DNA from: Cryomorphaceae bacterium 1068 | Lineage (GTDB): Bacteria; Bacteroidota; Bacteroidia; Flavobacteriales_D; Cryomorphaceae | DNA: 64,000 nt | Assembly (NCBI GenBank): GCA_027214385.1 | Contig: JAPVXR010000004.1 | Location: 1-64,000 of the forward strand | Direction: 5' to 3' | Shown: positions 1 to 64,000 of the stretch, piece by piece | Layout of the letters: every line of letters begins with the position of its first letter | Position numbering within the stretch: the stretch's first letter is position 1 | Notes under the pieces: generated by a model | The model's database searches: none | What the model was told of the DNA's origin: nothing | What the model saw: the letters and a program-made list of their open reading frames with translations, nothing else | Translations under genes and position numbers: made by a program

Positions 1-682
1 CATTTCCCGTGGCGATGAAAACCTCTTCTGTCTCTTCATCGAGGGTGTAATTCCACGCATTGTAGGTAGAGGTAAGGTCTCTGGCCATAGCAGCAAAACG
101 CCAATTGCCCTTGCGGTAAATAACACCCGCATCAAGGCCGAAACCCCAGCTGGTAGCAAAATCACCGATCATTCGGTGAACGACTTTTACATTGGCTCCG
201 AGTGAAAGCCCTGGCACTTTGAGTTTTTTGGCATAGGAAACCATAAAGCCATAATCTACCGCTGAGAAAGTGGTAATATTATCGTAATTCAGTGTTCCGT
301 CAGCATTGATCAGTTGAGTGGTGTTGGGGATATCATCTACCCCGAATCGAATCACCGAAAGGGCTATTACAGAAGTACTGTCAATGGTTTTCGCGATGGC
401 ACCATAATCATACTGCGCTATTCCTGCGAAGTACTCGGCGTGCATCGCAGCTATGTCCAAGTCGGCTTTGATGTCTGTTAATCCTGCAGGATTCCAGTAA
501 CCCGCCGTAACATCTCCCACTGAGGCTATACCCGCACCTGACATACCAAGCGATCGAGCTCCTACCCCGATATTTAAGAATTCATTACTGTATTTTCTAG
601 TCTGGGCATGAGAATCCAACTGCGTAAAAAGGCAGAATAAGAACAAACCAATAGCCAGAACAGTCCACTTGGGAGAAACCAT
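1..682 (-). CDS. PorV/PorQ-family outer-membrane protein, 3' end cut by window edge
   Basis: About 227 residues are visible from an ATG at 682; the C-terminus lies beyond the left edge. The protein starts with a hydrophobic signal peptide ending near SHAQ, followed by a FLNIGVGARSLGMSGAG block and a YWNPAGL motif. These are typical of the PorV/PorQ (UPF0164, FadL-like beta-barrel) family of Bacteroidota. Characterised members such as PorV act as outer-membrane partners of the type IX secretion system and shuttle cargo; many others are uncharacterised. Which paralogue this is cannot be decided from the fragment. It is divergent from pssA with about 64 bases between starts. The family call is firm, a T9SS role is inference supported by the many T9SS cargo genes in the window. 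Confidence 0.8.
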   Translation of the reverse strand, partial: MVSPKWTVLAIGLFLFCLFTQLDSHAQTRKYSNEFLNIGVGARSLGMSGAGIASVGDVTAGYWNPAGLTDIKADLDIAAMHAEYFAGIAQYDYGAIAKTIDSTSVIALSVIRFGVDDIPNTTQLINADGTLNYDNITTFSAVDYGFMVSYAKKLKVPGLSLGANVKVVHRMIGDFATSWGFGLDAGVIYRKGNWRFAAMARDLTSTYNAWNYTLDEETEEVFIATGN

Positions 683-746
683 AATTCGAAAAATAAACAT
701 CAATTCCGTGGTAAAACACGAAACAACTAAAAAAATTGCACGATCA

Positions 747-1481
747 ATGGTTAATTTTGGGACGATGTATTTGAAATCTCAAATTCCCAATTTACTTACG
801 CTGAGCAATTTATTGTCGGGCGTTTTGTCTTTGTTTTTTTGTTCTCAAAATCAACCCGAAATAGCCGCTTGGCTAATCCTTGCAGGAGCGGGTTTTGATT
901 TCTTTGATGGACTGGCTGCAAGGGCATTAGGCGTAAGTGGCGAATTGGGAAAGCAGTTGGACTCCTTGGCTGATATGGTCAGCTTTGGTGTAGCGCCTGT
1001 ATTTTTGGCACTTCAATTTAATGGAGTTTTCGGGAAAGAATTGCTGCTCAATTGGAAAGCTTTGGCTCTGTTCATTCCCATTTTAATGGGGGCATTTTCA
1101 GCTTATCGACTCGGGAAATTTAATATTGACACTCGACAAGCTACAGGTTTTATCGGCTTGCCCACTCCTGCCAATGCACTTTTTTGGGTGAGCATCGCCT
1201 TAGTCGGCACCGGAGGACTTATTGAATTGGAGCCGCTCAATTCAGGCCTGACCAACTTTAAAGAATCGACGGGATTGATTGCTTTTGCCTCAGTCCTATT
1301 AGGAATTTTAATGGTTTCAGAGATTCCACTACTGGCCTTGAAGTTTTCTGGAGAATCGGGCGGCAACAAATCCAAAATTGCCTTAATAGCAATAGGTCTC
1401 ACCTTATTTATCCTATTTGGGTTTTCATCCATCCCGATTGTGCTACTTTTGTATTTCATACTTTCTTTAATTACGAAATAA
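747..1481 (+). CDS. pssA: CDP-diacylglycerol-serine O-phosphatidyltransferase (phosphatidylserine synthase)
   Basis: This integral membrane enzyme joins CDP-diacylglycerol and serine to phosphatidylserine, the precursor of phosphatidylethanolamine. The CDP-alcohol phosphotransferase signature D-x2-DG-x2-AR-x8-G-x3-D-x3-D is complete, beginning at DFFDGLAAR and ending at DSLAD, and is flanked by several hydrophobic segments. The open frame continues upstream to a TTG at 669, but that would overlap the divergent PorV-like start. ATG 747 gives 244 residues and ATG 765 gives 238 with the family-typical start MYLKSQIPNLLTLSN, so 765 may be the true start. purS follows after 4 bases, and the two are probably cotranscribed. 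Confidence 0.9.
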   Translation: MVNFGTMYLKSQIPNLLTLSNLLSGVLSLFFCSQNQPEIAAWLILAGAGFDFFDGLAARALGVSGELGKQLDSLADMVSFGVAPVFLALQFNGVFGKELLLNWKALALFIPILMGAFSAYRLGKFNIDTRQATGFIGLPTPANALFWVSIALVGTGGLIELEPLNSGLTNFKESTGLIAFASVLLGILMVSEIPLLALKFSGESGGNKSKIALIAIGLTLFILFGFSSIPIVLLLYFILSLITK

Positions 1482-1485
1482 CGCC

Positions 1486-1746
1486 ATGGAATTTACTGCC
1501 GAAATTGACATCATGCCCCTAGACGCCTTACTGGACCCACAAGGAAAAGCCGTAACGGCAAGTATGAAAAACCTGGGTTTGGAAGCAATTACCAATGTGA
1601 GAATAGGTAAACATATTTCACTGAAGGTAAGCGCAGACAGCAAGGAAGAAGCGGAGAAGAAAGTAGATATGGCTTGTAAAAAGCTATTGGCGAACCAGAT
1701 TATGGAGCGCTTCGAGTTCCATTTGGAAGAGGTAGAGGTGGTTTAA
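1486..1746 (+). CDS. purS: Phosphoribosylformylglycinamidine synthase subunit PurS
   Basis: This 86-residue protein matches the PurS family over its whole length. It begins with an [18 protein letters not shown] segment, has the family's [12 protein letters not shown] motif, and ends in an acidic strand. PurS is the small structural subunit that bridges PurL and PurQ in the split FGAM synthase of de novo purine synthesis in the cytoplasm. It lies 4 bases after pssA, and no other purine gene is nearby, so it is separated from its partners. Its TAA stop is shared with the stop of the convergent lptB through a TTAA at 1743-1746. The length is normal and I see no anomaly. Confidence 0.9.
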
Positions 1747-2477
1747 AGTACCTTCCTTCTCAATTCGAAATTCTTCCCCAAGTATACCTTTCTCACCTGC
1801 TCATCGGAGGCCAGCTCTTCCGCAGTTCCCGACTTTAAGATATTACCTTCGAATAGTAAATAAGCTCTGTCAGTAATCGAGAGCGTTTCCTGAACATTGT
1901 GGTCAGTAATGAGAATCCCGATATTCTTAGTTTTAAGTTGGGCTACGATAGACTGAATGTCTTCAACTGCGATAGGGTCTACACCCGCGAATGGCTCGTC
2001 CAAAAGAATAAATTTTGGGTCTGTAGCCAGCGCCCTGGCAATTTCGGTGCGTCGACGCTCGCCTCCTGAAAGAAAGTCTCCACGGTTTGTGCGGACATGC
2101 CCTAAACCAAGCTCTTCGATCAGCGACTCCAATTTAATCGACTGCTCTTTCTTGGTCAGCTTGGTCATTTCCAGTACAGCCTTTACGTTGTCCTCGACGC
2201 TGAGCTTTCTGAAAACACTTGGCTCCTGTGGAAGGTAGCCAACGCCTAGCTGCGCGCGCTCATACATGGCCCTGTCAGTAATGTCTTCATTATCTAGAAA
2301 TATCTTACCAGAATTAGGCTGAACCAAACCCACCGTCATATAAAAGGTGGTAGTTTTCCCTGCACCGTTTGGCCCGAGCAAGCCTACGATTTCACCTTGT
2401 TCTACCTGCACGGAAACTCCCTTAACCACAACGCGGCTCTTGTATTTCTTAATCAGGTTTTCAGCTCGAAGAATCAT
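1743..2477 (-). CDS. lptB: LPS export ABC transporter ATP-binding protein LptB
   Basis: This is the cytoplasmic ATPase that powers transfer of lipopolysaccharide from the inner membrane along the Lpt bridge. Visible motifs are Walker A GPNGAGKT at residues 35-42, Q-loop Q84, signature LSGGE at 136-140, Walker B ILLDE at 157-161 and switch histidine H193. Its 244 residues are normal for LptB. Distinguishing it from other ABC ATPases rests on overall resemblance, such as [16 protein letters not shown] and the DHNVQETL segment. It is the third gene of the leftward tatC-DUF5686-lptB group and starts 6 bases after the DUF5686 gene. The permeases LptF and LptG are not in the window. Confidence 0.92.
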
Positions 2478-2483
2478 AATAGT

Positions 2484-5009
2484 CTAGAATTTGATGTCGA
2501 ATCCAAGAAGCAAGCCAAATTTTGGCGCATTGGGATTGTCAAGATAGGTTAATCGCCAAATGGCATCCACTCTGAAAAAGCGAAAAATGTTTTCCACTCC
2601 CAGATATGCCTCAGCGAAGGGTCCATCGGTGAATGTATATGTCAAGTCAGGCAATACCAATTCTTCGGTATTTACTTGACCAAAGGATCCGTAAATCCCA
2701 TTTATTCCAACAATTTCTCTCCATTTCAGCTTCTTAAAAAGCGGAATCTTATTGAAGAAAAAACCTTCGAAATGGTGTTCGGCTCGCATGGAGACGTAGC
2801 GATCACTCACAAACTCGAAGAAGTTCATGGTATTGAAAGCTTCACTATTGTAGAAGAAACTTTCGTTACCTGAGTGAACAAACTGTAGCGGATAAGGAAG
2901 AGTTTGCCAGGTTTTCCCTCCTTCCAATGAATACTTAGTGGTTCCAAAGGGACCTAATGGAATTTTGTCTGTGGCAGTCAGTGTCAACTTCTGATATTCA
3001 TAGTCGCTTCCGAGAACTCCCTTAACACCGAAATCAACTCTTGCATTGATGATCGGCCAATTGCTACCAAGAGAAATCCTTTCGAATTCACCTTCCACAA
3101 AATTCTCGCGAAATGCAAAGCGTAGCCCAACTGAAACCTCCGAACTAACTATGTTAGAAACATCGACAACTTGGGGCTCACCTCCAATATCTTCGTTTCG
3201 CTCAAAATTCCAAGCACCTGCAGATGACAATTCTCTACGTCTGAATTCCACCAAGGTAGAGAACCCTGTAAACCAAGTTCTCTCGGTATATACCCTTCCT
3301 TGCTTGTTTAAAATAAGTCTGTCTTGCGGATTTCGAACGGTCAGTACTTGGATAATATGGTCACGCGGAAAGTAATTGGGTACTTGACCAATAAGTTCGT
3401 AGTCTTCTGAGAAATAGACCCCCAATGTTTGTCTGGGCTTCTTGCTCAAAAAGTACTGCCCACCGACCATGTACTTAAACCTCTCATCAGTAGTTCCGTA
3501 GGCCACATAACCTTCCAGTTTTAGTCTTGTACTAAAGTCATTAGAGGTACGCAACCCAAATTTAGGTCTCAGACCTTCGACGGTATTATAGCTCAAAAAC
3601 GTAAAGACCGGCCCCCACTCCACTTTACCATCTACCCAGTATCCTTGAAAAACAAAATTAACGATGTCGACATAAGTCATAAAGACTTTGTTTGTCTTCA
3701 GGCTATCCACCATATCGTAAATAGCTTGCTGCTCGTCTGCTATTTCTTCGTGCCTGTTTTCTTCCCAAAAAGATTCATCCAAGGCGTTGATCTCCGTTTC
3801 TACTATGACATTCTCAGCACCTGAATAGAATTCGCTGTCTTTGGGTTTGTTGATCACAAAATCCTCGTAGGTTGTCACCTTCTTCCCATAAAACCCCATT
3901 TCAGACTTTACGAGACTGAAATCTGCTATTAGCTGTTCGCGCGTCAGCATCCACACCTCAGGCTCTACCTCATCGTACTCGTGCTTCACCTGCAGGTCTG
4001 TAATGAAATTGATGTTGGCCGAAGGCAGAATCGTTGCGTCAATTTCCTTGATAGCGTAAGTAGTATCGTTTACCCAGAAGTGTCCTTCGAAGACGAGCTC
4101 ACTCTCGTTTTTAGGAAGAAAATCTAACCGATAGCACCACTTATTGTCGATATATGTGCTATCGACCAAATAGTATTTGTAAAAGACCAGCCCATAATCG
4201 GAAATCGGACTCACGAAGTTCTTTCCAAAAATCCCAAGAGAATTTTGATAGATATTGACATCTTGGTACATCTGACCAAGAAACTGGGAGATACTTTCGT
4301 TATTAATTCCCGAAACTTTCGTTGCGTGAATAATCTCTTTCCGACCCTTTGGATTTCTTTGGTAATAATAATCGCTCAAAGTCTCCGTCATAAAGAAGGG
4401 CAGAGTCACCTTTTCGCCTGTAGAATCTATATTGTCAAAGATGAAATCGAATGACTTAAAGAGTTTTCGCTCTTTAAATTTATCGGACAAATTATTGAGG
4501 TCAAACTCAATCTTATTGTACGTTTCGTATTGATACGCATCTAGCTTCTCTCTGTTATTGATCTTCTTATTCTTGATGATTTTCTTGAGAAGAACATGGG
4601 CAGGGTTTTCAAAATCTTTCGCGTTGACCACTATTTCACCCAAGCTCACGGAACCCTCCTGCAGAGGAAAATCGATCTTCTGACTCTCATCCCTTCGTAC
4701 CTTAAATGCCTTCGTCTTGTATCCGACAAAAGAAGCCACTAAAGAATCTTCAGCATAATAGGTTTCCATCCGGTAATTCCCGTCAAGATCAGTGGTAGTT
4801 CCTACCTTGCTTCCTTTAAAAGCCACGTTTACAAAAGGAAGGTTCTCCTTTGTCTCAACATCATATACCTTACCATACACGATTGTTTTCTGAGCAAAAG
4901 AAATCGCCGGAATCAATAGAAGAAAGAGGAGAAAAAAAAATGTCTTCCTATTCTTAATAATCGGTATGGAGGCAATTGACTGCATCTTTAAAAAAGGCCG
5001 TTTAATCAA
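2484..5009 (-). CDS. DUF5686 outer-membrane protein with carboxypeptidase-regulatory-like N-terminal domain
   Basis: This is an 841-residue envelope protein. A signal peptide (hydrophobic core around residues 23-38, ending ISFAQ) is followed by a carboxypeptidase-regulatory-like beta-sandwich at about 43-125, with the typical VYGKVYD...LPFVNVAFKGSKVGTTTDLDGNY pattern split over two stretches. The rest is the large DUF5686 region, whose C-terminal half has alternating aromatic strands and ends in LLLGFDIKF, as expected for an outer-membrane barrel. The function is not known; the family is widespread in Bacteroidota. Its ATG overlaps the tatC stop (5006-5009), which suggests translational coupling. 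A second in-frame ATG at residue 9 could also serve as the start. Confidence 0.85.
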   Translation of the reverse strand: MIKRPFLKMQSIASIPIIKNRKTFFFLLFLLLIPAISFAQKTIVYGKVYDVETKENLPFVNVAFKGSKVGTTTDLDGNYRMETYYAEDSLVASFVGYKTKAFKVRRDESQKIDFPLQEGSVSLGEIVVNAKDFENPAHVLLKKIIKNKKINNREKLDAYQYETYNKIEFDLNNLSDKFKERKLFKSFDFIFDNIDSTGEKVTLPFFMTETLSDYYYQRNPKGRKEIIHATKVSGINNESISQFLGQMYQDVNIYQNSLGIFGKNFVSPISDYGLVFYKYYLVDSTYIDNKWCYRLDFLPKNESELVFEGHFWVNDTTYAIKEIDATILPSANINFITDLQVKHEYDEVEPEVWMLTREQLIADFSLVKSEMGFYGKKVTTYEDFVINKPKDSEFYSGAENVIVETEINALDESFWEENRHEEIADEQQAIYDMVDSLKTNKVFMTYVDIVNFVFQGYWVDGKVEWGPVFTFLSYNTVEGLRPKFGLRTSNDFSTRLKLEGYVAYGTTDERFKYMVGGQYFLSKKPRQTLGVYFSEDYELIGQVPNYFPRDHIIQVLTVRNPQDRLILNKQGRVYTERTWFTGFSTLVEFRRRELSSAGAWNFERNEDIGGEPQVVDVSNIVSSEVSVGLRFAFRENFVEGEFERISLGSNWPIINARVDFGVKGVLGSDYEYQKLTLTATDKIPLGPFGTTKYSLEGGKTWQTLPYPLQFVHSGNESFFYNSEAFNTMNFFEFVSDRYVSMRAEHHFEGFFFNKIPLFKKLKWREIVGINGIYGSFGQVNTEELVLPDLTYTFTDGPFAEAYLGVENIFRFFRVDAIWRLTYLDNPNAPKFGLLLGFDIKF

Positions 5010-5818
5010 GAAGCAGCCTGCTCGCTCTTATTTTTTCTTACGACAACTCGCGCTATCTGTATACTCAACTCATAGAGCACCATCAAAGGTAAAGTTACCA
5101 ATATCTGGCTGGTCACATCGGGTGGAGTAATGATAGCACTAAGAATCAAGACTCCCACGATTGCATGCTTGCGGTACTTTCTCAATGTCTCGGGTGTAAC
5201 CAGACCAAGTTTTGCCAAAAAGAAAATGACTACGGGCAACTGGAAGACCAAACCACCCGATAGCGTCGTCATGGTAATGGTAGTAATAAATGAATCTAAT
5301 GCGATAATATTATCCACCTGATCGCTTACGGTATATCCTCCTAAAAATTGCACGGAAAGCGGAGAAATAAGAAAATAACCGAAGCTAACTCCTATAAGAA
5401 ATAAGAATGAGGTTGCCACGACAGCACCTCTGGCTGTAGATTTTTCACTTCCGCTAAGCCCGGGCATTATAAAGGCCCACAACTGATAAAACACATAGGG
5501 AAAGGCCACGATAAATCCCAGTACAATCGAGACCAGCAGATGAGAAGTGAATTGACCACTCATGGAGATATTCTGCAATTTAAAAGAAGAAGCCAGGCAA
5601 AGACTATCGTCTAAACCAACCAATTCAGACATGTGACAGAAAAAGCGATAGGTGATGAAGTCTGAATTTTTAGGGGCTAAAATCAAGACATCAAAGACGA
5701 AACTTTTGAACACAAAAGCTGCTATAGCAAATATTAATATTGCGATAAAAGCCTTGATAAGTCGCCACCTCAGCTCTTCGAGGTGTTGTAGAAATGTCAT
5801 TTGATTGGGGTCAGCCAT
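5006..5818 (-). CDS. tatC: Sec-independent protein translocase subunit TatC
   Basis: TatC is the polytopic inner-membrane receptor for twin-arginine signal peptides and exports folded proteins. The N-terminus carries the family hallmark MTFLQHLEELRWRL followed by six predicted membrane segments, with FQLPVVIFFLAKLGLV and ILSAIITPPDVTSQ being typical TatC blocks. Its 270 residues are normal; the loop after the first membrane segment is somewhat long and contains two cysteines. It leads the operon tatC-DUF5686-lptB. tatA is not in the window. A TAnnTTTG -7 element lies about 31 bases upstream of the ATG. Confidence 0.95.
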   Translation of the reverse strand: MADPNQMTFLQHLEELRWRLIKAFIAILIFAIAAFVFKSFVFDVLILAPKNSDFITYRFFCHMSELVGLDDSLCLASSFKLQNISMSGQFTSHLLVSIVLGFIVAFPYVFYQLWAFIMPGLSGSEKSTARGAVVATSFLFLIGVSFGYFLISPLSVQFLGGYTVSDQVDNIIALDSFITTITMTTLSGGLVFQLPVVIFFLAKLGLVTPETLRKYRKHAIVGVLILSAIITPPDVTSQILVTLPLMVLYELSIQIARVVVRKNKSEQAAS

Positions 5819-5848
5819 CCCTGTTTAACTTGTTTTTTACTGAAAAGG

Positions 5849-5856
5849 CAAAGCTA
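5849..5856 (-). promoter_or_regulatory. Predicted -7 element of the tatC operon
   Basis: On the minus strand this reads TAGCTTTG, an exact match to the Bacteroidota -7 consensus TAnnTTTG. It is about 31 bases upstream of the tatC ATG, which would give a leader of roughly 25 bases. I see no convincing TTG at -33, so the call rests on the -7 box and its position. Confidence 0.45.
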
Positions 5857-6068
5857 ATACAATTCACTCCGCACGTATACGTTTTTTCGTAGCTTTAGTC
5901 TCGCGCAACGAGATTGCAACACTCCTTTCTAACAGTGGAATGATTACCGAAAAAATCTAGTTTAAGAGGTTGCTATTTAGAACGATTGTCGTAAATTGAA
6001 AAACCTAAACATCCCTGTAACATAGAAGTGCGGAAAACAGTACTGAAGGGTAAACTGAATATCTGAAA

Positions 6069-8249
6069 ATGTTATCAGAATTAATTTCGCCTAAAGAGGC
6101 GTTGGCTAAGTATTTTGGATTCTCCTCATTCAAGGGTCAGCAAGAAAAAATTATTGAGAACGTATTAAATGGAAACCACACCTTCGTCATCATGCCGACG
6201 GGAGGTGGCAAATCGCTTTGCTACCAACTCCCTGCATTGATGAAAGAAGGAACGGCCATCGTCGTTTCACCCCTTATAGCCTTGATGAAGAATCAAGTTG
6301 ACGCCATCCGAGGCACGAGCGAAAACGAGGGCATTGCCCATTTTCTCAACTCTTCGCTGAACAAATCAGATGTTCTAAAGGTGAAGGAGGATGTAATGAG
6401 CGGAGTTACAAAGCTCCTCTATATGGCCCCGGAGAGTTTGACCAAAGCCGACTACATAGAATTTTTGAGGGGGGCTAATGTTTCCTTTTTTGCCATTGAT
6501 GAGGCCCATTGTATTTCTGAATGGGGTCATGATTTTCGCCCTGAATACCGTAGGTTAAGAGCCATTATTGAAGAAATTACCGACGTTCCGATTATTGCCT
6601 TAACGGCAACTGCTACACCTAAGGTGCAGCAAGATATCCAGAAGAACTTAGGGATGACAGATGTGAAGGTGTTTAAGGATTCCTTCAATCGACATAACCT
6701 CTATTACGAGGTACGCCCTAAAAAAGATGTTGTACGGGAAATCATCAAGTTTGTAAAAGCCAGACCAGGCAAGACGGGAATAGTATACTGCCTCAGTCGA
6801 AAGAAGGTTGAGGAGGTAGCTGAGTCACTCAAGGTGAATGGCATCAACGCTCTTCCTTATCATGCGGGTATGGATGCGGGAATGAGGTCCAGACATCAAG
6901 ATGCTTTTCTGAATGAAGATGCCGATGTTATCGTTGCGACCATTGCCTTTGGAATGGGAATCGATAAACCCGATGTGCGCTATGTGATTCACCACGATAT
7001 CCCAAAGAGTATTGAGAGCTATTACCAAGAAACGGGAAGAGCAGGACGCGATGGGGGCGAAGGTCATTGCTTGGCATTCTATAGCTATAAAGACATTGAA
7101 AAGCTCGAGAAGTTTCTTCAAGGTAAGCACGTTTCTGAAATGGAAATCGGCAAACAACTCTTGCAAGAAATAGTCTCGTATGCTGAAACTAGTCTCTGCC
7201 GTCGAAAATTCATTTTGCATTACTTCGGAGAGGAGTTCGATTCTGACAAGTGCACGGATATGTGCGACAACTGTCGCCACCCCAAGGAGCGATTCGAGGG
7301 GAAAGATCAGATCAAGCAGCTATTGGAGTGTGTCAAAGAATCAAAGCAGCGACATAAAGCCAATCACCTCATCAACGTTTTGGTGGGTAATGAAACAGCT
7401 GAAGTAAAAACATATAAGGATGACGAGCTGGAATGCTTTGGTGCCGGACAAGACGAAGATGAAAAGTTTTGGAACGCAGTCATCAGACAATCCACAATAC
7501 GCGGCCTGTTGTCAAAAGAAATTGAGTCGTACGGAATTCTCAAACTCACCGAAAAAGGAGAGAAATTCATCAAGAAACCTTACTCAATCGAGTTAATAAA
7601 AGAGAACGACTACAGCGGTGTAGATGATGCTTCCGACGGCGGAGGAGGAAAGGGCGCTATGGATGATCGGCTTTACAAAATGTTAATCTCTTTGAGAAAA
7701 GAGATCAGCAAAAAGAAAGAGCTTCCAGGCTACGTGATTTTCCAAGATCCTTCTTTGCAAGAGATGGCTTCTCAATACCCCATCACGACAGAAGAGCTGA
7801 CAAACATTGTAGGTGTAGGAGCGGGAAAAGCCCGCAAATTCGGTGCTCCGTTCTTAGATCTTATCAAACGCTACGTTGAAGAAAACGAAATTGATCGACC
7901 ACAAGATTTGGTAGTGAAGTCTATCGTGAACAAGTCCGGGCTTAAAGTCCATATCATTCAAAACATTGACCGTAAGCTTCCGCTTGAAGACATAGCGAGA
8001 GCCAAAGGAAAAGAAATGGATGCGGTAATCGATGAGATAGAAGCCATTGTAGGCTCGGGGACCAGAATCAACATTAACTACTACCTCGACGATATGCTCG
8101 ATGAAGAAGAGCAGCAGGACATCTACGACTACTTCTTAGAAGCAGAATCGGATGATATCGGGGCAGCTTATGAAGAATTCGAAGGCGATTACACTGAAGA
8201 GCAGCTTCGATTGATGCGAATCAAGTTTATGAGTGAGGTGGCGAATTAA
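6069..8249 (+). CDS. recQ: ATP-dependent DNA helicase RecQ
   Basis: This 3'-5' DNA helicase acts in recombination and replication-fork repair. Visible motifs are Walker A PTGGGKS at residues 43-49, DEAH at 144-147 followed by the RecQ aromatic loop CISEWGHDFRPEY, and motif VI around ETGRAGRDG at 321-329. The zinc-binding cysteines are C377, C395, C399 and C402, followed by a winged-helix RQC region and an HRDC domain near residues 555-610. A C-terminal helix-turn-helix-like tail makes the protein 726 residues, longer than E. coli RecQ but common in Bacteroidota. It is divergent from tatC with 250 bases between them and is transcribed alone. Confidence 0.95.
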   Translation: MLSELISPKEALAKYFGFSSFKGQQEKIIENVLNGNHTFVIMPTGGGKSLCYQLPALMKEGTAIVVSPLIALMKNQVDAIRGTSENEGIAHFLNSSLNKSDVLKVKEDVMSGVTKLLYMAPESLTKADYIEFLRGANVSFFAIDEAHCISEWGHDFRPEYRRLRAIIEEITDVPIIALTATATPKVQQDIQKNLGMTDVKVFKDSFNRHNLYYEVRPKKDVVREIIKFVKARPGKTGIVYCLSRKKVEEVAESLKVNGINALPYHAGMDAGMRSRHQDAFLNEDADVIVATIAFGMGIDKPDVRYVIHHDIPKSIESYYQETGRAGRDGGEGHCLAFYSYKDIEKLEKFLQGKHVSEMEIGKQLLQEIVSYAETSLCRRKFILHYFGEEFDSDKCTDMCDNCRHPKERFEGKDQIKQLLECVKESKQRHKANHLINVLVGNETAEVKTYKDDELECFGAGQDEDEKFWNAVIRQSTIRGLLSKEIESYGILKLTEKGEKFIKKPYSIELIKENDYSGVDDASDGGGGKGAMDDRLYKMLISLRKEISKKKELPGYVIFQDPSLQEMASQYPITTEELTNIVGVGAGKARKFGAPFLDLIKRYVEENEIDRPQDLVVKSIVNKSGLKVHIIQNIDRKLPLEDIARAKGKEMDAVIDEIEAIVGSGTRININYYLDDMLDEEEQQDIYDYFLEAESDDIGAAYEEFEGDYTEEQLRLMRIKFMSEVAN

Positions 8250-8303
8250 ACGCGGAGAAGCTACAGCCCAAACTAGAAAAATCAAAAATGAGTTTTGGTT
8301 CAA

Positions 8304-9518
8304 CTACAACTCTTCTAAAGCTTTTGCTGCCAAAGTAGCCATGAGTGACGAACCTATTCGAAGAGCATCTTCGTCAATATCGAATTTCCCCGTGTGAAGT
8401 GGTGCCCCAAGTCCCTTGCTAGCATTGGAAGTTCCCAATCGATAAAAGCACGCAGGAATCTCCTGAGCGAAATAAGAGAAGTCTTCTGCCGTCATTCTAA
8501 GGTCGAGATCATGAACACTTTCTTCCCCCAGTAATTCAATGGCTTTTTTCTTTGCCCAGAGGGTTAGATCATTATCGTTTATCAAAGCAGGATACCCTTC
8601 TCTGACTTCAACTTCGGCAAAGCCACCCATGGATTTGCATATTCCGGAGACCATATCGTTGAGAAGTTGATGCAACTCAAATCTCCACTTTTCATTCATC
8701 GTTCGAATTGTTCCTTCCAGTTTTACTTCGTCAGGTATCACATTCGTGGCACCGTTTCCTATGAACTTCCCTATCGAAACGACAGTAGGAGTGCTCGCTG
8801 TTGCCCTTCGACTCACGAGTTGCTGGATGGATGTCACCACATGCGAGGCCAGTAGAATCGTGTCAATGCATTTATGCGGCAGCCCGGCATGACCACCTTT
8901 CCCCTTGATGGTAATGTAAAGCTCATCGGCAGAAGCCATATACATTCCCGGTCGAAAACCAACATTTCCGACTTCCATATCGGGATAAACATGCTGTCCG
9001 AAAATGAGCTGCACGTCAGGCTTTTTCAATGCTCCATCCTTGATCATCAATGATGCCCCTCCAGGAATACGCTCTTCTGCGGGCTGAAAAATCAGCCTGA
9101 CGGTTCCCTTGAGAGATGATTTCCTTTCTTGCAATAGTCGGGCGGCTCCAAGAATGCAGGTGGTATGAACATCATGACCACAGGCATGCATCACTCCCTT
9201 ATTGGTCGAAGCATAGGTCACAGCATTCAATTCTGTAATGGGTAAAGCATCCATATCGCCCCTTACAGCGACGACTTTACCATCTTTGTCTCCAACGATA
9301 TCCGCTACGATTCCATGACCCCCTATCCCCGATTTGTGCGGGATACCAAGCTCCGTCAGTTTTTTGGAAACAAAAGCAGCAGTCTTTTCTTCATGAAACG
9401 ATAATTCGGGATTGGCATGTAAGTGTCTGCGAATTTTAATAAGGTCATCCAAAGCTGCATCAGCAGATGAAGCTAAGCCGTCAAGAAGAATCATATTCGG
9501 AACGTTTTTGAAGGACAT
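8304..9518 (-). CDS. M20 family metallo-amidohydrolase (N-acyl-amino-acid or hippurate hydrolase type)
   Basis: This zinc peptidase-like hydrolase has 404 residues. Metal and catalytic motifs are RGDMDALP near residues 86-93, CGHDVHTT at 113-120, QPAEERIPGG with the catalytic glutamate pair, the dimerisation-domain motif GKGGHAG, and a C-terminal HTGKFDIDEDAL. The architecture matches amidohydrolases of the AmhX/HipO/YxeP group, which cleave N-acyl amino acids or small amides in the cytoplasm; there is no signal peptide. The exact substrate cannot be told from the sequence. It lies 17 bases downstream of the large TolB-like gene and may be cotranscribed with it. In the 54 bases between it and recQ I see no terminator. 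Confidence 0.88.
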   Translation of the reverse strand: MSFKNVPNMILLDGLASSADAALDDLIKIRRHLHANPELSFHEEKTAAFVSKKLTELGIPHKSGIGGHGIVADIVGDKDGKVVAVRGDMDALPITELNAVTYASTNKGVMHACGHDVHTTCILGAARLLQERKSSLKGTVRLIFQPAEERIPGGASLMIKDGALKKPDVQLIFGQHVYPDMEVGNVGFRPGMYMASADELYITIKGKGGHAGLPHKCIDTILLASHVVTSIQQLVSRRATASTPTVVSIGKFIGNGATNVIPDEVKLEGTIRTMNEKWRFELHQLLNDMVSGICKSMGGFAEVEVREGYPALINDNDLTLWAKKKAIELLGEESVHDLDLRMTAEDFSYFAQEIPACFYRLGTSNASKGLGAPLHTGKFDIDEDALRIGSSLMATLAAKALEEL

Positions 9519-9535
9519 TCAGGCAGAATAGCCAA

Positions 9536-12500
9536 TTAGAAGTCCATGGCTAAAGATATGTAAAATACACGGTCGAGAGTGATGCCGTCATCTACACCCC
9601 AAGCCCAATCCACTCTAACAAAATAGCCTAAGAGCTTACTTCGGAGACCGAAACCGTAGCCATAAACAACAGGGTCGCGATTGTTCTCTATTTCGATAGT
9701 CACATTTCCCGATTCAATGATTGTACTATTGAAGCTGTTCTCTTCAGAATAAGGAGTTGGACCAGTCCAAGCCGAACCTACATCGAAGAATCCAAGGATC
9801 TGAAAGTTCTCCAAGAAATCACTCTTTAACGGCTTTTGGAAGAAGTAACTAAATACAGGCCATCTGAGCTCATTGTTGATCACAGCAAAACTATTACCAT
9901 TTCGGGCATTGGCAAAGAAGCCACGCATAGGAGCTCCACGTGTTTGAAATTGATAATTCTGTTCGGGATCAAGAGGAAGTGAATTATCTTCTCTGGGGTT
10001 TAGTGAATTGTCCACCGAGCCTAGAAAGAAGGCCAGCCGCTCAGCTCCGAGAGAAGTGCTCCAACCAACGCGGCTCGCTAAAATCAAATTGCGATGAATG
10101 CGGTAGTAATTTCTCCAATCCAACCCAATAGTCATGAATGTCCTGTCGGTATTGGTAGGGTCCATATAATACTCACCCCATACTTTCCATCGCATTCCTC
10201 GACGTAGGTTCAAGCCCATTGGCAGTGTATTGTCAAAAACCAATTCCCCTTTTAATCCAGCGTAATTTGAAGTTTCATTGGGTCTTTGAGCATTAAACTG
10301 ATCGGTAGAAAGTAAAATAAATTCGTCGAATCGATACATTCCTGAACCACGAATACTAAAAACTTCATTGATTGGGAAACTCAACCTATATGCCCCTTGG
10401 TAGGTAACGTTTTCTATTAGACTAAAACCATTGGGAGAATAGCGACTCTGTTGTCGGAAAAGCTGAATTCTCCTATCCGTTCGGCGCGTTAGGTCCTCCC
10501 CCATCAACATGAAAGTATTGTTATCAAAATTACCGGCTATCCCAAACCCACCTACAATCTTGTAATCTTCAAATAGATCGCTAACCCCTAACTTAACCAA
10601 TCCACCCAAGCCTGGATTTAGTCCGTCAGGACCTGATAAGGGCTGATAAAACTCCCCCATAAAGGTATTATCGAGCTGGGCTAAAACTTTGTCGGTAGTA
10701 AAATTCAGATTGTAATTCCTAGCTCCCGGAAGTGGGACAGTATCCAATACGGTATAGCCTTGTTCAGCAGGCCGGTATTCTTCTACATCAGAAGGAACTT
10801 CCGAAAGGGTAATTGTCTCTCGCTCGTAGGTATAGTCAGGCTCTCCCTCAAATCGATAATTATCGATATCAATTTGCTTTTGCGAATTTTCCTCTGCATC
10901 GTCAGGAATAAAAATCAAGTCTGCTTCCTCAAGTTCTTCTCTTCTGGTAGGCCGACTTGTTATAGCCTCTCCAATGGGCCTGTCTTCGCCACCTTCACCT
11001 TCGGTAGAAATCCTTGCTACTCCGTCATTCGAAATATTGCCGTGATAGAATTGATAGTCATTGTCGGCGTACGTAAGCACACTGTATTCACCAGAATTAG
11101 GGTGAACTGTATAATCCATTAAATCCGAAGGGTAATTGGTAAGAGGATCTGCTACCGTAAAGAATCGATAGTGAATGGTCGTATCAATTCGACTGATGGC
11201 ACTATCGTAGACGGCAACGTACCTATTCATAGTCCCCTTGTAATCCGCAAGGAAGGTGTATTGTCTCCCTTGGTATTGATAAGGGTCTTTTTCAATCAGG
11301 TCGGGTGTATCGGTAATGCGCTCTAAGTATGGGGACCTCGACTTTAAATCAAAAGCAAAAACATCTCTGTTCTGACTCAGTAAGATCGGGTCGGGATTTG
11401 TCCTGAGGGTATCATCAGGTCGATTCGAAGTGAAAATAATTCTATCTCCATCTTTCGAAAAGCTAGGATCAAAATCACCAAAAATGTCATTGGTTAATTT
11501 CTCTTGTCTGTTCCCAATAGTGTAGTAGAGATAAAGATCCGTTTGGCCTTTATCTACTGCTGAAAGAACGAGTTGTTGGCCATTGGGGCTATACTTCATT
11601 GATAGGATTTCATCCAAGATGAATACCTCCCTTTCAGTCGTTTTTCCACTCTCAATATTATAAGTACACAGCATCAACTTCCCTCTCCATTCCTTGGCAT
11701 AGGTAAAAGCTCCTGAGGAAGGATGCCAAGCCAATACGGGGAAACTAAAATCAGGGATCCGAAGCAACTTGTGCTCAGCCTTCAGTATTTTTTTCCTCTT
11801 CCCTTTAAGAACATCATAAAGGTAAAGCCGATACTGCCCTAAGACATTGTCTACATAAATTGCATACCTCCCGTCGGGGCTGATCTTGTAGGTCGTCAGA
11901 ACCCTGTCTTTTTTTGTCTTGAGCTTAAGATTCTCTAAAGAAATTGGAGTCTTCTCCAATGACATAGTGCCATACTCACCTCTGTAATAAGCGATAAACT
12001 CTTTGGTAATGGTATCCAGAGATTTACCCAAAACAAAAAGAAAACCACTCTCTACATTTCGACTTACTCCACTCATGTACAGAATATTCGGAATGATGTT
12101 TTCCCCATACACTTGAGCCACATAAGTCCAAAGGGCATAACCGGCAAAAGCTGCATTTCTTCCTTCCAAGCGATTCAGCTTTTCATATGCTCCCATCATC
12201 ACGTCGTTTCTGATGATGTTTTCTGCATCATCGTCAACCGCTTGCGAAGCATAAAGAATCAAACCCTCGATGTACCAGTCGGGTAAATTCAGTAGTGTAG
12301 ACGACTTGATAACATCCCGCCAATTACCACCGTATAATCTATTGTTGATCAGCACTTGGGCAATACCCTTTCGAATATTTTGCTCAAACTTAATGTAGTC
12401 GCCTTCGAAGTAAATAAAGACCTTGGATCCAACGATCCGTGTAGTTCCACCAATGTTCCCCTCATCCTCTCCATTGATTCCAATATTGCTCTGTTTAAAG

Positions 12501-12802
12501 TCAGAATGGGAATTGTATACGATGAATTGAATCTTATCCCGAACGGGATAATCAAACACTTCTTCAAGTGAATGAATATTCTTTGAAGCCACTTTGCTCG
12601 TGAATTCGGCAAGCTCTTGACCTCCTTCGTAGAAATAAGTGTCAAACTCTTGGAATCGGAAATGTTGCCACAAAAAGTCTTTGTACTGAACTCTATTTTT
12701 ACCAAATTCCTGATAGGACCCTTGATAAAACTGACCATTGGTGACCAGCGCAGAGAGGAGCAGCGCAACGACAAGAAGCAGATGACGGGTAGAAATTTGC
12801 AT
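9536..12802 (-). CDS. Large TolB-like (PD40 repeat) protein with degenerate peptidase-MA-like N-terminus and C-terminal outer-membrane barrel
   Basis: The 1088-residue protein has a signal peptide ending VTNGQ. Residues about 25-280 resemble the peptidase MA (gluzincin) fold, including the LPDWYIEGL helix, but the place of the HExxH zinc motif reads RKGIAQVL, so it is probably not catalytic. Residues about 295-560 contain PD40/TolB-like beta-propeller strands such as YKISPDGRYAIYVDN, MKYSPNGQQLVLSA and FDPSFSKDGDRIIFTSNRPDD. The C-terminal third looks like a BamA/surface-antigen barrel, with MRGF near residue 960 and a final aromatic strand FYISLAMDF. Bacteroidota homologues are usually labelled translocation protein TolB, but the role is not established. 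It is followed by the M20 gene. Confidence 0.75.
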   Translation of the reverse strand: MQISTRHLLLVVALLLSALVTNGQFYQGSYQEFGKNRVQYKDFLWQHFRFQEFDTYFYEGGQELAEFTSKVASKNIHSLEEVFDYPVRDKIQFIVYNSHSDFKQSNIGINGEDEGNIGGTTRIVGSKVFIYFEGDYIKFEQNIRKGIAQVLINNRLYGGNWRDVIKSSTLLNLPDWYIEGLILYASQAVDDDAENIIRNDVMMGAYEKLNRLEGRNAAFAGYALWTYVAQVYGENIIPNILYMSGVSRNVESGFLFVLGKSLDTITKEFIAYYRGEYGTMSLEKTPISLENLKLKTKKDRVLTTYKISPDGRYAIYVDNVLGQYRLYLYDVLKGKRKKILKAEHKLLRIPDFSFPVLAWHPSSGAFTYAKEWRGKLMLCTYNIESGKTTEREVFILDEILSMKYSPNGQQLVLSAVDKGQTDLYLYYTIGNRQEKLTNDIFGDFDPSFSKDGDRIIFTSNRPDDTLRTNPDPILLSQNRDVFAFDLKSRSPYLERITDTPDLIEKDPYQYQGRQYTFLADYKGTMNRYVAVYDSAISRIDTTIHYRFFTVADPLTNYPSDLMDYTVHPNSGEYSVLTYADNDYQFYHGNISNDGVARISTEGEGGEDRPIGEAITSRPTRREELEEADLIFIPDDAEENSQKQIDIDNYRFEGEPDYTYERETITLSEVPSDVEEYRPAEQGYTVLDTVPLPGARNYNLNFTTDKVLAQLDNTFMGEFYQPLSGPDGLNPGLGGLVKLGVSDLFEDYKIVGGFGIAGNFDNNTFMLMGEDLTRRTDRRIQLFRQQSRYSPNGFSLIENVTYQGAYRLSFPINEVFSIRGSGMYRFDEFILLSTDQFNAQRPNETSNYAGLKGELVFDNTLPMGLNLRRGMRWKVWGEYYMDPTNTDRTFMTIGLDWRNYYRIHRNLILASRVGWSTSLGAERLAFFLGSVDNSLNPREDNSLPLDPEQNYQFQTRGAPMRGFFANARNGNSFAVINNELRWPVFSYFFQKPLKSDFLENFQILGFFDVGSAWTGPTPYSEENSFNSTIIESGNVTIEIENNRDPVVYGYGFGLRSKLLGYFVRVDWAWGVDDGITLDRVFYISLAMDF

Positions 12803-12923
12803 TAAGGCATTAAAGATAACTAAAACCGCGGGTGAATATTTTACTTCGTAAAGGCAAATATCGCTACCAAAATAAAACAGTCAACATCACGAATTCCCTA
12901 CATTCGCAAGTAAACAACAATTC

Positions 12924-13562
12924 ATGCTTCAAGTTCTCAAATTCACCTTCAATCCATTTCAAGAAAACACCTACCTGTTGTTTACAAGTGACGGGGAATG
13001 CGCAATAATTGATCCGGGGTGTTATGACAAACGAGAGGAAGACTTGCTTAAAAAAACCATCGAGGAGGAAGGTTTAAACCCTACTCTTTTGCTGAACACA
13101 CATTGCCACATCGATCATGTTTTCGGAAATGAGTTCGTTCATCGAACTTATGGACTTGACCCGATGATTCACAAAAAGGAAGAAATGGTCTTGGCATCGG
13201 TGTCAAGAGTCGCTGAAATGTATGGTCTCAATTACACCCCATCGCCTAAGCCCAAGTTTATTGAAGGCAACGAGATTGTTTTGGGAGAAGAAAGATTGAA
13301 AATTCTATTTGTACCGGGACATTCACCGGGACATATTGCATTTTACAGTAAAGTGCATACACTGCTTTTGTCAGGAGATGTACTTTTCAAGCAAAGTATT
13401 GGAAGAACTGATTTACCGGGCGGAAGCATGGATGTTTTAATGCAGTCCATTGCTGAAAAGCTTCTTCCACTACCTGAAGAAACGAAGGTCTACGCAGGTC
13501 ATATGGAAGACACGACCATAGGTGAAGAAAAAAGACTCAATCCTTTTCTTCGCGGGATTTAG
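12924..13562 (+). CDS. MBL-fold metallo-hydrolase (glyoxalase II-like)
   Basis: This is a 212-residue cytoplasmic metallo-beta-lactamase-fold hydrolase. The metal motif THCHIDH places H60, H62, D64 and H65. Further ligands are visible in FVPGHSPGHIAFY, in LLSGDVLFKQSIGRTDLPGG and in the C-terminal VYAGHMEDTTIGEE. The pattern GDVLF...GRTDLPGG is that of the small glyoxalase II/YcbL-like subgroup, which hydrolyses thioesters, though the substrate is not proven. It is a single-gene unit between two leftward genes. A near-consensus TACATTCG at 12899-12906 is a possible -7 element. Confidence 0.85.
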   Translation: MLQVLKFTFNPFQENTYLLFTSDGECAIIDPGCYDKREEDLLKKTIEEEGLNPTLLLNTHCHIDHVFGNEFVHRTYGLDPMIHKKEEMVLASVSRVAEMYGLNYTPSPKPKFIEGNEIVLGEERLKILFVPGHSPGHIAFYSKVHTLLLSGDVLFKQSIGRTDLPGGSMDVLMQSIAEKLLPLPEETKVYAGHMEDTTIGEEKRLNPFLRGI

Positions 13563-13574
13563 TAGGAAAGTACT

Positions 13575-14423
13575 CTACTTGAAGAGTCGCTCGACTGATT
13601 TACGCTTAGGCTTGTTCTTCGGACATTTCCTGTCAGCCTTTTTATCCAATACGTAAACATTGAGCCTGAAAATAAGTGGCCTGTAGCGGGTGTTGAATAT
13701 TTTAAGTGTCGACTTAAGGTCATCGTACTCGTAAATATTCAGGATGGGCGTTTCCACAGATGGCACTAGCAGAATGTTTGACGATATTTTAAAACCCAAT
13801 CCCAATCTGTAGTGCGCTTGAAAAATGAAACGTGAAGGATCTGCTAGTTCAATGGGTAGATTATCCGTGTCATACGTCATTGCTGAGGCAATTCGATAAT
13901 CTCCGTTTATTCCGATGGTATTTTGCAAAAAGCCTGTTTTACTATACTGCTGAATATTGGAAGCCGCAAAGCTCATTGTAGCATATGAGTAACTGAATAC
14001 GCCTTCATTGCTGATTATTGCCGCTCCTCCTGTATTGGTTTCAGGATCAAGGGTAGCTTCAAATCGTTCCACACCACGCAGCATTTTTAGACCTACGTTG
14101 AGCTGTACATGAGAAATCAATCTGGAATTGTCAATCACATGAAAACGACCAATTTCAAGGCCCAAACCAATACGCCCTGCAGGATTATAAGCTACGTCGT
14201 AGGCCGTTCCACCTGGTAAGAATACTCGTTGCGAAGGGTTCTTAAGTTGAGGCAACATGTAAGTAATGGCAGGGCTAACAATCCATCCTTTACGCTGAAA
14301 ATTTCCGTGAGTAGGAAAAACATCCTGATGCTGACGATGGCTGTATTGGCCAAAGCCGTCAACGCTCAGAAAGGAGGCGAACACCAATAATATAAAGAGT
14401 CTCGACATTTCGTGCAGTTTCAA
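13575..14423 (-). CDS. Hypothetical exported protein, probable outer-membrane barrel
   Basis: I do not recognise a named family. The 282-residue protein begins with a signal peptide (second methionine MSRLFILLVFASFLSV, cleavage near GFGQ). Its body alternates hydrophobic and polar residues with many aromatic strand ends, such as GLGLEIGRFHVIDN, FSYSYATMSFAA and FIFQAHYRLGLGFKIS, consistent with an OmpA-like or autotransporter-type barrel. The C-terminus is unusual: a basic tail of about 20 residues with cysteine and many lysines (from KKADRKCPK) follows the last strand. It lies 47 bases downstream of kmo and may be read from the same transcript, but nothing connects it to tryptophan catabolism. 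Confidence 0.6.
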   Translation of the reverse strand: MKLHEMSRLFILLVFASFLSVDGFGQYSHRQHQDVFPTHGNFQRKGWIVSPAITYMLPQLKNPSQRVFLPGGTAYDVAYNPAGRIGLGLEIGRFHVIDNSRLISHVQLNVGLKMLRGVERFEATLDPETNTGGAAIISNEGVFSYSYATMSFAASNIQQYSKTGFLQNTIGINGDYRIASAMTYDTDNLPIELADPSRFIFQAHYRLGLGFKISSNILLVPSVETPILNIYEYDDLKSTLKIFNTRYRPLIFRLNVYVLDKKADRKCPKNKPKRKSVERLFK

Positions 14424-14470
14424 GTCAGTGTATAAGGGGTGCGTCCCTTACGTATTCTGCCTCACGAAAG

Positions 14471-15811
14471 TTACCTAATTCCTGCCAGCGCCAAGGCTTC
14501 TTGCTCAATTTCAGGCGAATTCCATCGTGAAGAAATATCAGCTTTATCCATTACCGCCTCCATAATGCGGTCGTGTTTCTTTCCTTCTGCGAGTGCTTCG
14601 CTGTAGCGAATGTGGCTAAAAGTGACCTGAGAATAGAGTGGAATCCATTTTTCTCCATGATGTTCATGCAGATTGGCCTCAATCTTTTTTCGGAGAATAA
14701 AAGTAGGATCAGCCACCGAGTCGCGCATCTCCACATAATTGCGCATAGCCAGTTCTGCAATGGCATCTGCATCGGGCTTTCGCATTTTTTGGAATGCATT
14801 CATCGTCGCTTCCCAGTCTTCATTGTGCTTTTCAAAAAGCTCATCCATCACTGAGCAATCTTCAAATCCCGAATTCATCCCCTGCCCATAAAACGGAACA
14901 ATGGCATGACTGGAATCGCCCATCAAGCACGTGTTTTCTCTCACCCACGGGTAGCAGCGAATGATTACCAAATCAGAAAGCGGATGACTTTTGTAATCTC
15001 CCACCAAATCGGGCATCATTGCATAGAAATCGGGAAATTGCTTCTTGAAGAAGGCGTCAATTGCCTCATCACTATCGAGGTTTGCAAAAGAATTTTCGCC
15101 TTCATATGGCATAAAGAGTGTACATGTAAAACTCCCGTCGGGATTGGGAAGTGCAATGAGCATATATCCACCGCGCGGCCATATGTGCAAAGCGTTTTTG
15201 TCCATGGCGTAGGTTCCGTCATCATTTGCGGGAAGCAAAAGCTCTCGGTAGCCATGTGGAATAAACTCTTGTTGATAGTTGAATCGCTGCGTCTTTTGCA
15301 TATCAGCGCGGACGGCAGAAAATGCACCATCCGTTCCGAAGATTAAATCTGCTTTTTCTTCGAACTCCTCACCTGTTTTATAATCTTGAAAATAAGCAAT
15401 GCTTTTTTCGAAGTCTACACCCGTGCATTTGCAGTTGAAGCGCATTTCCACCCCATCGTATGATTCTGCAGCATCGAGCAAAACGCAATTGAGCTCACCT
15501 CGAGAAACTGAGTAAATGGCTTGGCCTTCTTTACCGTATGACTGAAAACTCACATTTCCTTCCGGATCGTGAATTCTTCTTCCATACATCGGAATGGCCA
15601 CTTCTCTCACCTTTTCGGAAACGCCAATCATGTCCAAAGCCTTCCAGCCGCGAGTGCTCAGTGCAAGATTAATGGACTTTCCCGCCTGAAGCTCCACTCC
15701 ACGAAGGTCCGGACGACGCTCTATCACTTTTACTTTTAAGCCTCTTCGGGCAAGATTTGCGGCATGAAGTGATCCCACAAGACCGCCACCAATGACCAAT
15801 GCTGTTTTCAT
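14471..15811 (-). CDS. kmo: Kynurenine 3-monooxygenase
   Basis: This FAD-dependent hydroxylase converts L-kynurenine to 3-hydroxykynurenine with NADPH and oxygen. The N-terminal dinucleotide fold shows GGGLVG at residues 8-13. The family's substrate-site block INLALSTRGWKALDMIGV follows near residue 50, and the second FAD motif is CLMGDSSHAIVPFYGQGMNSG near residues 300-320. The 446-residue length is normal for bacterial enzymes, and a C-terminal helical region replaces the membrane anchor of the mitochondrial enzyme. Its ATG overlaps the kynU stop by 4 bases (15808-15811), indicating translational coupling. Together the two genes carry kynurenine to 3-hydroxyanthranilate. Confidence 0.93.
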   Translation of the reverse strand: MKTALVIGGGLVGSLHAANLARRGLKVKVIERRPDLRGVELQAGKSINLALSTRGWKALDMIGVSEKVREVAIPMYGRRIHDPEGNVSFQSYGKEGQAIYSVSRGELNCVLLDAAESYDGVEMRFNCKCTGVDFEKSIAYFQDYKTGEEFEEKADLIFGTDGAFSAVRADMQKTQRFNYQQEFIPHGYRELLLPANDDGTYAMDKNALHIWPRGGYMLIALPNPDGSFTCTLFMPYEGENSFANLDSDEAIDAFFKKQFPDFYAMMPDLVGDYKSHPLSDLVIIRCYPWVRENTCLMGDSSHAIVPFYGQGMNSGFEDCSVMDELFEKHNEDWEATMNAFQKMRKPDADAIAELAMRNYVEMRDSVADPTFILRKKIEANLHEHHGEKWIPLYSQVTFSHIRYSEALAEGKKHDRIMEAVMDKADISSRWNSPEIEQEALALAGIR

Positions 15812-17088
15812 GATGAATGTTTTTTTGAATAAGCCGAGCTGAGAATTTTTCCAAATTCCAAAGCATCGGAAAAACTGTTATAAAGAGGTACTGGGGCAAT
15901 TCGAATAACGTTTGGCTCCCTCCAATCAGCAAAAACACCTCGATCCTGTAAAAAGTTGAAAAGTTCTTTTCCTCGACCGTGAGCCAAGAGACTCAATTGA
16001 CAGCCTCTTCGATCTGGTTCTGCGGGTGTAATGATTTCGATATGAGCATCATGCTCTTTGGCTACAGCCTCTATAACCTCTTGAAGAAATGCCGTTAAGG
16101 TCAAGCTCTTTTTACGCATGCGGTCAAATCCCGCTTGGTGAAAAACTTCCAAAGAAGCTAAATGGGGCGCCATCACAAAGATCGGAGCATTGCTTAACTG
16201 CCATCCCTCTGCTCCCGACATGGGCTCGAAGCCTTTGTCCATCTTGAATCGCGCATTCTTGTCGTGACCCCACCATCCTGCAAATCGAGGCAAGTCGAAA
16301 TCGTTTGCGTGCTTTTCGTGGACGAATATTCCCGATACTGAACCTGGTCCTGAATTCAGGTATTTGTATGTACACCAAGCTGCGAAGTCCACATTCCAAT
16401 CGTGCAGATCGAGAGGAACATTTCCTGCAGCATGGGCCAAATCGTATCCGACGATAGCACCTGCCTTATGGCCTGCTTCAGCGATGGATTTCAAATCAAA
16501 AAATTGACCTGTATAGTAATTTACTCCACCCCAAAATACCAGAGCAAGTTCGTCGGCATTTTCTTCGATGGCCGAAATAATATCTTCTTCCCTGATGAGG
16601 TGTTCGCCTTCTCGAGGCTCTACTTCAATGATGGCTTCTTCGGGTTGGTAGCCGTGGAATTTCACTTGAGACTCCAAAGCGTATTGATCGCTAGGAAAGG
16701 CTTTCGCCTCGCAAATTATCTTGTACCTTTTCCCTTTTGGTCGATAAAAACTGACCATTAACAGGTGGAGGTTGACCGTGAGGCCATTCATATGTACGAC
16801 TTCTTGAGGCTTTGCGCCGACTAAATCCGCCGCTGGCTTCATTAGCTGTTCGTGATAATTTACCCAAGGCCTTCGCGCTTCGAAATGACCTTCCACGCCG
16901 TAGTCAGCCCAATCGTCGAGTTCTTCGAGTAGTATTTTTTTAGCCCTTTTTGGCTGAAGGCCCAAACTATTTCCTGTAAAGTAAACAGTAGTGCCCGAAT
17001 GATGTTTGGGTATATGAAAGGCATCGCGAAAGGATGCCAGCTCATCTGCAGCATCAAGTTTTCGCGCTTTTTCCTGAAGGTGGTTCAT
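15808..17088 (-). CDS. kynU: Kynureninase
   Basis: This pyridoxal-phosphate enzyme cleaves kynurenine or 3-hydroxykynurenine to (3-hydroxy)anthranilate and alanine. Family motifs are YFTGNSLGLQP near residues 36-46, the cofactor aspartate in GYDLAHAAGN and the Schiff-base lysine K242 in CTYKYLNSGPG. The ATG at 17088 gives a 426-residue protein beginning MNHLQEKARKLD, as in homologues. An upstream in-frame ATG at 17127 would add 13 residues and cut into the hemL promoter space, so I reject it. The start is 73 bases from the divergent hemL start, and kmo follows with a 4-base overlap. Tryptophan dioxygenase and formamidase are not in the window. Confidence 0.93.
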   Translation of the reverse strand: MNHLQEKARKLDAADELASFRDAFHIPKHHSGTTVYFTGNSLGLQPKRAKKILLEELDDWADYGVEGHFEARRPWVNYHEQLMKPAADLVGAKPQEVVHMNGLTVNLHLLMVSFYRPKGKRYKIICEAKAFPSDQYALESQVKFHGYQPEEAIIEVEPREGEHLIREEDIISAIEENADELALVFWGGVNYYTGQFFDLKSIAEAGHKAGAIVGYDLAHAAGNVPLDLHDWNVDFAAWCTYKYLNSGPGSVSGIFVHEKHANDFDLPRFAGWWGHDKNARFKMDKGFEPMSGAEGWQLSNAPIFVMAPHLASLEVFHQAGFDRMRKKSLTLTAFLQEVIEAVAKEHDAHIEIITPAEPDRRGCQLSLLAHGRGKELFNFLQDRGVFADWREPNVIRIAPVPLYNSFSDALEFGKILSSAYSKKHSS

Positions 17089-17102
17089 GTTGCGTGAAGC
17101 GT

Positions 17103-17110
17103 TAAATTTG
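17103..17110 (+). promoter_or_regulatory. Predicted -7 element of hemL
   Basis: TAAATTTG matches the TAnnTTTG consensus exactly and lies about 52 bases upstream of the hemL ATG chosen at 17162. It sits in the 73-base space between the divergent kynU and hemL starts. There is no TTG at the expected -33 distance, so confidence is modest. Confidence 0.4.
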
Positions 17111-17161
17111 CCGCAAATTAAGGTCATTCGTCAAACCGACCAAGAAAAGAGAGTATCTGAT

Positions 17162-18454
17162 ATGCAAAGAGAAGAATCTGCCAAATTATTCAAGAAAGCA
17201 AAAACCCTATTTCCGGGTGGTGTAAACAGCCCTGTAAGAGCATTTAAAGCCGTTGGCGGAAATCCGCTTTTCATAGATAAGGCTAAAGGAAGTAAAATCA
17301 CGGATGCCGATGGAAACGAATTTCTTGACTTTTGCTGCTCATACGGCCCATTGATTTTGGGTCATGCTCCCGATGAAGTGATTGAGGCAGTTTCTGAAAC
17401 CGTAAAACTCGGAACCTCATTTGGAGCTCCTACTCGCCTGGAAAACGAGTTGGCCGAATTGATTATCAGCAATCACCGCTATATCGAGAAAATTCGTTTC
17501 GTTAATTCAGGGACAGAAGCTGCCATGTCGGCCATCAGGCTTGCGCGTGGATATACAGGAAGAAACAAGATCATTAAATTTGAAGGATGCTACCACGGTC
17601 ATGTCGATGCGTTGATGGTGAAAGCAGGAAGTGGATTGGCAACTCTCGGAACTTCCACTTCGGCGGGGATTCCCGAGGCTTACACAAAAGAAACCATCGT
17701 ATTGCCGCTTCACAATAAAGAAGCGGTAGAAGAAGCCGTAGCGAAATTCAAAGGGGAGATTGCCTGCATCGCATTGGAGCCGATTCCTGCTAACAACGGT
17801 CTATTGCTACAAGGAAAAGACTTTTTGCAATTCTTGCGCGATGTTTGCGATCGAGAAGATATCCCCTTGTTTTTTGACGAGGTGATATCGGGCTTTCGAG
17901 TAGGATTCGAAGGAGCCGCAGGGCTTTACGGCATTCAACCTGACTTGATTGCTTTCGGAAAAATAATCGGTGGTGGGCTACCCGTTGGAGCTTACGGTGC
18001 GTCAGATAAGATTATGAGCTGCGTCGCCCCCGATGGACCCGTATACCAAGCGGGAACGCTAAGCGGAAATCCCGTAGCCATGGCAGCGGGTAAGGCTCAA
18101 ATTCAAGTGTGCTTAGAGCCTGGATTCTACGAAAATCTGGAGGAAAAAACGAAATCTTTCGCCAAAGACGTTAATGATTTTGCCGCAGCAAAAAACTACC
18201 CTTTTAAGATTTTCCATATTGGGTCTATATTTTGGGTGGCATTCACCAATAAGGAAGAGGTTTCTGACAGCGATGAAGTGAATGAAACAGGCATGAGCCA
18301 TTTCAAGGCATTCCACGGAGAGCTTCTTGAACGAGGGGTATACATAGGTCCTTCGGGTTTTGAGGTGGGATTTGTTTCCAAAGCCCATAGCTCCGAAGAT
18401 CTCAAGAAGGGCGCCGCTGCTATGAAAGAAGCTTTAAATGTATTGTTTGGCTAA
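17162..18454 (+). CDS. hemL: Glutamate-1-semialdehyde 2,1-aminomutase
   Basis: HemL makes 5-aminolevulinate from glutamate-1-semialdehyde in the C5 pathway of heme synthesis. The protein begins MQREESAKLF and has the family block FPGGVNSPVRAFK, the GTEAAMSAIRLARG cofactor loop, the aspartate in FFDEVISGFR, and Schiff-base lysine K267 in AFGKIIGGGLPVGAYG. The open frame extends to an ATG at 17087, but the extra 25 residues are unlike any HemL and would overlap kynU. ATG 17162 gives the normal length of 430 residues. The 3' end overlaps the convergent UbiA-like gene by 21 bases. Confidence 0.95.
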   Translation: MQREESAKLFKKAKTLFPGGVNSPVRAFKAVGGNPLFIDKAKGSKITDADGNEFLDFCCSYGPLILGHAPDEVIEAVSETVKLGTSFGAPTRLENELAELIISNHRYIEKIRFVNSGTEAAMSAIRLARGYTGRNKIIKFEGCYHGHVDALMVKAGSGLATLGTSTSAGIPEAYTKETIVLPLHNKEAVEEAVAKFKGEIACIALEPIPANNGLLLQGKDFLQFLRDVCDREDIPLFFDEVISGFRVGFEGAAGLYGIQPDLIAFGKIIGGGLPVGAYGASDKIMSCVAPDGPVYQAGTLSGNPVAMAAGKAQIQVCLEPGFYENLEEKTKSFAKDVNDFAAAKNYPFKIFHIGSIFWVAFTNKEEVSDSDEVNETGMSHFKAFHGELLERGVYIGPSGFEVGFVSKAHSSEDLKKGAAAMKEALNVLFG

Positions 18455-19264
18455 AACAAAAGCTGCTCCTTGGAGGATGAGCATCCCATCGATGGCAATC
18501 GAAAAATAAAGCTCATCATTTTTAGTCTTGGCCTTGGAAATAAGGGTGCCCGAGAGAAGAAGTACACCGAGGTGGACCAAGAATAAATTGAGATCAATAT
18601 CTCCCAATTGAAATAGTATAAACCCGGCCATGGCTGAAATGAGGAGAAAAATAAGTGCAAGATTCCTCGCCTGATTGACTCCAAGAACTTGAGGAATTGT
18701 TTTCTGCCAAGGCCAATCGACGGGTAGATCACGAATATCGAAAGGGATAGTCAGTGCTGCTACAAAACAAGCTTGCTGTACCACAAAAAGGGCTATAAAT
18801 GAAAGTCTGAGTTCTGCATACATGACGGGAAGGATCACACTCGAAAGTGTCCATACCAGCACGATGGTCCACAATTTTAATCCCGGCACTAGCCTTAGGC
18901 TGATTTTTCCTTTGGATGATGGAAATAGAGGAAAGGCATAGGCCAGGGAAATCATGCCCGTAATGGCCAAAACAATTATCTGATGTACGGCTAATTCAAA
19001 AACATAATAGCCCATTCCCAGGGCGCCAAGAACCATCATGGCTGTACCCGTTTTGGAATAGGAGTGATCTTGATTCAAATCTCCTACTCTTCTTTGAAAG
19101 TTGTAAGTAAAGAGAGCAGCAAAAAAAGCGAAGAAAGCCAAAGAATAATCAGGCGGAATGCCGGCAAACCCTAAAGCACCCAAAATGGAAAAAAGTGAAG
19201 CAATTGAAATGAAAAGGTTGGTTTTCCCTAGAAACCTGAGAACGCTGAGCAGAACTTTCTTCAA
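18434..19264 (-). CDS. UbiA-like prenyltransferase-family membrane protein
   Basis: This 276-residue protein has eight to nine predicted membrane segments and the spacing of the UbiA superfamily, whose members transfer polyprenyl chains to aromatic acceptors or heme. The second aspartate motif is present as DIRDLPVDW near residue 177. The first motif, usually NDxxDxxxD, appears only as NFQRRVGDLNQD near residue 55, so the active site is altered and the substrate cannot be named. It starts 2 bases after the stop of the upstream exported protein (19266-20012), so the two are likely one operon. The 3' end overlaps hemL antisense by 21 bases. Confidence 0.65.
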   Translation of the reverse strand: MKKVLLSVLRFLGKTNLFISIASLFSILGALGFAGIPPDYSLAFFAFFAALFTYNFQRRVGDLNQDHSYSKTGTAMMVLGALGMGYYVFELAVHQIIVLAITGMISLAYAFPLFPSSKGKISLRLVPGLKLWTIVLVWTLSSVILPVMYAELRLSFIALFVVQQACFVAALTIPFDIRDLPVDWPWQKTIPQVLGVNQARNLALIFLLISAMAGFILFQLGDIDLNLFLVHLGVLLLSGTLISKAKTKNDELYFSIAIDGMLILQGAAFVLAKQYI

Positions 19265-19265
19265 A

Positions 19266-20012
19266 TCAAAAGTTATTGTCTACAATAGCATATGAGAGAA
19301 GGCCGACGACAGTTCCGATGGCACTGCCCAGTAGCGCTTTCCTGGTGTATTTGCTTCTGGCATAGGTTTCGTAACCGGCGGCATAGTCATCATTGTACTT
19401 ATAGCTGGAATCCTGAATGTGGTCTTCTTTTATCTTAACCACCGGAATTCTGGCAGTTAAAGCTGCCAAAGGCGGAACGGCTAGTGCCAAAACACTTCCG
19501 CGAGCGGCATATCCTGTAAACAAACCGACAGCCATTCCTCCGTAAAACCAAGCATTGCCGGTAACACCAAATCGAGCATCGCGCTCTCCAACTACAAATG
19601 CGCGCATCTCTTCCTCCGAAGCCACATTACCGAGAGGCTCATCATAAAAATAATAAACCCTCTCATCCCCTTCGGTAGGTTGAAATGAAAACACAGCATC
19701 TCTATCCATTGCTCCATCTCTAAGTACAACAGGCACTTCTAGTCCTTTTTCAGATTCGAAACCGAGTCTGTACATGTCGTTCTGTTTACTGGCCGATCGC
19801 AAATCAATCCTTAGCCTTTTGAATTGATTTTTATCAAAGCGATACTGAAGGTTAGTGAAAGAGGTGTCGTTTAGATTTTCCACCTCAATCAGCTTGCCAT
19901 TCATCAGCAGCAACTGACCTTTTTGCTGAGCCTGGATTGAGGAGATTGTACTCTGCACCAATACCACAAAAGACAACCACAACAACCTGTATTTCAGATT
20001 ACTGAAAAACAT
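19266..20012 (-). CDS. Hypothetical exported protein
   Basis: I do not recognise a family. The 248-residue product has a signal peptide with hydrophobic core [12 protein letters not shown], cleaved near IQAQQ. A beta-rich region follows (residues about 28-130), opening with [14 protein letters not shown], a pattern seen in small periplasmic proteins of Bacteroidota. There are then two glycine/alanine-rich hydrophobic stretches around residues 150-185 ([19 protein letters not shown]) and 225-245 ([19 protein letters not shown]), which could be membrane hairpins. The C-terminus is short and polar. It is upstream of and almost touching the UbiA-like gene. Function unknown. Confidence 0.6.
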
Positions 20013-20078
20013 AGGAATAATTTTTAAAAGAAGTTTTGAACCACGAAGGTACTTAAACCGTTCTGAGTCAATTCATAT

Positions 20079-20086
20079 TATATTTG
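20079..20086 (+). promoter_or_regulatory. Predicted -7 element of gcvP
   Basis: TATATTTG exactly fits TAnnTTTG, 33 bases before the gcvP ATG. The flank continues CACCCTC; the ssb promoter at 51556 has the same TATATTTG followed by TACCCTC, so 14 of 15 bases agree. A -33 TTG is not evident. Confidence 0.55.
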
Positions 20087-20118
20087 CACCCTCGAATTAC
20101 GATAAAAACCTACTGATA

Positions 20119-23010
20119 ATGCCTTTAAGAAATTTCCCTAAGAGACACATTGGCCCAAGAGATGCTGAAGTGAAAGAAATGATGGCCACCATCGGATATG
20201 AGTCGTTGGATGAATTGATTGACAAGACGGTTCCCGCAGACATTCGACTTCAGGCGCCGCTGGATTTACCAACCTCAAGAAGCGAGCATTGGTATTTAAG
20301 GGAATTGGAATCATTGGCTCAAAAAAACGATGTCTTTAGGAGTTACATCGGAATGGGCTATTACAACACTATAGTGCCACCTGCTATCCAAAGAAATGTT
20401 TTGGAAAACCCGGGATGGTACACCGCCTACACTCCTTACCAAAGTGAAATAGCACAAGGAAGATTGGAAGCCTTGATTAATTTCCAAACGATGGTAATGG
20501 ATTTTACTGCGATGGAAATCGCAAATGCTTCACTTCTGGATGAGGCCACGGCAGCCGCTGAAGCGATGAGCATGTTCTATGCTACCCGATCAAGACAGGC
20601 TACAAAAGCGGGAGTCAATCGTTTTTTCGTTTCTGAGAACTGTTTTCCGCAAACGATTGATGTCATCAAGACCAGAGCGGTGCCTATGGATATCGAGTTG
20701 ATCATAGGAAATCACGAAGATTTCAATATGACCGATTCTTTTTTTGGAGCATTGCTCCAATATCCTGACGGAATCGGAAGTGCTGAAGACTATCGTAAAT
20801 TCGTAAATCAAGCGCATGAGGTAGGTGCCAAAGTAGCCGTAGCCTCTGACCTTATGAGCTTAGCTCTTTTGACACCTCCGGGTGAGTGGGGAGCGGATGT
20901 GGTAGTAGGAAATACGCAACGATTTGGGGTCCCGATGGGATTTGGAGGTCCTCATGCTGCATTCTTTGCAACGAAAGAAGAGTTCAAAAGACACATCCCA
21001 GGCAGAATAATCGGAGTTTCTGAAGACAGCCATGGAGCGCCTGCTTTCAGGCTAGCCTTACAAACCAGAGAGCAGCACATCAGAAGAGATAAGGCTACTT
21101 CCAATATCTGCACAGCCCAAGCCCTTTTGGCTGTAATGGCATCCATGTATGCCGTGTATCACGGCCCGATTGGGCTGAAAACCATTGCTGAAAATATTCA
21201 CCTGAAAACCACCAGACTCGCTGAGGGATTAGAAAATCTGGGATTTAAAATCAAAAACAGGGTTTACTTCGATACGCTATTTATTGAATTGCCCGAGGGA
21301 GTAACCAAAGTCGGTATTGAAGAAGTAGCGAATGAGAGAGAAATAAACCTTCGCTTTTTTAACTCCAATCATGTAGGAATAAGCTTGGATGAGACGATTT
21401 CTCGTCATGACTTTCAGGATATATATGAGATTTTTCTCCAAGTATCGGGAAGAGATGCCAATGAAATCCCGGCCGGAGCTGAATCTCCCATTCAAGGTTT
21501 CTTCAAGCGGGAAAGTGCCTTTTTAGAGCACCCCGTTTTTAACATGTATCACAGCGAAACGGAGTTGATGCGCTACATTAAGAGACTTGAAAACAAAGAT
21601 CTTTCTCTAACGCACAGTATGATCTCCTTGGGTTCGTGTACGATGAAACTCAACGCCGCGAGCGAATTGATGCCCATCACTTGGCCTGAGTGGGCGAATA
21701 TCCACCCTTTCGCACCTTCTACGCAAACTTCAGGTTACCATGAAATGTTTGAGGGCTTGAAGCGTGCGCTTTGCGAAATTACAGGTTTTGCAGGGGTTTC
21801 GCTTCAGCCGAACAGCGGCGCACAAGGAGAGTATTCGGGTTTGATGGTGATCAGAAATTATCATCATAGCCGCGGTGAAGATCACCGAAACATTGTGTTG
21901 ATCCCCGAAAGTGCTCATGGAACAAATCCAGCGAGCGCGGTCATGGCAGGTATGAAGGTTGTTGTTGTCAAGTGTGATGACCAAGGGAATATTGACGTAG
22001 AGGACTTGCGTCAAAAGGCTCAAGCCAATGCCGAACACCTTTCTGCATTGATGATTACCTACCCCTCTACACACGGAGTATTCGAAGAATCTGTCGTTGA
22101 GATCAATAAGATCATCCATGAGAATGGTGGTCAGGTATACATGGACGGTGCCAATATGAATGCACAGGTAGGCTTAACCAATCCGGGTATCATCGGTGCG
22201 GATGTTTGTCACCTAAATCTTCATAAGACCTTCGCCATTCCTCACGGAGGAGGTGGCCCCGGCATGGGACCTATTTGTGTAGCGGCTCATTTGACACCAT
22301 TTTTACCGGGTCACTCGGTAGGTGAAACAGGGGGATTCAATAATATCAGTGCAGTTTCTGCAGCCCCTTTCGGAAGTGCCTTGATTCTTCTGATCTCTTA
22401 TGGATACATTAAGATGTTGGGAAGAGACGGTGTAACGGATGCCACGAAGTATGCTATCCTAAATGCCAATTATATCAAAGCCAGATTGAGTGGGTCATAC
22501 TCTATCCTTTATAAAGGAAAAAACGATACCGTTGCGCACGAAATGGTAGTAGACTGCCGTCCTTTCAAAGCTTTGGCCAATGTAGAAGTAGCTGATATCG
22601 CGAAACGACTTATTGACTTTGGATTCCACGCTCCTACGGTTTCTTGGCCGGTTGCAGGCACTTTGATGATAGAGCCTACAGAGAGTGAGTCAAAAGGAGA
22701 ATTGGATCGTTTTTGCGACGCGATGCTTCAAATCAGAAAGGAAATAGAAGAAATCGCAAAGGAAATTTATCCGAAAGACGATAACGTTTTGAAGAACGCT
22801 CCGCATACTGCACTTGAGGTAACAGCTGATAAATGGGAGCATTCATACTCTCGTGAAAAGGCAGCTTACCCTCTGGGGTATCTTAAATCTGCTAAGTTCT
22901 GGGCACCCGTAGGAAGGGTAGATAATGCTTCAGGAGATAGAAATTTAGTATGCTCATGCCCTCCTTTATCGCAATACGAAACAAACGAAGTAGAACTTCA
23001 TGACCAATAG
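20119..23010 (+). CDS. gcvP: Glycine dehydrogenase (aminomethyl-transferring), P-protein of the glycine cleavage system
   Basis: The P-protein decarboxylates glycine and hands the aminomethyl group to the lipoyl arm of GcvH. At 963 residues this is the fused single-chain form. The N-terminal half has FPKRHIGP and the block [11 protein letters not shown]; the C-terminal half carries the glycine-rich segment [13 protein letters not shown]. The Schiff-base lysine is K703 in HLNLHKTF. Length and motif order are normal. gcvH and gcvT are not adjacent, which is usual in this phylum. It is transcribed alone, with a -7 element 33 bases upstream; the next gene is a T9SS cargo protein 108 bases downstream. 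Confidence 0.96.
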
Positions 23011-23091
23011 TTAATTGATTGTAAACTTACAATTGAGATGGGATTTCAACCTGTTTAATAATTGCGTGATGATGAGGTAATGATTAGTTCA

Positions 23092-23099
23092 TATATTTG
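23092..23099 (+). promoter_or_regulatory. Predicted -7 element of the first T9SS cargo gene
   Basis: TATATTTG, an exact TAnnTTTG match, lies 20 bases before the ATG at 23119. The resulting leader would be about 14 bases. This also argues against the longer upstream start at 23062, which would place the promoter inside the coding sequence. Confidence 0.45.
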
Positions 23100-23118
23100 G
23101 GGATCAAAAATTATACCT

Positions 23119-25074
23119 ATGAAAAAACAATTCTACCTATTACTCGCCGCTATCGGCATTTCGGGAACCGTTTTGGGTCAACAAGCCGTACCCATTCATG
23201 TCCCTGCAATGAAGAACAATTTTGAAAAGGCATCGAAAGTTGCCAAGTGGAATCAAAAAGACTTTGACAATCCGCTCTTCGAATCTGATTTCTCCGAAGC
23301 CCTTGGAGATGTTTGGACTGTTGACAATGAAAATGCCAGCCCGGCAGAAGATGACAATTGGGTAATTGGTACTGACATACCTAATGGTCCGTTTGCAATT
23401 GCGGGTATCAATTCAAGTACTGCAGACAACGGATTCGCTATGTTCGATTCGGATGGATACTGTGCTAATTATGCCTTCCCTTATCCTACACAAAACGCTT
23501 GGATTCAAACAGCAGAAGCAATTCCATTGCCCGCAGAGGATGTAAGTGTTCAATTTGAAACATATTACCGCGCATTTCAAGGTCAGTGCTTCTTCGAGTT
23601 TTCTGAGGATGGAAACATTTGGACTTCTATCGAGCTCTTCACTGACGTTGATGTAAATGACGCAACTGATAACTCAGAGTTATTCACATTTTTCGTAGAA
23701 GATTTATCGGGAGTAGATGATGCTTTCTTCAGATTCAGATATGTAGGTGCATGTGACTATGCATGGATGATCGATGATTTCAAAATCGCGGCTACACCTG
23801 AATTTGATATTAGAATGACTTCTGCTTGGTACGATGAGTACATCCTACTCGGAGGTGAAGACGATGATATCGTAGATTACTATGACAACCTTGAGTACAG
23901 TGAGTATCTTCAAGACAATGTACGTCCATTGACCTTCATTGCCGAAGTTGAAAACCTTGGAACCAGTGAGTTGACAGGAGTTACTCTTGAAGTTATTGTA
24001 AATACTCCAATGGGAGATCAAACTTTCACTTCAGACGCAATTACGGTTCAACCGTTTGAATTTGGTGTTATTGAAATTCCAAATGCTATGCTTGATGCAT
24101 TCGAAGATGGAGGAGAATTGGGAGATTACACTGTAAACTTTTCTGTTTCTGTAGCGGAGGATGAAGGCGATCTTTCAAACAATTCAGTTCCACCGAAAAG
24201 CTTTGTAGTTAACGATGTTTACATGGCAAATGACCGCGACCTATTGGTTGGACCATCTACCAGTATTGCCGATGACTGCACTTGGGGGAGTCAATTTGTA
24301 TATAAAGAGGCCACAACTGTGGATTACCTAGCTTTCGGATTAATCGAAACAGCAACGTTTGAATCAGCAGAAGGTGTGGTTACAATTATCAATACTACTC
24401 CGGGTGAGTTGCTCAACTTAAATATTCGTCAAGGATCAGTCTTAGAGGAAGAAGGTCCTGATAATGTTATGGAGTTACTTTTTGGAGATGATGAGATCGA
24501 GTACGTTATAGAAGAAGCTGATATTACAACAGGAGGAACATTGAATTGGATCATCGTTCCATTGCCTGAGCCAATAACCTTGGATCCTGACGTGATCTAT
24601 CAAGCTGAGGTTACTCTTCCAATAGTTGGTGAAGATTACTGCTTGATTGCCCAAGTTTCTCAACAAGAGGAACTGGCAGGTACTGTATTCACCCCGGATG
24701 ATCTTTCTTCGGGTCCTCAAGGATGGTTTACTCTAGGAACGGAAGCTCCCGCTCTTCGCATCGGTAAATTTGGCCCCAACAATACTCAAGAAACACCAAG
24801 CTTGAGCTTTTCTATGGGCCAGAACTTTCCTAATCCTGTAAGTAACGGAAGCACCAGAATAGCATGGGAATTGCAAGTTCCAGCAGAAAATATCACTTTC
24901 ACTATTAGCGATAACACGGGTAAAACTATCTACCAAAAAGACTTGGGAGATCGTCCCGCAGGTGTTCAGGAAGATATCGTTTTAGACGATTTGAAACTTG
25001 CTGCTGGAGTATACCAGTACGGACTTAAAGTTGGAAACGAAAGAATGGTTCGTAAAATGGTTATTACCAAGTAA
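23119..25074 (+). CDS. T9SS type A sorting-domain protein (secreted, paralogue 1)
   Basis: This is a 651-residue secreted protein. It has a clear signal peptide MKKQFYLLLAAIGISGTVLG, then a jelly-roll-like domain (residues about 45-230) with a CFFEFSEDGNIWTSI strand and the YAWMIDDFKI ending typical of MAM/choice-of-anchor-J domains. An Ig-like region with alternating strands follows (about 270-370), then a third beta domain. The C-terminal sorting domain of about 85 residues starts at MGQNFPNPVSNGST and ends VRKMVITK. The protein is strongly acidic. It shares domain order with the next two genes, and the block VIYQAEVTLP...SSGPQGWF recurs, but identity to them is low. The role is unknown; adhesin or matrix protein is possible. 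The in-frame start at 23062 is rejected because the signal peptide begins at 23119. Confidence 0.8.
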   Translation: MKKQFYLLLAAIGISGTVLGQQAVPIHVPAMKNNFEKASKVAKWNQKDFDNPLFESDFSEALGDVWTVDNENASPAEDDNWVIGTDIPNGPFAIAGINSSTADNGFAMFDSDGYCANYAFPYPTQNAWIQTAEAIPLPAEDVSVQFETYYRAFQGQCFFEFSEDGNIWTSIELFTDVDVNDATDNSELFTFFVEDLSGVDDAFFRFRYVGACDYAWMIDDFKIAATPEFDIRMTSAWYDEYILLGGEDDDIVDYYDNLEYSEYLQDNVRPLTFIAEVENLGTSELTGVTLEVIVNTPMGDQTFTSDAITVQPFEFGVIEIPNAMLDAFEDGGELGDYTVNFSVSVAEDEGDLSNNSVPPKSFVVNDVYMANDRDLLVGPSTSIADDCTWGSQFVYKEATTVDYLAFGLIETATFESAEGVVTIINTTPGELLNLNIRQGSVLEEEGPDNVMELLFGDDEIEYVIEEADITTGGTLNWIIVPLPEPITLDPDVIYQAEVTLPIVGEDYCLIAQVSQQEELAGTVFTPDDLSSGPQGWFTLGTEAPALRIGKFGPNNTQETPSLSFSMGQNFPNPVSNGSTRIAWELQVPAENITFTISDNTGKTIYQKDLGDRPAGVQEDIVLDDLKLAAGVYQYGLKVGNERMVRKMVITK

Positions 25075-25102
25075 GGTTACTACCGTTCTATGAATAAGAT
25101 AG

Positions 25103-25133
25103 AAAGGGTTGCCATTTCAGGCGACCCTTTTTT
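25103..25133 (+). terminator. Rho-independent terminator after the first T9SS cargo gene
   Basis: An 11-pair stem (25103-25113 with 25120-25130, one T-G wobble) and a 6-base loop are followed by a run of T, 29 bases after the stop at 25074. This separates the first cargo gene from the second. Confidence 0.8.
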
Positions 25134-25282
25134 ATTTGATACTTTAAAGAAAAATGGAAGAATCTTGGAATTCCATTTGCAAATTTGTCGGCCAAATGAT
25201 ACATCAATATGCGGTGAAGCATAGGATATTTTAACTATTTTTACATTCTAACTTTTTAAAGTTTAACTAACACCAAATTCTT

Positions 25283-27331
25283 ATGAAATTAAAAATCTAC
25301 TTTTTAGGGGCTCTAGCCTCTGTATTTGGTCTTCAGTCAATGGCTCAAAGCAGCCAAGAAGCTAAAAAGACCGTTCATTCCTACATCCAGGCTCCCGAGT
25401 TCCAACAGAACACGAAAGTCGATTATTCTAAAGCGGGAGCTAAAGAAACTATATTCTGCAGTGAATTCGATGATCCGGATGCCTGGACTCTTATCAATGA
25501 AGGCGAGCAAGGAACGTGGGGTGTTGTACTTGAAGAAGATGCTGATGTACTTGACTTTATGGGTGCCATGGCTTCTGCCACTGCCGATAACGGTTTTGGT
25601 CAATTCAACGGAATCTCTTTCCTACTTGATGGAGATGTCGCGCTTCAAAATTCAATACTTGAATTGAACGAGCCTGTTGACTGTAGCGCTCTATCTGATG
25701 TTGCGGTTACCTTCAACCAGCGCGCCAGAGCATTTAACTACGACGAAAACTACCTGGAAGTATCTACTAATGGTGGGACTTCTTGGGTTCCTTTCCTAGT
25801 AAACGATGGTTTGGTAACGAACGCACCTGCGATACAAGGAGAAATCACTCTCGATATCACAAGCGTTGCTGCTGGAGAATCTGATGTGAGACTTCGTTTC
25901 CGATGGGTTTCTGACCCTCTTTCTGTGAATCCTGACCTTACTCCTGATGAGATTAACAGCTTCGGTTCAGGTTACGGATGGATGGTTGATGACTTATGTG
26001 TTTCAACACTTCCTGAAAACGAGTTGATCATCGGTGAAACTTACTACGATGACTTCTTCGAAACTTTCTTCGAGCTTGACGGAAGCTACTTCTACGCAAG
26101 CGCAGAAACTACTGACTTGGATCAAGTAACTTCTTTCGAATACCACACACAGCCTGACTACTCTACTAGAGAGTTCAACTTTGCATGCGGTGTTACAAAT
26201 GGCGGTACTGCCGAGCAGACAGGTGTTAGCCTTGTAGTTACTTTTACTGACCCTGACGGAACATCAACAGAGCTAACAAGTGATCCTATCACCCTTGCTC
26301 CCGGAGTTACGGACACTATCCGCTTCTACGGTCAAATCCCTACGAATTGGGAAGTAGATGGCCAAGGAGGAGCACTTCCAAATGGTCTTTATGAAATCGA
26401 CTTTGAAGTGGTACAAGACCAAGACGATGAGCTTCCCGGTAATAACGTAGGTGTTTCTCGTTTTACCAGAATCACAGATGACTCAAGCGCTGATGGAGCG
26501 ATCATTCAACATGAAAACTCGTTGACTCAACTTGGTGCTGACGGTCAGGACATCATTTCAGGTACACGCTACTCTTTCAGCCCCGGCGATGAAGACAGAG
26601 CTATCACTACAATTCGATTTGCGATTAATGATGAATCTGCTGATGGTGTGGGTGAGCAAGTATTCTTGAATGTAAGAACAGGTTCTGTTCTTGAAGAAGA
26701 GAATGACGATAACCCAATGAACCTATTCTTCAGCTACAATGAAGATGATGAAGACGTTGTAACATACGAAGTAGATGAGGATGATTTGTCAACCACTTCT
26801 ACTCCTAATTGGATTGAAGTTACGCTTCCAACTCCTGTATTTATTGAGCCTGGACTCATTTACCAAGCAGAGATGCGTCTTCCACTTTTCGGAGAGGAAC
26901 TAGTCTTTACAGGTCTTACTTCTACACGTAAAGCAAGCTCATCTGTAATTTACGATTTCGATGATGTATCTACAGGTCCTCAGGGATGGTTCTTCTTCGG
27001 AGGTTCAGTTTACAACTTAGCTTTCGGTACTGACCTTGTAACAAACGTTTCTGACATTAGCTACGAAAGTGGAATTAAGTTGACTCAAAACTACCCGAAC
27101 CCGGTAGTGAACAATACAATGATCCAATTCCAACTTGATGTAGCTAGCGCAGTTACTTTTGAAGTATTCGACATTACAGGTAAACTTGTATACAGCGAAG
27201 ACTTAGGTAACGTGCCTGCTTTGACCAACCAAGTGGTTGACTTCAACCGTGCCGGTTTGGCTGCAGGAACTTACACTTACGGTGTTGCTACTGAAAATGA
27301 AAGATTAACAAGAAAAATGATTATCCAATAA
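25283..27331 (+). CDS. T9SS type A sorting-domain protein (secreted, paralogue 2)
   Basis: The 682-residue protein has a signal peptide (MKLKIYFLGALASVFGLQSMAQ split after GLQ), an N-terminal jelly-roll-like domain ending GSGYGWMVDDLCV near residue 240, a CARDB/Ig-like domain around 300-395 (FACGVTNGGTAEQTGVSL), and a third beta domain. The C-terminal T9SS sorting domain starts at LTQNYPNPVVNNT and ends TRKMIIQ. It is strongly acidic. The next gene encodes a protein with the same architecture at roughly three quarters identity by eye, and their 3' flanks are also alike, so the two arose by tandem duplication. I see no catalytic motif. A structural, adhesive or glycan-binding role is inference. 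Confidence 0.82.
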   Translation: MKLKIYFLGALASVFGLQSMAQSSQEAKKTVHSYIQAPEFQQNTKVDYSKAGAKETIFCSEFDDPDAWTLINEGEQGTWGVVLEEDADVLDFMGAMASATADNGFGQFNGISFLLDGDVALQNSILELNEPVDCSALSDVAVTFNQRARAFNYDENYLEVSTNGGTSWVPFLVNDGLVTNAPAIQGEITLDITSVAAGESDVRLRFRWVSDPLSVNPDLTPDEINSFGSGYGWMVDDLCVSTLPENELIIGETYYDDFFETFFELDGSYFYASAETTDLDQVTSFEYHTQPDYSTREFNFACGVTNGGTAEQTGVSLVVTFTDPDGTSTELTSDPITLAPGVTDTIRFYGQIPTNWEVDGQGGALPNGLYEIDFEVVQDQDDELPGNNVGVSRFTRITDDSSADGAIIQHENSLTQLGADGQDIISGTRYSFSPGDEDRAITTIRFAINDESADGVGEQVFLNVRTGSVLEEENDDNPMNLFFSYNEDDEDVVTYEVDEDDLSTTSTPNWIEVTLPTPVFIEPGLIYQAEMRLPLFGEELVFTGLTSTRKASSSVIYDFDDVSTGPQGWFFFGGSVYNLAFGTDLVTNVSDISYESGIKLTQNYPNPVVNNTMIQFQLDVASAVTFEVFDITGKLVYSEDLGNVPALTNQVVDFNRAGLAAGTYTYGVATENERLTRKMIIQ

Positions 27332-27352
27332 TCAACTGAAACTTGTTTCAAT

Positions 27353-27386
27353 AAAAAGCCCCGCTGCTCTGCAGCGGGGCTTTTTT
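27353..27386 (+). terminator. Strong Rho-independent terminator after paralogue 2
   Basis: A perfect stem pairs 27356-27367 with 27371-27382 around a 3-base loop, extended by flanking A and T tracts and ending in six T. The A-tract on the other side means it could act in both directions. Confidence 0.9.
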
Positions 27387-27627
27387 GTGTTTTAAATCCA
27401 ACAGAATTGCTTCACTTGATAGGACCTAGATAGCACTGTTTGAGGTAGACAGTAACCTACAATGTCTTCAGTAGGGCTAGCCCATGCATCATGTTAAATA
27501 TTCGGAAACTGAAATTGTAACTTCCTGTTTTTGTGAGCTATTAATATTTGAACTTAGTCAAATGGAAGTGACAATCCCTTATTTTGAGTAGCTTACCCAA
27601 ATAATCACGCTATTAAAACAAATCCTC
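27387..27627. other. Intergenic stretch between the duplicated T9SS genes
   Basis: These 241 bases are AT-rich and hold no open frame, tRNA or strong hairpin that I can see. The upstream part of the next gene's leader has TTATTTTG near 27578-27590, one base short of a TAnnTTTG promoter box. It does not resemble the region upstream of the sister gene. Confidence 0.4.
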
Positions 27628-29670
27628 ATGAAATTAACAACCTACCTTCTAGGAGCATTGGTCTCTGTATTCAGCCTGCAATCTATAGCTCAGAATAGTC
27701 AAGAAGCAAAATTGAACCTTCAAGGCTACATTCAAGCTCCCGAAATCAAACAAGATGTAAAGATTGATTACGCTACGTCAGGTGCGAAAAATACTGTGTT
27801 CTCAAATGAATTTGATGTCTCAGAAGAGTGGATTCTGACAAATGAAGGAGAACAAGGCACTTGGGCAATAGTGACGGAAACCAGTCCGAACGTAGCAGAT
27901 TATATGGGTGCTATGCAATCTGCATCAGCAGAAAACGGCTTTGGTGAATTTGACGGTATCTCTTTCCTATTAGACGCGGATGTTGCACCCCAGAACTCCA
28001 TTCTTGAATACAACGGTTCTATTGACTGCAGCTCACTAAGCGATGTTGCGGTAACCTTCAACCAAAGAGCCAGAGCTTTTAATTATGACAAACAGTTTCT
28101 CGAAATTTCTACAAATTCAGGCACTTCATGGATACCATTCGAATTGAACACTGAATTGGCATTTAACGCTCCTGCGGTACAAGGCGAAATCACTATTGAT
28201 ATTACCAGTGTTGCCGCGGGAGAAGAAGATGTGAGAATCCGATTTCGTTGGTTTTCAGATGCGCTTAGCGAGAATCCTGACCTGACCCCTGCACAGGTCA
28301 ATAGCTTCGGCTCAGGCTATGGATGGATGATTGATGACTTGATCGTGTCTTCCCTTCCTGAAAATGAATTAATAATAGGAGAAACCTTCTATGATGATCA
28401 CTTCGAAACCTTTTTTCAAGTCGGTGACGAATATTTTGTCAGCGAGGAGTATACAGATTTGCTTCAAGTGTCTTCCTTCGAATACCACACACAGCCCGAT
28501 TTCTCCACCAGACCTTTCAACTTTGCTTGTGGTGTGACCAACGGCGGTACTGTTGAACAAACAGGAGTTAGCCTTGTGATCACTTTTACCGACCCAAATG
28601 ATGAAACGTGGACAGATACGAGCGACCCGATTACACTTGCTCCGGGCGTTACGGATACTATTCGCTTTTACGGTCAAATTCCTTCGAATTGGTCGATAAA
28701 TGGAAATGGTGATCTTCCTAATGGTCTTTATACAATCGACTATGAAGTGATTCAAGATCAAGATGACGAACTACCCGGAAACAATGTGGGCGTTTCATTA
28801 TTTACAAGAATTTCGGATGAAGAATCAGAAAGCGGTTCTTTTATTCAACACGAAAATTCATTAACATTTCTAGCCAATGATGGTCAAGACATCATTGCCG
28901 GAACCCGGTATACCTTTAGTACAGATGAGACGAATAAAGTAATTACCTCTATTAGATTTGCCTTAAACGATGAATCTGAAGATGGTATTGGTGAACAACT
29001 TTTCCTAAATGTGAGAACGGGAGGCGTATTGGATGAAGAAAATGCCGAAAACGAAATGAATCTTTTCTTCAGCTACAACGAGGATGACCCGGATGTCGTG
29101 ATCTATGAAGTTGAAGAAGAAGATTTATCTGCTACCTCTACGCCCGTTTGGATTGAAGTTGTGCTTCCAACACCAATACTTATTGAGCCCGGGCTGATAT
29201 ACCAAGCGGAGCTGCGTCTTCCGCTTTTCGGAGAAGAATTGGTTTTCGTTGGTCTTACATCAACACGAAAAGTTTCTTCGTCTGTCCTTTACGATTTCGA
29301 TAATGTGAGTACAGGTCCTCAAGGTTGGTTCTTTTTAGGAGGGCAAGTTTATAACTTGGCTTTTGGTACAGATCAACCTTTAAACGTGCCTGAAATCAGC
29401 TACGAAAGCGGAATAAAGCTGACCCAAAATTATCCTAATCCGGTTGTAGACCATACAAGAATTCAATTCCAACTGGATGAAGCCAGTGCGGTTACTTTTG
29501 AAGTATTTGACATCACGGGTAAGCTTGTTTACAGTAAAGACTTTGGTGACGTACCCGCATTGACTAATCAAGTGGTTGACTTCAACCGTGCCGATTTAGC
29601 TGCAGGAACCTACACTTACGGCGTAATTACTGAAACCGAAAGACTCACAAGAAAAATGATTATCCAATAA
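27628..29670 (+). CDS. T9SS type A sorting-domain protein (secreted, paralogue 3, tandem duplicate)
   Basis: This 680-residue secreted protein has the same order as its upstream neighbour: signal peptide ending SIAQ, N-terminal jelly-roll-like domain ending GSGYGWMIDDLIV, CARDB-like domain, third beta domain with YQAELRLPLFGEELVF, and a C-terminal T9SS sorting domain starting LTQNYPNPVVDHT and ending TRKMIIQ. Small insertions or deletions distinguish the copies, for example one fewer residue at NGNGDLPNG. Many differences are synonymous while the C-terminal 90 residues stay nearly the same, so both copies appear to be maintained as functional genes. Function is unknown. It faces the PNGase F-like gene, with a terminator between. 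Confidence 0.82.
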   Translation: MKLTTYLLGALVSVFSLQSIAQNSQEAKLNLQGYIQAPEIKQDVKIDYATSGAKNTVFSNEFDVSEEWILTNEGEQGTWAIVTETSPNVADYMGAMQSASAENGFGEFDGISFLLDADVAPQNSILEYNGSIDCSSLSDVAVTFNQRARAFNYDKQFLEISTNSGTSWIPFELNTELAFNAPAVQGEITIDITSVAAGEEDVRIRFRWFSDALSENPDLTPAQVNSFGSGYGWMIDDLIVSSLPENELIIGETFYDDHFETFFQVGDEYFVSEEYTDLLQVSSFEYHTQPDFSTRPFNFACGVTNGGTVEQTGVSLVITFTDPNDETWTDTSDPITLAPGVTDTIRFYGQIPSNWSINGNGDLPNGLYTIDYEVIQDQDDELPGNNVGVSLFTRISDEESESGSFIQHENSLTFLANDGQDIIAGTRYTFSTDETNKVITSIRFALNDESEDGIGEQLFLNVRTGGVLDEENAENEMNLFFSYNEDDPDVVIYEVEEEDLSATSTPVWIEVVLPTPILIEPGLIYQAELRLPLFGEELVFVGLTSTRKVSSSVLYDFDNVSTGPQGWFFLGGQVYNLAFGTDQPLNVPEISYESGIKLTQNYPNPVVDHTRIQFQLDEASAVTFEVFDITGKLVYSKDFGDVPALTNQVVDFNRADLAAGTYTYGVITETERLTRKMIIQ

Positions 29671-29693
29671 TCAACTGAAACTTGTTTCAATAC

Positions 29694-29724
29694 AAAACTC
29701 CGCTACGATGCAGCGGGGTTTTTT
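29694..29724 (+). terminator. Rho-independent terminator after paralogue 3, possibly bidirectional
   Basis: An 11-pair stem (29694-29704 with 29712-29722, one wobble pair) and a 7-base loop end in six T. It is the diverged counterpart of the terminator at 27353. It lies 31 bases from the stop of the convergent PNGase F-like gene and may serve both. Confidence 0.8.
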
Positions 29725-29755
29725 GTTCAAGTATGTAGCAAGAACTATTGTAGTT

Positions 29756-32700
29756 TTACTCTTTTACCACTCTTTGGGTAGCTATTCTTTCGCCATCAGA
29801 AGCTTGAACAACATAGACTCCCGATTCCAGACTTCCCATTGACAAAGTACTCACTGTCGCATTTAAACCTGTAATGACTCTTTGCGAAAGCACCAATTGG
29901 CCCAATGAGTTGTAAATACTAACCAAAACATTGGTATCAAAGCCTTCCAGAGATAAACTCAGCTGATCTTGGGTGGGATTTGGAAATACTTCGAATTGGT
30001 GTTTCCCCGTTACCTCATCAAAGGTGAGTGGATAGTCAATGGTAAATTCATAATTTATGGCATCGCCAAAATCGCCTTCGAAGTATTTGAATGTAGGTCC
30101 TCCTACTTCTTTAAGTCTCACACTTCCGTTTCCATCATTGTTGGCCCAGAAGCTCACACCGTCGTCATCCGAGTCATTTACATGAAAAGTATAGCACCCA
30201 ACGGGAAGCTGCAGCGTATCGCGGTAAAGGGTATTTGATGACATATTGTCGCGTTCAAATATCACACTACCATTATCATCCCTCAATTGATAATCATTCT
30301 CACTTGCTTGACTATTCGTGCTGAATATGATCAGGAAATGATTTGGAACAACTTCGGGAATCCCAAAAGAGGACTCATACGAATTGTTGTACTCGTATTC
30401 ATCAGCCTCGCCATTGGGCAATGAAATGGATGCGTGAAACACGTTATTTTCAGGAGTTACTGACTCCCACAGCGATTGAGGAGTAGGTAAAACGACTGCT
30501 TCAGACTCAAGAAATTCAAGTGAACCGGTCCATACATATGTTTCAGGTGTAGGCGCATTATTTACCCAATAGGTAATCGTGACAGACGTTAAGGTTTCAC
30601 TCCCCGTATTGCGAATAACTACTTCGGGAGAGTGACAGATCGTACCAAAGCGATCAAACTCAAAACGGTCTGAAGGCTTCCTTACCTCCACAAGAGAGGC
30701 ATCCAAACCAAAATTATTGTCGCCATATGTGACCAATTGATGGTTCACAATATATCTGGAATCTCCTGTTGCGCTATTCATTCCGTAATCGATATTTACC
30801 GTCTCGCCGGGAGTTACCATTGATGTAATATCAAATTCCTGAACGTCGGTAGCCATTCCCGGACACCACCCTGCACGGTCGTATATCCAGGTGCCTCCTT
30901 GCGGATAAAGTGGATTGGCAGCACACTCTTTCCAAACTTGCCATGAAAACTCATTGCTACCTCCGTCAATGTCGACGTAATGAGTACGAGGAATAAATTC
31001 TCCCTGCTGACCGTGTCCTGTTATAGCGGATCGTATTTTGAATTGAAATCCTTCAGGATTCGCCATCACATCTCTTGGTGGAAAAAAAGTATCATCAGAA
31101 ATCACGGAGTAATTCCGTTGATCGACTTTCCAAATCTGCTGAATATCAATGACGTCTCTCGGAGGCGTCCCAACTACAAACAGAAACTGAATATCCATCT
31201 CTTCCTGCCATTGTCCTCCCCTCTCCAGAGTCATACGTTTCGATCCGTTTAGAATTGGCACAAAATCGGTCAGATCAAAAGTCCATGTTTTTCCCACGGG
31301 CGTCATATCCAAACCTATACCGTATGGTGTAACAAAGGACATAATCTCATATTTCATCGGAAACTTTCGGAAATAGAACAATTCACCAATTTCTATGGAG
31401 TTTTCAGCTGGCACGTTTACCACTCCCACCTGATCGCCTGATTCATCAATTATCGGCATGTCTCCTGCCTCGTAGTAGGTGTTCACACTAATCTCTTCCA
31501 AGTCGGTTCCATTGACACCATATTCTGTAACGGTATTCACCGCATTTACGGTAGAGTCCAAAACCACTGTCTCCTCGACAGAAGTAACATACTCTCCCTG
31601 AATAACCTTGATATTAGGCCGCTCACTAACCGCGTCAAAGTTTTTCATAATGTCTTGCCCCTCATTCTGTCGCCAGAGAGGCGCCGCGATCAACTCTCCT
31701 TCATGAGCTCCAGTCATATCCTCTGCTATCACTCCCTCACCTTGATCAAAAGTATAATAGGCCATCAGGTTGGCATAGCTAGGGTGAGACTCGGATACCG
31801 AAGAATACATGTAAGCTGCTATTTCACTTTCCGAAAGCTCTGTATTCCAAACGCGGAATTCATCAACTTTTCCGAAGTAAGTATTGGTCCAAGTAATCGA
31901 TCGTCCAATTCTCAATTCTTGGAGGTCAATGAGCTTTGTTTTTCCATTCCCTGAATGCCATAAGGAGCCGTTTAGGTAGATCTTCATACTTCCTGTGGTG
32001 GCGTTTTTAGTAAAGGCCCAGTGGTTCCATTGACCTGCAAAATCTTCCACGGCAGCCTCCTTATCAATTCGGTCGTACCCGGCACCGTCATTACCACAAT
32101 CCCAATAAACTCGGCTATTCCCCCATGGAAGGTGAGCATTAACCTGACGATTATTGTCAAGATCCCTACCCTCAAATAGAGTAGTATTGGAAGGCATTAC
32201 GTCTTCATTTCCATATACCCAGCAAGAAATCGTGATCTGATCTGTAACTTCGGGAAAACTATTTTCCAGCTCGACATATGATTCACCATTGAAATCGAGA
32301 TAGAAATCGTCTGATGCAGATGTCAAACCATGGTTTTCGATGGTTTCAGACAATACTTCTGACCCCGATCCATCTGCATCCTCATAAGTGAATTGAACAA
32401 TTAAGTTGCTGGTACCATCCCACTCAAATTCTGTACTTAGATTAAACTGGTACTCTCCAACAGCATCAAAAGTGGTATTGAGGTAATAGACGTTAGTAAA
32501 GCCGTCTATTTCAGGAGAAGCAGGGTCAAGCTCAGTAGCATCGGTCTCTTTCATCGCAATTCTCAGATTTGCAATTTCATCACCTAATGTTCCGATATCT
32601 ATGGTTAAGCCGGTAATAGCATCTGCAGCCAGTCCACCACTTGTCAACTCATCGGCCGTGTAGAGATATTGAGTCTTTGCATCTCCCAAGCTGTTGTTCA

Positions 32701-33184
32701 GCGGAGTTACATTTGGAATCACTCCGTTACCAATCTCTGAAACCAATTCTGAGAGCACTTCGGTATAAGTGACCTCCTGCTGAGTGGATTGAGAATAGGA
32801 ATAGGTAGGTGATGTAGTATAATTGTAAGTTGTGCCACTGAAGCCTGTAACAATAAAATCAGGGTGAGTAGTCCCTAGTGAGTCCGTTCGGGTAGAGTCG
32901 GTTAAATACGTGTTGCAACTATAATCCCATTCTCCACACGCTACGTTATTTCCTCCTGTCGTGTTTACGGCTGCATCCTTGCAGCGCATATTATAGCGCA
33001 TCAATACCTTCTCGAAAGTAAGCCCGGAAAAATCCGGGAAGACCACCATAGTATCTCGAGTAGTACTGGCATAATTCAGCGTTTGGACTACTATAGTATC
33101 ACCTGTTTCTTGAGCTGTAGCTACTTTAGAAAAGATTTGAAAAACCAAAAAAGCAACCAAGCACTTTGACGCGATCTTTAACAT
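29756..33184 (-). CDS. Secreted peptide-N-glycosidase F-like protein with LamG-like insert and T9SS sorting domain
   Basis: The 1142-residue protein has a signal peptide ending ATAQE, then a PNGase F N-terminal-type region with ACGEWDYSC, in which D87 aligns with the catalytic aspartate D60 of Elizabethkingia PNGase F. A LamG/concanavalin-like domain (about 290-480, FNGESYVELEN...KVDEFRVWNTELSESEI) is inserted. The PNGase F C-terminal domain follows with ITGHGQQGEF, where E729 matches catalytic E206, and the highly characteristic YDRAGWCPGMA. Then comes a region around 920-1040 and a C-terminal sorting domain (FEVFPNPTQDQLSL...RVVKE). Known PNGase F releases N-glycans from glycoproteins; the LamG insert suggests glycan targeting. 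The substrate is inferred, not shown. Confidence 0.85.
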   Translation of the reverse strand: MLKIASKCLVAFLVFQIFSKVATAQETGDTIVVQTLNYASTTRDTMVVFPDFSGLTFEKVLMRYNMRCKDAAVNTTGGNNVACGEWDYSCNTYLTDSTRTDSLGTTHPDFIVTGFSGTTYNYTTSPTYSYSQSTQQEVTYTEVLSELVSEIGNGVIPNVTPLNNSLGDAKTQYLYTADELTSGGLAADAITGLTIDIGTLGDEIANLRIAMKETDATELDPASPEIDGFTNVYYLNTTFDAVGEYQFNLSTEFEWDGTSNLIVQFTYEDADGSGSEVLSETIENHGLTSASDDFYLDFNGESYVELENSFPEVTDQITISCWVYGNEDVMPSNTTLFEGRDLDNNRQVNAHLPWGNSRVYWDCGNDGAGYDRIDKEAAVEDFAGQWNHWAFTKNATTGSMKIYLNGSLWHSGNGKTKLIDLQELRIGRSITWTNTYFGKVDEFRVWNTELSESEIAAYMYSSVSESHPSYANLMAYYTFDQGEGVIAEDMTGAHEGELIAAPLWRQNEGQDIMKNFDAVSERPNIKVIQGEYVTSVEETVVLDSTVNAVNTVTEYGVNGTDLEEISVNTYYEAGDMPIIDESGDQVGVVNVPAENSIEIGELFYFRKFPMKYEIMSFVTPYGIGLDMTPVGKTWTFDLTDFVPILNGSKRMTLERGGQWQEEMDIQFLFVVGTPPRDVIDIQQIWKVDQRNYSVISDDTFFPPRDVMANPEGFQFKIRSAITGHGQQGEFIPRTHYVDIDGGSNEFSWQVWKECAANPLYPQGGTWIYDRAGWCPGMATDVQEFDITSMVTPGETVNIDYGMNSATGDSRYIVNHQLVTYGDNNFGLDASLVEVRKPSDRFEFDRFGTICHSPEVVIRNTGSETLTSVTITYWVNNAPTPETYVWTGSLEFLESEAVVLPTPQSLWESVTPENNVFHASISLPNGEADEYEYNNSYESSFGIPEVVPNHFLIIFSTNSQASENDYQLRDDNGSVIFERDNMSSNTLYRDTLQLPVGCYTFHVNDSDDDGVSFWANNDGNGSVRLKEVGGPTFKYFEGDFGDAINYEFTIDYPLTFDEVTGKHQFEVFPNPTQDQLSLSLEGFDTNVLVSIYNSLGQLVLSQRVITGLNATVSTLSMGSLESGVYVVQASDGERIATQRVVKE

Positions 33185-33223
33185 GACAATGGGTTAAAAT
33201 GAATATGGGTTAATGAATCCAAG

Positions 33224-33252
33224 CGAATTTAACTAATCCACTAGTATGCCAA
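33224..33252 (-). promoter_or_regulatory. Predicted promoter of the PNGase F-like gene
   Basis: On the minus strand a TTG (33250-33252) is followed after 18 bases by TAAATTCG (33224-33231), one base off the TAnnTTTG consensus. It lies 40 bases before the ATG. The same TTG-18-TAAATTCG arrangement precedes mutY. Confidence 0.5.
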
Positions 33253-33317
33253 GCATCTATTAAGGAAAGGATTTATTACTCGACAGAAAGGTTGACAATA
33301 CAAATGGAACCCCCCTG

Positions 33318-34076
33318 CTATGCGTTAAGCTTTTCGCGAAGAGTCTTCATGAACTTCGAAGCGTAGACGAAGTCATTGAGCTCATTGTTCTTCGAACGAA
33401 GAATATCCTGCTTATCGCCTGACCACCATTTTTTCCCTTCATACAAGAACATGATATGATCGCCGATTTCGATTACCGAGTTCATATCATGGGTGATAAC
33501 GATAGTCGTAATGTCCATCTCATATGTGATCTCCTGAATGAGGTTGTCAATTACGATAGAGGTTTTAGGATCGAGCCCCGAATTTGGTTCGTCACAAAAA
33601 AGATAAGCAGGCTTCATAGCAATGGCTCTGGCTATGGCAATACGCTTCTGCATCCCCCCGCTCGTTTCGGCTGGATAGAGAATATTCTTACCAACGAGAT
33701 TCACTCTGTCCAAGCACTCATCCACGCGTTTCTTAATCTCTTTGGCCGTCTTATTGGTAAACATTTTCAAGGGAAATCCAACGTTTTCCTCCACCGTCAT
33801 ACTATCAAATAGTGCACTGGCTTGGAATAGCATTCCAATATTCTTCCTGATTTCCTTTTTATCTACGAGATCCAATTTCAAAAAATCCTGATTGTCGTAT
33901 AGGACCTCGCCTTGGTCAGGTTGGTGCAATCCTACTATACATTTCGACAAAACCGACTTCCCACTACCGCTTTGACCGATGATCATATTCACCTTTCCTT
34001 TGAGAAAAGTGAAGCTGATATCCGTGAGCACTTCGTTATCACCAAAAGACTTATATAGGTTCTTAACTTCGATCAA
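33318..34076 (-). CDS. ABC transporter ATP-binding protein, MlaF type
   Basis: This is a 252-residue cytoplasmic ATPase of the Mla/Ttg2/MCE-associated phospholipid transport family. Motifs are Walker A GQSGSGKS at about residues 34-41, signature SGGMQKRIAIARAIA near 139-153 with the MlaF-typical methionine-glutamine, Walker B YLFCDEPNSGLDP, and the switch segment ITHDMNS. Its ATG overlaps the stop of the MlaE-type permease by 4 bases (34073-34076), so the two form one unit. The MCE-domain substrate-binding protein (MlaD type) is not next to it. The direction of lipid transport cannot be told from sequence. Confidence 0.88.
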   Translation of the reverse strand: MIEVKNLYKSFGDNEVLTDISFTFLKGKVNMIIGQSGSGKSVLSKCIVGLHQPDQGEVLYDNQDFLKLDLVDKKEIRKNIGMLFQASALFDSMTVEENVGFPLKMFTNKTAKEIKKRVDECLDRVNLVGKNILYPAETSGGMQKRIAIARAIAMKPAYLFCDEPNSGLDPKTSIVIDNLIQEITYEMDITTIVITHDMNSVIEIGDHIMFLYEGKKWWSGDKQDILRSKNNELNDFVYASKFMKTLREKLNA

Positions 34077-34813
34077 ATCAGAAGAAGTTGGGTGACTATG
34101 TAATTGAAAATCAATATTAATATACTGCTATAAACCACAGCTTTTGTGCTACTCCGTCCTACCTCAAGTGCACTCCCCTTGGCAAAGTATCCATGATAGG
34201 AAGCAACGGTGGTAATAATAAATGCGAAAATGACCGTCTTTATCAGCGCGTAGAATACGTGAAACGGATGGAAATCATACTGAATCCCGTAGATGTAATC
34301 ATTTGAGGAAACGATGCCCGTTGAAATACAAATGAACCACCCTCCGAAAATCCCCAAAAACATCGAGATAATAATCAAGAAAGGAAAGATGAAAAGTCCG
34401 GCCAGAACTTTGGGTAAGATGAGGTATGCGGCAGAATTCACTCCCATTATATCCAATGCATCAATCTGCTCTGTAACACGCATCGTTCCTATTTCAGAAG
34501 CAATATTACTCCCTACTTTACCTGCAAGAATGAGCGCAATAATGGTTGGAGAGAACTCCAAAAGAATGGATTGTCTGGCAGTGAATCCTACGGTGTAGGC
34601 AGGTAACAGAGGGCTATCCATATTGGAGGCAGTCTGCAAAGCAATAACAGCCCCCATGAAAACTGACATCAGCGCTACAATACCTATGGAGCTGAGACCA
34701 ATACCGTCTATTTCTTTCACAAATTGTGTGCGATAGATCGAAACCTTCTCAGGTCGAGAGAAGCTACGCCAGATCAATTCAAAGTATCGCCCTATGTGAA
34801 AAAACAAGTTCAA
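34073..34813 (-). CDS. MlaE/YrbE-family ABC transporter permease
   Basis: This 246-residue inner-membrane permease belongs to the MlaE family. Typical blocks are FVKEIDGIGLSSIGIVALMSVFMGAV split over the first segments, LPAYTVGFTARQSILLEFSPTI with the conserved reactive-helix region, and ALILAGKVGSNIASEIGTMRVTEQIDALD, the family's most conserved motif. Five to six membrane segments are predicted. It is the first gene of a two-gene operon with the MlaF-type ATPase. The system probably moves phospholipids between inner and outer membrane, as Mla does elsewhere. Confidence 0.9.
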   Translation of the reverse strand: MNLFFHIGRYFELIWRSFSRPEKVSIYRTQFVKEIDGIGLSSIGIVALMSVFMGAVIALQTASNMDSPLLPAYTVGFTARQSILLEFSPTIIALILAGKVGSNIASEIGTMRVTEQIDALDIMGVNSAAYLILPKVLAGLFIFPFLIIISMFLGIFGGWFICISTGIVSSNDYIYGIQYDFHPFHVFYALIKTVIFAFIITTVASYHGYFAKGSALEVGRSSTKAVVYSSILILIFNYIVTQLLLI

Positions 34814-34934
34814 ATCGTATCGTTAAAGGTAAGTCGCTTGATCAAATCGAACGACAAAGGATAAAATTAATTTTCCTACTCTACCGTTGATAAGCAGAAA
34901 GAACAACCGTAAAAATTATCCCTTCAAATTTTTC

Positions 34935-34942
34935 TAATTTTG
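34935..34942 (+). promoter_or_regulatory. Possible -7 element just ahead of the small lipoprotein gene
   Basis: TAATTTTG fits TAnnTTTG exactly and ends only 7 bases before the ATG at 34950. If it is a real -7 box, transcription would begin at about the start codon and give a leaderless message. No TTG at -33 is visible, so this is tentative. Confidence 0.3.
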
Positions 34943-34949
34943 GAATCAA

Positions 34950-35096
34950 ATGAAAAAGAGACTACTTATTGCTTCAATTGCCATCGCAATAGGTGCACTA
35001 GCATCAGCTTGTACCGTCAATAAAAAGAAGAAATGTGATACTTGCCCGAAATGGACAAGCGGAATCGTTTCTCATGAAATAATTCAACATGCCTAA
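34950..35096 (+). CDS. Small lipoprotein, 48 residues, with CxxC motif
   Basis: A short open frame from ATG 34950 to TAA 35094-35096 encodes a basic N-terminus (MKKRLLIAS), a hydrophobic core and the lipobox LASAC with the lipidated cysteine at residue 21. The mature part is only 28 residues: a lysine stretch, then CDTCPKW and a histidine-containing tail (SHEIIQHA). The signal peptide is textbook, which is strong evidence that this is a gene. Three bases separate it from the SprT-like gene, so they are probably cotranscribed. Similar tiny CPKW-containing lipoproteins occur in other Bacteroidota, as far as I recall; function unknown. Confidence 0.75.
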   Translation: MKKRLLIASIAIAIGALASACTVNKKKKCDTCPKWTSGIVSHEIIQHA

Positions 35097-35099
35097 ATT

Positions 35100-35729
35100 A
35101 TGGCAACTGACGAGGCCATTCTTCATTTCGAAAAAAAACTCACTCCTAAAGTTCCGAAAGGAACCGCAGGGGTTATTGCGAATTGGATCGTTGAACTCAA
35201 TGTGATCTTCGTAATATCTAAACCACGCCAAACCAAGCTAGGCGACTTCAGGCCCGGGCATAATGGCAAGGCGCCCCGCATTTCAGTAAACGGTGATCTT
35301 CACCCCTACTCTTTTCTAATTACAACTATTCATGAATTTGCCCACTTGGGCTGCTACTTAAAACACGGTAGAGAAGCCGCCCCGCACGGCAAGGAGTGGA
35401 AAGGTATTTACACAAACATGCTGAAGCTATTTGTGGATCAAGGAGTCTTTCCCTCTGATCTCACCAAGTCGCTTCAACTGCACATCTCAAGACCAAAAGC
35501 ATCGAGCTGCTCCTGTCCGATATTAAGTCGAGCACTTGCCGAATATGATGCAGAGGAGGGCGAATTTTTGGGGACATTGGCTCCGAACGATCAATTCGAA
35601 TTCAGAGGTGAACGCTACCAATACACTCTACTTCGTAGAACGCGAGTTCTATGCCGCAGAATGGCTGATGGAAAGCAATACCTTATCTCTTCCAGAGCAA
35701 AGGTGAATCCACTCGTTACCATTTCGTAA
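35100..35729 (+). CDS. SprT-like zinc metalloprotease-domain protein
   Basis: The 209-residue protein carries a gluzincin motif HEFAH (H78, E79, H82) in the context TTIHEFAHLGCYLKHGREAAPHGKEWKGIY, where the later histidine in PHGKEW fits the third zinc ligand of SprT-like proteins. The C-terminal part has a beta region with SSCSCP and VLCRRM, possibly a zinc-binding element. SprT-like domains include SPRTN, which degrades DNA-protein crosslinks, but the bacterial proteins are uncharacterised. It has no signal peptide, although it follows a lipoprotein gene by 3 bases. Confidence 0.8.
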   Translation: MATDEAILHFEKKLTPKVPKGTAGVIANWIVELNVIFVISKPRQTKLGDFRPGHNGKAPRISVNGDLHPYSFLITTIHEFAHLGCYLKHGREAAPHGKEWKGIYTNMLKLFVDQGVFPSDLTKSLQLHISRPKASSCSCPILSRALAEYDAEEGEFLGTLAPNDQFEFRGERYQYTLLRRTRVLCRRMADGKQYLISSRAKVNPLVTIS

Positions 35730-35851
35730 CGTATCATCCCGGTATCTTTTCAAATTATGGCTTACTTTCGCGACAACTGATTTTAGGGTAAGTATCATCT
35801 CTATCCGCAAGTAAAATCCGGCTTTATCGACTTAGAACGAACGAACACTAT

Positions 35852-36943
35852 ATGGTAAACACAGACAATTACTGCGTAATAATGGCAGGAGGAATAGGTA
35901 GCCGATTTTGGCCAATGAGCCGAACCTCTTATCCAAAGCAGTTTCACGATATTCTGGGCACCGGAAGCACGCTAATCCAACAAACCTTTGAGCGTTTCCT
36001 TCACATTTGTCCGAAGGAAAACATCTATATCGTAACTAATGATCAGTATCGAGAATTGGTGAAAGAACAGCTCGATGGCATCTCTTATGATCAAATTCTT
36101 TGCGAGCCTTCACGAAGAAATACGGCACCCTGCGTAGCTTACGCCAATGAGAAAATCCGTGCAAAGAACCCGAGTGCGAGAATGATCGTGGCACCTTCTG
36201 ACCACCTTGTGCTGAAGGAGCAGGCATTTTACGCTACCATTGAAACGGCGCTGGATCAAGCGCAAACGACCGGGAATTTGGTAACACTGGGCATTAAGCC
36301 TTCAAGACCCGACACGGGCTATGGCTATATTCAATTTACCGATGCAACCGATGCAGTAAATGATAAGGTGAGAAAGGTGAAAACCTTTACTGAAAAACCA
36401 AATCTTGACTTGGCACTTGAGTTCATTAAAAGCGGAGACTTTTACTGGAACTCGGGAATCTTTATTTGGACTTTGGACAGTATTACCGAAGCTTTCAAAG
36501 AACATCTGCCTGAGGTCACTGAGCTTTTTGAAGAAGGCGCGGCGGCTTTGAACTCTGATCAGGAGCAGGAAAAAATTGCTGAAATATATTCTGTCTGCGA
36601 AAGCGTTTCCCTTGACTACGGAATTATGGAAAAAGCCAAAAATGTGAATGTCGTGTTGAGCGATTTTGGCTGGAGCGATCTCGGAACATGGGGCTCTCTT
36701 TTCACACACGTGAAAAAAGACAAAGACCACAATGCTATTGTAGGAAAGAACGTAGTTGTCTACAACAGCAGCGACAATATGATCAACGTTCCTGAAAACA
36801 AGCTGGTAGTCATTCAAGGACTTGACGACTACATTTTGGTAGATACCGAAGACGTACTGCTCCTCTGCCCGAAGGAAGAGGAACAGCGCATCAAACAAAT
36901 TGTAACGGATTTAAAAACGGGGAAGAACGCGAAATTCGCTTAA
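35852..36943 (+). CDS. manC: Mannose-1-phosphate guanylyltransferase
   Basis: This 363-residue cytoplasmic enzyme makes GDP-mannose from GTP and mannose-1-phosphate for polysaccharide synthesis. The nucleotidyltransferase motif is [12 protein letters not shown] at residues 13-24, followed by YPKQF. Later come [10 protein letters not shown], the metal-binding APSDHL, the sugar-site FTEKPN and WNSGIFIW. It lacks the phosphomannose-isomerase domain of the bifunctional AlgA/ManC proteins, so it is the single-domain form. No other polysaccharide gene lies beside it. Its stop is shared with fumC through TTAA at 36940-36943. Confidence 0.9.
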
Positions 36944-38334
36944 GACAATCCCGTCATTTTAAGTGGGTCTACCCACTTGTCAAATTCTTCGGCCGTGAGG
37001 TATTCCAATCTCACGGCTTCTTCTTTTAAAGTCGTACCGTTTTTGTGGGCTTCTTTGGCAATCTTGGCGGCTTTGTCGTATCCGATATGAGTATTCAGAG
37101 CCGTAACCAGCATGAGCGAGTTGTTCAAGTGCCGCTTAATCACTTCGTAATTGGGTTCAATTCCCACGGCACAGTTATCGGTGAAGGAAACGCAAGCATC
37201 ACCGATTAGATTGGCCGATTGAATCAGATTCGCAGCCATGACGGGCTTGAAGACGTTGAGTTCATAGTGGCCTTGAGCTCCTCCGAATCCAATTGCACTA
37301 TCATTTCCAAAGACTTGCGCGCAAACCATCGTCAAAGCCTCGCACTGCGTAGGGTTCACCTTTCCCGGCATAATCGAAGAACCAGGCTCATTAGCCGGGA
37401 TGATGATCTCTCCGATACCACTTCGAGGTCCTGAAGCCAACATTCGAATGTCATTAGCAATCTTGTTCAATGAAATAGCCAACTGCTTCAAGGCACCGTG
37501 GGTTTCGACCATGGCATCGTGAGCAGCAAGTGCCTCAAACTTGTTCTCAGCTGATTTGAAAGGCAATCCCGTTAGATTGGCAATCTCTTCTGCCACATTC
37601 TCAGAATAGCCTTCAGGTGTATTAATTCCCGTTCCGACGGCCGTCCCTCCCAAAGCCAATTCGCTTAAGTGTGTCAGCGTGTTTTTCAAAGCACGAAGAC
37701 CATGATTGAGCTGAGACACGTAACCGCTAAACTCCTGACCCAAAGTCAATGGTGTAGCGTCCATTAGGTGTGTACGCCCTATTTTCACTACGTTCATAAA
37801 TTCGGCAGACTTAGAAACCAAAATATCTCTCAGTTTCTCCACTCCCGGAATCGTCTTTTCGACAATCACCTTGTAAGAGGCAATGTGCATACCTGTCGGA
37901 TAGGTATCGTTGCTCGATTGAGACTTGTTGACATCGTCATTTGGATGGATTTTTCGGTCGCTCTCACCTAGGTGCCCGCCGTTCAACACGTGAGCTCGAT
38001 TGGCGATTACTTCATTGCAATTCATATTGCTTTGAGTTCCTGATCCGGTTTGCCAAATCACCAAAGGAAACTGGTCATCATGCTTTCCTTCCAAAATCTC
38101 ATCACATACAGCAGAAATAAGCTCCATTTTTTCTTCAGCTAAAACTCCTGCTTTGAAATTGGTGATGGCAGCTGCCTTTTTTAAATAGGCAAATCCATGA
38201 ATCACTTCCAGTGGCATACTCGCCTCGGGACCAATCTTAAAATTGTTTCGTGAACGCTCTGTTTGCGCGCCCCAGTATTTGTCGGCAGGGACTTTCACCT
38301 CGCCCATCGTGTCTTTTTCTATTCGGTAATCCAT
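36940..38334 (-). CDS. fumC: Class II fumarate hydratase
   Basis: This iron-independent TCA-cycle enzyme interconverts fumarate and malate as a homotetramer. The 464-residue sequence shows the fumarase/aspartase signature [13 protein letters not shown] near residue 317, [18 protein letters not shown] near 97-114, [21 protein letters not shown] near 178-198 split by the catalytic histidine, and the C-terminal region typical of FumC. Length is normal. It starts 3 bases after the arsC-like stop, as the last gene of the leftward group with prfB. The combination with prfB is a chromosomal accident as far as I can tell. Confidence 0.95.
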
Positions 38335-38337
38335 GAT

Positions 38338-38691
38338 TTATGTCAATAGGTTTTTTACGTTTTCCAGTGGTCGGCCAATCACGGCCTTGCTGCCCTTCAC
38401 GACTATCGGTCGCTGCAATAGTTTCGGGTTTTCTTCCAAAACCAGCAGCCATTCATCATCGGTAAAGTTGAGCCCTTTGTACTTTTCTTTATAAAGTGAT
38501 TCCTCTTTACGGATGACTTCGCTTACGTTTAGGTCGAGCTTTGCTAAGAGCAATCTCAATTCTTCAGGTTTCAGCGGTTCATCAAGGTATTTGACCACCT
38601 CGTGATCCACTCCTTCTTCGATCAGAAAGTTTAAAGCCTCTCGGCTCTTTCGGCATCTTGGGTTGTGGTAAATGGTGTATTTCTCGGCCAT
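38338..38691 (-). CDS. ArsC/YfgD-family protein (arsenate reductase-like)
   Basis: This is a 117-residue thioredoxin-fold protein of the ArsC family. The N-terminal active-site loop reads NPRCRKSREAL with cysteine C13, close to YfgD (NPRCSKSRETL) rather than to plasmid ArsC (NPACGTSR). The later QRPIVVKGSKAVIGRP block is the family's anion-binding segment. Plasmid ArsC reduces arsenate with glutaredoxin, while the function of YfgD-like proteins is less certain. No other arsenic gene is present, so arsenate resistance should not be assumed. It lies 2 bases after prfB and 3 bases before fumC. Confidence 0.85.
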   Translation of the reverse strand: MAEKYTIYHNPRCRKSREALNFLIEEGVDHEVVKYLDEPLKPEELRLLLAKLDLNVSEVIRKEESLYKEKYKGLNFTDDEWLLVLEENPKLLQRPIVVKGSKAVIGRPLENVKNLLT

Positions 38692-38693
38692 AA

Positions 38694-39783
38694 TTATGCT
38701 TTTCCGTGTTCCATAAGGTAAGCCTTCAAAAACTCATCAATGTCGCCATTGAGAACGTCATCCACATTTGAGGTTTCGTGTCCCGTTCGCACATCTTTCA
38801 CAAGTTGATAAGGCTGCATCACATAATTTCTAATCTGTGACCCCCATTCAATCTTCTTCTTCCCTGCCTCAATTTCATTTCTAGCCTCCATCTTCTTCGC
38901 GATCTCCATCTCATAGAGCTGTGACTTCAAAAGTTGCATGGCTTTTTCCTTGTTTCCGAGCTGCGAGCGGGTTTCCGTATTGTCAATCACGATACCCGTG
39001 GGTTTGTGTCGAAGCCTTACTCCTGTCTCGACCTTGTTCACATTTTGCCCCCCCGCACCACCTGAGCGGAAAGTGTCCCATGTTATGTCGGCCGGATTAA
39101 CGTGTATCTCGATGGTATCGTCCACCAAGGGATAAACATATACGGACACAAAGGAAGTGTGGCGCTTAGCGTTGGAATCAAACGGACTAATGCGCACCAA
39201 TCGATGCACGCCGTTTTCACCCTTGAGGTAGCCAAAAGCAAACTCTCCTTCAAACTCGAGAGTGACCGACTTTATGCCTGCCACATCTCCTTCTTGAATG
39301 TCTAGTTCCTTGACTTTCATTCCGCCTTTCTCGCCCCACATAATGTACATACGCATGAGCATCGAGGCCCAATCACAGCTTTCGGTACCACCGGCACCGG
39401 CAGTGATTTGCATCACGGCGTCCATTCCGTCCTCCTCGGCAGAGAGCATATTTTTGAACTCAAGGTCATCCAATGCTTCAACCGCAGCCTTGTACTGATC
39501 GGTCACATCGGATTCTTCAGCTTCGCCTTCCTTAAAGAAATCATAGAGCACCCGAAGGTCCTCTATCTTGGTTTCTACATCGGTGTATGCGTCAGTCCAA
39601 ACCTTCTTGTTGCGAATTTTCTTGAGGATTTGCTCAGCTTTTTTGGAGTCATCCCAAAAATTGGGGTCCAAGGTGTGCTTCTCCTCTTCTTCTATTTCTA
39701 TTTGCTTGCCGGGTATGTCAAAGATACCCCCTTAGCGCTTCCAGGCGCCCAGCAAGCTCTGCAATATTGTCTGCTGTAATCAT
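38694..39783 (-). CDS. prfB: Peptide chain release factor 2, expressed through a programmed +1 frameshift
   Basis: RF2 reads UGA and UAA stop codons and releases the finished peptide. Translation begins at ATG 39783 and runs 21 codons ([21 protein letters not shown]) in pieces: [21 protein letters not shown], then meets an in-frame TGA at 39718-39720. A +1 shift on CTT gives GAC and continues 341 codons to 38694, for 362 residues in all. The stop-codon recognition tripeptide SPF falls at about 199-201 and the catalytic GGQ at about 244-246. A start at the TTG 39671 would lack the first 37 residues. arsC follows after 2 bases. Confidence 0.95.
39717..39732 (-). other. prfB: prfB programmed +1 frameshift site
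   Basis: On the minus strand this reads AGGGGGTATCTTTGAC. It has the classic parts: a Shine-Dalgarno-like AGGGGG, a 3-base spacer, the slippery CTT, and the UGA stop followed by C. Slow termination at UGA when RF2 is scarce favours slipping into the +1 frame, which provides autoregulation. The SD-like element is notable because Bacteroidota mostly do not use such sequences for initiation. Confidence 0.93.
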
Positions 39784-39819
39784 AGCGACAAAAATAACAC
39801 AAATGCTAAGGTGAGTGGC

Positions 39820-40290
39820 CTAGTTGAGCACTTCTTCCACGGCTTTCTTTGCCTCGTCGTATGAGTAGCCCTTTCCAACTAAAAACTTTAGCAGTTTCTG
39901 CTTCCGCCGAAAGGGATGCGCCTCTGACATTAAGCGCTCTTTTTTGGTAGCAAGATTAACCAATCCGGCTAAGTACTCATCCTGATCTATCTCTTCGTAA
40001 GCCGCCTTCAGGCTAAAGCTCGAAACACCTTTTGCCTTCAAGGTCATTTCGATTTTCTTCCAGCCCCAAGCCTTGATTCGAGATTTACCACGTGCGAAAG
40101 CTCGCGCAAAACGCTCTTCATTTAGGTAATTATCGCTAATCAAAATCGCCAGAATATTCTCGGCTTCTTCGCCATATACCCCCCAGCTATTTAACTTTTT
40201 TCGCGCTTCTGAGTGAGCTCTCTCCTGAAGGTCGCACCACACTTTAATGCGATCAAGAGTTTCTTGAGGCGGATATTTTCTGATGGCCAT
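39820..40290 (-). CDS. recX: Regulatory protein RecX family
   Basis: The 156-residue, lysine-rich helical protein matches RecX, which binds and inhibits or modulates RecA filaments. Family features are the NYLNEERFARAFARGKSRIKAWGWKKI motif (split around residues 59-85) and the repeated three-helix units that end in YDEAKKAVEEVL. Length is normal. Its ATG overlaps the RDD-gene stop (TGATG at 40288-40292), so translation is coupled. recA is not in the window. prfB follows 36 bases downstream. Confidence 0.88.
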   Translation of the reverse strand: MAIRKYPPQETLDRIKVWCDLQERAHSEARKKLNSWGVYGEEAENILAILISDNYLNEERFARAFARGKSRIKAWGWKKIEMTLKAKGVSSFSLKAAYEEIDQDEYLAGLVNLATKKERLMSEAHPFRRKQKLLKFLVGKGYSYDEAKKAVEEVLN

Positions 40291-41003
40291 CAGCTGCGGG
40301 TGATAACGATGTAATCTTTAATAAGAGTTCGCAAAAACTCGATTTTATTTTCAGGAATTTCGGTTAATTCCAACACATTGCCACAACGGCTTGCTGTGGT
40401 CTCCAGAAGGTTCAAATGAGCTTTGTTTCGGTATTTAGCATATCGATCGAGAACTGCTTTGACGGTGAGCATTTCGTCCTCGCTAAAGCGGATGACATCA
40501 AAATACTGCGGCTCGTATTTTGAACGGTCTTCAATTCTCAAAATATCGCGAAGCGAGAGACCTGATTCGGAGCTGAGGTTGACTACCATAGTATTGCTGA
40601 GCACTCCTCCCAGTCTTTGCGCTCTGGTAGAAGTGCTGATCATGACTACCGCCAGCGCGCCAACGCTGAACCAAATGTCAATAATTCGAAATGACCAGCG
40701 AATGACGAAATCCAAAGGGTGTGGCTCTTTGCCCTCAATAGAGACCACCCGAATTTTTAAGGCCATCTTGCCAAGAGTTTGCCCTGAAAAAATCAGCTCC
40801 ATAATCAATGTATAGAGCAGAAAAAGCAAGCCGCTCACCATCAATAGGTCCGGATGGATGAAGGAAAGAAAAATGGATAGAAATGTAGATGCTGTAGCCA
40901 GAATGATCATATCTATTGCAAAAGCCAAAAAACGCTGGCCGATCGTGGCCAGCTTGAAGTCGATAACGATGTTTTGGGCTGTGGTGATACTGATCTTCCT
41001 CAT
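40290..41003 (-). CDS. RDD-family membrane protein
   Basis: This 237-residue protein begins MRKISITTAQNIVIDF and has the RDD domain at about residues 15-145: the LATIGQRFLAFAIDMII segment with R and D, the GQTLGKMALKIRVV block, and three to four membrane helices. A cytoplasmic C-terminal part of about 80 residues follows. RDD proteins are of uncertain function; some may be ion exchangers. The frame is open to 41159, but the extra 52 residues are unlike the family, so ATG 41003 is chosen. It is divergent from the SpoIIM-MoxR module, a recurrent arrangement in Bacteroidota, and is coupled to recX. Confidence 0.85.
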   Translation of the reverse strand: MRKISITTAQNIVIDFKLATIGQRFLAFAIDMIILATASTFLSIFLSFIHPDLLMVSGLLFLLYTLIMELIFSGQTLGKMALKIRVVSIEGKEPHPLDFVIRWSFRIIDIWFSVGALAVVMISTSTRAQRLGGVLSNTMVVNLSSESGLSLRDILRIEDRSKYEPQYFDVIRFSEDEMLTVKAVLDRYAKYRNKAHLNLLETTASRCGNVLELTEIPENKIEFLRTLIKDYIVITRS

Positions 41004-41113
41004 CGTGTCGAAATTAGAGAATTTGATTTGAATGAGAAGAATCAAGTCCAATAGACATTTTCTTTTTTCAAAAAGGGGGAAATTAAATACCTTCGAAAGC
41101 TTGAGCCGAATAA

Positions 41114-42952
41114 ATGCGTGAGAAAAGATTTGTAGAGCAGAATCAGAAGAATTGGGCACGATTTGAGAAGGCGTCTGAGACGAAATCCCAAGTCAATCCC
41201 GAAGAATTCAGTGATCTGTTTTCTCAGATTACCGAGGATCTGTCGTATTCGCGCACCCACTATCCCAAGCGAAGCATCCGAGTATACCTCAATGGATTGG
41301 CTCAAAGCATCTACCTCAAGCTTCACCGACAGCGCGGCGATAAGTCAAAAAAATTCACCTGGTTTTGGATCAACGATCTGCCTCTGGCGCTCTACCAGGC
41401 CAAAAGAGAATTAAATGTTTCTCTGCTATTTTTTCTGGCCTCCATGACCATCGGAGTGCTTTCTGCGGTTCATGACCCTGATTTTGCTCAGGTCATCTTA
41501 GGCTCTGAATACGTTGAGATGACCGAAGAGAACATAGCCAATGGTGACCCGATGGGCGTTTACAAGTCCAGCGAAGAGTTCGGGATGTTTTTTCAGATTA
41601 CGATCAATAATATCATGGTCGCTTTTCGAACCTTTGTCTTAGGGGCTTTTTTTGGAGTCGGTACCTTAATCATTATGCTCTACAACGGGATTATGGTGGG
41701 AACCTTCCAGTATTTTTTCGTTGAGCGAGAATTACTTCAAGAAAGCTTCCTAACCATCTGGATGCACGGCGCATTAGAGATTTCCTCGATCGTCATTGCA
41801 GGAGCGGCAGGGCTTACAATGGGAAGAGGCTTGCTCTTTCCGGGAACTCTACCTCGGCGGCAGTCTTTCATTATTGGTGCGAGAAGAGGAATAAAAATCA
41901 TGGTAGGGCTAGTCCCCTTTTTCATCACGGCGGGGTTTATTGAAGGCTTCTTTACTCGCCTCACCGAAATGCCAGATATCCTGAGAGGAAGCTTCATTTT
42001 TATGTGTTTCGCTTTTGTCGCAGCCTATTTTTGGTGGTATCCTTCACTGCGCTTTCGCGGAACACCCGGACACAGTCTAGACGAAGAAGAACTTGTGCCG
42101 GAGAGTCAAGAATTACCCGAATTGTATGGGCTTCGAAAAACGAGGGAAATCTTCACTACGACCTTTATGGTCTATCGAAAAACCTTCTTTTCGATTCTTG
42201 GAGTTGCAGCGGGCTTTTCCTTAATCTATGCCTTCGTCTTCTACTTATTAGAAGGTTCTGAAGGCTTGGATATGGTTGCTATCAGCGAATTTGATCCTTT
42301 CAGCGTGTATCAATTTCACGACTATTCCATCTTCCCGAGTAGCTTTTTCCTCAACTGCGCATTCATCGCAGCCACAGCAATTGTCAGCCTCGCATTATTC
42401 AAGAAAGCTTACCCTTTTACTCCTATTAAAATCAACGGCTCACTCCTTTTAAAAATACTTGTACTAGTCTCTCTATTTGAATTGAGCATCTTAACTGATC
42501 AAATACTTGTGGAAGCGCTGGGTATCATAGCCATTCCATTTCTCACTTTCTGGTTGGTGGTTTCCGTAACAGAGAAACTCTCACTCCCAAACGCGTTTAG
42601 TTCCATGCTGGCCCTGTTGAATGGTACAAAAAGACATGTATTTATAAGCTTTCTTGCCATTGCTTTGTTGTCCATGCTGATCCTAGTTCTTTTGGCTTCA
42701 CCATTCACTTGGTTCTATGTAGAAGTTCTTCAATGGAACATCGATGCAGATTACCAAATCAAAGAAAACGTAGCGGTATTAAGCTTGATATTCATTGATC
42801 ATTTTGGCCTGGCCTTGGTTCTACCTCTCACACTTTATTCTCAGTTGTTGGAATATTATTCTGCTCAAGAGGCCAAGAACGCAATTGGTTTATCCGAGCG
42901 GGTACAAGCCATAGGAATCAAGCGCAGAGCTTACGGAATGGAACAGGAATGA
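41114..42952 (+). CDS. SpoIIM-family membrane protein fused to a second polytopic membrane domain
   Basis: Residues 1-330 are a SpoIIM-type domain: a soluble helical start, membrane segments from about 100, FRTFVLGAFFGVGTLIIMLYNG near 171-192, and the family motif HGALEISSIVIAGAAGL at 218-234. Residues from about 343 to 600 hold a second set of six or so membrane helices (starting EIFTTTFMVYRKTFFSIL) resembling the membrane domain of glycerophosphodiester phosphodiesterases. The two parts are joined by an acidic linker DEEELVPESQELPE. The total of 612 residues is about twice the usual SpoIIM length. It overlaps the DUF4129 gene by 4 bases. Function is unknown; no sporulation is implied. Confidence 0.82.
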   Translation: MREKRFVEQNQKNWARFEKASETKSQVNPEEFSDLFSQITEDLSYSRTHYPKRSIRVYLNGLAQSIYLKLHRQRGDKSKKFTWFWINDLPLALYQAKRELNVSLLFFLASMTIGVLSAVHDPDFAQVILGSEYVEMTEENIANGDPMGVYKSSEEFGMFFQITINNIMVAFRTFVLGAFFGVGTLIIMLYNGIMVGTFQYFFVERELLQESFLTIWMHGALEISSIVIAGAAGLTMGRGLLFPGTLPRRQSFIIGARRGIKIMVGLVPFFITAGFIEGFFTRLTEMPDILRGSFIFMCFAFVAAYFWWYPSLRFRGTPGHSLDEEELVPESQELPELYGLRKTREIFTTTFMVYRKTFFSILGVAAGFSLIYAFVFYLLEGSEGLDMVAISEFDPFSVYQFHDYSIFPSSFFLNCAFIAATAIVSLALFKKAYPFTPIKINGSLLLKILVLVSLFELSILTDQILVEALGIIAIPFLTFWLVVSVTEKLSLPNAFSSMLALLNGTKRHVFISFLAIALLSMLILVLLASPFTWFYVEVLQWNIDADYQIKENVAVLSLIFIDHFGLALVLPLTLYSQLLEYYSAQEAKNAIGLSERVQAIGIKRRAYGMEQE

Positions 42953-43578
42953 TCGAACGACTGACATATCTGGCCGGGCACTTGTGCTTTATACAAGCGC
43001 CGCTTGACCGTGACACTTGGCTAGATGATAAAGAAGGCATGGACTTCAACGAACCTCCACCTGAACTACCCGAATTTGATACTGGAGTACCCATGGCCCC
43101 TACAGCAGATTGGGTGGTTTTATTCAGGTACTTCGCCATTGTAGTTTTGGCGGCTTTGCTCGTTTTTGTAATTGTGCGCTTGATATCGCGCAAAAGAGCG
43201 AAATCGGCACATAAAGAAGAAAACGTGGCTGAAGTCGATTCTACTGAAGAAGGCCCCACGGCTTTATCACCACTGGAAGAGCTTTGGTCGGCATACAATA
43301 AGGCAAAGAATGAGAAGGACTTCCGAGAGGCGGTGAGAATACTCTATCAGATTATTATTAAGCACCTTGACTCTCAGGGTAAACTGAAAGCCGCTGCTGA
43401 CAAGACCAACCGAGAGTACACGCGAGAAATGACTTGGAAAGAAAAAGCGCCCGATTTCTTCCAACTCACATTGCTTCATGAGTTTTCGTGGTATGGCGCA
43501 AATGAGGTAAAACAAGGCGATTTTGATCGAGCCGAGCCGCGATTTTTAGAATTCATTGAATCCATAAAAAATGGATAA
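42949..43578 (+). CDS. DUF4129 domain-containing membrane protein
   Basis: This is a 209-residue protein with one clear membrane helix around residues 57-82 (LFRYFAIVVLAALLVFVIV) and a cytoplasmic C-terminal DUF4129 domain. The domain shows the family pattern REAVRILYQIIIKHL, KTNREYTREM, and FFQLTLLHEFSWYG near the end. An N-terminal part with LDRDTWLDD and a proline-rich stretch is probably periplasmic. It is the second gene of the module, overlapping its neighbours by 4 bases upstream and 8 downstream. The role is unknown; DUF4129 proteins accompany MoxR ATPases and DUF58 proteins in many bacteria. Confidence 0.85.
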   Translation: MIERLTYLAGHLCFIQAPLDRDTWLDDKEGMDFNEPPPELPEFDTGVPMAPTADWVVLFRYFAIVVLAALLVFVIVRLISRKRAKSAHKEENVAEVDSTEEGPTALSPLEELWSAYNKAKNEKDFREAVRILYQIIIKHLDSQGKLKAAADKTNREYTREMTWKEKAPDFFQLTLLHEFSWYGANEVKQGDFDRAEPRFLEFIESIKNG

Positions 43579-44779
43579 GAATCGCAAGACTGCCATAGCG
43601 ATTGCGATTGCCGCAGTGGTTCTCCTAGGCGTATTGTACTTTCTAGCTCAAGGCAATAAACGCTATCTCTGGAGTGAGACCTACAATGATGACGGAATTC
43701 AACCCTATGACCTGAGCTTATTCAAAGGTGTACTGGAAAAGTCCGCTAACGAATTTGAAGTGCTAGAAGGGCTTTTTGTGGATACGAACTACTTGGAAGG
43801 TACTGGCAATTCAATGGTTTACGTGGCAGGCTACGCCTGGATCGATTCTACTGAAGCTGCCCTGCTAAAGCAATTTGTCGAGCAAGGAAACAACCTGCTG
43901 ATCAGCTCCAGAGTAGCAGGAAAAACCTTGCGATACCTGATAGATTGCGATGTTGAAGAAGAAGAAACCTTGTCAGAAAGCAAGGAGTCCGAATCGATAA
44001 AAGTGGAGGACGATGGACAGAGTTTTGTTCTCTCCTTTGATCAATACAATCAACCAAGCCTTCATACATGGATCCACTTCAAGGACTTGACTTGCGTGGA
44101 AACAGCAGGATTTATTGAAATAGACAGTGAGAAACATCCCAATCTAGTTATGAAACAAATGGGAAAAGGAATGCTCTATTTGCACTCAACCCCGCTTGTT
44201 TTCACGAATTATCACTTTAGAAACGACAGCGCATTTAACTATGTGAATGGACTGATTGCCAAAGCAAATGGCGAAACCTACTACTACCTGGAGCCTGGAT
44301 TCTCCCAGTCACCGTCAGGCGGCCCGAATATTGGCGAAAGCCCGATAAAATTTATTCTGGCACATCAATCCCTCAAGTGGGCGTGGTACGTTACTATTCT
44401 TTTAGGTTTGCTTTATATCCTCAATAGCATGCGGCGAAAGCAAAGAGCAATACCAGTTGCGGCCTTGCCCGAAAACCAAACAACGGCCTATCTGGATATG
44501 GTTTACCAATTGTTTCGCAAAGAAGGAAGCCATCGCGATATCGTACAGAGTCAAGTCAAACTGCTACAATCGTTTTTGAGAAACCGTTACAATCTCAATG
44601 CTCATAAGCTGAATGATGACTTTTACGAAATGGCTTCGGCCAAATTAAAACTGGATAAGAATTATATTGAGCAATTTTTCAAGCAACTGGAGCGCTCACG
44701 CTACAACAGTACCCTGAACGATAGCGAACTACTTACAATTGACCGTGAAATAACTGAATTCTATTTACGATGTCCTTAG
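43571..44779 (+). CDS. DUF4350 domain-containing membrane protein
   Basis: The 402-residue protein has an N-terminal membrane helix (IAIAIAAVVLLGVLYFLA), a periplasmic DUF4350 region at about residues 35-235 with YDLSLFKGVLEKS and the FVEQGNNLLISSR block, a second membrane helix near 265-285 (WAWYVTILLGLLYIL), and a basic cytoplasmic tail of about 120 residues. DUF4350 resembles the glutamine-amidotransferase-like fold of gliding/ABC accessory proteins, but catalytic residues are not evident. It overlaps the DUF4129 gene by 8 bases and the MoxR gene by 10, so it belongs to the same operon. Function unknown. Confidence 0.83.
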   Translation: MDKNRKTAIAIAIAAVVLLGVLYFLAQGNKRYLWSETYNDDGIQPYDLSLFKGVLEKSANEFEVLEGLFVDTNYLEGTGNSMVYVAGYAWIDSTEAALLKQFVEQGNNLLISSRVAGKTLRYLIDCDVEEEETLSESKESESIKVEDDGQSFVLSFDQYNQPSLHTWIHFKDLTCVETAGFIEIDSEKHPNLVMKQMGKGMLYLHSTPLVFTNYHFRNDSAFNYVNGLIAKANGETYYYLEPGFSQSPSGGPNIGESPIKFILAHQSLKWAWYVTILLGLLYILNSMRRKQRAIPVAALPENQTTAYLDMVYQLFRKEGSHRDIVQSQVKLLQSFLRNRYNLNAHKLNDDFYEMASAKLKLDKNYIEQFFKQLERSRYNSTLNDSELLTIDREITEFYLRCP

Positions 44780-45825
44780 AAAACGAAAGCCAAGAAAGCG
44801 AACAGTCAAAAGAACAAAGCGCAGTTCCCGAAACTCCGCCTCAAGAAGAATCGAGCCCTGAAAGTCAACTCAGTGCCGAAGCATATGAGGTAGGTCTCGC
44901 TATCGATAAGATTCGAAAAGAAATTGAAAAAGTGGTGGTAGGTCAAGTCGAGATCATCGACCTTATGATCGCTGCTCTTCTAACCGATGGGCACGTCCTG
45001 TTGGAAGGCGTTCCCGGTGTCGCTAAGACCCTTGTCTCTAAACTTCTGGCCAAGTGCATTTCGGTAGACTTTACTCGTATTCAGTTTACACCCGATCTCA
45101 TGCCGACCGATATCATAGGAACGACTGTCTTTGACATGAAGCGCTCGGAATTTCATTATAAGAGAGGACCGATATTCAGCAACGTCATCCTGATCGATGA
45201 AATCAACCGTGCACCTGCCAAGACTCAGGCCGCACTAATGGAGGTAATGGAAGAGAAGCAGGTAAGTGTGGATGGACAAACATATGCGCTGGCTCCGCCA
45301 TTTTTTGTAGTCGCTACTCAAAATCCGGTAGAGCAAGAAGGCACTTACAAGTTGCCTGAAGCTCAGCTGGATCGATTTATCTTCAAATTGGTAGCTACAT
45401 ACCCTAGTCTCGAAGAAGAGGAAGTTATGCTGAGAAGATTCAAATCTGATTTTTATGGAAACCGGGAAGAGCAAATAGATGCGGTTCTCAGCGGAGAAGA
45501 CCTCCTTAAATTTCGAAAAGTTGTAGAACAGGTATTTATAAAGGACGAGCTCATCTCCTACATTGCTCAAATAGTAGACCGTACCAGAAACAATAGCGAC
45601 TTATACTTGGGTGCATCACCAAGAGCTTCACTCGGGATTCTAAAAGCTTCTAAAGCTTTGGCCTTGATGAATGGTCGAGGATTCGTTACCCCTGATGACA
45701 TCAAGAAATCTGTCTTTCCCGTTTTAAATCACCGCTTGATATTGAGCTATGAGCGTGAAATAGAAGGAGTAGAACTAAAGGAAGTAATAGAGAGCCTCAT
45801 TCGAAAAGTAGACGTGCCTAAATGA
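44770..45825 (+). CDS. MoxR-family AAA+ ATPase
   Basis: This 351-residue cytoplasmic AAA+ ATPase has an acidic, glutamine/serine-rich N-terminal tail (residues 1-36), Walker A GVPGVAKT at 80-87, Walker B LIDE at 141-144, followed by the family-typical NRAPAKTQAALMEVMEE, and sensor-1 in VVATQNPVEQEGTY. The C-terminal lid carries GASPRASLGILKASKALA. MoxR proteins act as chaperone-like remodelers of partner complexes. Here the likely partners are the DUF58, DUF4129 and DUF4350 proteins encoded next to it. It overlaps both neighbours (10 and 4 bases). Confidence 0.93.
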   Translation: MSLENESQESEQSKEQSAVPETPPQEESSPESQLSAEAYEVGLAIDKIRKEIEKVVVGQVEIIDLMIAALLTDGHVLLEGVPGVAKTLVSKLLAKCISVDFTRIQFTPDLMPTDIIGTTVFDMKRSEFHYKRGPIFSNVILIDEINRAPAKTQAALMEVMEEKQVSVDGQTYALAPPFFVVATQNPVEQEGTYKLPEAQLDRFIFKLVATYPSLEEEEVMLRRFKSDFYGNREEQIDAVLSGEDLLKFRKVVEQVFIKDELISYIAQIVDRTRNNSDLYLGASPRASLGILKASKALALMNGRGFVTPDDIKKSVFPVLNHRLILSYEREIEGVELKEVIESLIRKVDVPK

Positions 45826-47156
45826 GAAAAGGATGGACACAAAAACTTTGGTTAACTCCCCTGTTTTTTACGACGGGAGCTACTGCCATATTTTTATGTG
45901 CTTTCGGTTTCACTTTTCCAATACTTTTTAGACTAGGCCAAGTTGTGGCGGCTATTCTTGTCATTTTAAGTGCCGCAGACGCCGTACTGCTTTTCAATAA
46001 GAAAGTAGCGTTAAAGGGTAGGCGAGAATTACCGAACATTCTAGGCTTGGCAGATGATACCGAAGTCAAAATAGTTCTAGACCTCACCTGTTCCATGCCT
46101 CTTCAAGCGACGATTATTGATGAGCTCCCAAACCAACTTCAGGAACGAAACTTTAAAATTGAGAAAACATTAGAGCCAGGCAGAAATACCGCAGTTTATA
46201 AGATGAGGCCAATAGATCGAGGTATATATAAATTCGGCTTGTTGAACGTCCTGCTCGAAGGACCACTGCACTTTATCAAACGTCGTTTAGCGCTGCCTCT
46301 AACGAGCGAAATAGCTGTATATCCCAGCATAAAGCAAATGCATGAAACGGAGCTCTTGGCTTTTAGTCGAATGGCATCACCAATAGGGCATAAAAGGTAC
46401 AAGCGAATAGGACAGAGTTATGAGTTTGAGCAAATCTCACCATTTACTGAAGGTGATGATTACCGCAGTATAAACTGGAAAGCGACGGGTAAAACGAGAG
46501 AACTCATGGTAAATCACTACCAAGACGAGCGCAGCCAAAATCTCTACTGCGTGATTAGCAAGGGCCGAGCTATGAAGATGGCTTTTCGGCACGTTACGTA
46601 TTTGGATTACGCTATTAACGCAACTCTGGCTATCTCTAATGTAGCCTTAAAAAAATACGATAATGTTGGCCTGATTACTTTCTCAGACAAAATCGGAACA
46701 GCGCTAAGAGCGGAGAATCGGTCGGGTCAAATAAGGAAAATACTCGATTCTCTTTATCACGAGAAGGAACGAACGCTAGAACCTGACTTTGAGTTATTGT
46801 TCAAATCAGTAAATCGATTAGCCAGAAACAGGAGCTTAATTCTTCTCTTCGCCAATTTTGAAACAAAACATACCGCTGATAGGGCATTACCACTTCTCAA
46901 AAAGATAAGTCGCAAGCACCTTTTGGTGATGGTTCTTTTCAAAGATTCTGAATTGGTGGATAAGGCTGATCAACCCAAAGAATCTGTCGAAGATGTGTAT
47001 CGTGTAACTCTGGCCGCTAAGCAAGCGAGTGAAAGAGAAGAGATCGTAAATAAACTGAGAAAGCAGGGCATTCAAACGATCTCTTGCGTGCCCGAGCAGC
47101 TTTCCGTTGAAGTGATAAATAAGTATATGGAGCTGAAATCGCGAGGAATCATTTAA
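45822..47156 (+). CDS. DUF58 domain-containing protein
   Basis: The 444-residue protein has two N-terminal membrane helices (about residues 12-52), an extracytoplasmic or cytoplasmic beta region, and the DUF58 signature FTEGDDYRSINWKATGKTRELMVNHY near 207-232, here quoted in pieces as GDDYRSINWKATGK. The C-terminal part has a VWA-like fold (NVGLITFSDKIGTALRA). DUF58 proteins almost always sit after a MoxR gene; the biochemical role is not known. It overlaps MoxR by 4 bases and is followed after 20 bases by a membrane protein gene. Confidence 0.88.
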   Translation: MRKGWTQKLWLTPLFFTTGATAIFLCAFGFTFPILFRLGQVVAAILVILSAADAVLLFNKKVALKGRRELPNILGLADDTEVKIVLDLTCSMPLQATIIDELPNQLQERNFKIEKTLEPGRNTAVYKMRPIDRGIYKFGLLNVLLEGPLHFIKRRLALPLTSEIAVYPSIKQMHETELLAFSRMASPIGHKRYKRIGQSYEFEQISPFTEGDDYRSINWKATGKTRELMVNHYQDERSQNLYCVISKGRAMKMAFRHVTYLDYAINATLAISNVALKKYDNVGLITFSDKIGTALRAENRSGQIRKILDSLYHEKERTLEPDFELLFKSVNRLARNRSLILLFANFETKHTADRALPLLKKISRKHLLVMVLFKDSELVDKADQPKESVEDVYRVTLAAKQASEREEIVNKLRKQGIQTISCVPEQLSVEVINKYMELKSRGII

Positions 47157-47176
47157 TTTACGGACAAAAGAAGGAC

Positions 47177-47860
47177 ATGCATATTGAAGATGACAAAACG
47201 AGAATCAATCAAAAGATTCAAAACGGATACTCTTTTGAACTAGAGAAATACTTTTCTGAAGGTTGGAATATCTTTAGAAAGGAACCTGGCCCATTTATTT
47301 TGTACGGTCTTCTTGCAGGTCTCATCTTAGGTGCACTGAATTTTTTGCCTGAGTATCTTGGAGAAATAGCGTCCTATTTACTGAGCCCGGCACTTACGGC
47401 AGGACTTTTCATTGGTGCGCGGAAAATTGATCAAGATGGAACGTTGGAATTCAACGATTTCTTCAAAGGATTCGATCACATTGTTCAGCTATTTCTAGTA
47501 ACTTTTATTTCGGGATTGCTTGTTGTGATCGGAATGGTATTTCTGATCTTGCCGGGAATCTGGCTTGCCGTTGGAATTACCTTAACCATCCCACTTATTC
47601 TCTTCGCTCGCTTTGATTTTTGGGAATCAATTACGACAAGTGTCAAGTTGGTCAATAAGAAGTGGTTTCACTTCTTTGCCCTTCTATTGCTTTTGGGAAT
47701 TTTTAATTTTATCGGGGCGCTGTTTCTCGTAGTGGGACTTTTGGTCACATTCCCAGTCACTTACTGCATACTATACGCTGCCTATAAAGACATTACAGGA
47801 TCTTCCTCAGGAAGTGATCAAATGAATTTAGAAGATCATTTAGTGGACGACAGCAATTAA
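47177..47860 (+). CDS. Polytopic membrane protein of unknown function
   Basis: This 227-residue protein has five or six hydrophobic helices, from LYGLLAGLILGALNFL near residue 43 to FLVVGLLVTFPVTYCILYAAY near 190. The loop pattern FLILPGIWLAVGITLTIPLILF is common to the glycerophosphodiester phosphodiesterase membrane-domain and DUF975-like families, so it may be related to the C-terminal half of the SpoIIM fusion at the head of the operon. It lies 20 bases after the DUF58 gene and is probably the last gene of the module. Its stop overlaps that of rng (TTAA at 47857-47860). Confidence 0.7.
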   Translation: MHIEDDKTRINQKIQNGYSFELEKYFSEGWNIFRKEPGPFILYGLLAGLILGALNFLPEYLGEIASYLLSPALTAGLFIGARKIDQDGTLEFNDFFKGFDHIVQLFLVTFISGLLVVIGMVFLILPGIWLAVGITLTIPLILFARFDFWESITTSVKLVNKKWFHFFALLLLLGIFNFIGALFLVVGLLVTFPVTYCILYAAYKDITGSSSGSDQMNLEDHLVDDSN

Positions 47861-49413
47861 TCGTCGAGCGGTTCTCCCTGATTATTAAAGAATTTGTATT
47901 GAAGGAAAGAGTAGTCCGTATCAGCTACAACCTTAATGCTCATTTTGAACTTCATACCCCACCTTCTTCTCATGGAGATGAGGCCTTTTGTCAAAAACGC
48001 CGAAAGGAAAGGATGTGCTTTGATAACCACCTTCTTCACTTTCAACTCTTCTGCCAAATACCTGAGATTGTGTTCAATAGTATCTGTAATCAGAACCGAA
48101 GCCTGAATTTTACCAGAACCATCACAGCATGGACAATTCTCTTCTGTGGAAATATCAGTTACTTCTCGGACGCGCTGACGCGTAACTTCTACGACACCAA
48201 ATCTACTCGGCGGCAAGACGTTATGCTTAGCTTTATCATCTTTAAGACACTCTTTTAGCTTTTCAAACAGCTGCTTTTGATGTGCTCTATCCGGCATATC
48301 GATAAAGTCGATAGCGATGATACCGCCCATATCTCTGAGGCGCAGTACTCTAGCGATTTCTTCAGCACATTCCAGATTGGTTTCCAGTGCGTTCTGTGCC
48401 TGTCCCTTATCTCCTGCTTTACGGCTACCACTGTTCACGTCAATGACGTGCATAGCTTCCGTATGCTCTACAATAAGATAAGCACCACTTTTAAGATTAA
48501 CCTGACGACCAAAGGTGGTCTTTATCTGTCGATTCACTCCGAACTTTTCAAATACATTTTGACCATCGTGAATCTTTACGATCTTTTCTTGTTTTGGCGC
48601 GATCTTTCTTAAGTATTCTTTTACCTCCTCACCCAATTCAGGATCATTGATGTGGATTTTGGAGAAATTCGCGCTAAGTAAGTCCCTGAGTACTGTAGAT
48701 GTTCTGTTTAATTCGCCTAGCACTCGTTTCGGAGGTTTGGCATTTTTCAGATTCTCATGAATCTTTTCCCATCGAGCGTAGAGATCTTTTAAGTCAGCAT
48801 CCAGTTCTGCTACTTTTTTATTCTCAGCAACTGTTCTTACGATTACACCAAAATTCTTTGGTTTAATGCTCATGAGCAGACGCCGCAATCTGGTGCGCTC
48901 CTCTTTATTCCTTATCCGCTGAGAAAGAGAGATTTTATCACCAAAAGGTACAAGTACGACGAATCGTCCCGCCAAGGTGATTTCAGAGGTAAGCCTGGGG
49001 CCTTTAGATGAAATAGGCTCCTTTGCTACCTGTACTAAGATGTTTTGACTGCCGGAAACGACGTCGTTGATCTTACCGTTCTTATCAATATCTTCCTCCA
49101 TGGGAAAATCTTGAAGAGATGCGGGAACAGACTTCTGAGACAAAGTACGCTTCACTAATTTGTGAAGTGACTTAAACTGAGGACCAAGATCCAAATAATG
49201 CAAAAAAGCATCCTTCTCGTAACCAACATCGACAAACGCCGCATTGAGGCTCGGGATAACACGATGTACCTTACCCAGGTATATATCGCCTACCGCAAAA
49301 TCTTGATTTCCTTTCTCTTTGTGCAGTTCTGTAAGAACATTGTCTTTTAGAAAGGCAATATCAACTTCGTTTCCCTTGGCATTTACTACTAGCTCAAGAT
49401 TCACGAGTTCCAA
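47857..49413 (-). CDS. rng: Ribonuclease G/E family protein
   Basis: This endoribonuclease of 518 residues processes rRNA ends and decays mRNA. The N-terminal S1 domain (about residues 38-130) contains GDIYLGKVHRVIPSLNAAFVDVG in two blocks. The catalytic DNase I-like part has the two metal-binding aspartates in MHVIDVNSGS and GGIIAIDFIDM. The zinc-link motif is CPCCDGSGK near residue 420. It lacks the long C-terminal degradosome tail of RNase E, so RNase G is the better name. It is the last gene of the leftward HU-TPR-mini-protein-rng group, with 54 bases to the upstream mini-gene. Confidence 0.93.
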   Translation of the reverse strand: MELVNLELVVNAKGNEVDIAFLKDNVLTELHKEKGNQDFAVGDIYLGKVHRVIPSLNAAFVDVGYEKDAFLHYLDLGPQFKSLHKLVKRTLSQKSVPASLQDFPMEEDIDKNGKINDVVSGSQNILVQVAKEPISSKGPRLTSEITLAGRFVVLVPFGDKISLSQRIRNKEERTRLRRLLMSIKPKNFGVIVRTVAENKKVAELDADLKDLYARWEKIHENLKNAKPPKRVLGELNRTSTVLRDLLSANFSKIHINDPELGEEVKEYLRKIAPKQEKIVKIHDGQNVFEKFGVNRQIKTTFGRQVNLKSGAYLIVEHTEAMHVIDVNSGSRKAGDKGQAQNALETNLECAEEIARVLRLRDMGGIIAIDFIDMPDRAHQKQLFEKLKECLKDDKAKHNVLPPSRFGVVEVTRQRVREVTDISTEENCPCCDGSGKIQASVLITDTIEHNLRYLAEELKVKKVVIKAHPFLSAFLTKGLISMRRRWGMKFKMSIKVVADTDYSFLQYKFFNNQGEPLDD

Positions 49414-49467
49414 AAATTATGTGCCGAAAAACGGGCTAAAAGCCCGCGCTAATTCAATTAGAAATAT

Positions 49468-49557
49468 CTATTTCTTCTTGTGGCGATTCTTTCGGAGACG
49501 CTTCTTGCGCTTGTGCGTGGCCATCTTGTGACGCTTGCGTTTTTTACCGCTTGGCAT
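49468..49557 (-). CDS. 29-residue very basic protein of the AURKAIP1/COX24 (mS38/bS22-like) type
   Basis: A short open frame from ATG 49557 to TAG 49468 encodes MPSGKKRKRHKMATHKRKK then RLRKNRHKKK, almost half lysine and arginine. The RKRHKMxTHKRKKRLRKNR pattern matches the COX24/AURKAIP1 domain, known as mitoribosomal mS38 and, in actinobacteria, ribosomal protein bS22. Bacteroidota genomes carry proteins of this kind, so a small-subunit ribosomal protein is the best guess. It sits 10 bases after a TPR gene stop and 54 before rng, in an operon with HU. No canonical ribosome-binding sequence is seen, as is usual in this phylum. Confidence 0.8.
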   Translation of the reverse strand: MPSGKKRKRHKMATHKRKKRLRKNRHKKK

Positions 49558-49567
49558 AAAAATATAT

Positions 49568-50059
49568 TTAAAAGTTATTTTCTTCGTTTAACTGATCCAG
49601 CATCCTTTCTACCCCTCTGATTACGACCGTATCTTGTTCGTAGTTCAGGTAAGTTTCCAGTAATGGTATAGCCTCGGAATTCTTATCCAACTGCATTTTT
49701 GTTTGTGCTAACCAAAAATAGGCCGTTGGATATTTTACTTCGGTATCGTACTGAATCACTTTTTCAAACCGCAACTCTGCGTTCGAAATTTGGCGCGAAG
49801 TTACAGAAAATTGTGCAAGATGCCAATGAACATCTACTTGAGTCGAATCTTCTTCCAGTATTGCCCGCAGTTTCATGATCCCTTGCATGGGGTTTTCCCC
49901 ATTCTGAACCATCTCTACTGCTTCGTTTATCTCTAAATCAATAGGGTTGGTCTCGGCATCTCGCTTATCTTTCGGCAAGCGTGGCGCAAAGACCAACCCT
50001 ATGAAAAGAAGAAGAGCACCGCAAATCAATGCTATTTGAACTACACGGTGTCTCGACAT
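49568..50059 (-). CDS. Membrane-anchored tetratricopeptide-repeat protein
   Basis: The 163-residue protein begins with an uncleaved membrane anchor (VVQIALICGALLLFIGLVFAP) and continues with a helical region of two to three TPR-like repeats, for example HWHLAQFSVTSRQISNAELRFEKVIQYD and TAYFWLAQTKMQLDKNSEAIPLLETYL quoted in two blocks. The usual length of the flavobacterial family is about this. It lies 8 bases after HU and 10 bases before the COX24-type mini gene. A role in assembling something at the membrane is inferred from TPRs alone. Confidence 0.75.
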   Translation of the reverse strand: MSRHRVVQIALICGALLLFIGLVFAPRLPKDKRDAETNPIDLEINEAVEMVQNGENPMQGIMKLRAILEEDSTQVDVHWHLAQFSVTSRQISNAELRFEKVIQYDTEVKYPTAYFWLAQTKMQLDKNSEAIPLLETYLNYEQDTVVIRGVERMLDQLNEENNF

Positions 50060-50067
50060 AGCTTTAC

Positions 50068-50358
50068 TTATTTTACCTTAACGTTCTTCTTTACTTTCTC
50101 AACGAATGATTTAGAAGGCTTAAAGGCTGGAATATTATGTGCAGGGATCACGATTGGCTCCTCTGCTGAGATATTTCTTCCGATTTTTTCAGCTCTTTCT
50201 TTTACAATAAAACTACCGAAGCCTCGCAAGTATACATTTTCTCCATCTGTCAGTGACTTCTTCACTGAGTTCATAAATGCTTCTACGGTTGTTTGTACGG
50301 CCACCTTCTCAAGACCTGTTTGTTCTGCAATTTCTGCAACAACGTCTGCTTTAGTCAT
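50068..50358 (-). CDS. HU/IHF-family DNA-binding protein
   Basis: This 96-residue nucleoid protein has the HU fold: an N-terminal helical dimer region (TKADVVAEIAEQTGL) and the long beta arm with GENVYLRGFGSFIVKERAEK followed by RNISAEEPIVIPAHNIPAFKPSKSF, with the proline expected at the tip of the DNA-intercalating arm. It bends DNA nonspecifically or with weak preference. It leads the leftward operon. Its promoter (TTG-18-TATCTTTG) lies 52-73 bases upstream and shares a palindrome with the mutY promoter. Confidence 0.92.
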   Translation of the reverse strand: MTKADVVAEIAEQTGLEKVAVQTTVEAFMNSVKKSLTDGENVYLRGFGSFIVKERAEKIGRNISAEEPIVIPAHNIPAFKPSKSFVEKVKKNVKVK

Positions 50359-50402
50359 GTGTTATTTACTTAACGTTTGAATAATTATTTCTGATTTCCG
50401 CG

Positions 50403-50431
50403 CAAAGATACCTGATTAAAGCGTTGTACAA
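50403..50431 (-). promoter_or_regulatory. Predicted HU promoter, TTG-18-TATCTTTG
   Basis: On the minus strand TTG (50429-50431) is followed after 18 bases by TATCTTTG (50403-50410), an exact -7 consensus. The -33 TTG is half of the palindrome TTGTACAA (50424-50431), whose other half is the -33 of the divergent mutY promoter. Confidence 0.65.
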
Positions 50432-50452
50432 AAGGTGTTTTCGCTAAATTCG
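50424..50452 (+). promoter_or_regulatory. Predicted mutY promoter, TTG-18-TAAATTCG
   Basis: TTG (50424-50426) is followed after 18 bases by TAAATTCG (50445-50452), one mismatch from TAnnTTTG, 34 bases before the mutY ATG. It overlaps the HU promoter at TTGTACAA, so the two promoters probably exclude each other. Confidence 0.5.
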
Positions 50453-50486
50453 TTTTTTAACCCTATGAGTCCTAACTATTGACCCG

Positions 50487-51539
50487 ATGGATGTAGATGA
50501 GCAGTTGATTTTGTGGTATTTAAAAGAAAAAAGGGACCTGCCGTGGAGAAACACCACTGATCCTTACAAGATTTGGCTATCAGAAATAATATTACAGCAA
50601 ACTCGTGTAGATCAAGGACTTGATTACTATCACAAATTTGTTTCCACTTATCCTACCGTTGGACTCTTAGCAGAAGCAGATACGGAAGAAATTTTGAAAA
50701 ATTGGCAAGGATTAGGCTACTATTCAAGAGCGAGAAACCTACATGCCACTGCAAAACATATTCACTTTGAGCTCGAAGGGGTTTTTCCAGAAAAGTATGC
50801 CAGCATCATAAAGCTAAAGGGAGTTGGCCCATATACCGCTGCAGCTATTGCAAGCTTTGCTTTCAAAGAACCAAAGGCAGTAGTAGATGGGAATGTCTAT
50901 CGCGTGCTATCTAGACTTTTCGACATCAATACACCGATTAATTCAACTGAGGGAAAAAAAATATTTCAAGAATTGGCCGATGGCCTACTTAGTCAAGAAC
51001 GTCCTGATCTGTTCAATCAAGCTATAATGGAATTGGGAGCTCTAGTTTGCACTCCTAAAAAACCGCTCTGCCTTCACTGTCCAATACAAGGAAAGTGTCT
51101 GGCATTTCAAAACAGCACCATTGACGAAAGGCCGATCAAGCTAAAAAAGACCAAACAAACCCTTAGGAGGATAGATTATGCCGTAGTTGAAAAAGGAAAT
51201 GAGATAGTTTTGAGAAAGCGGGAAGAGAAAGATATTTGGCAAGGGCTTTACGATTTTGCTTCGCTGGAAGACTCAGAGAATATAGAGGAAGCTGCTATGA
51301 GCAATTATGTGCGGGAGACTTTTCCAAAGGCCCGAGTAGCATCGATTGGTTCGGTGCCTGAGAAATCATACACCCACTTGCTTAGTCACCGCCGCATAGA
51401 AGCACGATTTTGGCGGGTAGAAGTATCGGGAACGCTTGAAGACGAAGGGGTTTATCGGGTTATTCAAAAAGACGACATTGATAAATATGCGGTACCTCGG
51501 TTAATTCATCGGTTTTTAGAGGATACAGGGATGGTATGA
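50487..51539 (+). CDS. mutY: A/G-specific adenine glycosylase MutY
   Basis: This DNA-repair glycosylase removes adenine opposite 8-oxoguanine. Catalytic E33 lies in LSEIILQQTRVD, the helix-hairpin-helix is LKGVGPYTAAAIASFAF at residues 110-126, and catalytic D134 follows in AVVDGNVYRVLSR. The [4Fe-4S] cluster ligands are C188, C195, C198 and C204 (C-x6-C-x2-C-x5-C). The C-terminal NUDIX-like domain that reads 8-oxoguanine is present from about residue 225 (YAVVEKGNEIVLRKREE). The 350-residue length is normal. ssb follows 42 bases on with its own promoter. Confidence 0.96.
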   Translation: MDVDEQLILWYLKEKRDLPWRNTTDPYKIWLSEIILQQTRVDQGLDYYHKFVSTYPTVGLLAEADTEEILKNWQGLGYYSRARNLHATAKHIHFELEGVFPEKYASIIKLKGVGPYTAAAIASFAFKEPKAVVDGNVYRVLSRLFDINTPINSTEGKKIFQELADGLLSQERPDLFNQAIMELGALVCTPKKPLCLHCPIQGKCLAFQNSTIDERPIKLKKTKQTLRRIDYAVVEKGNEIVLRKREEKDIWQGLYDFASLEDSENIEEAAMSNYVRETFPKARVASIGSVPEKSYTHLLSHRRIEARFWRVEVSGTLEDEGVYRVIQKDDIDKYAVPRLIHRFLEDTGMV

Positions 51540-51555
51540 GCCGATTCAATTCCGT

Positions 51556-51563
51556 TATATTTG
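51556..51563 (+). promoter_or_regulatory. Predicted -7 element of ssb
   Basis: TATATTTG exactly fits TAnnTTTG and lies 18 bases before the ssb ATG. The following TACCCTC resembles the flank of the gcvP promoter (CACCCTC). No clear -33 TTG is seen. Confidence 0.5.
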
Positions 51564-51581
51564 TACCCTCAATTTTGAATT

Positions 51582-52025
51582 ATGGCTGGCGTTAATAAAG
51601 TTATCATCTTAGGAAATTTGGGGATGGATCCCGAAGTGCGCACCCTCGAAAGTGGCGCTAAATTGGCTCGTCTCAGAATAGCAACTTCAGAGTCTTACAC
51701 TAACCGTGAAGGGCAAAAGGTTGAAAATACCGAGTGGCATAGCGTTACAGTTTGGCGTCAGTTGGCCGACATCGCCGAGAAGTATCTCGCAAAAGGTCGA
51801 CAAGTCTATATCGAAGGAAAGCTTCAAACTCGATCTTGGAAAGACCCCGAAGGAAATGACCGCTACGCGACTGAAATAGTAGGAGAGCGCCTACAGCTTA
51901 TCGGGGGCAGACCCGATTCGAATGAATCACGCCCCCCCAATACTTCAGAGGCATCGACACCGGCACAGCAAAGCCAGCCTACCCATCAGAATTCAGATGA
52001 TGCACCCGATGATTTGCCATTTTAA
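51582..52025 (+). CDS. ssb: Single-stranded DNA-binding protein
   Basis: SSB coats single-stranded DNA in replication, recombination and repair. The OB-fold covers residues 1-110 with the N-terminal MAGVNKVIILGNLGMDPE and the ENTEWHSVTVWRQLADIAEKYLAKG region split by the L-strands. A flexible proline/serine/glutamine-rich linker follows. The tail ends DDAPDDLPF, the acidic DDxPF peptide that recruits partner proteins. The 147-residue length is normal. gldE begins 27 bases downstream, a gene order (mutY-ssb-gldE-gldD) familiar in Flavobacteriia. Confidence 0.95.
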   Translation: MAGVNKVIILGNLGMDPEVRTLESGAKLARLRIATSESYTNREGQKVENTEWHSVTVWRQLADIAEKYLAKGRQVYIEGKLQTRSWKDPEGNDRYATEIVGERLQLIGGRPDSNESRPPNTSEASTPAQQSQPTHQNSDDAPDDLPF

Positions 52026-52052
52026 TTATCTTGTAGCTGAAAAATCAGTTTA

Positions 52053-53399
52053 TTGGAACCTCCCGATATAGAGCCCCTCAGTATTATTCTGGCACTTTTT
52101 AATCCTATCTCATTTGAAGTTTGGATAGCGATAGCCGTAACACTCTTTCTTATCGCTTGCTCTGCCTTGATTTCAGGATCTGAAGTTGCCTACTTCTCCC
52201 TTGGACCAAATGAAAAGAATGAGTTGGAGACTTCTAAATCCAACGTTTCTGATCGAATTCTGGCATTACTCGACAGACCCCAGAGACTTCTGGCCACCAT
52301 CTTGATCACCAACAATTTCGTCAACATCGGAATTGTAATCGTCTCAACATTTATCGTTTCCGAGTCCTTCAACTTTGAGGATTATGAAGCATGGGTTGCC
52401 ATCCTCATTCAAGTAGGTGGCATCACTTTTCTATTACTACTATTCGGTGAAGTTATCCCCAAAGTTTACGCTACGGCGAATGCACTACCCCTTTGCAAAT
52501 TCATGTCTTTGCCATTGGAGATTCTCGGAAAAATCTTCTATCCGCTGAGCACATTACTCATCACAAGTACCAATGTGATTAACAAAAGAGTGAAGAAAAG
52601 AGGAACTGACTACTCTGTAGATGAACTTGAGGCTGCCTTGGAATTGACCAAAGACGAAGAGACCACTCCTGATGAAGAAAAAATACTGAGAGGCATTGTA
52701 CGTTTTGGTGGAACGGATGTAAAGCAAATTATGACACCCAGAACGGAAGTAGTTTCTTTCGAACAAAGAACCCTGTTCCCTGAATTGCTCGCAGAGTTGC
52801 TTCAGCAAGGTTTTTCCAGAGTTCCAATCTATGAAGAATCACTGGATCAAGTAAAAGGAATTCTCTACTTGAAGGATCTACTGCCTCATGCTGATGCTGA
52901 AAACCTGCAATGGCTTCCGCTCGTTCGCCCTCCCTATTTTGTTCCAGAGAACAAGAAGCTCGATGACCTTATGAAGGAGTTTCAAGAGAAGAAAGTTCAT
53001 ATGGCGATCGTTGTAGACGAGTATGGCGGCACTTCAGGAATTGTGACCCTTGAAGATATTCTCGAAGAGATTGTCGGTGACATTACGGATGAATTCGACG
53101 ACGAGAAGATTTTCTATTCCAAACTAGACGATCAGAATTACGTTTTCGAAGGCAAGACTCCTCTAGTCGATCTTTACAAAATCTTAGACCTCGATGGCGA
53201 GAACTGGGAAGATGCAAAGGGAGAGTCTGACACTTTAGCAGGATTCATTTTGGAACAAGCGGGAAAAATCCCACTGAAGAATGAAAAAGTCAAATTTGAA
53301 AATTACATCTTGACTGTAGAAGCGGCAGACAAGAGAAAGATTAAGCGTGTAAAACTTACGGTAACAGAGACGACCGAAGAAAATACAGAGAAGTCTTGA
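52053..53399 (+). CDS. gldE: Gliding motility-associated protein GldE (CNNM/CBS hemolysin-like)
   Basis: This 448-residue membrane protein has an N-terminal CNNM/DUF21 domain with three to four helices (residues about 20-185, SALISGSEVAYFSL), two CBS modules from about residue 215 (MTPRTEVVSFEQ and KKVHMAIVVDEYGGTSGIVTLEDILEEIVG in two blocks), and a C-terminal CorC/HlyC domain. GldE partially substitutes for GldD in F. johnsoniae gliding; the gene is usually next to gldD. The start is TTG 52053: a stop lies in frame at 52038 and the first in-frame ATG is about 150 codons on, so no ATG option exists. It overlaps gldD by 4 bases. Confidence 0.88.
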   Translation: MEPPDIEPLSIILALFNPISFEVWIAIAVTLFLIACSALISGSEVAYFSLGPNEKNELETSKSNVSDRILALLDRPQRLLATILITNNFVNIGIVIVSTFIVSESFNFEDYEAWVAILIQVGGITFLLLLFGEVIPKVYATANALPLCKFMSLPLEILGKIFYPLSTLLITSTNVINKRVKKRGTDYSVDELEAALELTKDEETTPDEEKILRGIVRFGGTDVKQIMTPRTEVVSFEQRTLFPELLAELLQQGFSRVPIYEESLDQVKGILYLKDLLPHADAENLQWLPLVRPPYFVPENKKLDDLMKEFQEKKVHMAIVVDEYGGTSGIVTLEDILEEIVGDITDEFDDEKIFYSKLDDQNYVFEGKTPLVDLYKILDLDGENWEDAKGESDTLAGFILEQAGKIPLKNEKVKFENYILTVEAADKRKIKRVKLTVTETTEENTEKS

Positions 53400-53968
53400 A
53401 GAAATTTACCCTCCTTTTTTTTGTTCTCATCTTGATGTCTTGTCGCGAAGATACGCCCACTCCAAAACCGGTAGGCTATTTTCGAATTGACCTTCCTGAA
53501 GTTAGTTACGATACCAAAGAACCTGAATACTGTCCTTTTAAATTCCCCATATCGAAGTATGGAAGAGTGGAGTACACTACCCCCCCTTCCGATCCTGTTT
53601 GTTGGTTCAATTTGAGTTATCCTGAGTTTGACGCTAAAGTATATTTCACCTACAAGGAAGTGGATGGAAACCTCAGGGAATTGATCGAAGAATCACGCGC
53701 CCTTACTTACGAACACCAAATAAAAGCAAATAGAATAAATGAGAAGGCGGTTTCTGATACTTCTCGTTCTGTATTTGGCTTGGTGTATGAACTAGGTGGA
53801 GCAGTGGCATCTCCCGTTCAACTTTACCTCACTGATAGCACGAGTCATTTTTTAAGAGGCTCGCTCTATTTTAACGCCCGTCCCAACCCTGATTCTATTG
53901 GCCCAGTGCTGAACTTTATTGAAGGAGACATTGACCAAATGGTGCAGGAGCTGGAGTGGAAGAATTAA
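53396..53968 (+). CDS. gldD: Gliding motility lipoprotein GldD
   Basis: GldD is an outer-membrane or periplasmic lipoprotein required for gliding motility and T9SS function in flavobacteria. The signal peptide KKFTLLFFVLILMSC puts the lipidated cysteine at residue 16. The mature part shows the family pattern KPVGYFRIDLPEVSYD, CPFKFPISKYG and WFNLSYPEFDAKVYFTYK. The start codon is TTG at 53396, inside the gldE stop (TTGA), so translation is coupled; the next methionine is within the lipobox and cannot be the start. The 190-residue length is normal. It ends on a TTAA shared with ctaA (53965-53968). Confidence 0.9.
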   Translation: MKKFTLLFFVLILMSCREDTPTPKPVGYFRIDLPEVSYDTKEPEYCPFKFPISKYGRVEYTTPPSDPVCWFNLSYPEFDAKVYFTYKEVDGNLRELIEESRALTYEHQIKANRINEKAVSDTSRSVFGLVYELGGAVASPVQLYLTDSTSHFLRGSLYFNARPNPDSIGPVLNFIEGDIDQMVQELEWKN

Positions 53969-55002
53969 ACCACTGTCGCATTGCTGGTTTTCTTGTGATA
54001 ATAAAGCAATAAGAAAAGTGCTAAAGCAAAATTAAACACAGCGAAAATCAAATGGATAGGCTGCAAAGCTGCTGGCATTTCTAAATAGGCCAGCCCCATC
54101 CCCACCAACACTTCACCTATCAAAAAACCAATGAGTAATCGCGGTCCTGAAGAAATGGTGTGAGCTTCAATAAGTCTAACCGCAAACCAACCCAATACAC
54201 CGATTACAATCAGAGAATAGGTGCGATGGAACTTAAAGATTACAGAGAGGTTTTCAATCCAATCAGGTGCTGTGATCAAGTTGTTCTTGCCAATAGTATC
54301 GACTTCTTCGCGTACCGTAGTCCCCAAGAATATTTGAATCAACAGCAAGGCGATACCGACAGCGCCAATTAAAATGGTCGTGCGGTTTCTACGCGTATGA
54401 AAATCCAGGTTAACAGACTTGAGTCTTACTATCAGAAAAGTAAAAACGGCAACTAAGCCCAATGCCCCGAACATATGATAGGTTATTTGGTGAGGAATAA
54501 GATTTCCATCTACCACCTTTTTCCCAAGCCAAGCTTCATAACCCAAAAGAAAAAGACCTAGCCAAGCCAACACGGGTATCAAAGCATCCTTTTTGAACAT
54601 CTTGAGTGAAAGCAAAGCCAATACCAAAACGGGCAAACCGGTAAAAGCTCCGATCAACCGATTAATAAACTCTACCCACGTATGAAAGGGGTTGAAAATG
54701 GCATAATCATGTTTCGTGTAGGGTTCCCATTTAGATTTATCAAAACTCTCCGTGGCTGTAAATCCGTCAATAGCAACCAACAAGGTCTCATCCACAATAA
54801 TGATATTTCCTTTATCGAAACTCCGCAAAGGAGACCAGGTAAGCATCTCAACGTCTGTGGGAGGTATGACATATCCAAAACATTTTGGCCAATCGGGACA
54901 GCCCATTCCTGAACCTGTCATCCGTACGATACTACCTGCCAACATCACCAAGATGGTGCAGACTAGTGAAACAACTGAAAGTCGATAGAGAATTTTCTGC
55001 AT
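53965..55002 (-). CDS. ctaA: Heme A synthase (COX15/CtaA family)
   Basis: CtaA oxidises heme O to heme A for aa3-type cytochrome oxidases in the inner membrane. The 345-residue protein has about eight membrane helices. Typical features are the N-terminal VRMTGSGMGCPDWPKCFGY motif with two cysteines, conserved histidines in FHTWVEFINRLIGA and NLIPHQITYHMFGALG, and FHRTYSLIVIGVLG later. The N-terminal cysteine pair region differs from Bacillus CtaA but is the Bacteroidota form. Its ATG is only about 17 bases past a terminator belonging to the upstream HMA lipoprotein gene. Confidence 0.9.
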   Translation of the reverse strand: MQKILYRLSVVSLVCTILVMLAGSIVRMTGSGMGCPDWPKCFGYVIPPTDVEMLTWSPLRSFDKGNIIIVDETLLVAIDGFTATESFDKSKWEPYTKHDYAIFNPFHTWVEFINRLIGAFTGLPVLVLALLSLKMFKKDALIPVLAWLGLFLLGYEAWLGKKVVDGNLIPHQITYHMFGALGLVAVFTFLIVRLKSVNLDFHTRRNRTTILIGAVGIALLLIQIFLGTTVREEVDTIGKNNLITAPDWIENLSVIFKFHRTYSLIVIGVLGWFAVRLIEAHTISSGPRLLIGFLIGEVLVGMGLAYLEMPAALQPIHLIFAVFNFALALFLLLYYHKKTSNATVV

Positions 55003-55018
55003 TCTGATTTCAAAACAA

Positions 55019-55045
55019 ATAAAAAACCCCTCGAATGGAGGGGTT
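55019..55045 (-). terminator. Rho-independent terminator between the HMA-like lipoprotein gene and ctaA
   Basis: On the minus strand an 8-pair stem (55025-55032 with 55038-55045) and a 5-base loop are followed by six T and more T-rich sequence, 25 bases after the upstream gene's stop. It lies immediately ahead of ctaA. Confidence 0.8.
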
Positions 55046-55069
55046 GTTCAAAATTTCTTGTGCCGAATA

Positions 55070-55579
55070 TTAAAAAAGACGTGTAAAGACCGAAAAGATA
55101 TTGGGTAATTGATACTCCAATTCGGGTTTGTACACACTTACTTTTTCCTCTTCCTCTTCTTCAGTTTGATTCCCGGCTACAACATGCTTCACTTCTACTG
55201 AATTCACCTTATAGTGACCATTAGCGATAGCTTGAACCGCTTCAATCATTTCTTGTTCGCTTACTGTATTTGCATCAAACTCAACGATTGCGTAGTTCTC
55301 TTCGCCTTCGCCTTTAAAATCTATGTCAGTATTCTTTACACCTTCGAGACCATTCAACTCACCGGCTATTTTACTGCCGCACATCATTTCACAAGCCATA
55401 CCATCAATGGCAATATTGGCCAAATACTTTTCGGTAGGCCCCGATTCTTCTGTGAAAGAAATATTAACATCTGAGTTGGTTTTAACGTCTTGAGCTTGAT
55501 CAGTACCCGAGCAGGCACCAAGAATGACAAGCGAAACCATGAACAGAGGACGAGTAATATTGTTAAGCCTTAATTTCAT
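55070..55579 (-). CDS. Lipoprotein with heavy-metal-associated (HMA)-like domain
   Basis: The 169-residue lipoprotein has a signal peptide with lipobox LGAC, lipidated cysteine C23. The mature part contains an HMA-like beta-alpha-beta fold at about residues 50-125, in which the metal-binding loop reads IDGMACEMMCGSKI, that is C-x3-C rather than the CxxC of most copper chaperones. A glutamate run (EEEEEE) follows, and the C-terminal 20 residues are aromatic. A role in envelope metal handling, perhaps copper near heme-copper oxidase assembly (ctaA is next), is inference. It has its own terminator before ctaA. Confidence 0.75.
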   Translation of the reverse strand: MKLRLNNITRPLFMVSLVILGACSGTDQAQDVKTNSDVNISFTEESGPTEKYLANIAIDGMACEMMCGSKIAGELNGLEGVKNTDIDFKGEGEENYAIVEFDANTVSEQEMIEAVQAIANGHYKVNSVEVKHVVAGNQTEEEEEEKVSVYKPELEYQLPNIFSVFTRLF

Positions 55580-55634
55580 TTTGTGTTGAATTAATTAAAC
55601 GACTTTTGCGCACACAAAAATATACAATTTACCA

Positions 55635-56564
55635 TTGAGGGCCAAGGCAAAACAGCGACCACCCGTACAAAATTCATCTGCTGAACTGCGACACTGGGGA
55701 ATGCTGTTCCTTACGGCAGTCATCTGGGGCAGTTCTTTTATCCTTATAAAACGCGGGCTTTTCACTGCTGACGGGCAAGAGCTGTTCACCCCACTTCAAG
55801 TTGGAGCCATGCGAATACTCTTCGCGGCTATGTTCATGCTGCCCTTTATCTACAACAGATTTCAAACGTTAAAAAATGGTAAGTTCAAATACCTTCTTGC
55901 CGTAGGCGTATTTGGAAACGGGATACCAGCCTTTCTTTTCGCAATAGCCCAAACAGAAATACCGAGTGCGCTGGCGGGGATGCTGAATGCTTTGGTACCC
56001 GTATTCAGTATGTTGATCGGCTTGGCTGTATTTGGAGTTCGAATTAAGTTGCTTCAGGCCATCGGCGTATTGATCGGTCTTGGCAGTGCAGTTGGTCTCA
56101 TTCTCAGTACGGGCCAAATAGACGGAAGCACCATCAATATTTCATATGCGCTACTCATAGTAGCAGCAACCATTTGCTACGCTATCAGTCTAAACGTGAT
56201 TAAGCAGTACCTGCAAGAAGAGTCGGCAGTATCGATCACGGGACTAGCCTTGGTGTTGGTGAGTCCTGTCGGATTGGTCATTCTTCTTTCTACTGATTTT
56301 ATTTCGAGGGTTGATTCGATAGACGGTGCATGGACAGGAGTTGGATCCATTTCGATCTTAGCAATATTAGGCACGGCAATTGCCCTGATGGTGTTCAACA
56401 AGATGGTTAAAGAAACCTCGACTATTTTCGCCTCTTCGGTTACCTACCTTATTCCACTCATTGCCATAATTTGGGGATTGATAGACGGTGAAAACCTAGT
56501 AACAAGTCAAGTAGCATGTGCCTTTACGATGCTAGGCGGGATCTTTTTGATCAATAGAGGTTAG
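55635..56564 (+). CDS. EamA/DMT-family transporter
   Basis: The 309-residue protein has ten predicted membrane segments in two EamA repeats. The first starts with FLTAVIWGSSFILIKRGL and has ALAGMLNALVPVFSMLIG; the second has SSVTYLIPLIAIIWGLIDGE. DMT proteins export metabolites such as amino acids or nucleotides, but the substrate is not predictable. The start chosen is TTG 55635, because family members usually carry a short polar segment ahead of helix 1. ATG 55701 would give 287 residues beginning MLFLTAVIWG and is a real alternative. It lies 76 bases ahead of rplU. Confidence 0.85.
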   Translation: MRAKAKQRPPVQNSSAELRHWGMLFLTAVIWGSSFILIKRGLFTADGQELFTPLQVGAMRILFAAMFMLPFIYNRFQTLKNGKFKYLLAVGVFGNGIPAFLFAIAQTEIPSALAGMLNALVPVFSMLIGLAVFGVRIKLLQAIGVLIGLGSAVGLILSTGQIDGSTINISYALLIVAATICYAISLNVIKQYLQEESAVSITGLALVLVSPVGLVILLSTDFISRVDSIDGAWTGVGSISILAILGTAIALMVFNKMVKETSTIFASSVTYLIPLIAIIWGLIDGENLVTSQVACAFTMLGGIFLINRG

Positions 56565-56599
56565 TATCTTTGCATACCAAGGATTTCTCCGTATATTTG
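56565..56599 (+). promoter_or_regulatory. Two overlapping promoters of rplU-rpmA
   Basis: The first -7 box is TATCTTTG at 56565-56572; the second is TATATTTG at 56592-56599. The TTG ending the first box (56570-56572) lies exactly 19 bases ahead of the second box and can serve as its -33 element. The leader from the second start to the rplU ATG would be about 35 bases. Confidence 0.65.
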
Positions 56600-56640
56600 C
56601 CGCCCTTTTAGAATATTTATAACCCCATTTAAAAGACGTT

Positions 56641-57132
56641 ATGTACGCAATTGTAAACATCGCGGGGCAGCAACTGAAAGTTGCAAAAGATCAGCAGGTC
56701 TATGTCAACCGTCTTCCTAATAAAGAAGGAGACAAAGTGACATTTGACGAGGTTTTGCTAGTTGAAAACAACGGCAAAGTTAGTGTTGGCGCCCCGGCTG
56801 TAAAAGGTGCATCAGTATCTGCAAAGGTAGTTGAGCACTTGAAAGGAGATAAAGTTATTATCTTCAAGAAGAAAAGACGTAAAGGTTACCAAACCCGAAA
56901 CGGTCACCGTCAACTGTTGACTAAAATCGCTATCGACGGAATTTCTGTAGGTGGAGCTAAGAAAGCTGCAGCAAAGAAAGAAGAGCCAAAAGCAGAAGCA
57001 GCGCCTAAAAAGGAAGCTGCTCCTAAAAAAGCCGCCGCTCCAAAGAAAGAGTCAGCCCCAAAGGCAGAAGCAAAAAAGGCAGCTCCTAAAGCAAAAGAAG
57101 ATAAATCAACTCAAACTGACGAGAAAAACTAA
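56641..57132 (+). CDS. rplU: 50S ribosomal protein L21 with alanine/lysine-rich C-terminal extension
   Basis: Residues 1-103 form a normal L21, from MYAIVNIAGQQLKVAKDQ to KKRRKGYQTRNGHRQLLTKI quoted in halves. From about residue 107 to 163 there is a low-complexity tail of alanine, lysine, glutamate and proline. Extensions of this kind are common in Bacteroidota L21; the role of the tail is not known. rpmA follows after 6 bases, and the pair ends in a terminator. Two promoters precede it. An overlapping frame through the tail encodes a lysine/glutamine-rich shadow that is not a gene. Confidence 0.95.
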   Translation: MYAIVNIAGQQLKVAKDQQVYVNRLPNKEGDKVTFDEVLLVENNGKVSVGAPAVKGASVSAKVVEHLKGDKVIIFKKKRRKGYQTRNGHRQLLTKIAIDGISVGGAKKAAAKKEEPKAEAAPKKEAAPKKAAAPKKESAPKAEAKKAAPKAKEDKSTQTDEKN

Positions 57133-57138
57133 GACACC

Positions 57139-57405
57139 ATGGCACATAAGAAAGGAGTCGGAAGTTCGAAAAACGGACGTGAGTCGGAAAGTAAACGACT
57201 CGGAGTAAAAATATTTGGTGGACAGCCAGCTATCGCAGGAAATATTATCGTGCGTCAGCGTGGTACGAAGCATCATCCTGGAGTGAATGTGGGAATGGGT
57301 AAAGATCATACCCTTTTTGCACTTACCGATGGTACCGTTGAATTCCGCAAGAGAACCGGAGATAAGTCTTTTGTTTCGATCGTTCCGGCGAACGAGCAAA
57401 ACTAG
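57139..57405 (+). CDS. rpmA: 50S ribosomal protein L27
   Basis: The 88-residue protein is a complete L27: [20 protein letters not shown] at the N-terminus near the peptidyl transferase centre, then [23 protein letters not shown] in two blocks and [17 protein letters not shown]. It lacks the Firmicutes-type cleavable N-terminal extension. It is 6 bases after rplU and is followed by a terminator at 57425. Confidence 0.97.
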
Positions 57406-57424
57406 TCCTATATCAATCATACTG

Positions 57425-57452
57425 AAAAGGGGTGTTAGTCACCCCTTTTTTT
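57425..57452 (+). terminator. Rho-independent terminator of rplU-rpmA
   Basis: A perfect 10-pair stem (57425-57434 with 57440-57449), a 5-base loop and a T tract begin 20 bases after the rpmA stop. Confidence 0.9.
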
Positions 57453-57516
57453 ATGTCCATATCAAAAACGAAATCAGCTCATTAATTGCTAATTTCGTCT
57501 TTCAATTTTCAATCAA

Positions 57517-58800
57517 ATGTTGCAGACAAACATTCTCAGAGAGAATACCGAAGACATCCTTCGCAGGCTCGAAAAACGAGGCGATAGCAACCTGAAAAAC
57601 TTGGTTACTGAAGCACTCGATCTGGACAAGAAAAAACGTGAAAGACAAGCTGAGTCTGATGCTCTTTTGGCCGAATTAAACAAAGCCTCCAAAGAGATAG
57701 GAAGTCTTATGAAGGCCGGGAAGCGTGAAGAAGCGGAATTGGCAAAAGCCAAAGTAGCAGAGATCAAAGCCAAGTCTCAAGAGATGAAACAGGAGTTTGG
57801 TTCTCTGGAAGCAGCACTCAATAGCGTCTTGTACCAAATACCGAATATTCCGAATGAACTGGTGCCTTCAGGCAAGACGGAAGATGACAACGAGGAAATC
57901 CACAACGAAGGTGAAATTCCCGACTTGGGAGAACACGCCAAGCCGCATTGGGATCTTGCCGAAGAATATAAACTCATCGACTTTCAGACAGGAGTGAAAA
58001 TTACCGGAGCCGGCTTTCCCCTCTATACAGGAAAAGGAGCGAAGCTTCAACGTGCATTGATCAACTTCTTTTTGGACGAAGCCGACAAATCAGGCTACGA
58101 TGAGGTCATTCCTCCATTTGTAGTAAATGAAGATTCAGGTTATGGCACAGGTCAGCTTCCCGATAAGGAAGGACAGATGTACCACGTAACTGAAGATGAT
58201 CTCTACCTCATCCCAACGGCAGAAGTGCCAATCACAAATGTTTACCGAGATGTGATCATTGATCCAAGCGACCTTCCCATAAAGCATTGTGGATACTCTC
58301 CTTGCTTTAGAAGAGAGGCGGGTTCTTACGGCAAAGACGTCAGAGGTCTTAATCGACTACACCAATTTGAAAAAGTCGAAATTGTGCAAATCGCAAAACC
58401 TGATGACAGTTACCGCCTCTTAGATGAGATGGTTAAACACGTGAAAGGAATATTGAAAAAACTTGAGTTGCCTTATCGCGTTTTACGATTGTGCGGTGGC
58501 GATCTTGGCTTCACTGCTGCGATCACCTATGATTTCGAAGTATACAGTGCAGCACAGAAACGCTGGTTGGAAGTTAGTTCTGTCTCGAATTTCGAAGCTT
58601 TTCAGAGCAACCGCCTCAAGTGTCGGTACAGAGTGGAAGAAAAGAAAACGGAATTGGTACACACTTTGAACGGATCGGCTATGGCTTTACCAAGAATTAT
58701 GGCAGCCCTTTTAGAAAACAACCAAAAAGAGGACGGAATCGTCATTCCTGAAGCATTGCAACCGTACACGAAGTTTTCAAAAATTGAAAAGAAAAAATGA
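57517..58800 (+). CDS. serS: Serine-tRNA ligase
   Basis: This class II aminoacyl-tRNA synthetase charges tRNA-Ser. The 427-residue protein has the N-terminal coiled-coil arm that holds the tRNA long arm (residues about 30-105, rich in K, E and A), motif 2 in SPCFRREAGSYGKDVRGL, LHQFEKVE, the block GDLGFTAAITYDFEVYSA, and motif 3 in HTLNGSAMALPRIMAALLEN. Length is normal. The TGA stop is overlapped by the ATG of the following lipoprotein gene (58797-58800), so serS heads a three-gene unit with envelope proteins. Confidence 0.97.
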   Translation: MLQTNILRENTEDILRRLEKRGDSNLKNLVTEALDLDKKKRERQAESDALLAELNKASKEIGSLMKAGKREEAELAKAKVAEIKAKSQEMKQEFGSLEAALNSVLYQIPNIPNELVPSGKTEDDNEEIHNEGEIPDLGEHAKPHWDLAEEYKLIDFQTGVKITGAGFPLYTGKGAKLQRALINFFLDEADKSGYDEVIPPFVVNEDSGYGTGQLPDKEGQMYHVTEDDLYLIPTAEVPITNVYRDVIIDPSDLPIKHCGYSPCFRREAGSYGKDVRGLNRLHQFEKVEIVQIAKPDDSYRLLDEMVKHVKGILKKLELPYRVLRLCGGDLGFTAAITYDFEVYSAAQKRWLEVSSVSNFEAFQSNRLKCRYRVEEKKTELVHTLNGSAMALPRIMAALLENNQKEDGIVIPEALQPYTKFSKIEKKK

Positions 58801-59351
58801 AAAGAGGTCTTGCACTAGCATTTGTAATTGCGGTAGTCATCACTAGCTGTCAGCAAACAAATTTTCAAAAAGAAATCGTTACCATTGACTCATTGTTGGT
58901 GAAATTGGATACTATCGATCTGATGCATCGGAGAATTGATACGACAGATTTCTCTAAGCTGGGGCAAAAGTTTAGTGAAAATCTCTCCTATGTGCAAAAA
59001 GTCTATACCTCGAGAGAAGATACGATGCCAAAAGATGTGGCTCTGCTCATGTCAGATTATCGTGCACTCAAAAAGCCGTCAAAAGGACTGAGAGACAAGT
59101 ATCAACGAACAAACGAAGAACTCAAATTTTCTAAAAGCCAATTGGCAGACCTTAAGCATGATCTTCAAAACAATCTTTTGGACTCAACCCTCGTTCAAGA
59201 TATGCTGCTAGATGAAAGTGAAGCAGTAAGCGCTATTGAGAGTTCCGTGCAAGAGCTTAAAGTAAGCAGCGAATTCACGAAAACAAAACGCGCCGAGCTG
59301 GAACCCCGTATAGATAGTCTCATACAAGTACTAAAACAAAAAGAGTCATAA
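58797..59351 (+). CDS. Lipoprotein of unknown function, helical
   Basis: This 184-residue protein has a clear lipoprotein signal (MKRGLALAFVIAVVITSC) with the lipidated cysteine at residue 18. The mature part is mostly charged helix, with heptad-like stretches such as KYQRTNEELKFSKSQLADLKH and KRAELEPRIDSLIQVLKQ, so a coiled coil is likely. I do not recognise a named family. It overlaps serS by 4 bases (ATGA) and its own TAA stop overlaps the presumed ATA start of the TPR gene, so the three are translationally linked. Envelope location and a partnership with the TPR protein are inferences from context. Confidence 0.75.
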   Translation: MKRGLALAFVIAVVITSCQQTNFQKEIVTIDSLLVKLDTIDLMHRRIDTTDFSKLGQKFSENLSYVQKVYTSREDTMPKDVALLMSDYRALKKPSKGLRDKYQRTNEELKFSKSQLADLKHDLQNNLLDSTLVQDMLLDESEAVSAIESSVQELKVSSEFTKTKRAELEPRIDSLIQVLKQKES

Positions 59352-61192
59352 AACACTTAATTACCATATTCTTTTTTGCTTTATCCGTTATAGCTTTTGC
59401 GCAAACGGGAGATGAGCAACTGGCTTCTTTTTACCTCGATTCGGGTGAATATGAAAAAGCCAAACTTTACTACGAGAAGCTCTACGACAAAAAGCCCACA
59501 TCAGAATATTACAAGGGGCTTCTATTGTCTTACAAAGAGCTGGGTGAATTCAAGGAAGCCGAAAAACTAATCAAGAAACAAGGGAAGCGTAGTAATTCGA
59601 ATACCCTCTTTATCGACTTAGGCGAAGTCTACGAAGCCCAAGGAGAGGACGACGATGCTCAAAAAGCTTATCGCGAAGCCATTGACGCACTTCCCAAAAG
59701 CCAAGGAATTGTAATCCGAACGGCCAACGAATTCATTCGACTCAACAAGCTGGAGCTGGCTCTTGAAACTTACCAGGAGGGCAAAAAACTACTCGAAGGC
59801 CGCTATCCGTTTAGCTATGAGATAGCAGGACTGTATGGCACCATGGGAGACCAAGAGCGCATGATAAGCGAATACCTCGATCTTCTTGCGTACAACGAGG
59901 CCTATCTGCAAACCATCCAAAACGCCCTAAATCGTAGTATCAATTTCGAAGAGGATGATGAAGGAGTAGAAATGCTTAGAACGGAGCTACTTCGGCGAGT
60001 TCAAAAAAATCCCGACTCCGTTATTTATGCGGAAATGCTCATATGGTTATTTCTTCAGGACAAACAATTCAACTCCGCCTATATCCAGCTGAAAGCACTT
60101 GACAAACGCCTGGGGGAAGATGGTCAACGACTTCTTCAGTTAGCAGGACTTTGTACCAATAATGGAGAGTATGACGTAGCGGAAAAGTGCTATCAATACA
60201 TCGCCGATAAAGGAAAAAGCAATCCGTATTACAACTATGCACGAACGGGTGTTTTGAAATCGAAATTTCAAAGCTTGAGCACAGCCTTCCCGCCTGACAC
60301 GGTGGCCTTACAAGCACTGCGCACTGAGTACGCGGGCACATTGGCCGAGCTTGGAGTGAATAGTGAGACCATTGGTCTGATGCGCCAAAAAGCACTGTTG
60401 GAAGCTTATTACTTGGGTGATCTTGAAGCGGCAAACACGACCCTAAATGAGGCGCTTGATGCCAACATCCCTACCCCGACGATGCGTGCCGAAATCAAAC
60501 TGGATCTCGCAGAAATCTTAATAGCCAAGGACTACATTTGGGATGCATCACTTCTCGCTTCGCAAGTAGATAAAGACTTTAAAAATGACATTTTGGGTTC
60601 GAAAGCTAAATTTCTGAATGCCAGAATCAGCTATTATAATGGTGACTTTGAATGGGCCCAGGCGCAACTTGACATTCTGAAAGGAAGCACCTCTAAACTG
60701 ATCAGCAACGATGCGATGGAGCTTTCTTTGTTGATTTCTGACAACCTGAACCTGGATACCATTCTCGAGCCGATGCTCATGTATTCTCGAGCTGATTTAA
60801 AAGCGATTCAACGAGATTACAGCGGGGCAACTGCTACCTTGGATTCTATCTTATCAGAATTTCCAGGGCACTCATTGAAGGATGAAATCCTAATGCTAAA
60901 AGGCCGCATGGCCGAGAGTCAGTACAATTATGAATTGGCCATCACCTTCTACGAGCAAGTTTTAACAGATCATTATTTCGATATCTCTGCCGACAACGCA
61001 CTCTACCGAACTGCCGAATTGTATGAGGATAAACTTAGCCAACCAAGCAAAGCAGCAGACTTATACAAGCAGCTGATGGTTGACTTCCCTGGAAGCCTGT
61101 TTGTAGTAGAAGCTCGAAAGAGGTTCCGCAACATCAGAGGTGACGAGCCCAACACGGAGACACCTCGAATCATTCCTGAGAAAGTTCCTTAA
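59348..61192 (+). CDS. Exported tetratricopeptide-repeat protein with apparent ATA start codon
   Basis: The frame encodes a full signal peptide beginning at ATA 59348 (KHLITIFFFALSVIAFAQ after the start), then TPR repeats from about residue 23 (SFYLDSGEYEKAKLYYEKLY) through to DLYKQLMVDFPGSLFV, 614 residues in all. An in-frame TAG at about 59315 closes the frame upstream, and no ATG, GTG or TTG lies between it and the signal peptide. The next usable start, TTG 59525, would remove the signal peptide and first repeat. The ATA overlaps the preceding TAA stop (ATAA, where ATGA would be the usual overlap). Function: protein-protein scaffold in the periplasm or outer membrane, inferred from TPRs. 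Confidence 0.75.
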   Translation: MKHLITIFFFALSVIAFAQTGDEQLASFYLDSGEYEKAKLYYEKLYDKKPTSEYYKGLLLSYKELGEFKEAEKLIKKQGKRSNSNTLFIDLGEVYEAQGEDDDAQKAYREAIDALPKSQGIVIRTANEFIRLNKLELALETYQEGKKLLEGRYPFSYEIAGLYGTMGDQERMISEYLDLLAYNEAYLQTIQNALNRSINFEEDDEGVEMLRTELLRRVQKNPDSVIYAEMLIWLFLQDKQFNSAYIQLKALDKRLGEDGQRLLQLAGLCTNNGEYDVAEKCYQYIADKGKSNPYYNYARTGVLKSKFQSLSTAFPPDTVALQALRTEYAGTLAELGVNSETIGLMRQKALLEAYYLGDLEAANTTLNEALDANIPTPTMRAEIKLDLAEILIAKDYIWDASLLASQVDKDFKNDILGSKAKFLNARISYYNGDFEWAQAQLDILKGSTSKLISNDAMELSLLISDNLNLDTILEPMLMYSRADLKAIQRDYSGATATLDSILSEFPGHSLKDEILMLKGRMAESQYNYELAITFYEQVLTDHYFDISADNALYRTAELYEDKLSQPSKAADLYKQLMVDFPGSLFVVEARKRFRNIRGDEPNTETPRIIPEKVP

Positions 61193-62379
61193 TACTGGTC
61201 CTTGATCTTTCTCAATATAAAGAAAGACAAGACGCTAGTTGCTATCCCGATGTATCCAACAATGTGAAAATTCCCGAAAGTTCCATCGGGGAATTCAATC
61301 ATGATCAAACCCGCGCAGAAAGCGGCTACTCCTTGCCCAAGACTTAAAAGCGAAGAACGTAAGCTCATAAAGGTTCCTCGATAATCCGGATGAGCTGTAC
61401 CTATGATCATTGCGGATGCGGGTACCATTCTACCCGCGGCAAAAACAAAGAACAGACTGGAAAAAATCAGGACATACCATACTGGATTGGGCGACATGTT
61501 GGTAATGGCAAAAATGGGAATGAGCGAAATGAGCATAAGGACAAGAAAGGTTTTCAAACGCCCATAGCGGTCGGCAACTTTCCCAAAGAAAGGCGATGTG
61601 AAGACGGTAAGTGCCCCTCCAATCAAGTAAATATAGGTGAGTTGAATCTCTTCAAAACCTACATTGGCCACCATGTAAGGAGAGATAAAAGGAATGATGC
61701 TGAATTGACCAAATACGATCAATAGGGTAAAAGCAAAAGCCAATAGTTGATTCTTATCACGAACGACATACTTCAGAGCGACAAGAGAGTTTTTCATTCG
61801 CGTTCCCTTTTCCTTTCGGTGAGAATCTATGGATGGCACCAATTTTATAGCAAAACCCAAGAGCATAGTGGCAAAACCAGCGATCATAAAAAAGGCCACT
61901 TCCCAACCGAATTTCGTTCCTAAAAACAAGCCAAGCGGCACTCCAAGTGATGCCGCAGCAGAAAACCCTGTCATCACAATTCCGATGGCCTTTCCACGAT
62001 TTTTATTCTCAATAACGTCTCCCACAATAGCCAAAACAAGGGCTCCGATTATTCCTCCGAAAAGGCCGGTCAAGGCCCGAGCGGCCAATAGCATTTCAAT
62101 GCTATTAGCGAAACCCACCAAAAAAGTACTGATGATGAATCCCGAATAAAGAAAGATGAGTGCTTTGCGACGGTCAAAGAAATCGAGTAAAAATATGGCA
62201 GCAACCCCTGATATCGCAGCGGCAAAGGTGTACGACGAAATGACCGCACTCCACATTTCGGGGCCGATATTGAAAATTCGCTTAAACTGAGGTCCCAGCG
62301 GCATCATGATCATAAAATCCATGATGTGAGTGAAATTGATCCCCGCCAAGACGATCATTAAACCTAGTTGCTTTTTCAC
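61189..62379 (-). CDS. Major facilitator superfamily transporter
   Basis: The 396-residue protein has twelve predicted membrane helices. The MFS motif A-like loop DFFDRRKALIF follows helix 2, ALTGLFGGIIGALVLAIVGDVIENKNRGKAIG carries the helix 4 and motif B-like signature in two parts, and FGKVADRYGRLKTFL is the second-half counterpart. It resembles drug or sugar efflux proteins of the AraJ/ProP type; the substrate is unknown. A short loop (HRKEKGTRMKN) separates the two six-helix halves. It ends on TTAA shared with the TPR gene. Confidence 0.88.
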   Translation of the reverse strand: MKKQLGLMIVLAGINFTHIMDFMIMMPLGPQFKRIFNIGPEMWSAVISSYTFAAAISGVAAIFLLDFFDRRKALIFLYSGFIISTFLVGFANSIEMLLAARALTGLFGGIIGALVLAIVGDVIENKNRGKAIGIVMTGFSAAASLGVPLGLFLGTKFGWEVAFFMIAGFATMLLGFAIKLVPSIDSHRKEKGTRMKNSLVALKYVVRDKNQLLAFAFTLLIVFGQFSIIPFISPYMVANVGFEEIQLTYIYLIGGALTVFTSPFFGKVADRYGRLKTFLVLMLISLIPIFAITNMSPNPVWYVLIFSSLFFVFAAGRMVPASAMIIGTAHPDYRGTFMSLRSSLLSLGQGVAAFCAGLIMIEFPDGTFGNFHIVGYIGIATSVLSFFILRKIKDQY

Positions 62380-62424
62380 CGCGCAAAGGTAATTCCATCC
62401 AGCGCCCTGCCCTATCAGTTTCGA

Positions 62425-63138
62425 CTACAGGGATATAGATTTGGACGATACGTCGCGCAATTGACGCACGGCCCCTCTGGTTATGCCGTATTGGGCCAAC
62501 CCATAGGTAAGCATGATCAGCAGATGAGAGTGATCCAGCTCGCGAACGAATTTATTCCAAGCCAAAAGGCTATCTGACGCCACAAAGAAGAAAGCTCCTG
62601 CAGCTATCCAAAGAAAAGAAGCTGTACTCACTTTCCTGAATCTGTTAAGGGCGATAAGAAGCATAAGCGAAATAATCATGGTATATACCATCACAGGGGC
62701 GATCATAGAACCGAGAAAATCCTTGATGGCATTGAAGAAAAACCACCCATAGGCTACGACTAAAAGCATTGCCCATCCGTATTTCTGCAAAAATTTGATC
62801 TCATGATTGACCAAATATGTTTTCGTAAAGGCAGCAATAAATAGAATATGAGCTACCAGAAAGCTTCCTAGCCCGAGCACGAAGTACATAGATGATTCCT
62901 CCTGAAAGATCAATAGCACATCTCCCATAAGTGAAAAGAATAGTCCTGATAAAATCAAATAACCAAACAAATTCCTCTTCTCGCTTTTTAGCAGGTCAAC
63001 CAAGAAATAAACGATCAATACACCCAAGATGGCAGGCTTCGAAACACTCGCAATCATTATTTGATCTATCTCTCCTGCGAAAATATGTAGGGCTAAAACC
63101 AAGAAATAAAGAATGGAAAAGATGGTATCTCGATTCAC
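62425..63138 (-). CDS. YhhN/TMEM86-family protein (lysoplasmalogenase-like)
   Basis: The 237-residue inner-membrane protein has about eight helices and the YhhN family motifs: SKPAILGVLIVYFLVD near the start, GLFFSLMGDVLLIF, and the C-terminal SDSLLAWNKF. Mammalian TMEM86B hydrolyses lysoplasmalogen; bacterial YhhN proteins are poorly studied. Its ATG overlaps the stop of the sterol desaturase-like gene by 1 base (63138), so the two form an operon probably concerned with lipids. Length is normal. Confidence 0.85.
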   Translation of the reverse strand: MNRDTIFSILYFLVLALHIFAGEIDQIMIASVSKPAILGVLIVYFLVDLLKSEKRNLFGYLILSGLFFSLMGDVLLIFQEESSMYFVLGLGSFLVAHILFIAAFTKTYLVNHEIKFLQKYGWAMLLVVAYGWFFFNAIKDFLGSMIAPVMVYTMIISLMLLIALNRFRKVSTASFLWIAAGAFFFVASDSLLAWNKFVRELDHSHLLIMLTYGLAQYGITRGAVRQLRDVSSKSISL

Positions 63139-64000
63139 TATGAGCGCGCAATTTTATGGAAACTCAATCGGAAGACAACAAGCGCTGATATGATTGAGAA
63201 AGCCACGACTAAGATGGGAATCCACAATGGAAAAAGATCCCGGAAGAACAGGAAGAGTGCCACTCCTATTGAGACGAAAAAACGAAACGATTCCATTCTC
63301 AAACCATAAGGTCGATCGTCAAACAATGTCCCCAATGAAGCCACTGAATAGATAATTACGGCGGCAATTAAAAATTGGAATGGCAATTCGAACTTGGTAA
63401 GATTAAAAAGAAAAAGAGCCGTAAAAGCCAATAAAATCAAGTATTGAGAAAAAAGGTAATAATTCAGGTTTGGAGAAATCTCAATCTCGTACTTACGATA
63501 AGTCCTCTCGTCCACTTCCTTCGGTTTTTGAAAGCCACCCATTTCTTCGGGGTACCATCCGGGAGGTGCAAAGGTGAATCTCACCTTATTGACAAAACCC
63601 GGAATCGTTTTCAGTTCACGCCATAGTCGAACAAATGGCTGGACGTTGGCAGTGACAGGGTTCCACGAATTAGTGGGAGTCGTAATGCCATAAGTCGGCG
63701 TTTCTTCTTCGCGCTGAAAAGTCCCGAACATTCTATCCCAAATCATCAGAGTCCCTGCGTGATTTCGGTCTATATATTTCGGATTCCTGCCGTGGTGAAC
63801 TCGGTGGTGGGAGGGCGTGTTAAAAAGGTACTCGTACCATTTAGGTAATTTCTTGATGACCTCTGTGTGAATCCAAAATTGGTAAAGCAAATTGAATGCT
63901 CCCATCAAGAGGAACCACTCCGTCTTAAAGCCAAGAAAAGCCAACGGAAAGTAGAAGTAGAAAGTGAACATTTTTTGGAAAGTACTTTGGCGCAAAGCCA
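63138..64000 (-). CDS. Sterol desaturase/fatty acid hydroxylase-family protein, 5' end cut by window edge
   Basis: About 287 C-terminal residues are visible and the frame runs off the right edge. The sequence begins ALRQSTFQKMF, which in the family follows the second histidine box (HHSSE-type), so that box and the N-terminus lie outside. The third histidine cluster HHRVHHGRN is present, preceded by FWIHTEV and followed by NHAGTLMIWDRMFGTF. The C-terminal half has further membrane helices (LILLAFTALFLF, FLIAAVIIYSVASL). The family uses a di-iron centre to hydroxylate or desaturate lipids; the substrate is not known. A TTG at 63995 is internal, not the start. Confidence 0.87.
   Translation of the reverse strand, partial: ALRQSTFQKMFTFYFYFPLAFLGFKTEWFLLMGAFNLLYQFWIHTEVIKKLPKWYEYLFNTPSHHRVHHGRNPKYIDRNHAGTLMIWDRMFGTFQREEETPTYGITTPTNSWNPVTANVQPFVRLWRELKTIPGFVNKVRFTFAPPGWYPEEMGGFQKPKEVDERTYRKYEIEISPNLNYYLFSQYLILLAFTALFLFNLTKFELPFQFLIAAVIIYSVASLGTLFDDRPYGLRMESFRFFVSIGVALFLFFRDLFPLWIPILVVAFSIISALVVFRLSFHKIARS

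What the first reader, a model, noticed from the sequence alone, without database searches (positions are those of the whole stretch)
29756..33184. PNGase F-like enzyme with an inserted LamG domain, exported by T9SS
Seen: counterparts of PNGase F catalytic D60 (D87 in GEWD) and E206 (E729 in GQQGEF) and the DRAGWCPGMA signature are kept, but the protein is about three times the size of the classic enzyme, with a LamG-like domain between the two catalytic halves and a C-terminal sorting domain. Known: PNGase F removes N-glycans from glycoproteins. Inference: a marine glycoprotein or algal glycan target recognised by the LamG insert; alternatively the bacterium's own glycosylated surface proteins, some encoded next door.
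Basis: partly seen in the sequence, partly recalled or inferred. Interest (0 to 1): 0.5.

Follow-up and report, generated by a model that had tools for sequence, protein, structure and literature searches.

The report
Secreted PNGase F relative with spliced-in arm
This gene encodes a large secreted relative of PNGase F, the enzyme that cuts N-linked sugar trees off proteins; its catalytic domain is interrupted by about 500 extra residues that include a lectin-like LamG domain, and the same layout recurs in many related bacteria, but I found no published test of what it does.

Summary
The 1142-aa minus-strand ORF carries PNGase F catalytic halves (D87 and E729 align with PNGase F D60 and E206), a LamG domain and a T9SS sorting tail. 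A predicted structure superposes on PNGase F across model residues 28-824 (Z 24.0, 270 residues aligned, chain of 311), so the insert loops out of a folded double jelly-roll. Active-site loops are low-confidence and the D87-E729 distance could not be measured.

Refinement: the interruption is about 510 aa (modules J, LamG, R) and sits in one hairpin of the N-terminal jelly-roll, not between the two jelly-rolls. Relatives show no insert, an R-like insert only, or J-LamG-R at that place. E729 is kept in 60 of 60 LamG-type and 21 of 21 insert-less sequences; D87 in all that cover it. PNGase F's third acid, E118, is not conserved; E661 is a candidate stand-in in the main LamG clade and its sister group.

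PF09113 occurs in 113 of 150 genomes of its order, 94 with a frame of at least 1000 aa. No glycan gene cluster was seen around it. Best reading: a secreted PNGase F-type amidase scavenging foreign N-glycoproteins, with a binding arm of unknown ligand. New variant of a known kind.

The parts
29756..33184 (-). whole gene, 1142 aa, PNGase F-like protein with J-LamG-R insert and T9SS tail
33113..33184 (-). signal-peptide-like N-terminus (aa 1-24), judged by eye, no predictor run
   Evidence: sequence; predicted helix 2-20
32885..33103 (-). catalytic N-terminal piece N1 (aa 28-100), start of the first jelly-roll
32924..32926 (-). D87, counterpart of PNGase F D60 (motif CGEWD)
   Evidence: alignment; D in 53 of 53 LamG-type rows that cover it (7 of 60 do not) and 21 of 21 insert-less rows
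32315..32767 (-). module J (aa 140-290), beta-sandwich without a Pfam match
   Evidence: isolated model with only weak matches
31667..32311 (-). LamG / pentraxin-like domain (aa 292-506)
   Evidence: Pfam; fold match to PAPP-A LG domain Z 22.9 and pentraxins about Z 20
31370..31666 (-). module R (aa 507-605); an R-like stretch stands alone in some relatives without J-LamG
30695..31369 (-). catalytic remainder Cat (aa 606-830): rest of jelly-roll 1 and jelly-roll 2 (N-glycanase_C)
30998..31000 (-). E729, counterpart of PNGase F E206
   Evidence: alignment; E in 60 of 60 LamG-type and 21 of 21 insert-less rows
30854..30880 (-). DRAGWCPGM signature (aa 769-777)
   Evidence: R770, W773, C774, P775, G776 in 60 of 60 and 21 of 21 rows
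30365..30682 (-). Ig-like region (aa 835-940; label is mine, no Pfam match)
30020..30352 (-). second beta domain (aa 945-1055; my label PPC, no Pfam match)
29759..29989 (-). T9SS type A C-terminal sorting domain

Best explanation
It is a secreted PNGase F-type amidase. Shown by sequence and predicted fold: a double jelly-roll catalytic domain homologous to PNGase F, interrupted in one hairpin of its first jelly-roll by a J-LamG-R arm and followed by two beta domains and a T9SS sorting tail. Inferred: Sec exports it, T9SS places it on or outside the cell, and D87 and E729 hydrolyse the GlcNAc-Asn amide of N-glycoproteins from eukaryotic matter, releasing the glycan and exposing the protein to the cell's peptidases. 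The LamG arm would hold the glycoprotein or the particle it sits on. What fills the role of E118 is unknown; E661 is the candidate.
For: Homology to PNGase F: E 4.8e-14 single sequence, 4.6e-21 with the family profile. Fold: 1pgs Z 24.0, rmsd 3.0, 270 residues, model 28..824 on chain 4..306; also zebrafish Ngly2 Z 22.4, PNGF-II Z 21.8, plant/insect-active PNGase 7zgn Z 21.4. Both catalytic residues, the WCPG signature and C754/C774 are conserved across 81 relatives, D87 in the 74 that cover it. In Ngly2, alanine mutants of the equivalents of D60 and E206 lost all activity (PMC12753239, passages). Catalytic pieces are better conserved (mean identity to the query 0.59) than J 0.31, LamG 0.39, R 0.31 and CTD 0.26. 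Sorting-tail match; 150 such tails matched in the genome, of 246 candidates, 150 being the number scored. Relatives with no insert, R-like only and J-LamG-R share the insertion place. The genome has one GH92 and one GH20, families that I take to trim N-glycans (GH92: PMC9522356 passages; GH20: recalled).
Against: No activity data. E118 is not conserved: position 654 is E in 13 and D in 3 of the 32 rows of A1, and E in 13 and D in 3 of 60 in the wider alignment. Active-site blocks have pLDDT 57-66 and the residue distance was not measured (no coordinates). No CAZyme among the window ORFs scanned; one SusD_3 match in the genome (other SusD families not sought). No GH18 match. Co-occurrence with GH92 across 150 genomes (odds ratio 5.3; 4.0 for frames of at least 1000 aa) is not specific: the GH16 control gives 3.2, and GH92 against GH16 gives 7.2. 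Location is not certain for the family: two characterised Bacteroides PNGases are predicted periplasmic (PMC9522356).
Confidence: 0.68

Rival explanations
1. Same fold and catalytic pair, but the substrate is not a eukaryotic N-glycan: another Asn-linked or amide-linked glycan, for example on archaeal or bacterial surface proteins.
For: The E118 position is lost, and the active-site region differs from insert-less forms: H735 is kept in 60 of 60 LamG-type against 8 of 21 insert-less rows, E661 in 58 of 60 against 4 of 21; the four are L070, L077, L081 and L082, all in the sister group of five, and the two LamG rows without E661 are the off-clade L128 and L134, so E661 marks a clade, not the insert. 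PF09113 is frequent in the order, 113 of 150 genomes, more like a general trait than an accessory glycan locus.
Against: R770, W773 and the WCPG signature are kept. PNGF-II also lacks E118 (glycine there) and acts on N-glycans (PMC9522356, passages).
Confidence: 0.17
2. A surface adhesin or lectin that kept the PNGase fold but lost catalysis.
For: Large binding-type arm; no conserved E118; T9SS sorting tail.
Against: D87 and E729 are not substituted in any row that covers them, 74 of 74 and 81 of 81, and the catalytic pieces are the most conserved parts.
Confidence: 0.08
3. Maturation enzyme for the bacterium's own glycosylated surface proteins, some encoded next door.
For: Three T9SS-tailed proteins of about 680 aa lie next to it.
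Against: Of 12 window neighbours compared with 99 loci, the block recurs only in L022, the closest relative; elsewhere only single housekeeping genes matched (fumarase in L121 and L122, release factor in L005 and L127, weak ABC and aminotransferase hits in L004, L021, L090). N-linked glycans on Bacteroidota proteins are not known to me (recalled).
Confidence: 0.07

Closest known systems
PNGase F, type I (Elizabethkingia meningoseptica; 1pgs, 1pnf, 3pms)
   Same: double jelly-roll, D60 and E206 counterparts, DRAGWCPGMA, PNGase F cysteines that I count as 231 and 252 opposite C754 and C774
   Different: no 510-aa insert, no T9SS tail domains; E118 not conserved here; Trp191 is His here
PNGF-II, type II (4r4x, 4r4z) and Bacteroides massiliensis PNGase (7zgn)
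   Same: catalytic fold (Z 21.4-21.8); TGHG..EF motif; no Glu at the E118 place
   Different: they carry an N-terminal bowl-like domain outside the catalytic domain (PMC9522356); no insert of this kind is mentioned in the passages I saw
Zebrafish Ngly2 acid PNGase (9lwg)
   Same: catalytic fold Z 22.4 and ITGHG..GEF motif
   Different: its extra domains are a protease-associated and a thioredoxin-like domain, with the PNGase domain at the C terminus (PMC12753239)
LamG domain of PAPP-A and pentraxins
   Same: fold of the middle insert module, Z about 20-23
   Different: low sequence identity (10-19%); ligand cannot be transferred

Membership tests
PNGase F superfamily (N-glycanase_N/_C) | N-glycanase_C domain | tested here: met
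   45.3 bits, cut-off 25
PNGase F superfamily (N-glycanase_N/_C) | N-glycanase_N domain | tested here: inconclusive
   no profile match, no control rang; the fold alignment spans PNGase F residues 4-306
PNGase F superfamily (N-glycanase_N/_C) | catalytic pair D60 and E206 | tested here: met
   D87 and E729; kept in all covered rows
PNGase F superfamily (N-glycanase_N/_C) | both catalytic residues in one cleft | tested here: inconclusive
   superposition on PNGase F Z 24.0 but loops of pLDDT 57-66 and no distance measured
PNGase F superfamily (N-glycanase_N/_C) | release of N-glycans | not testable with these tools
   no biochemistry possible
Type I PNGase F | Glu (or Asp) at position 118 | tested here: inconclusive
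   not a family-wide feature: E in 13, D in 3 of 32 rows at position 654; the window protein itself has E654 in an ungapped reading, while the profile alignment leaves E118 unpaired
Type II PNGase (PNGF-II) | N-terminal bowl-like domain | tested here: inconclusive
   the catalytic N1 piece starts at aa 28, leaving no room before it; the domain was not sought elsewhere
T9SS type A cargo | C-terminal sorting domain | tested here: met
   57.6 bits, cut-off 23
T9SS type A cargo | secretion dependent on T9SS | not testable with these tools
   needs mutants; a GldD gene lies in the window
LamG (Laminin_G_3) | profile match and concanavalin-like fold | tested here: met
   71.1 bits, cut-off 27.6; Z 22.9 to PAPP-A LG

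The most novel reading that the evidence does not exclude
A large, uncharacterised branch of the PNGase F superfamily in which a stepwise insertion (R first, then J and LamG) turned a small amidase into a substrate-targeted surface enzyme with a rearranged third catalytic acid (E661, already present in the R-only sister group), acting on native glycoproteins or on an Asn-linked glycan that known PNGases do not cut, as a near-core trait of an order of Bacteroidota.
Probability: 0.22. Interest if true: 0.62.

Novelty: new variant of a known kind. Interest (0 to 1): 0.4.

Why it matters
If active, it would be a source of PNGases with built-in targeting, possibly able to act on folded glycoproteins or on algal N-glycans, and it would mean that cutting N-glycans outside the cell is a widespread trait in an order of Bacteroidota, here without a visible glycan gene cluster. 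It also shows a catalytic domain tolerating an insertion of about 500 residues at one hairpin.

Tried and rejected
Acid pH optimum by analogy with Ngly2: H724 matches the Ngly2 histidine H546 proposed for acid activity, but the same TGHG motif is in PNGF-II and in 3ks7/4qhb, so it is no specific sign; dropped.

Functional link to GH92 by co-occurrence: 96 genomes with both, 17 PF09113 only, 19 GH92 only, 18 neither, of 150 (odds ratio 5.3, p 8e-5, relatedness not corrected); the GH16 control is also associated (87/26/19/18, odds ratio 3.2, p 0.006) and GH92-GH16 more strongly (7.2). Not usable as evidence.

E661 as a mark of the LamG insert: dropped. The four insert-less rows with E661 all lie in the sister group of the main LamG clade, and the two LamG rows without it lie off that clade.

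Conserved operon: none found; the window's neighbours recur as a block only in L022.

Fold of J alone: pLDDT 78.1, partial sandwich; no match at E 0.001 or better, listed rows E 0.004-0.09; left undetermined. Fold and profile hits of the LamG region to clostridial neurotoxin binding domains reflect a common concanavalin-like fold and were not followed.

Type II-like tolerance of core alpha-1,3-fucose from glycines near the E118 site: alignment too uncertain, and G656 is G in only 31 of 60 rows; kept as a lead only.

One or two gains of the insert: 58 of 60 LamG-type rows group together (SH-aLRT 94, not starred, quick tree); L128 and L134 (family code f62) fall elsewhere; at least two changes on the tree. 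Single origin not shown. R profile matches are weak: three of the five sister rows and L068 match at E 0.01, but only one insert-less protein still does in the larger set.

Papers: eight counted searches listed no paper on a LamG-inserted or T9SS-tailed PNGase F that I recognised from title and start of abstract; 20 of 29 were listed. Passages were opened of four papers only. In PMC8812541 PNGase F appears as a double jelly-roll fold and LamG in connection with DUF2961; PMC12025955, which holds all three terms, was not opened. The library lacks most subscription papers.

Full report
What is there. The minus-strand ORF 29756-33184 encodes 1142 aa. Pfam finds Laminin_G_3, N-glycanase_C and the T9SS sorting tail, all above their cut-offs, and NCBIfam confirms the tail. 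phmmer against the PDB puts PNGase F first (E 4.8e-14), with E729 opposite E206 and, in a separate weak piece, D87 opposite D60; a profile of the 32-row alignment A1 strengthens the main match to E 4.6e-21. The search found one PF09113 gene in the genome. A1 holds the query and 31 ORFs from 30 loci; other hits were left out as truncated, split (L034) or short (L038, L039).

Does the split domain still fold as PNGase F? AlphaFold2 on A1 gave mean pLDDT 84.5 and pTM 0.52. VIA-align places model 28..824 on PNGase F 4..306 (1pgs, Z 24.0, rmsd 3.0, 270 residues, chain of 311), with other PNGases close behind: Ngly2 22.4, PNGF-II 21.8, 3ks7 21.6, 7zgn 21.4. So the two pieces either side of the insert form one PNGase-like double jelly-roll in the model.

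What is inserted and where. PNGase F has a short hairpin between the D60 strand and the next strand (YEIGRFITPY). Here about 510 aa stand in that place, before YEIMSFVTPY at aa 612. Domain profiles built from A1 were run on the 64 ORFs with a catalytic match in 67 loci of the phylum survey. They show three states at this place: no insert (for example L076, 637 aa), about 100 aa with an R match (L077, L081, L082; also L068), and J-LamG-R or J-LamG (1080-1373 aa), in 20 of the 64 (sequences). R was not significant in every long form, nor in all intermediate ones such as L064, where I judge the likeness by eye; in the larger set only one insert-less protein keeps an R match at E 0.01. On a quick tree of the catalytic remainder (97 rows), 58 of 60 LamG-type rows group together (94), beside five rows of which three match R; L128 and L134 fall elsewhere. 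I infer that R came first and J-LamG later, at least once.

Conservation. In 60 LamG-type and 21 insert-less tailed relatives, E729, H724, C754, R770, W773, C774, P775 and G776 are kept in all 81; D87 in 53 of 53 LamG-type rows that reach it (7 of 60 do not) and in 21 of 21. H735 is kept in 60 of 60 against 8 of 21. E661 is kept in 58 of 60 against 4 of 21; the exceptions on the LamG side are L128 and L134, and the four others are L070, L077, L081 and L082, in the sister group of five. E661 thus marks that clade and predates the LamG insert if the tree is right. PNGase F E118 has no conserved counterpart. Sixteen untailed insert-less rows of the tree, mostly classical forms, were left out, and survey ORFs with a catalytic match weaker than E 1e-6 or shorter than 150 aa entered neither.

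How common. PF09113 occurs in 61 of 395 Bacteroidota genomes; the LamG form in 20 of them by fetched loci plus the window's own; three further second copies were not fetched. In the window's order PF09113 occurs in 113 of 150 genomes, 94 of these with an open frame of at least 1000 aa. Length is only a proxy there: of the 30 loci returned, chosen by best score and so rich in classical forms, 8 showed LamG before the catalytic remainder. In GTDB species genomes 38 loci, of 50 stretches with a pattern match, encode relatives of the query, most of them over nearly its whole length.

Surroundings. Neighbours include MlaF/MlaE-type transporter genes, three T9SS-tailed proteins of about 680 aa, glycine cleavage P-protein, fumarase and a release factor (40 of the 60 ORFs of at least 120 aa listed were scanned). 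No glycosidase or sulfatase matched. Elsewhere in the genome: one GH92, one GH20, no GH18, one SusD_3 match, five GH16, and 150 T9SS tails among the 150 candidates scored of 246. This fits a secreting, protein-degrading lifestyle better than one built on polysaccharide loci, but that is inference. The GH92 co-occurrence is not specific, as a GH16 control is also associated.

Function. Homology, fold and the unbroken conservation of the two acids argue for PNGase-type amide hydrolysis. In Ngly2, alanine mutants of the same two residues were inactive (PMC12753239, abstract and passages). Enzymes that release N-glycans are described as commonly outside the cell for nutrient gain in bacteria, with PNGase specificity set by the N-glycan core (PMC10154615, passages); against this, two Bacteroides PNGases are predicted periplasmic (PMC9522356, passages). 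Type II enzymes lack E118 yet are active, so its loss does not rule out activity. What LamG binds is unknown; pentraxin and PAPP-A likeness shows a fold only.

Novelty. Eight counted searches showed me no paper on this architecture; I saw listings and passages of four papers. I recall, without a call, that RefSeq labels such proteins 'peptide-N-glycosidase F-related', so the homology itself is probably already in automatic annotation. Verdict: new variant of a known kind.

Noticed in passing
window 23062-29670 (+): Three consecutive ORFs of 670-682 aa with T9SS-tail matches (the first below Pfam's cut-off); two L022 ORFs match all three, so they look like paralogues. Function unknown.
   Followed up: partly
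window 53396-53968 (+): Gliding motility lipoprotein GldD gene, so part of the gliding and secretion apparatus lies in the same window.
   Followed up: no
L012 7814-11365 and 11670-15170: Two tandem copies of the LamG-type PNGase F relative in one Flavobacteriales genome.
   Followed up: no
L034 7949-11455: The homologous gene is split over three ORF pieces: a decayed gene or assembly errors.
   Followed up: no
L128, L134: Two LamG-type proteins of one family code (f62) fall outside the main LamG clade and have W in place of E661; possibly a second, independent insertion.
   Followed up: partly
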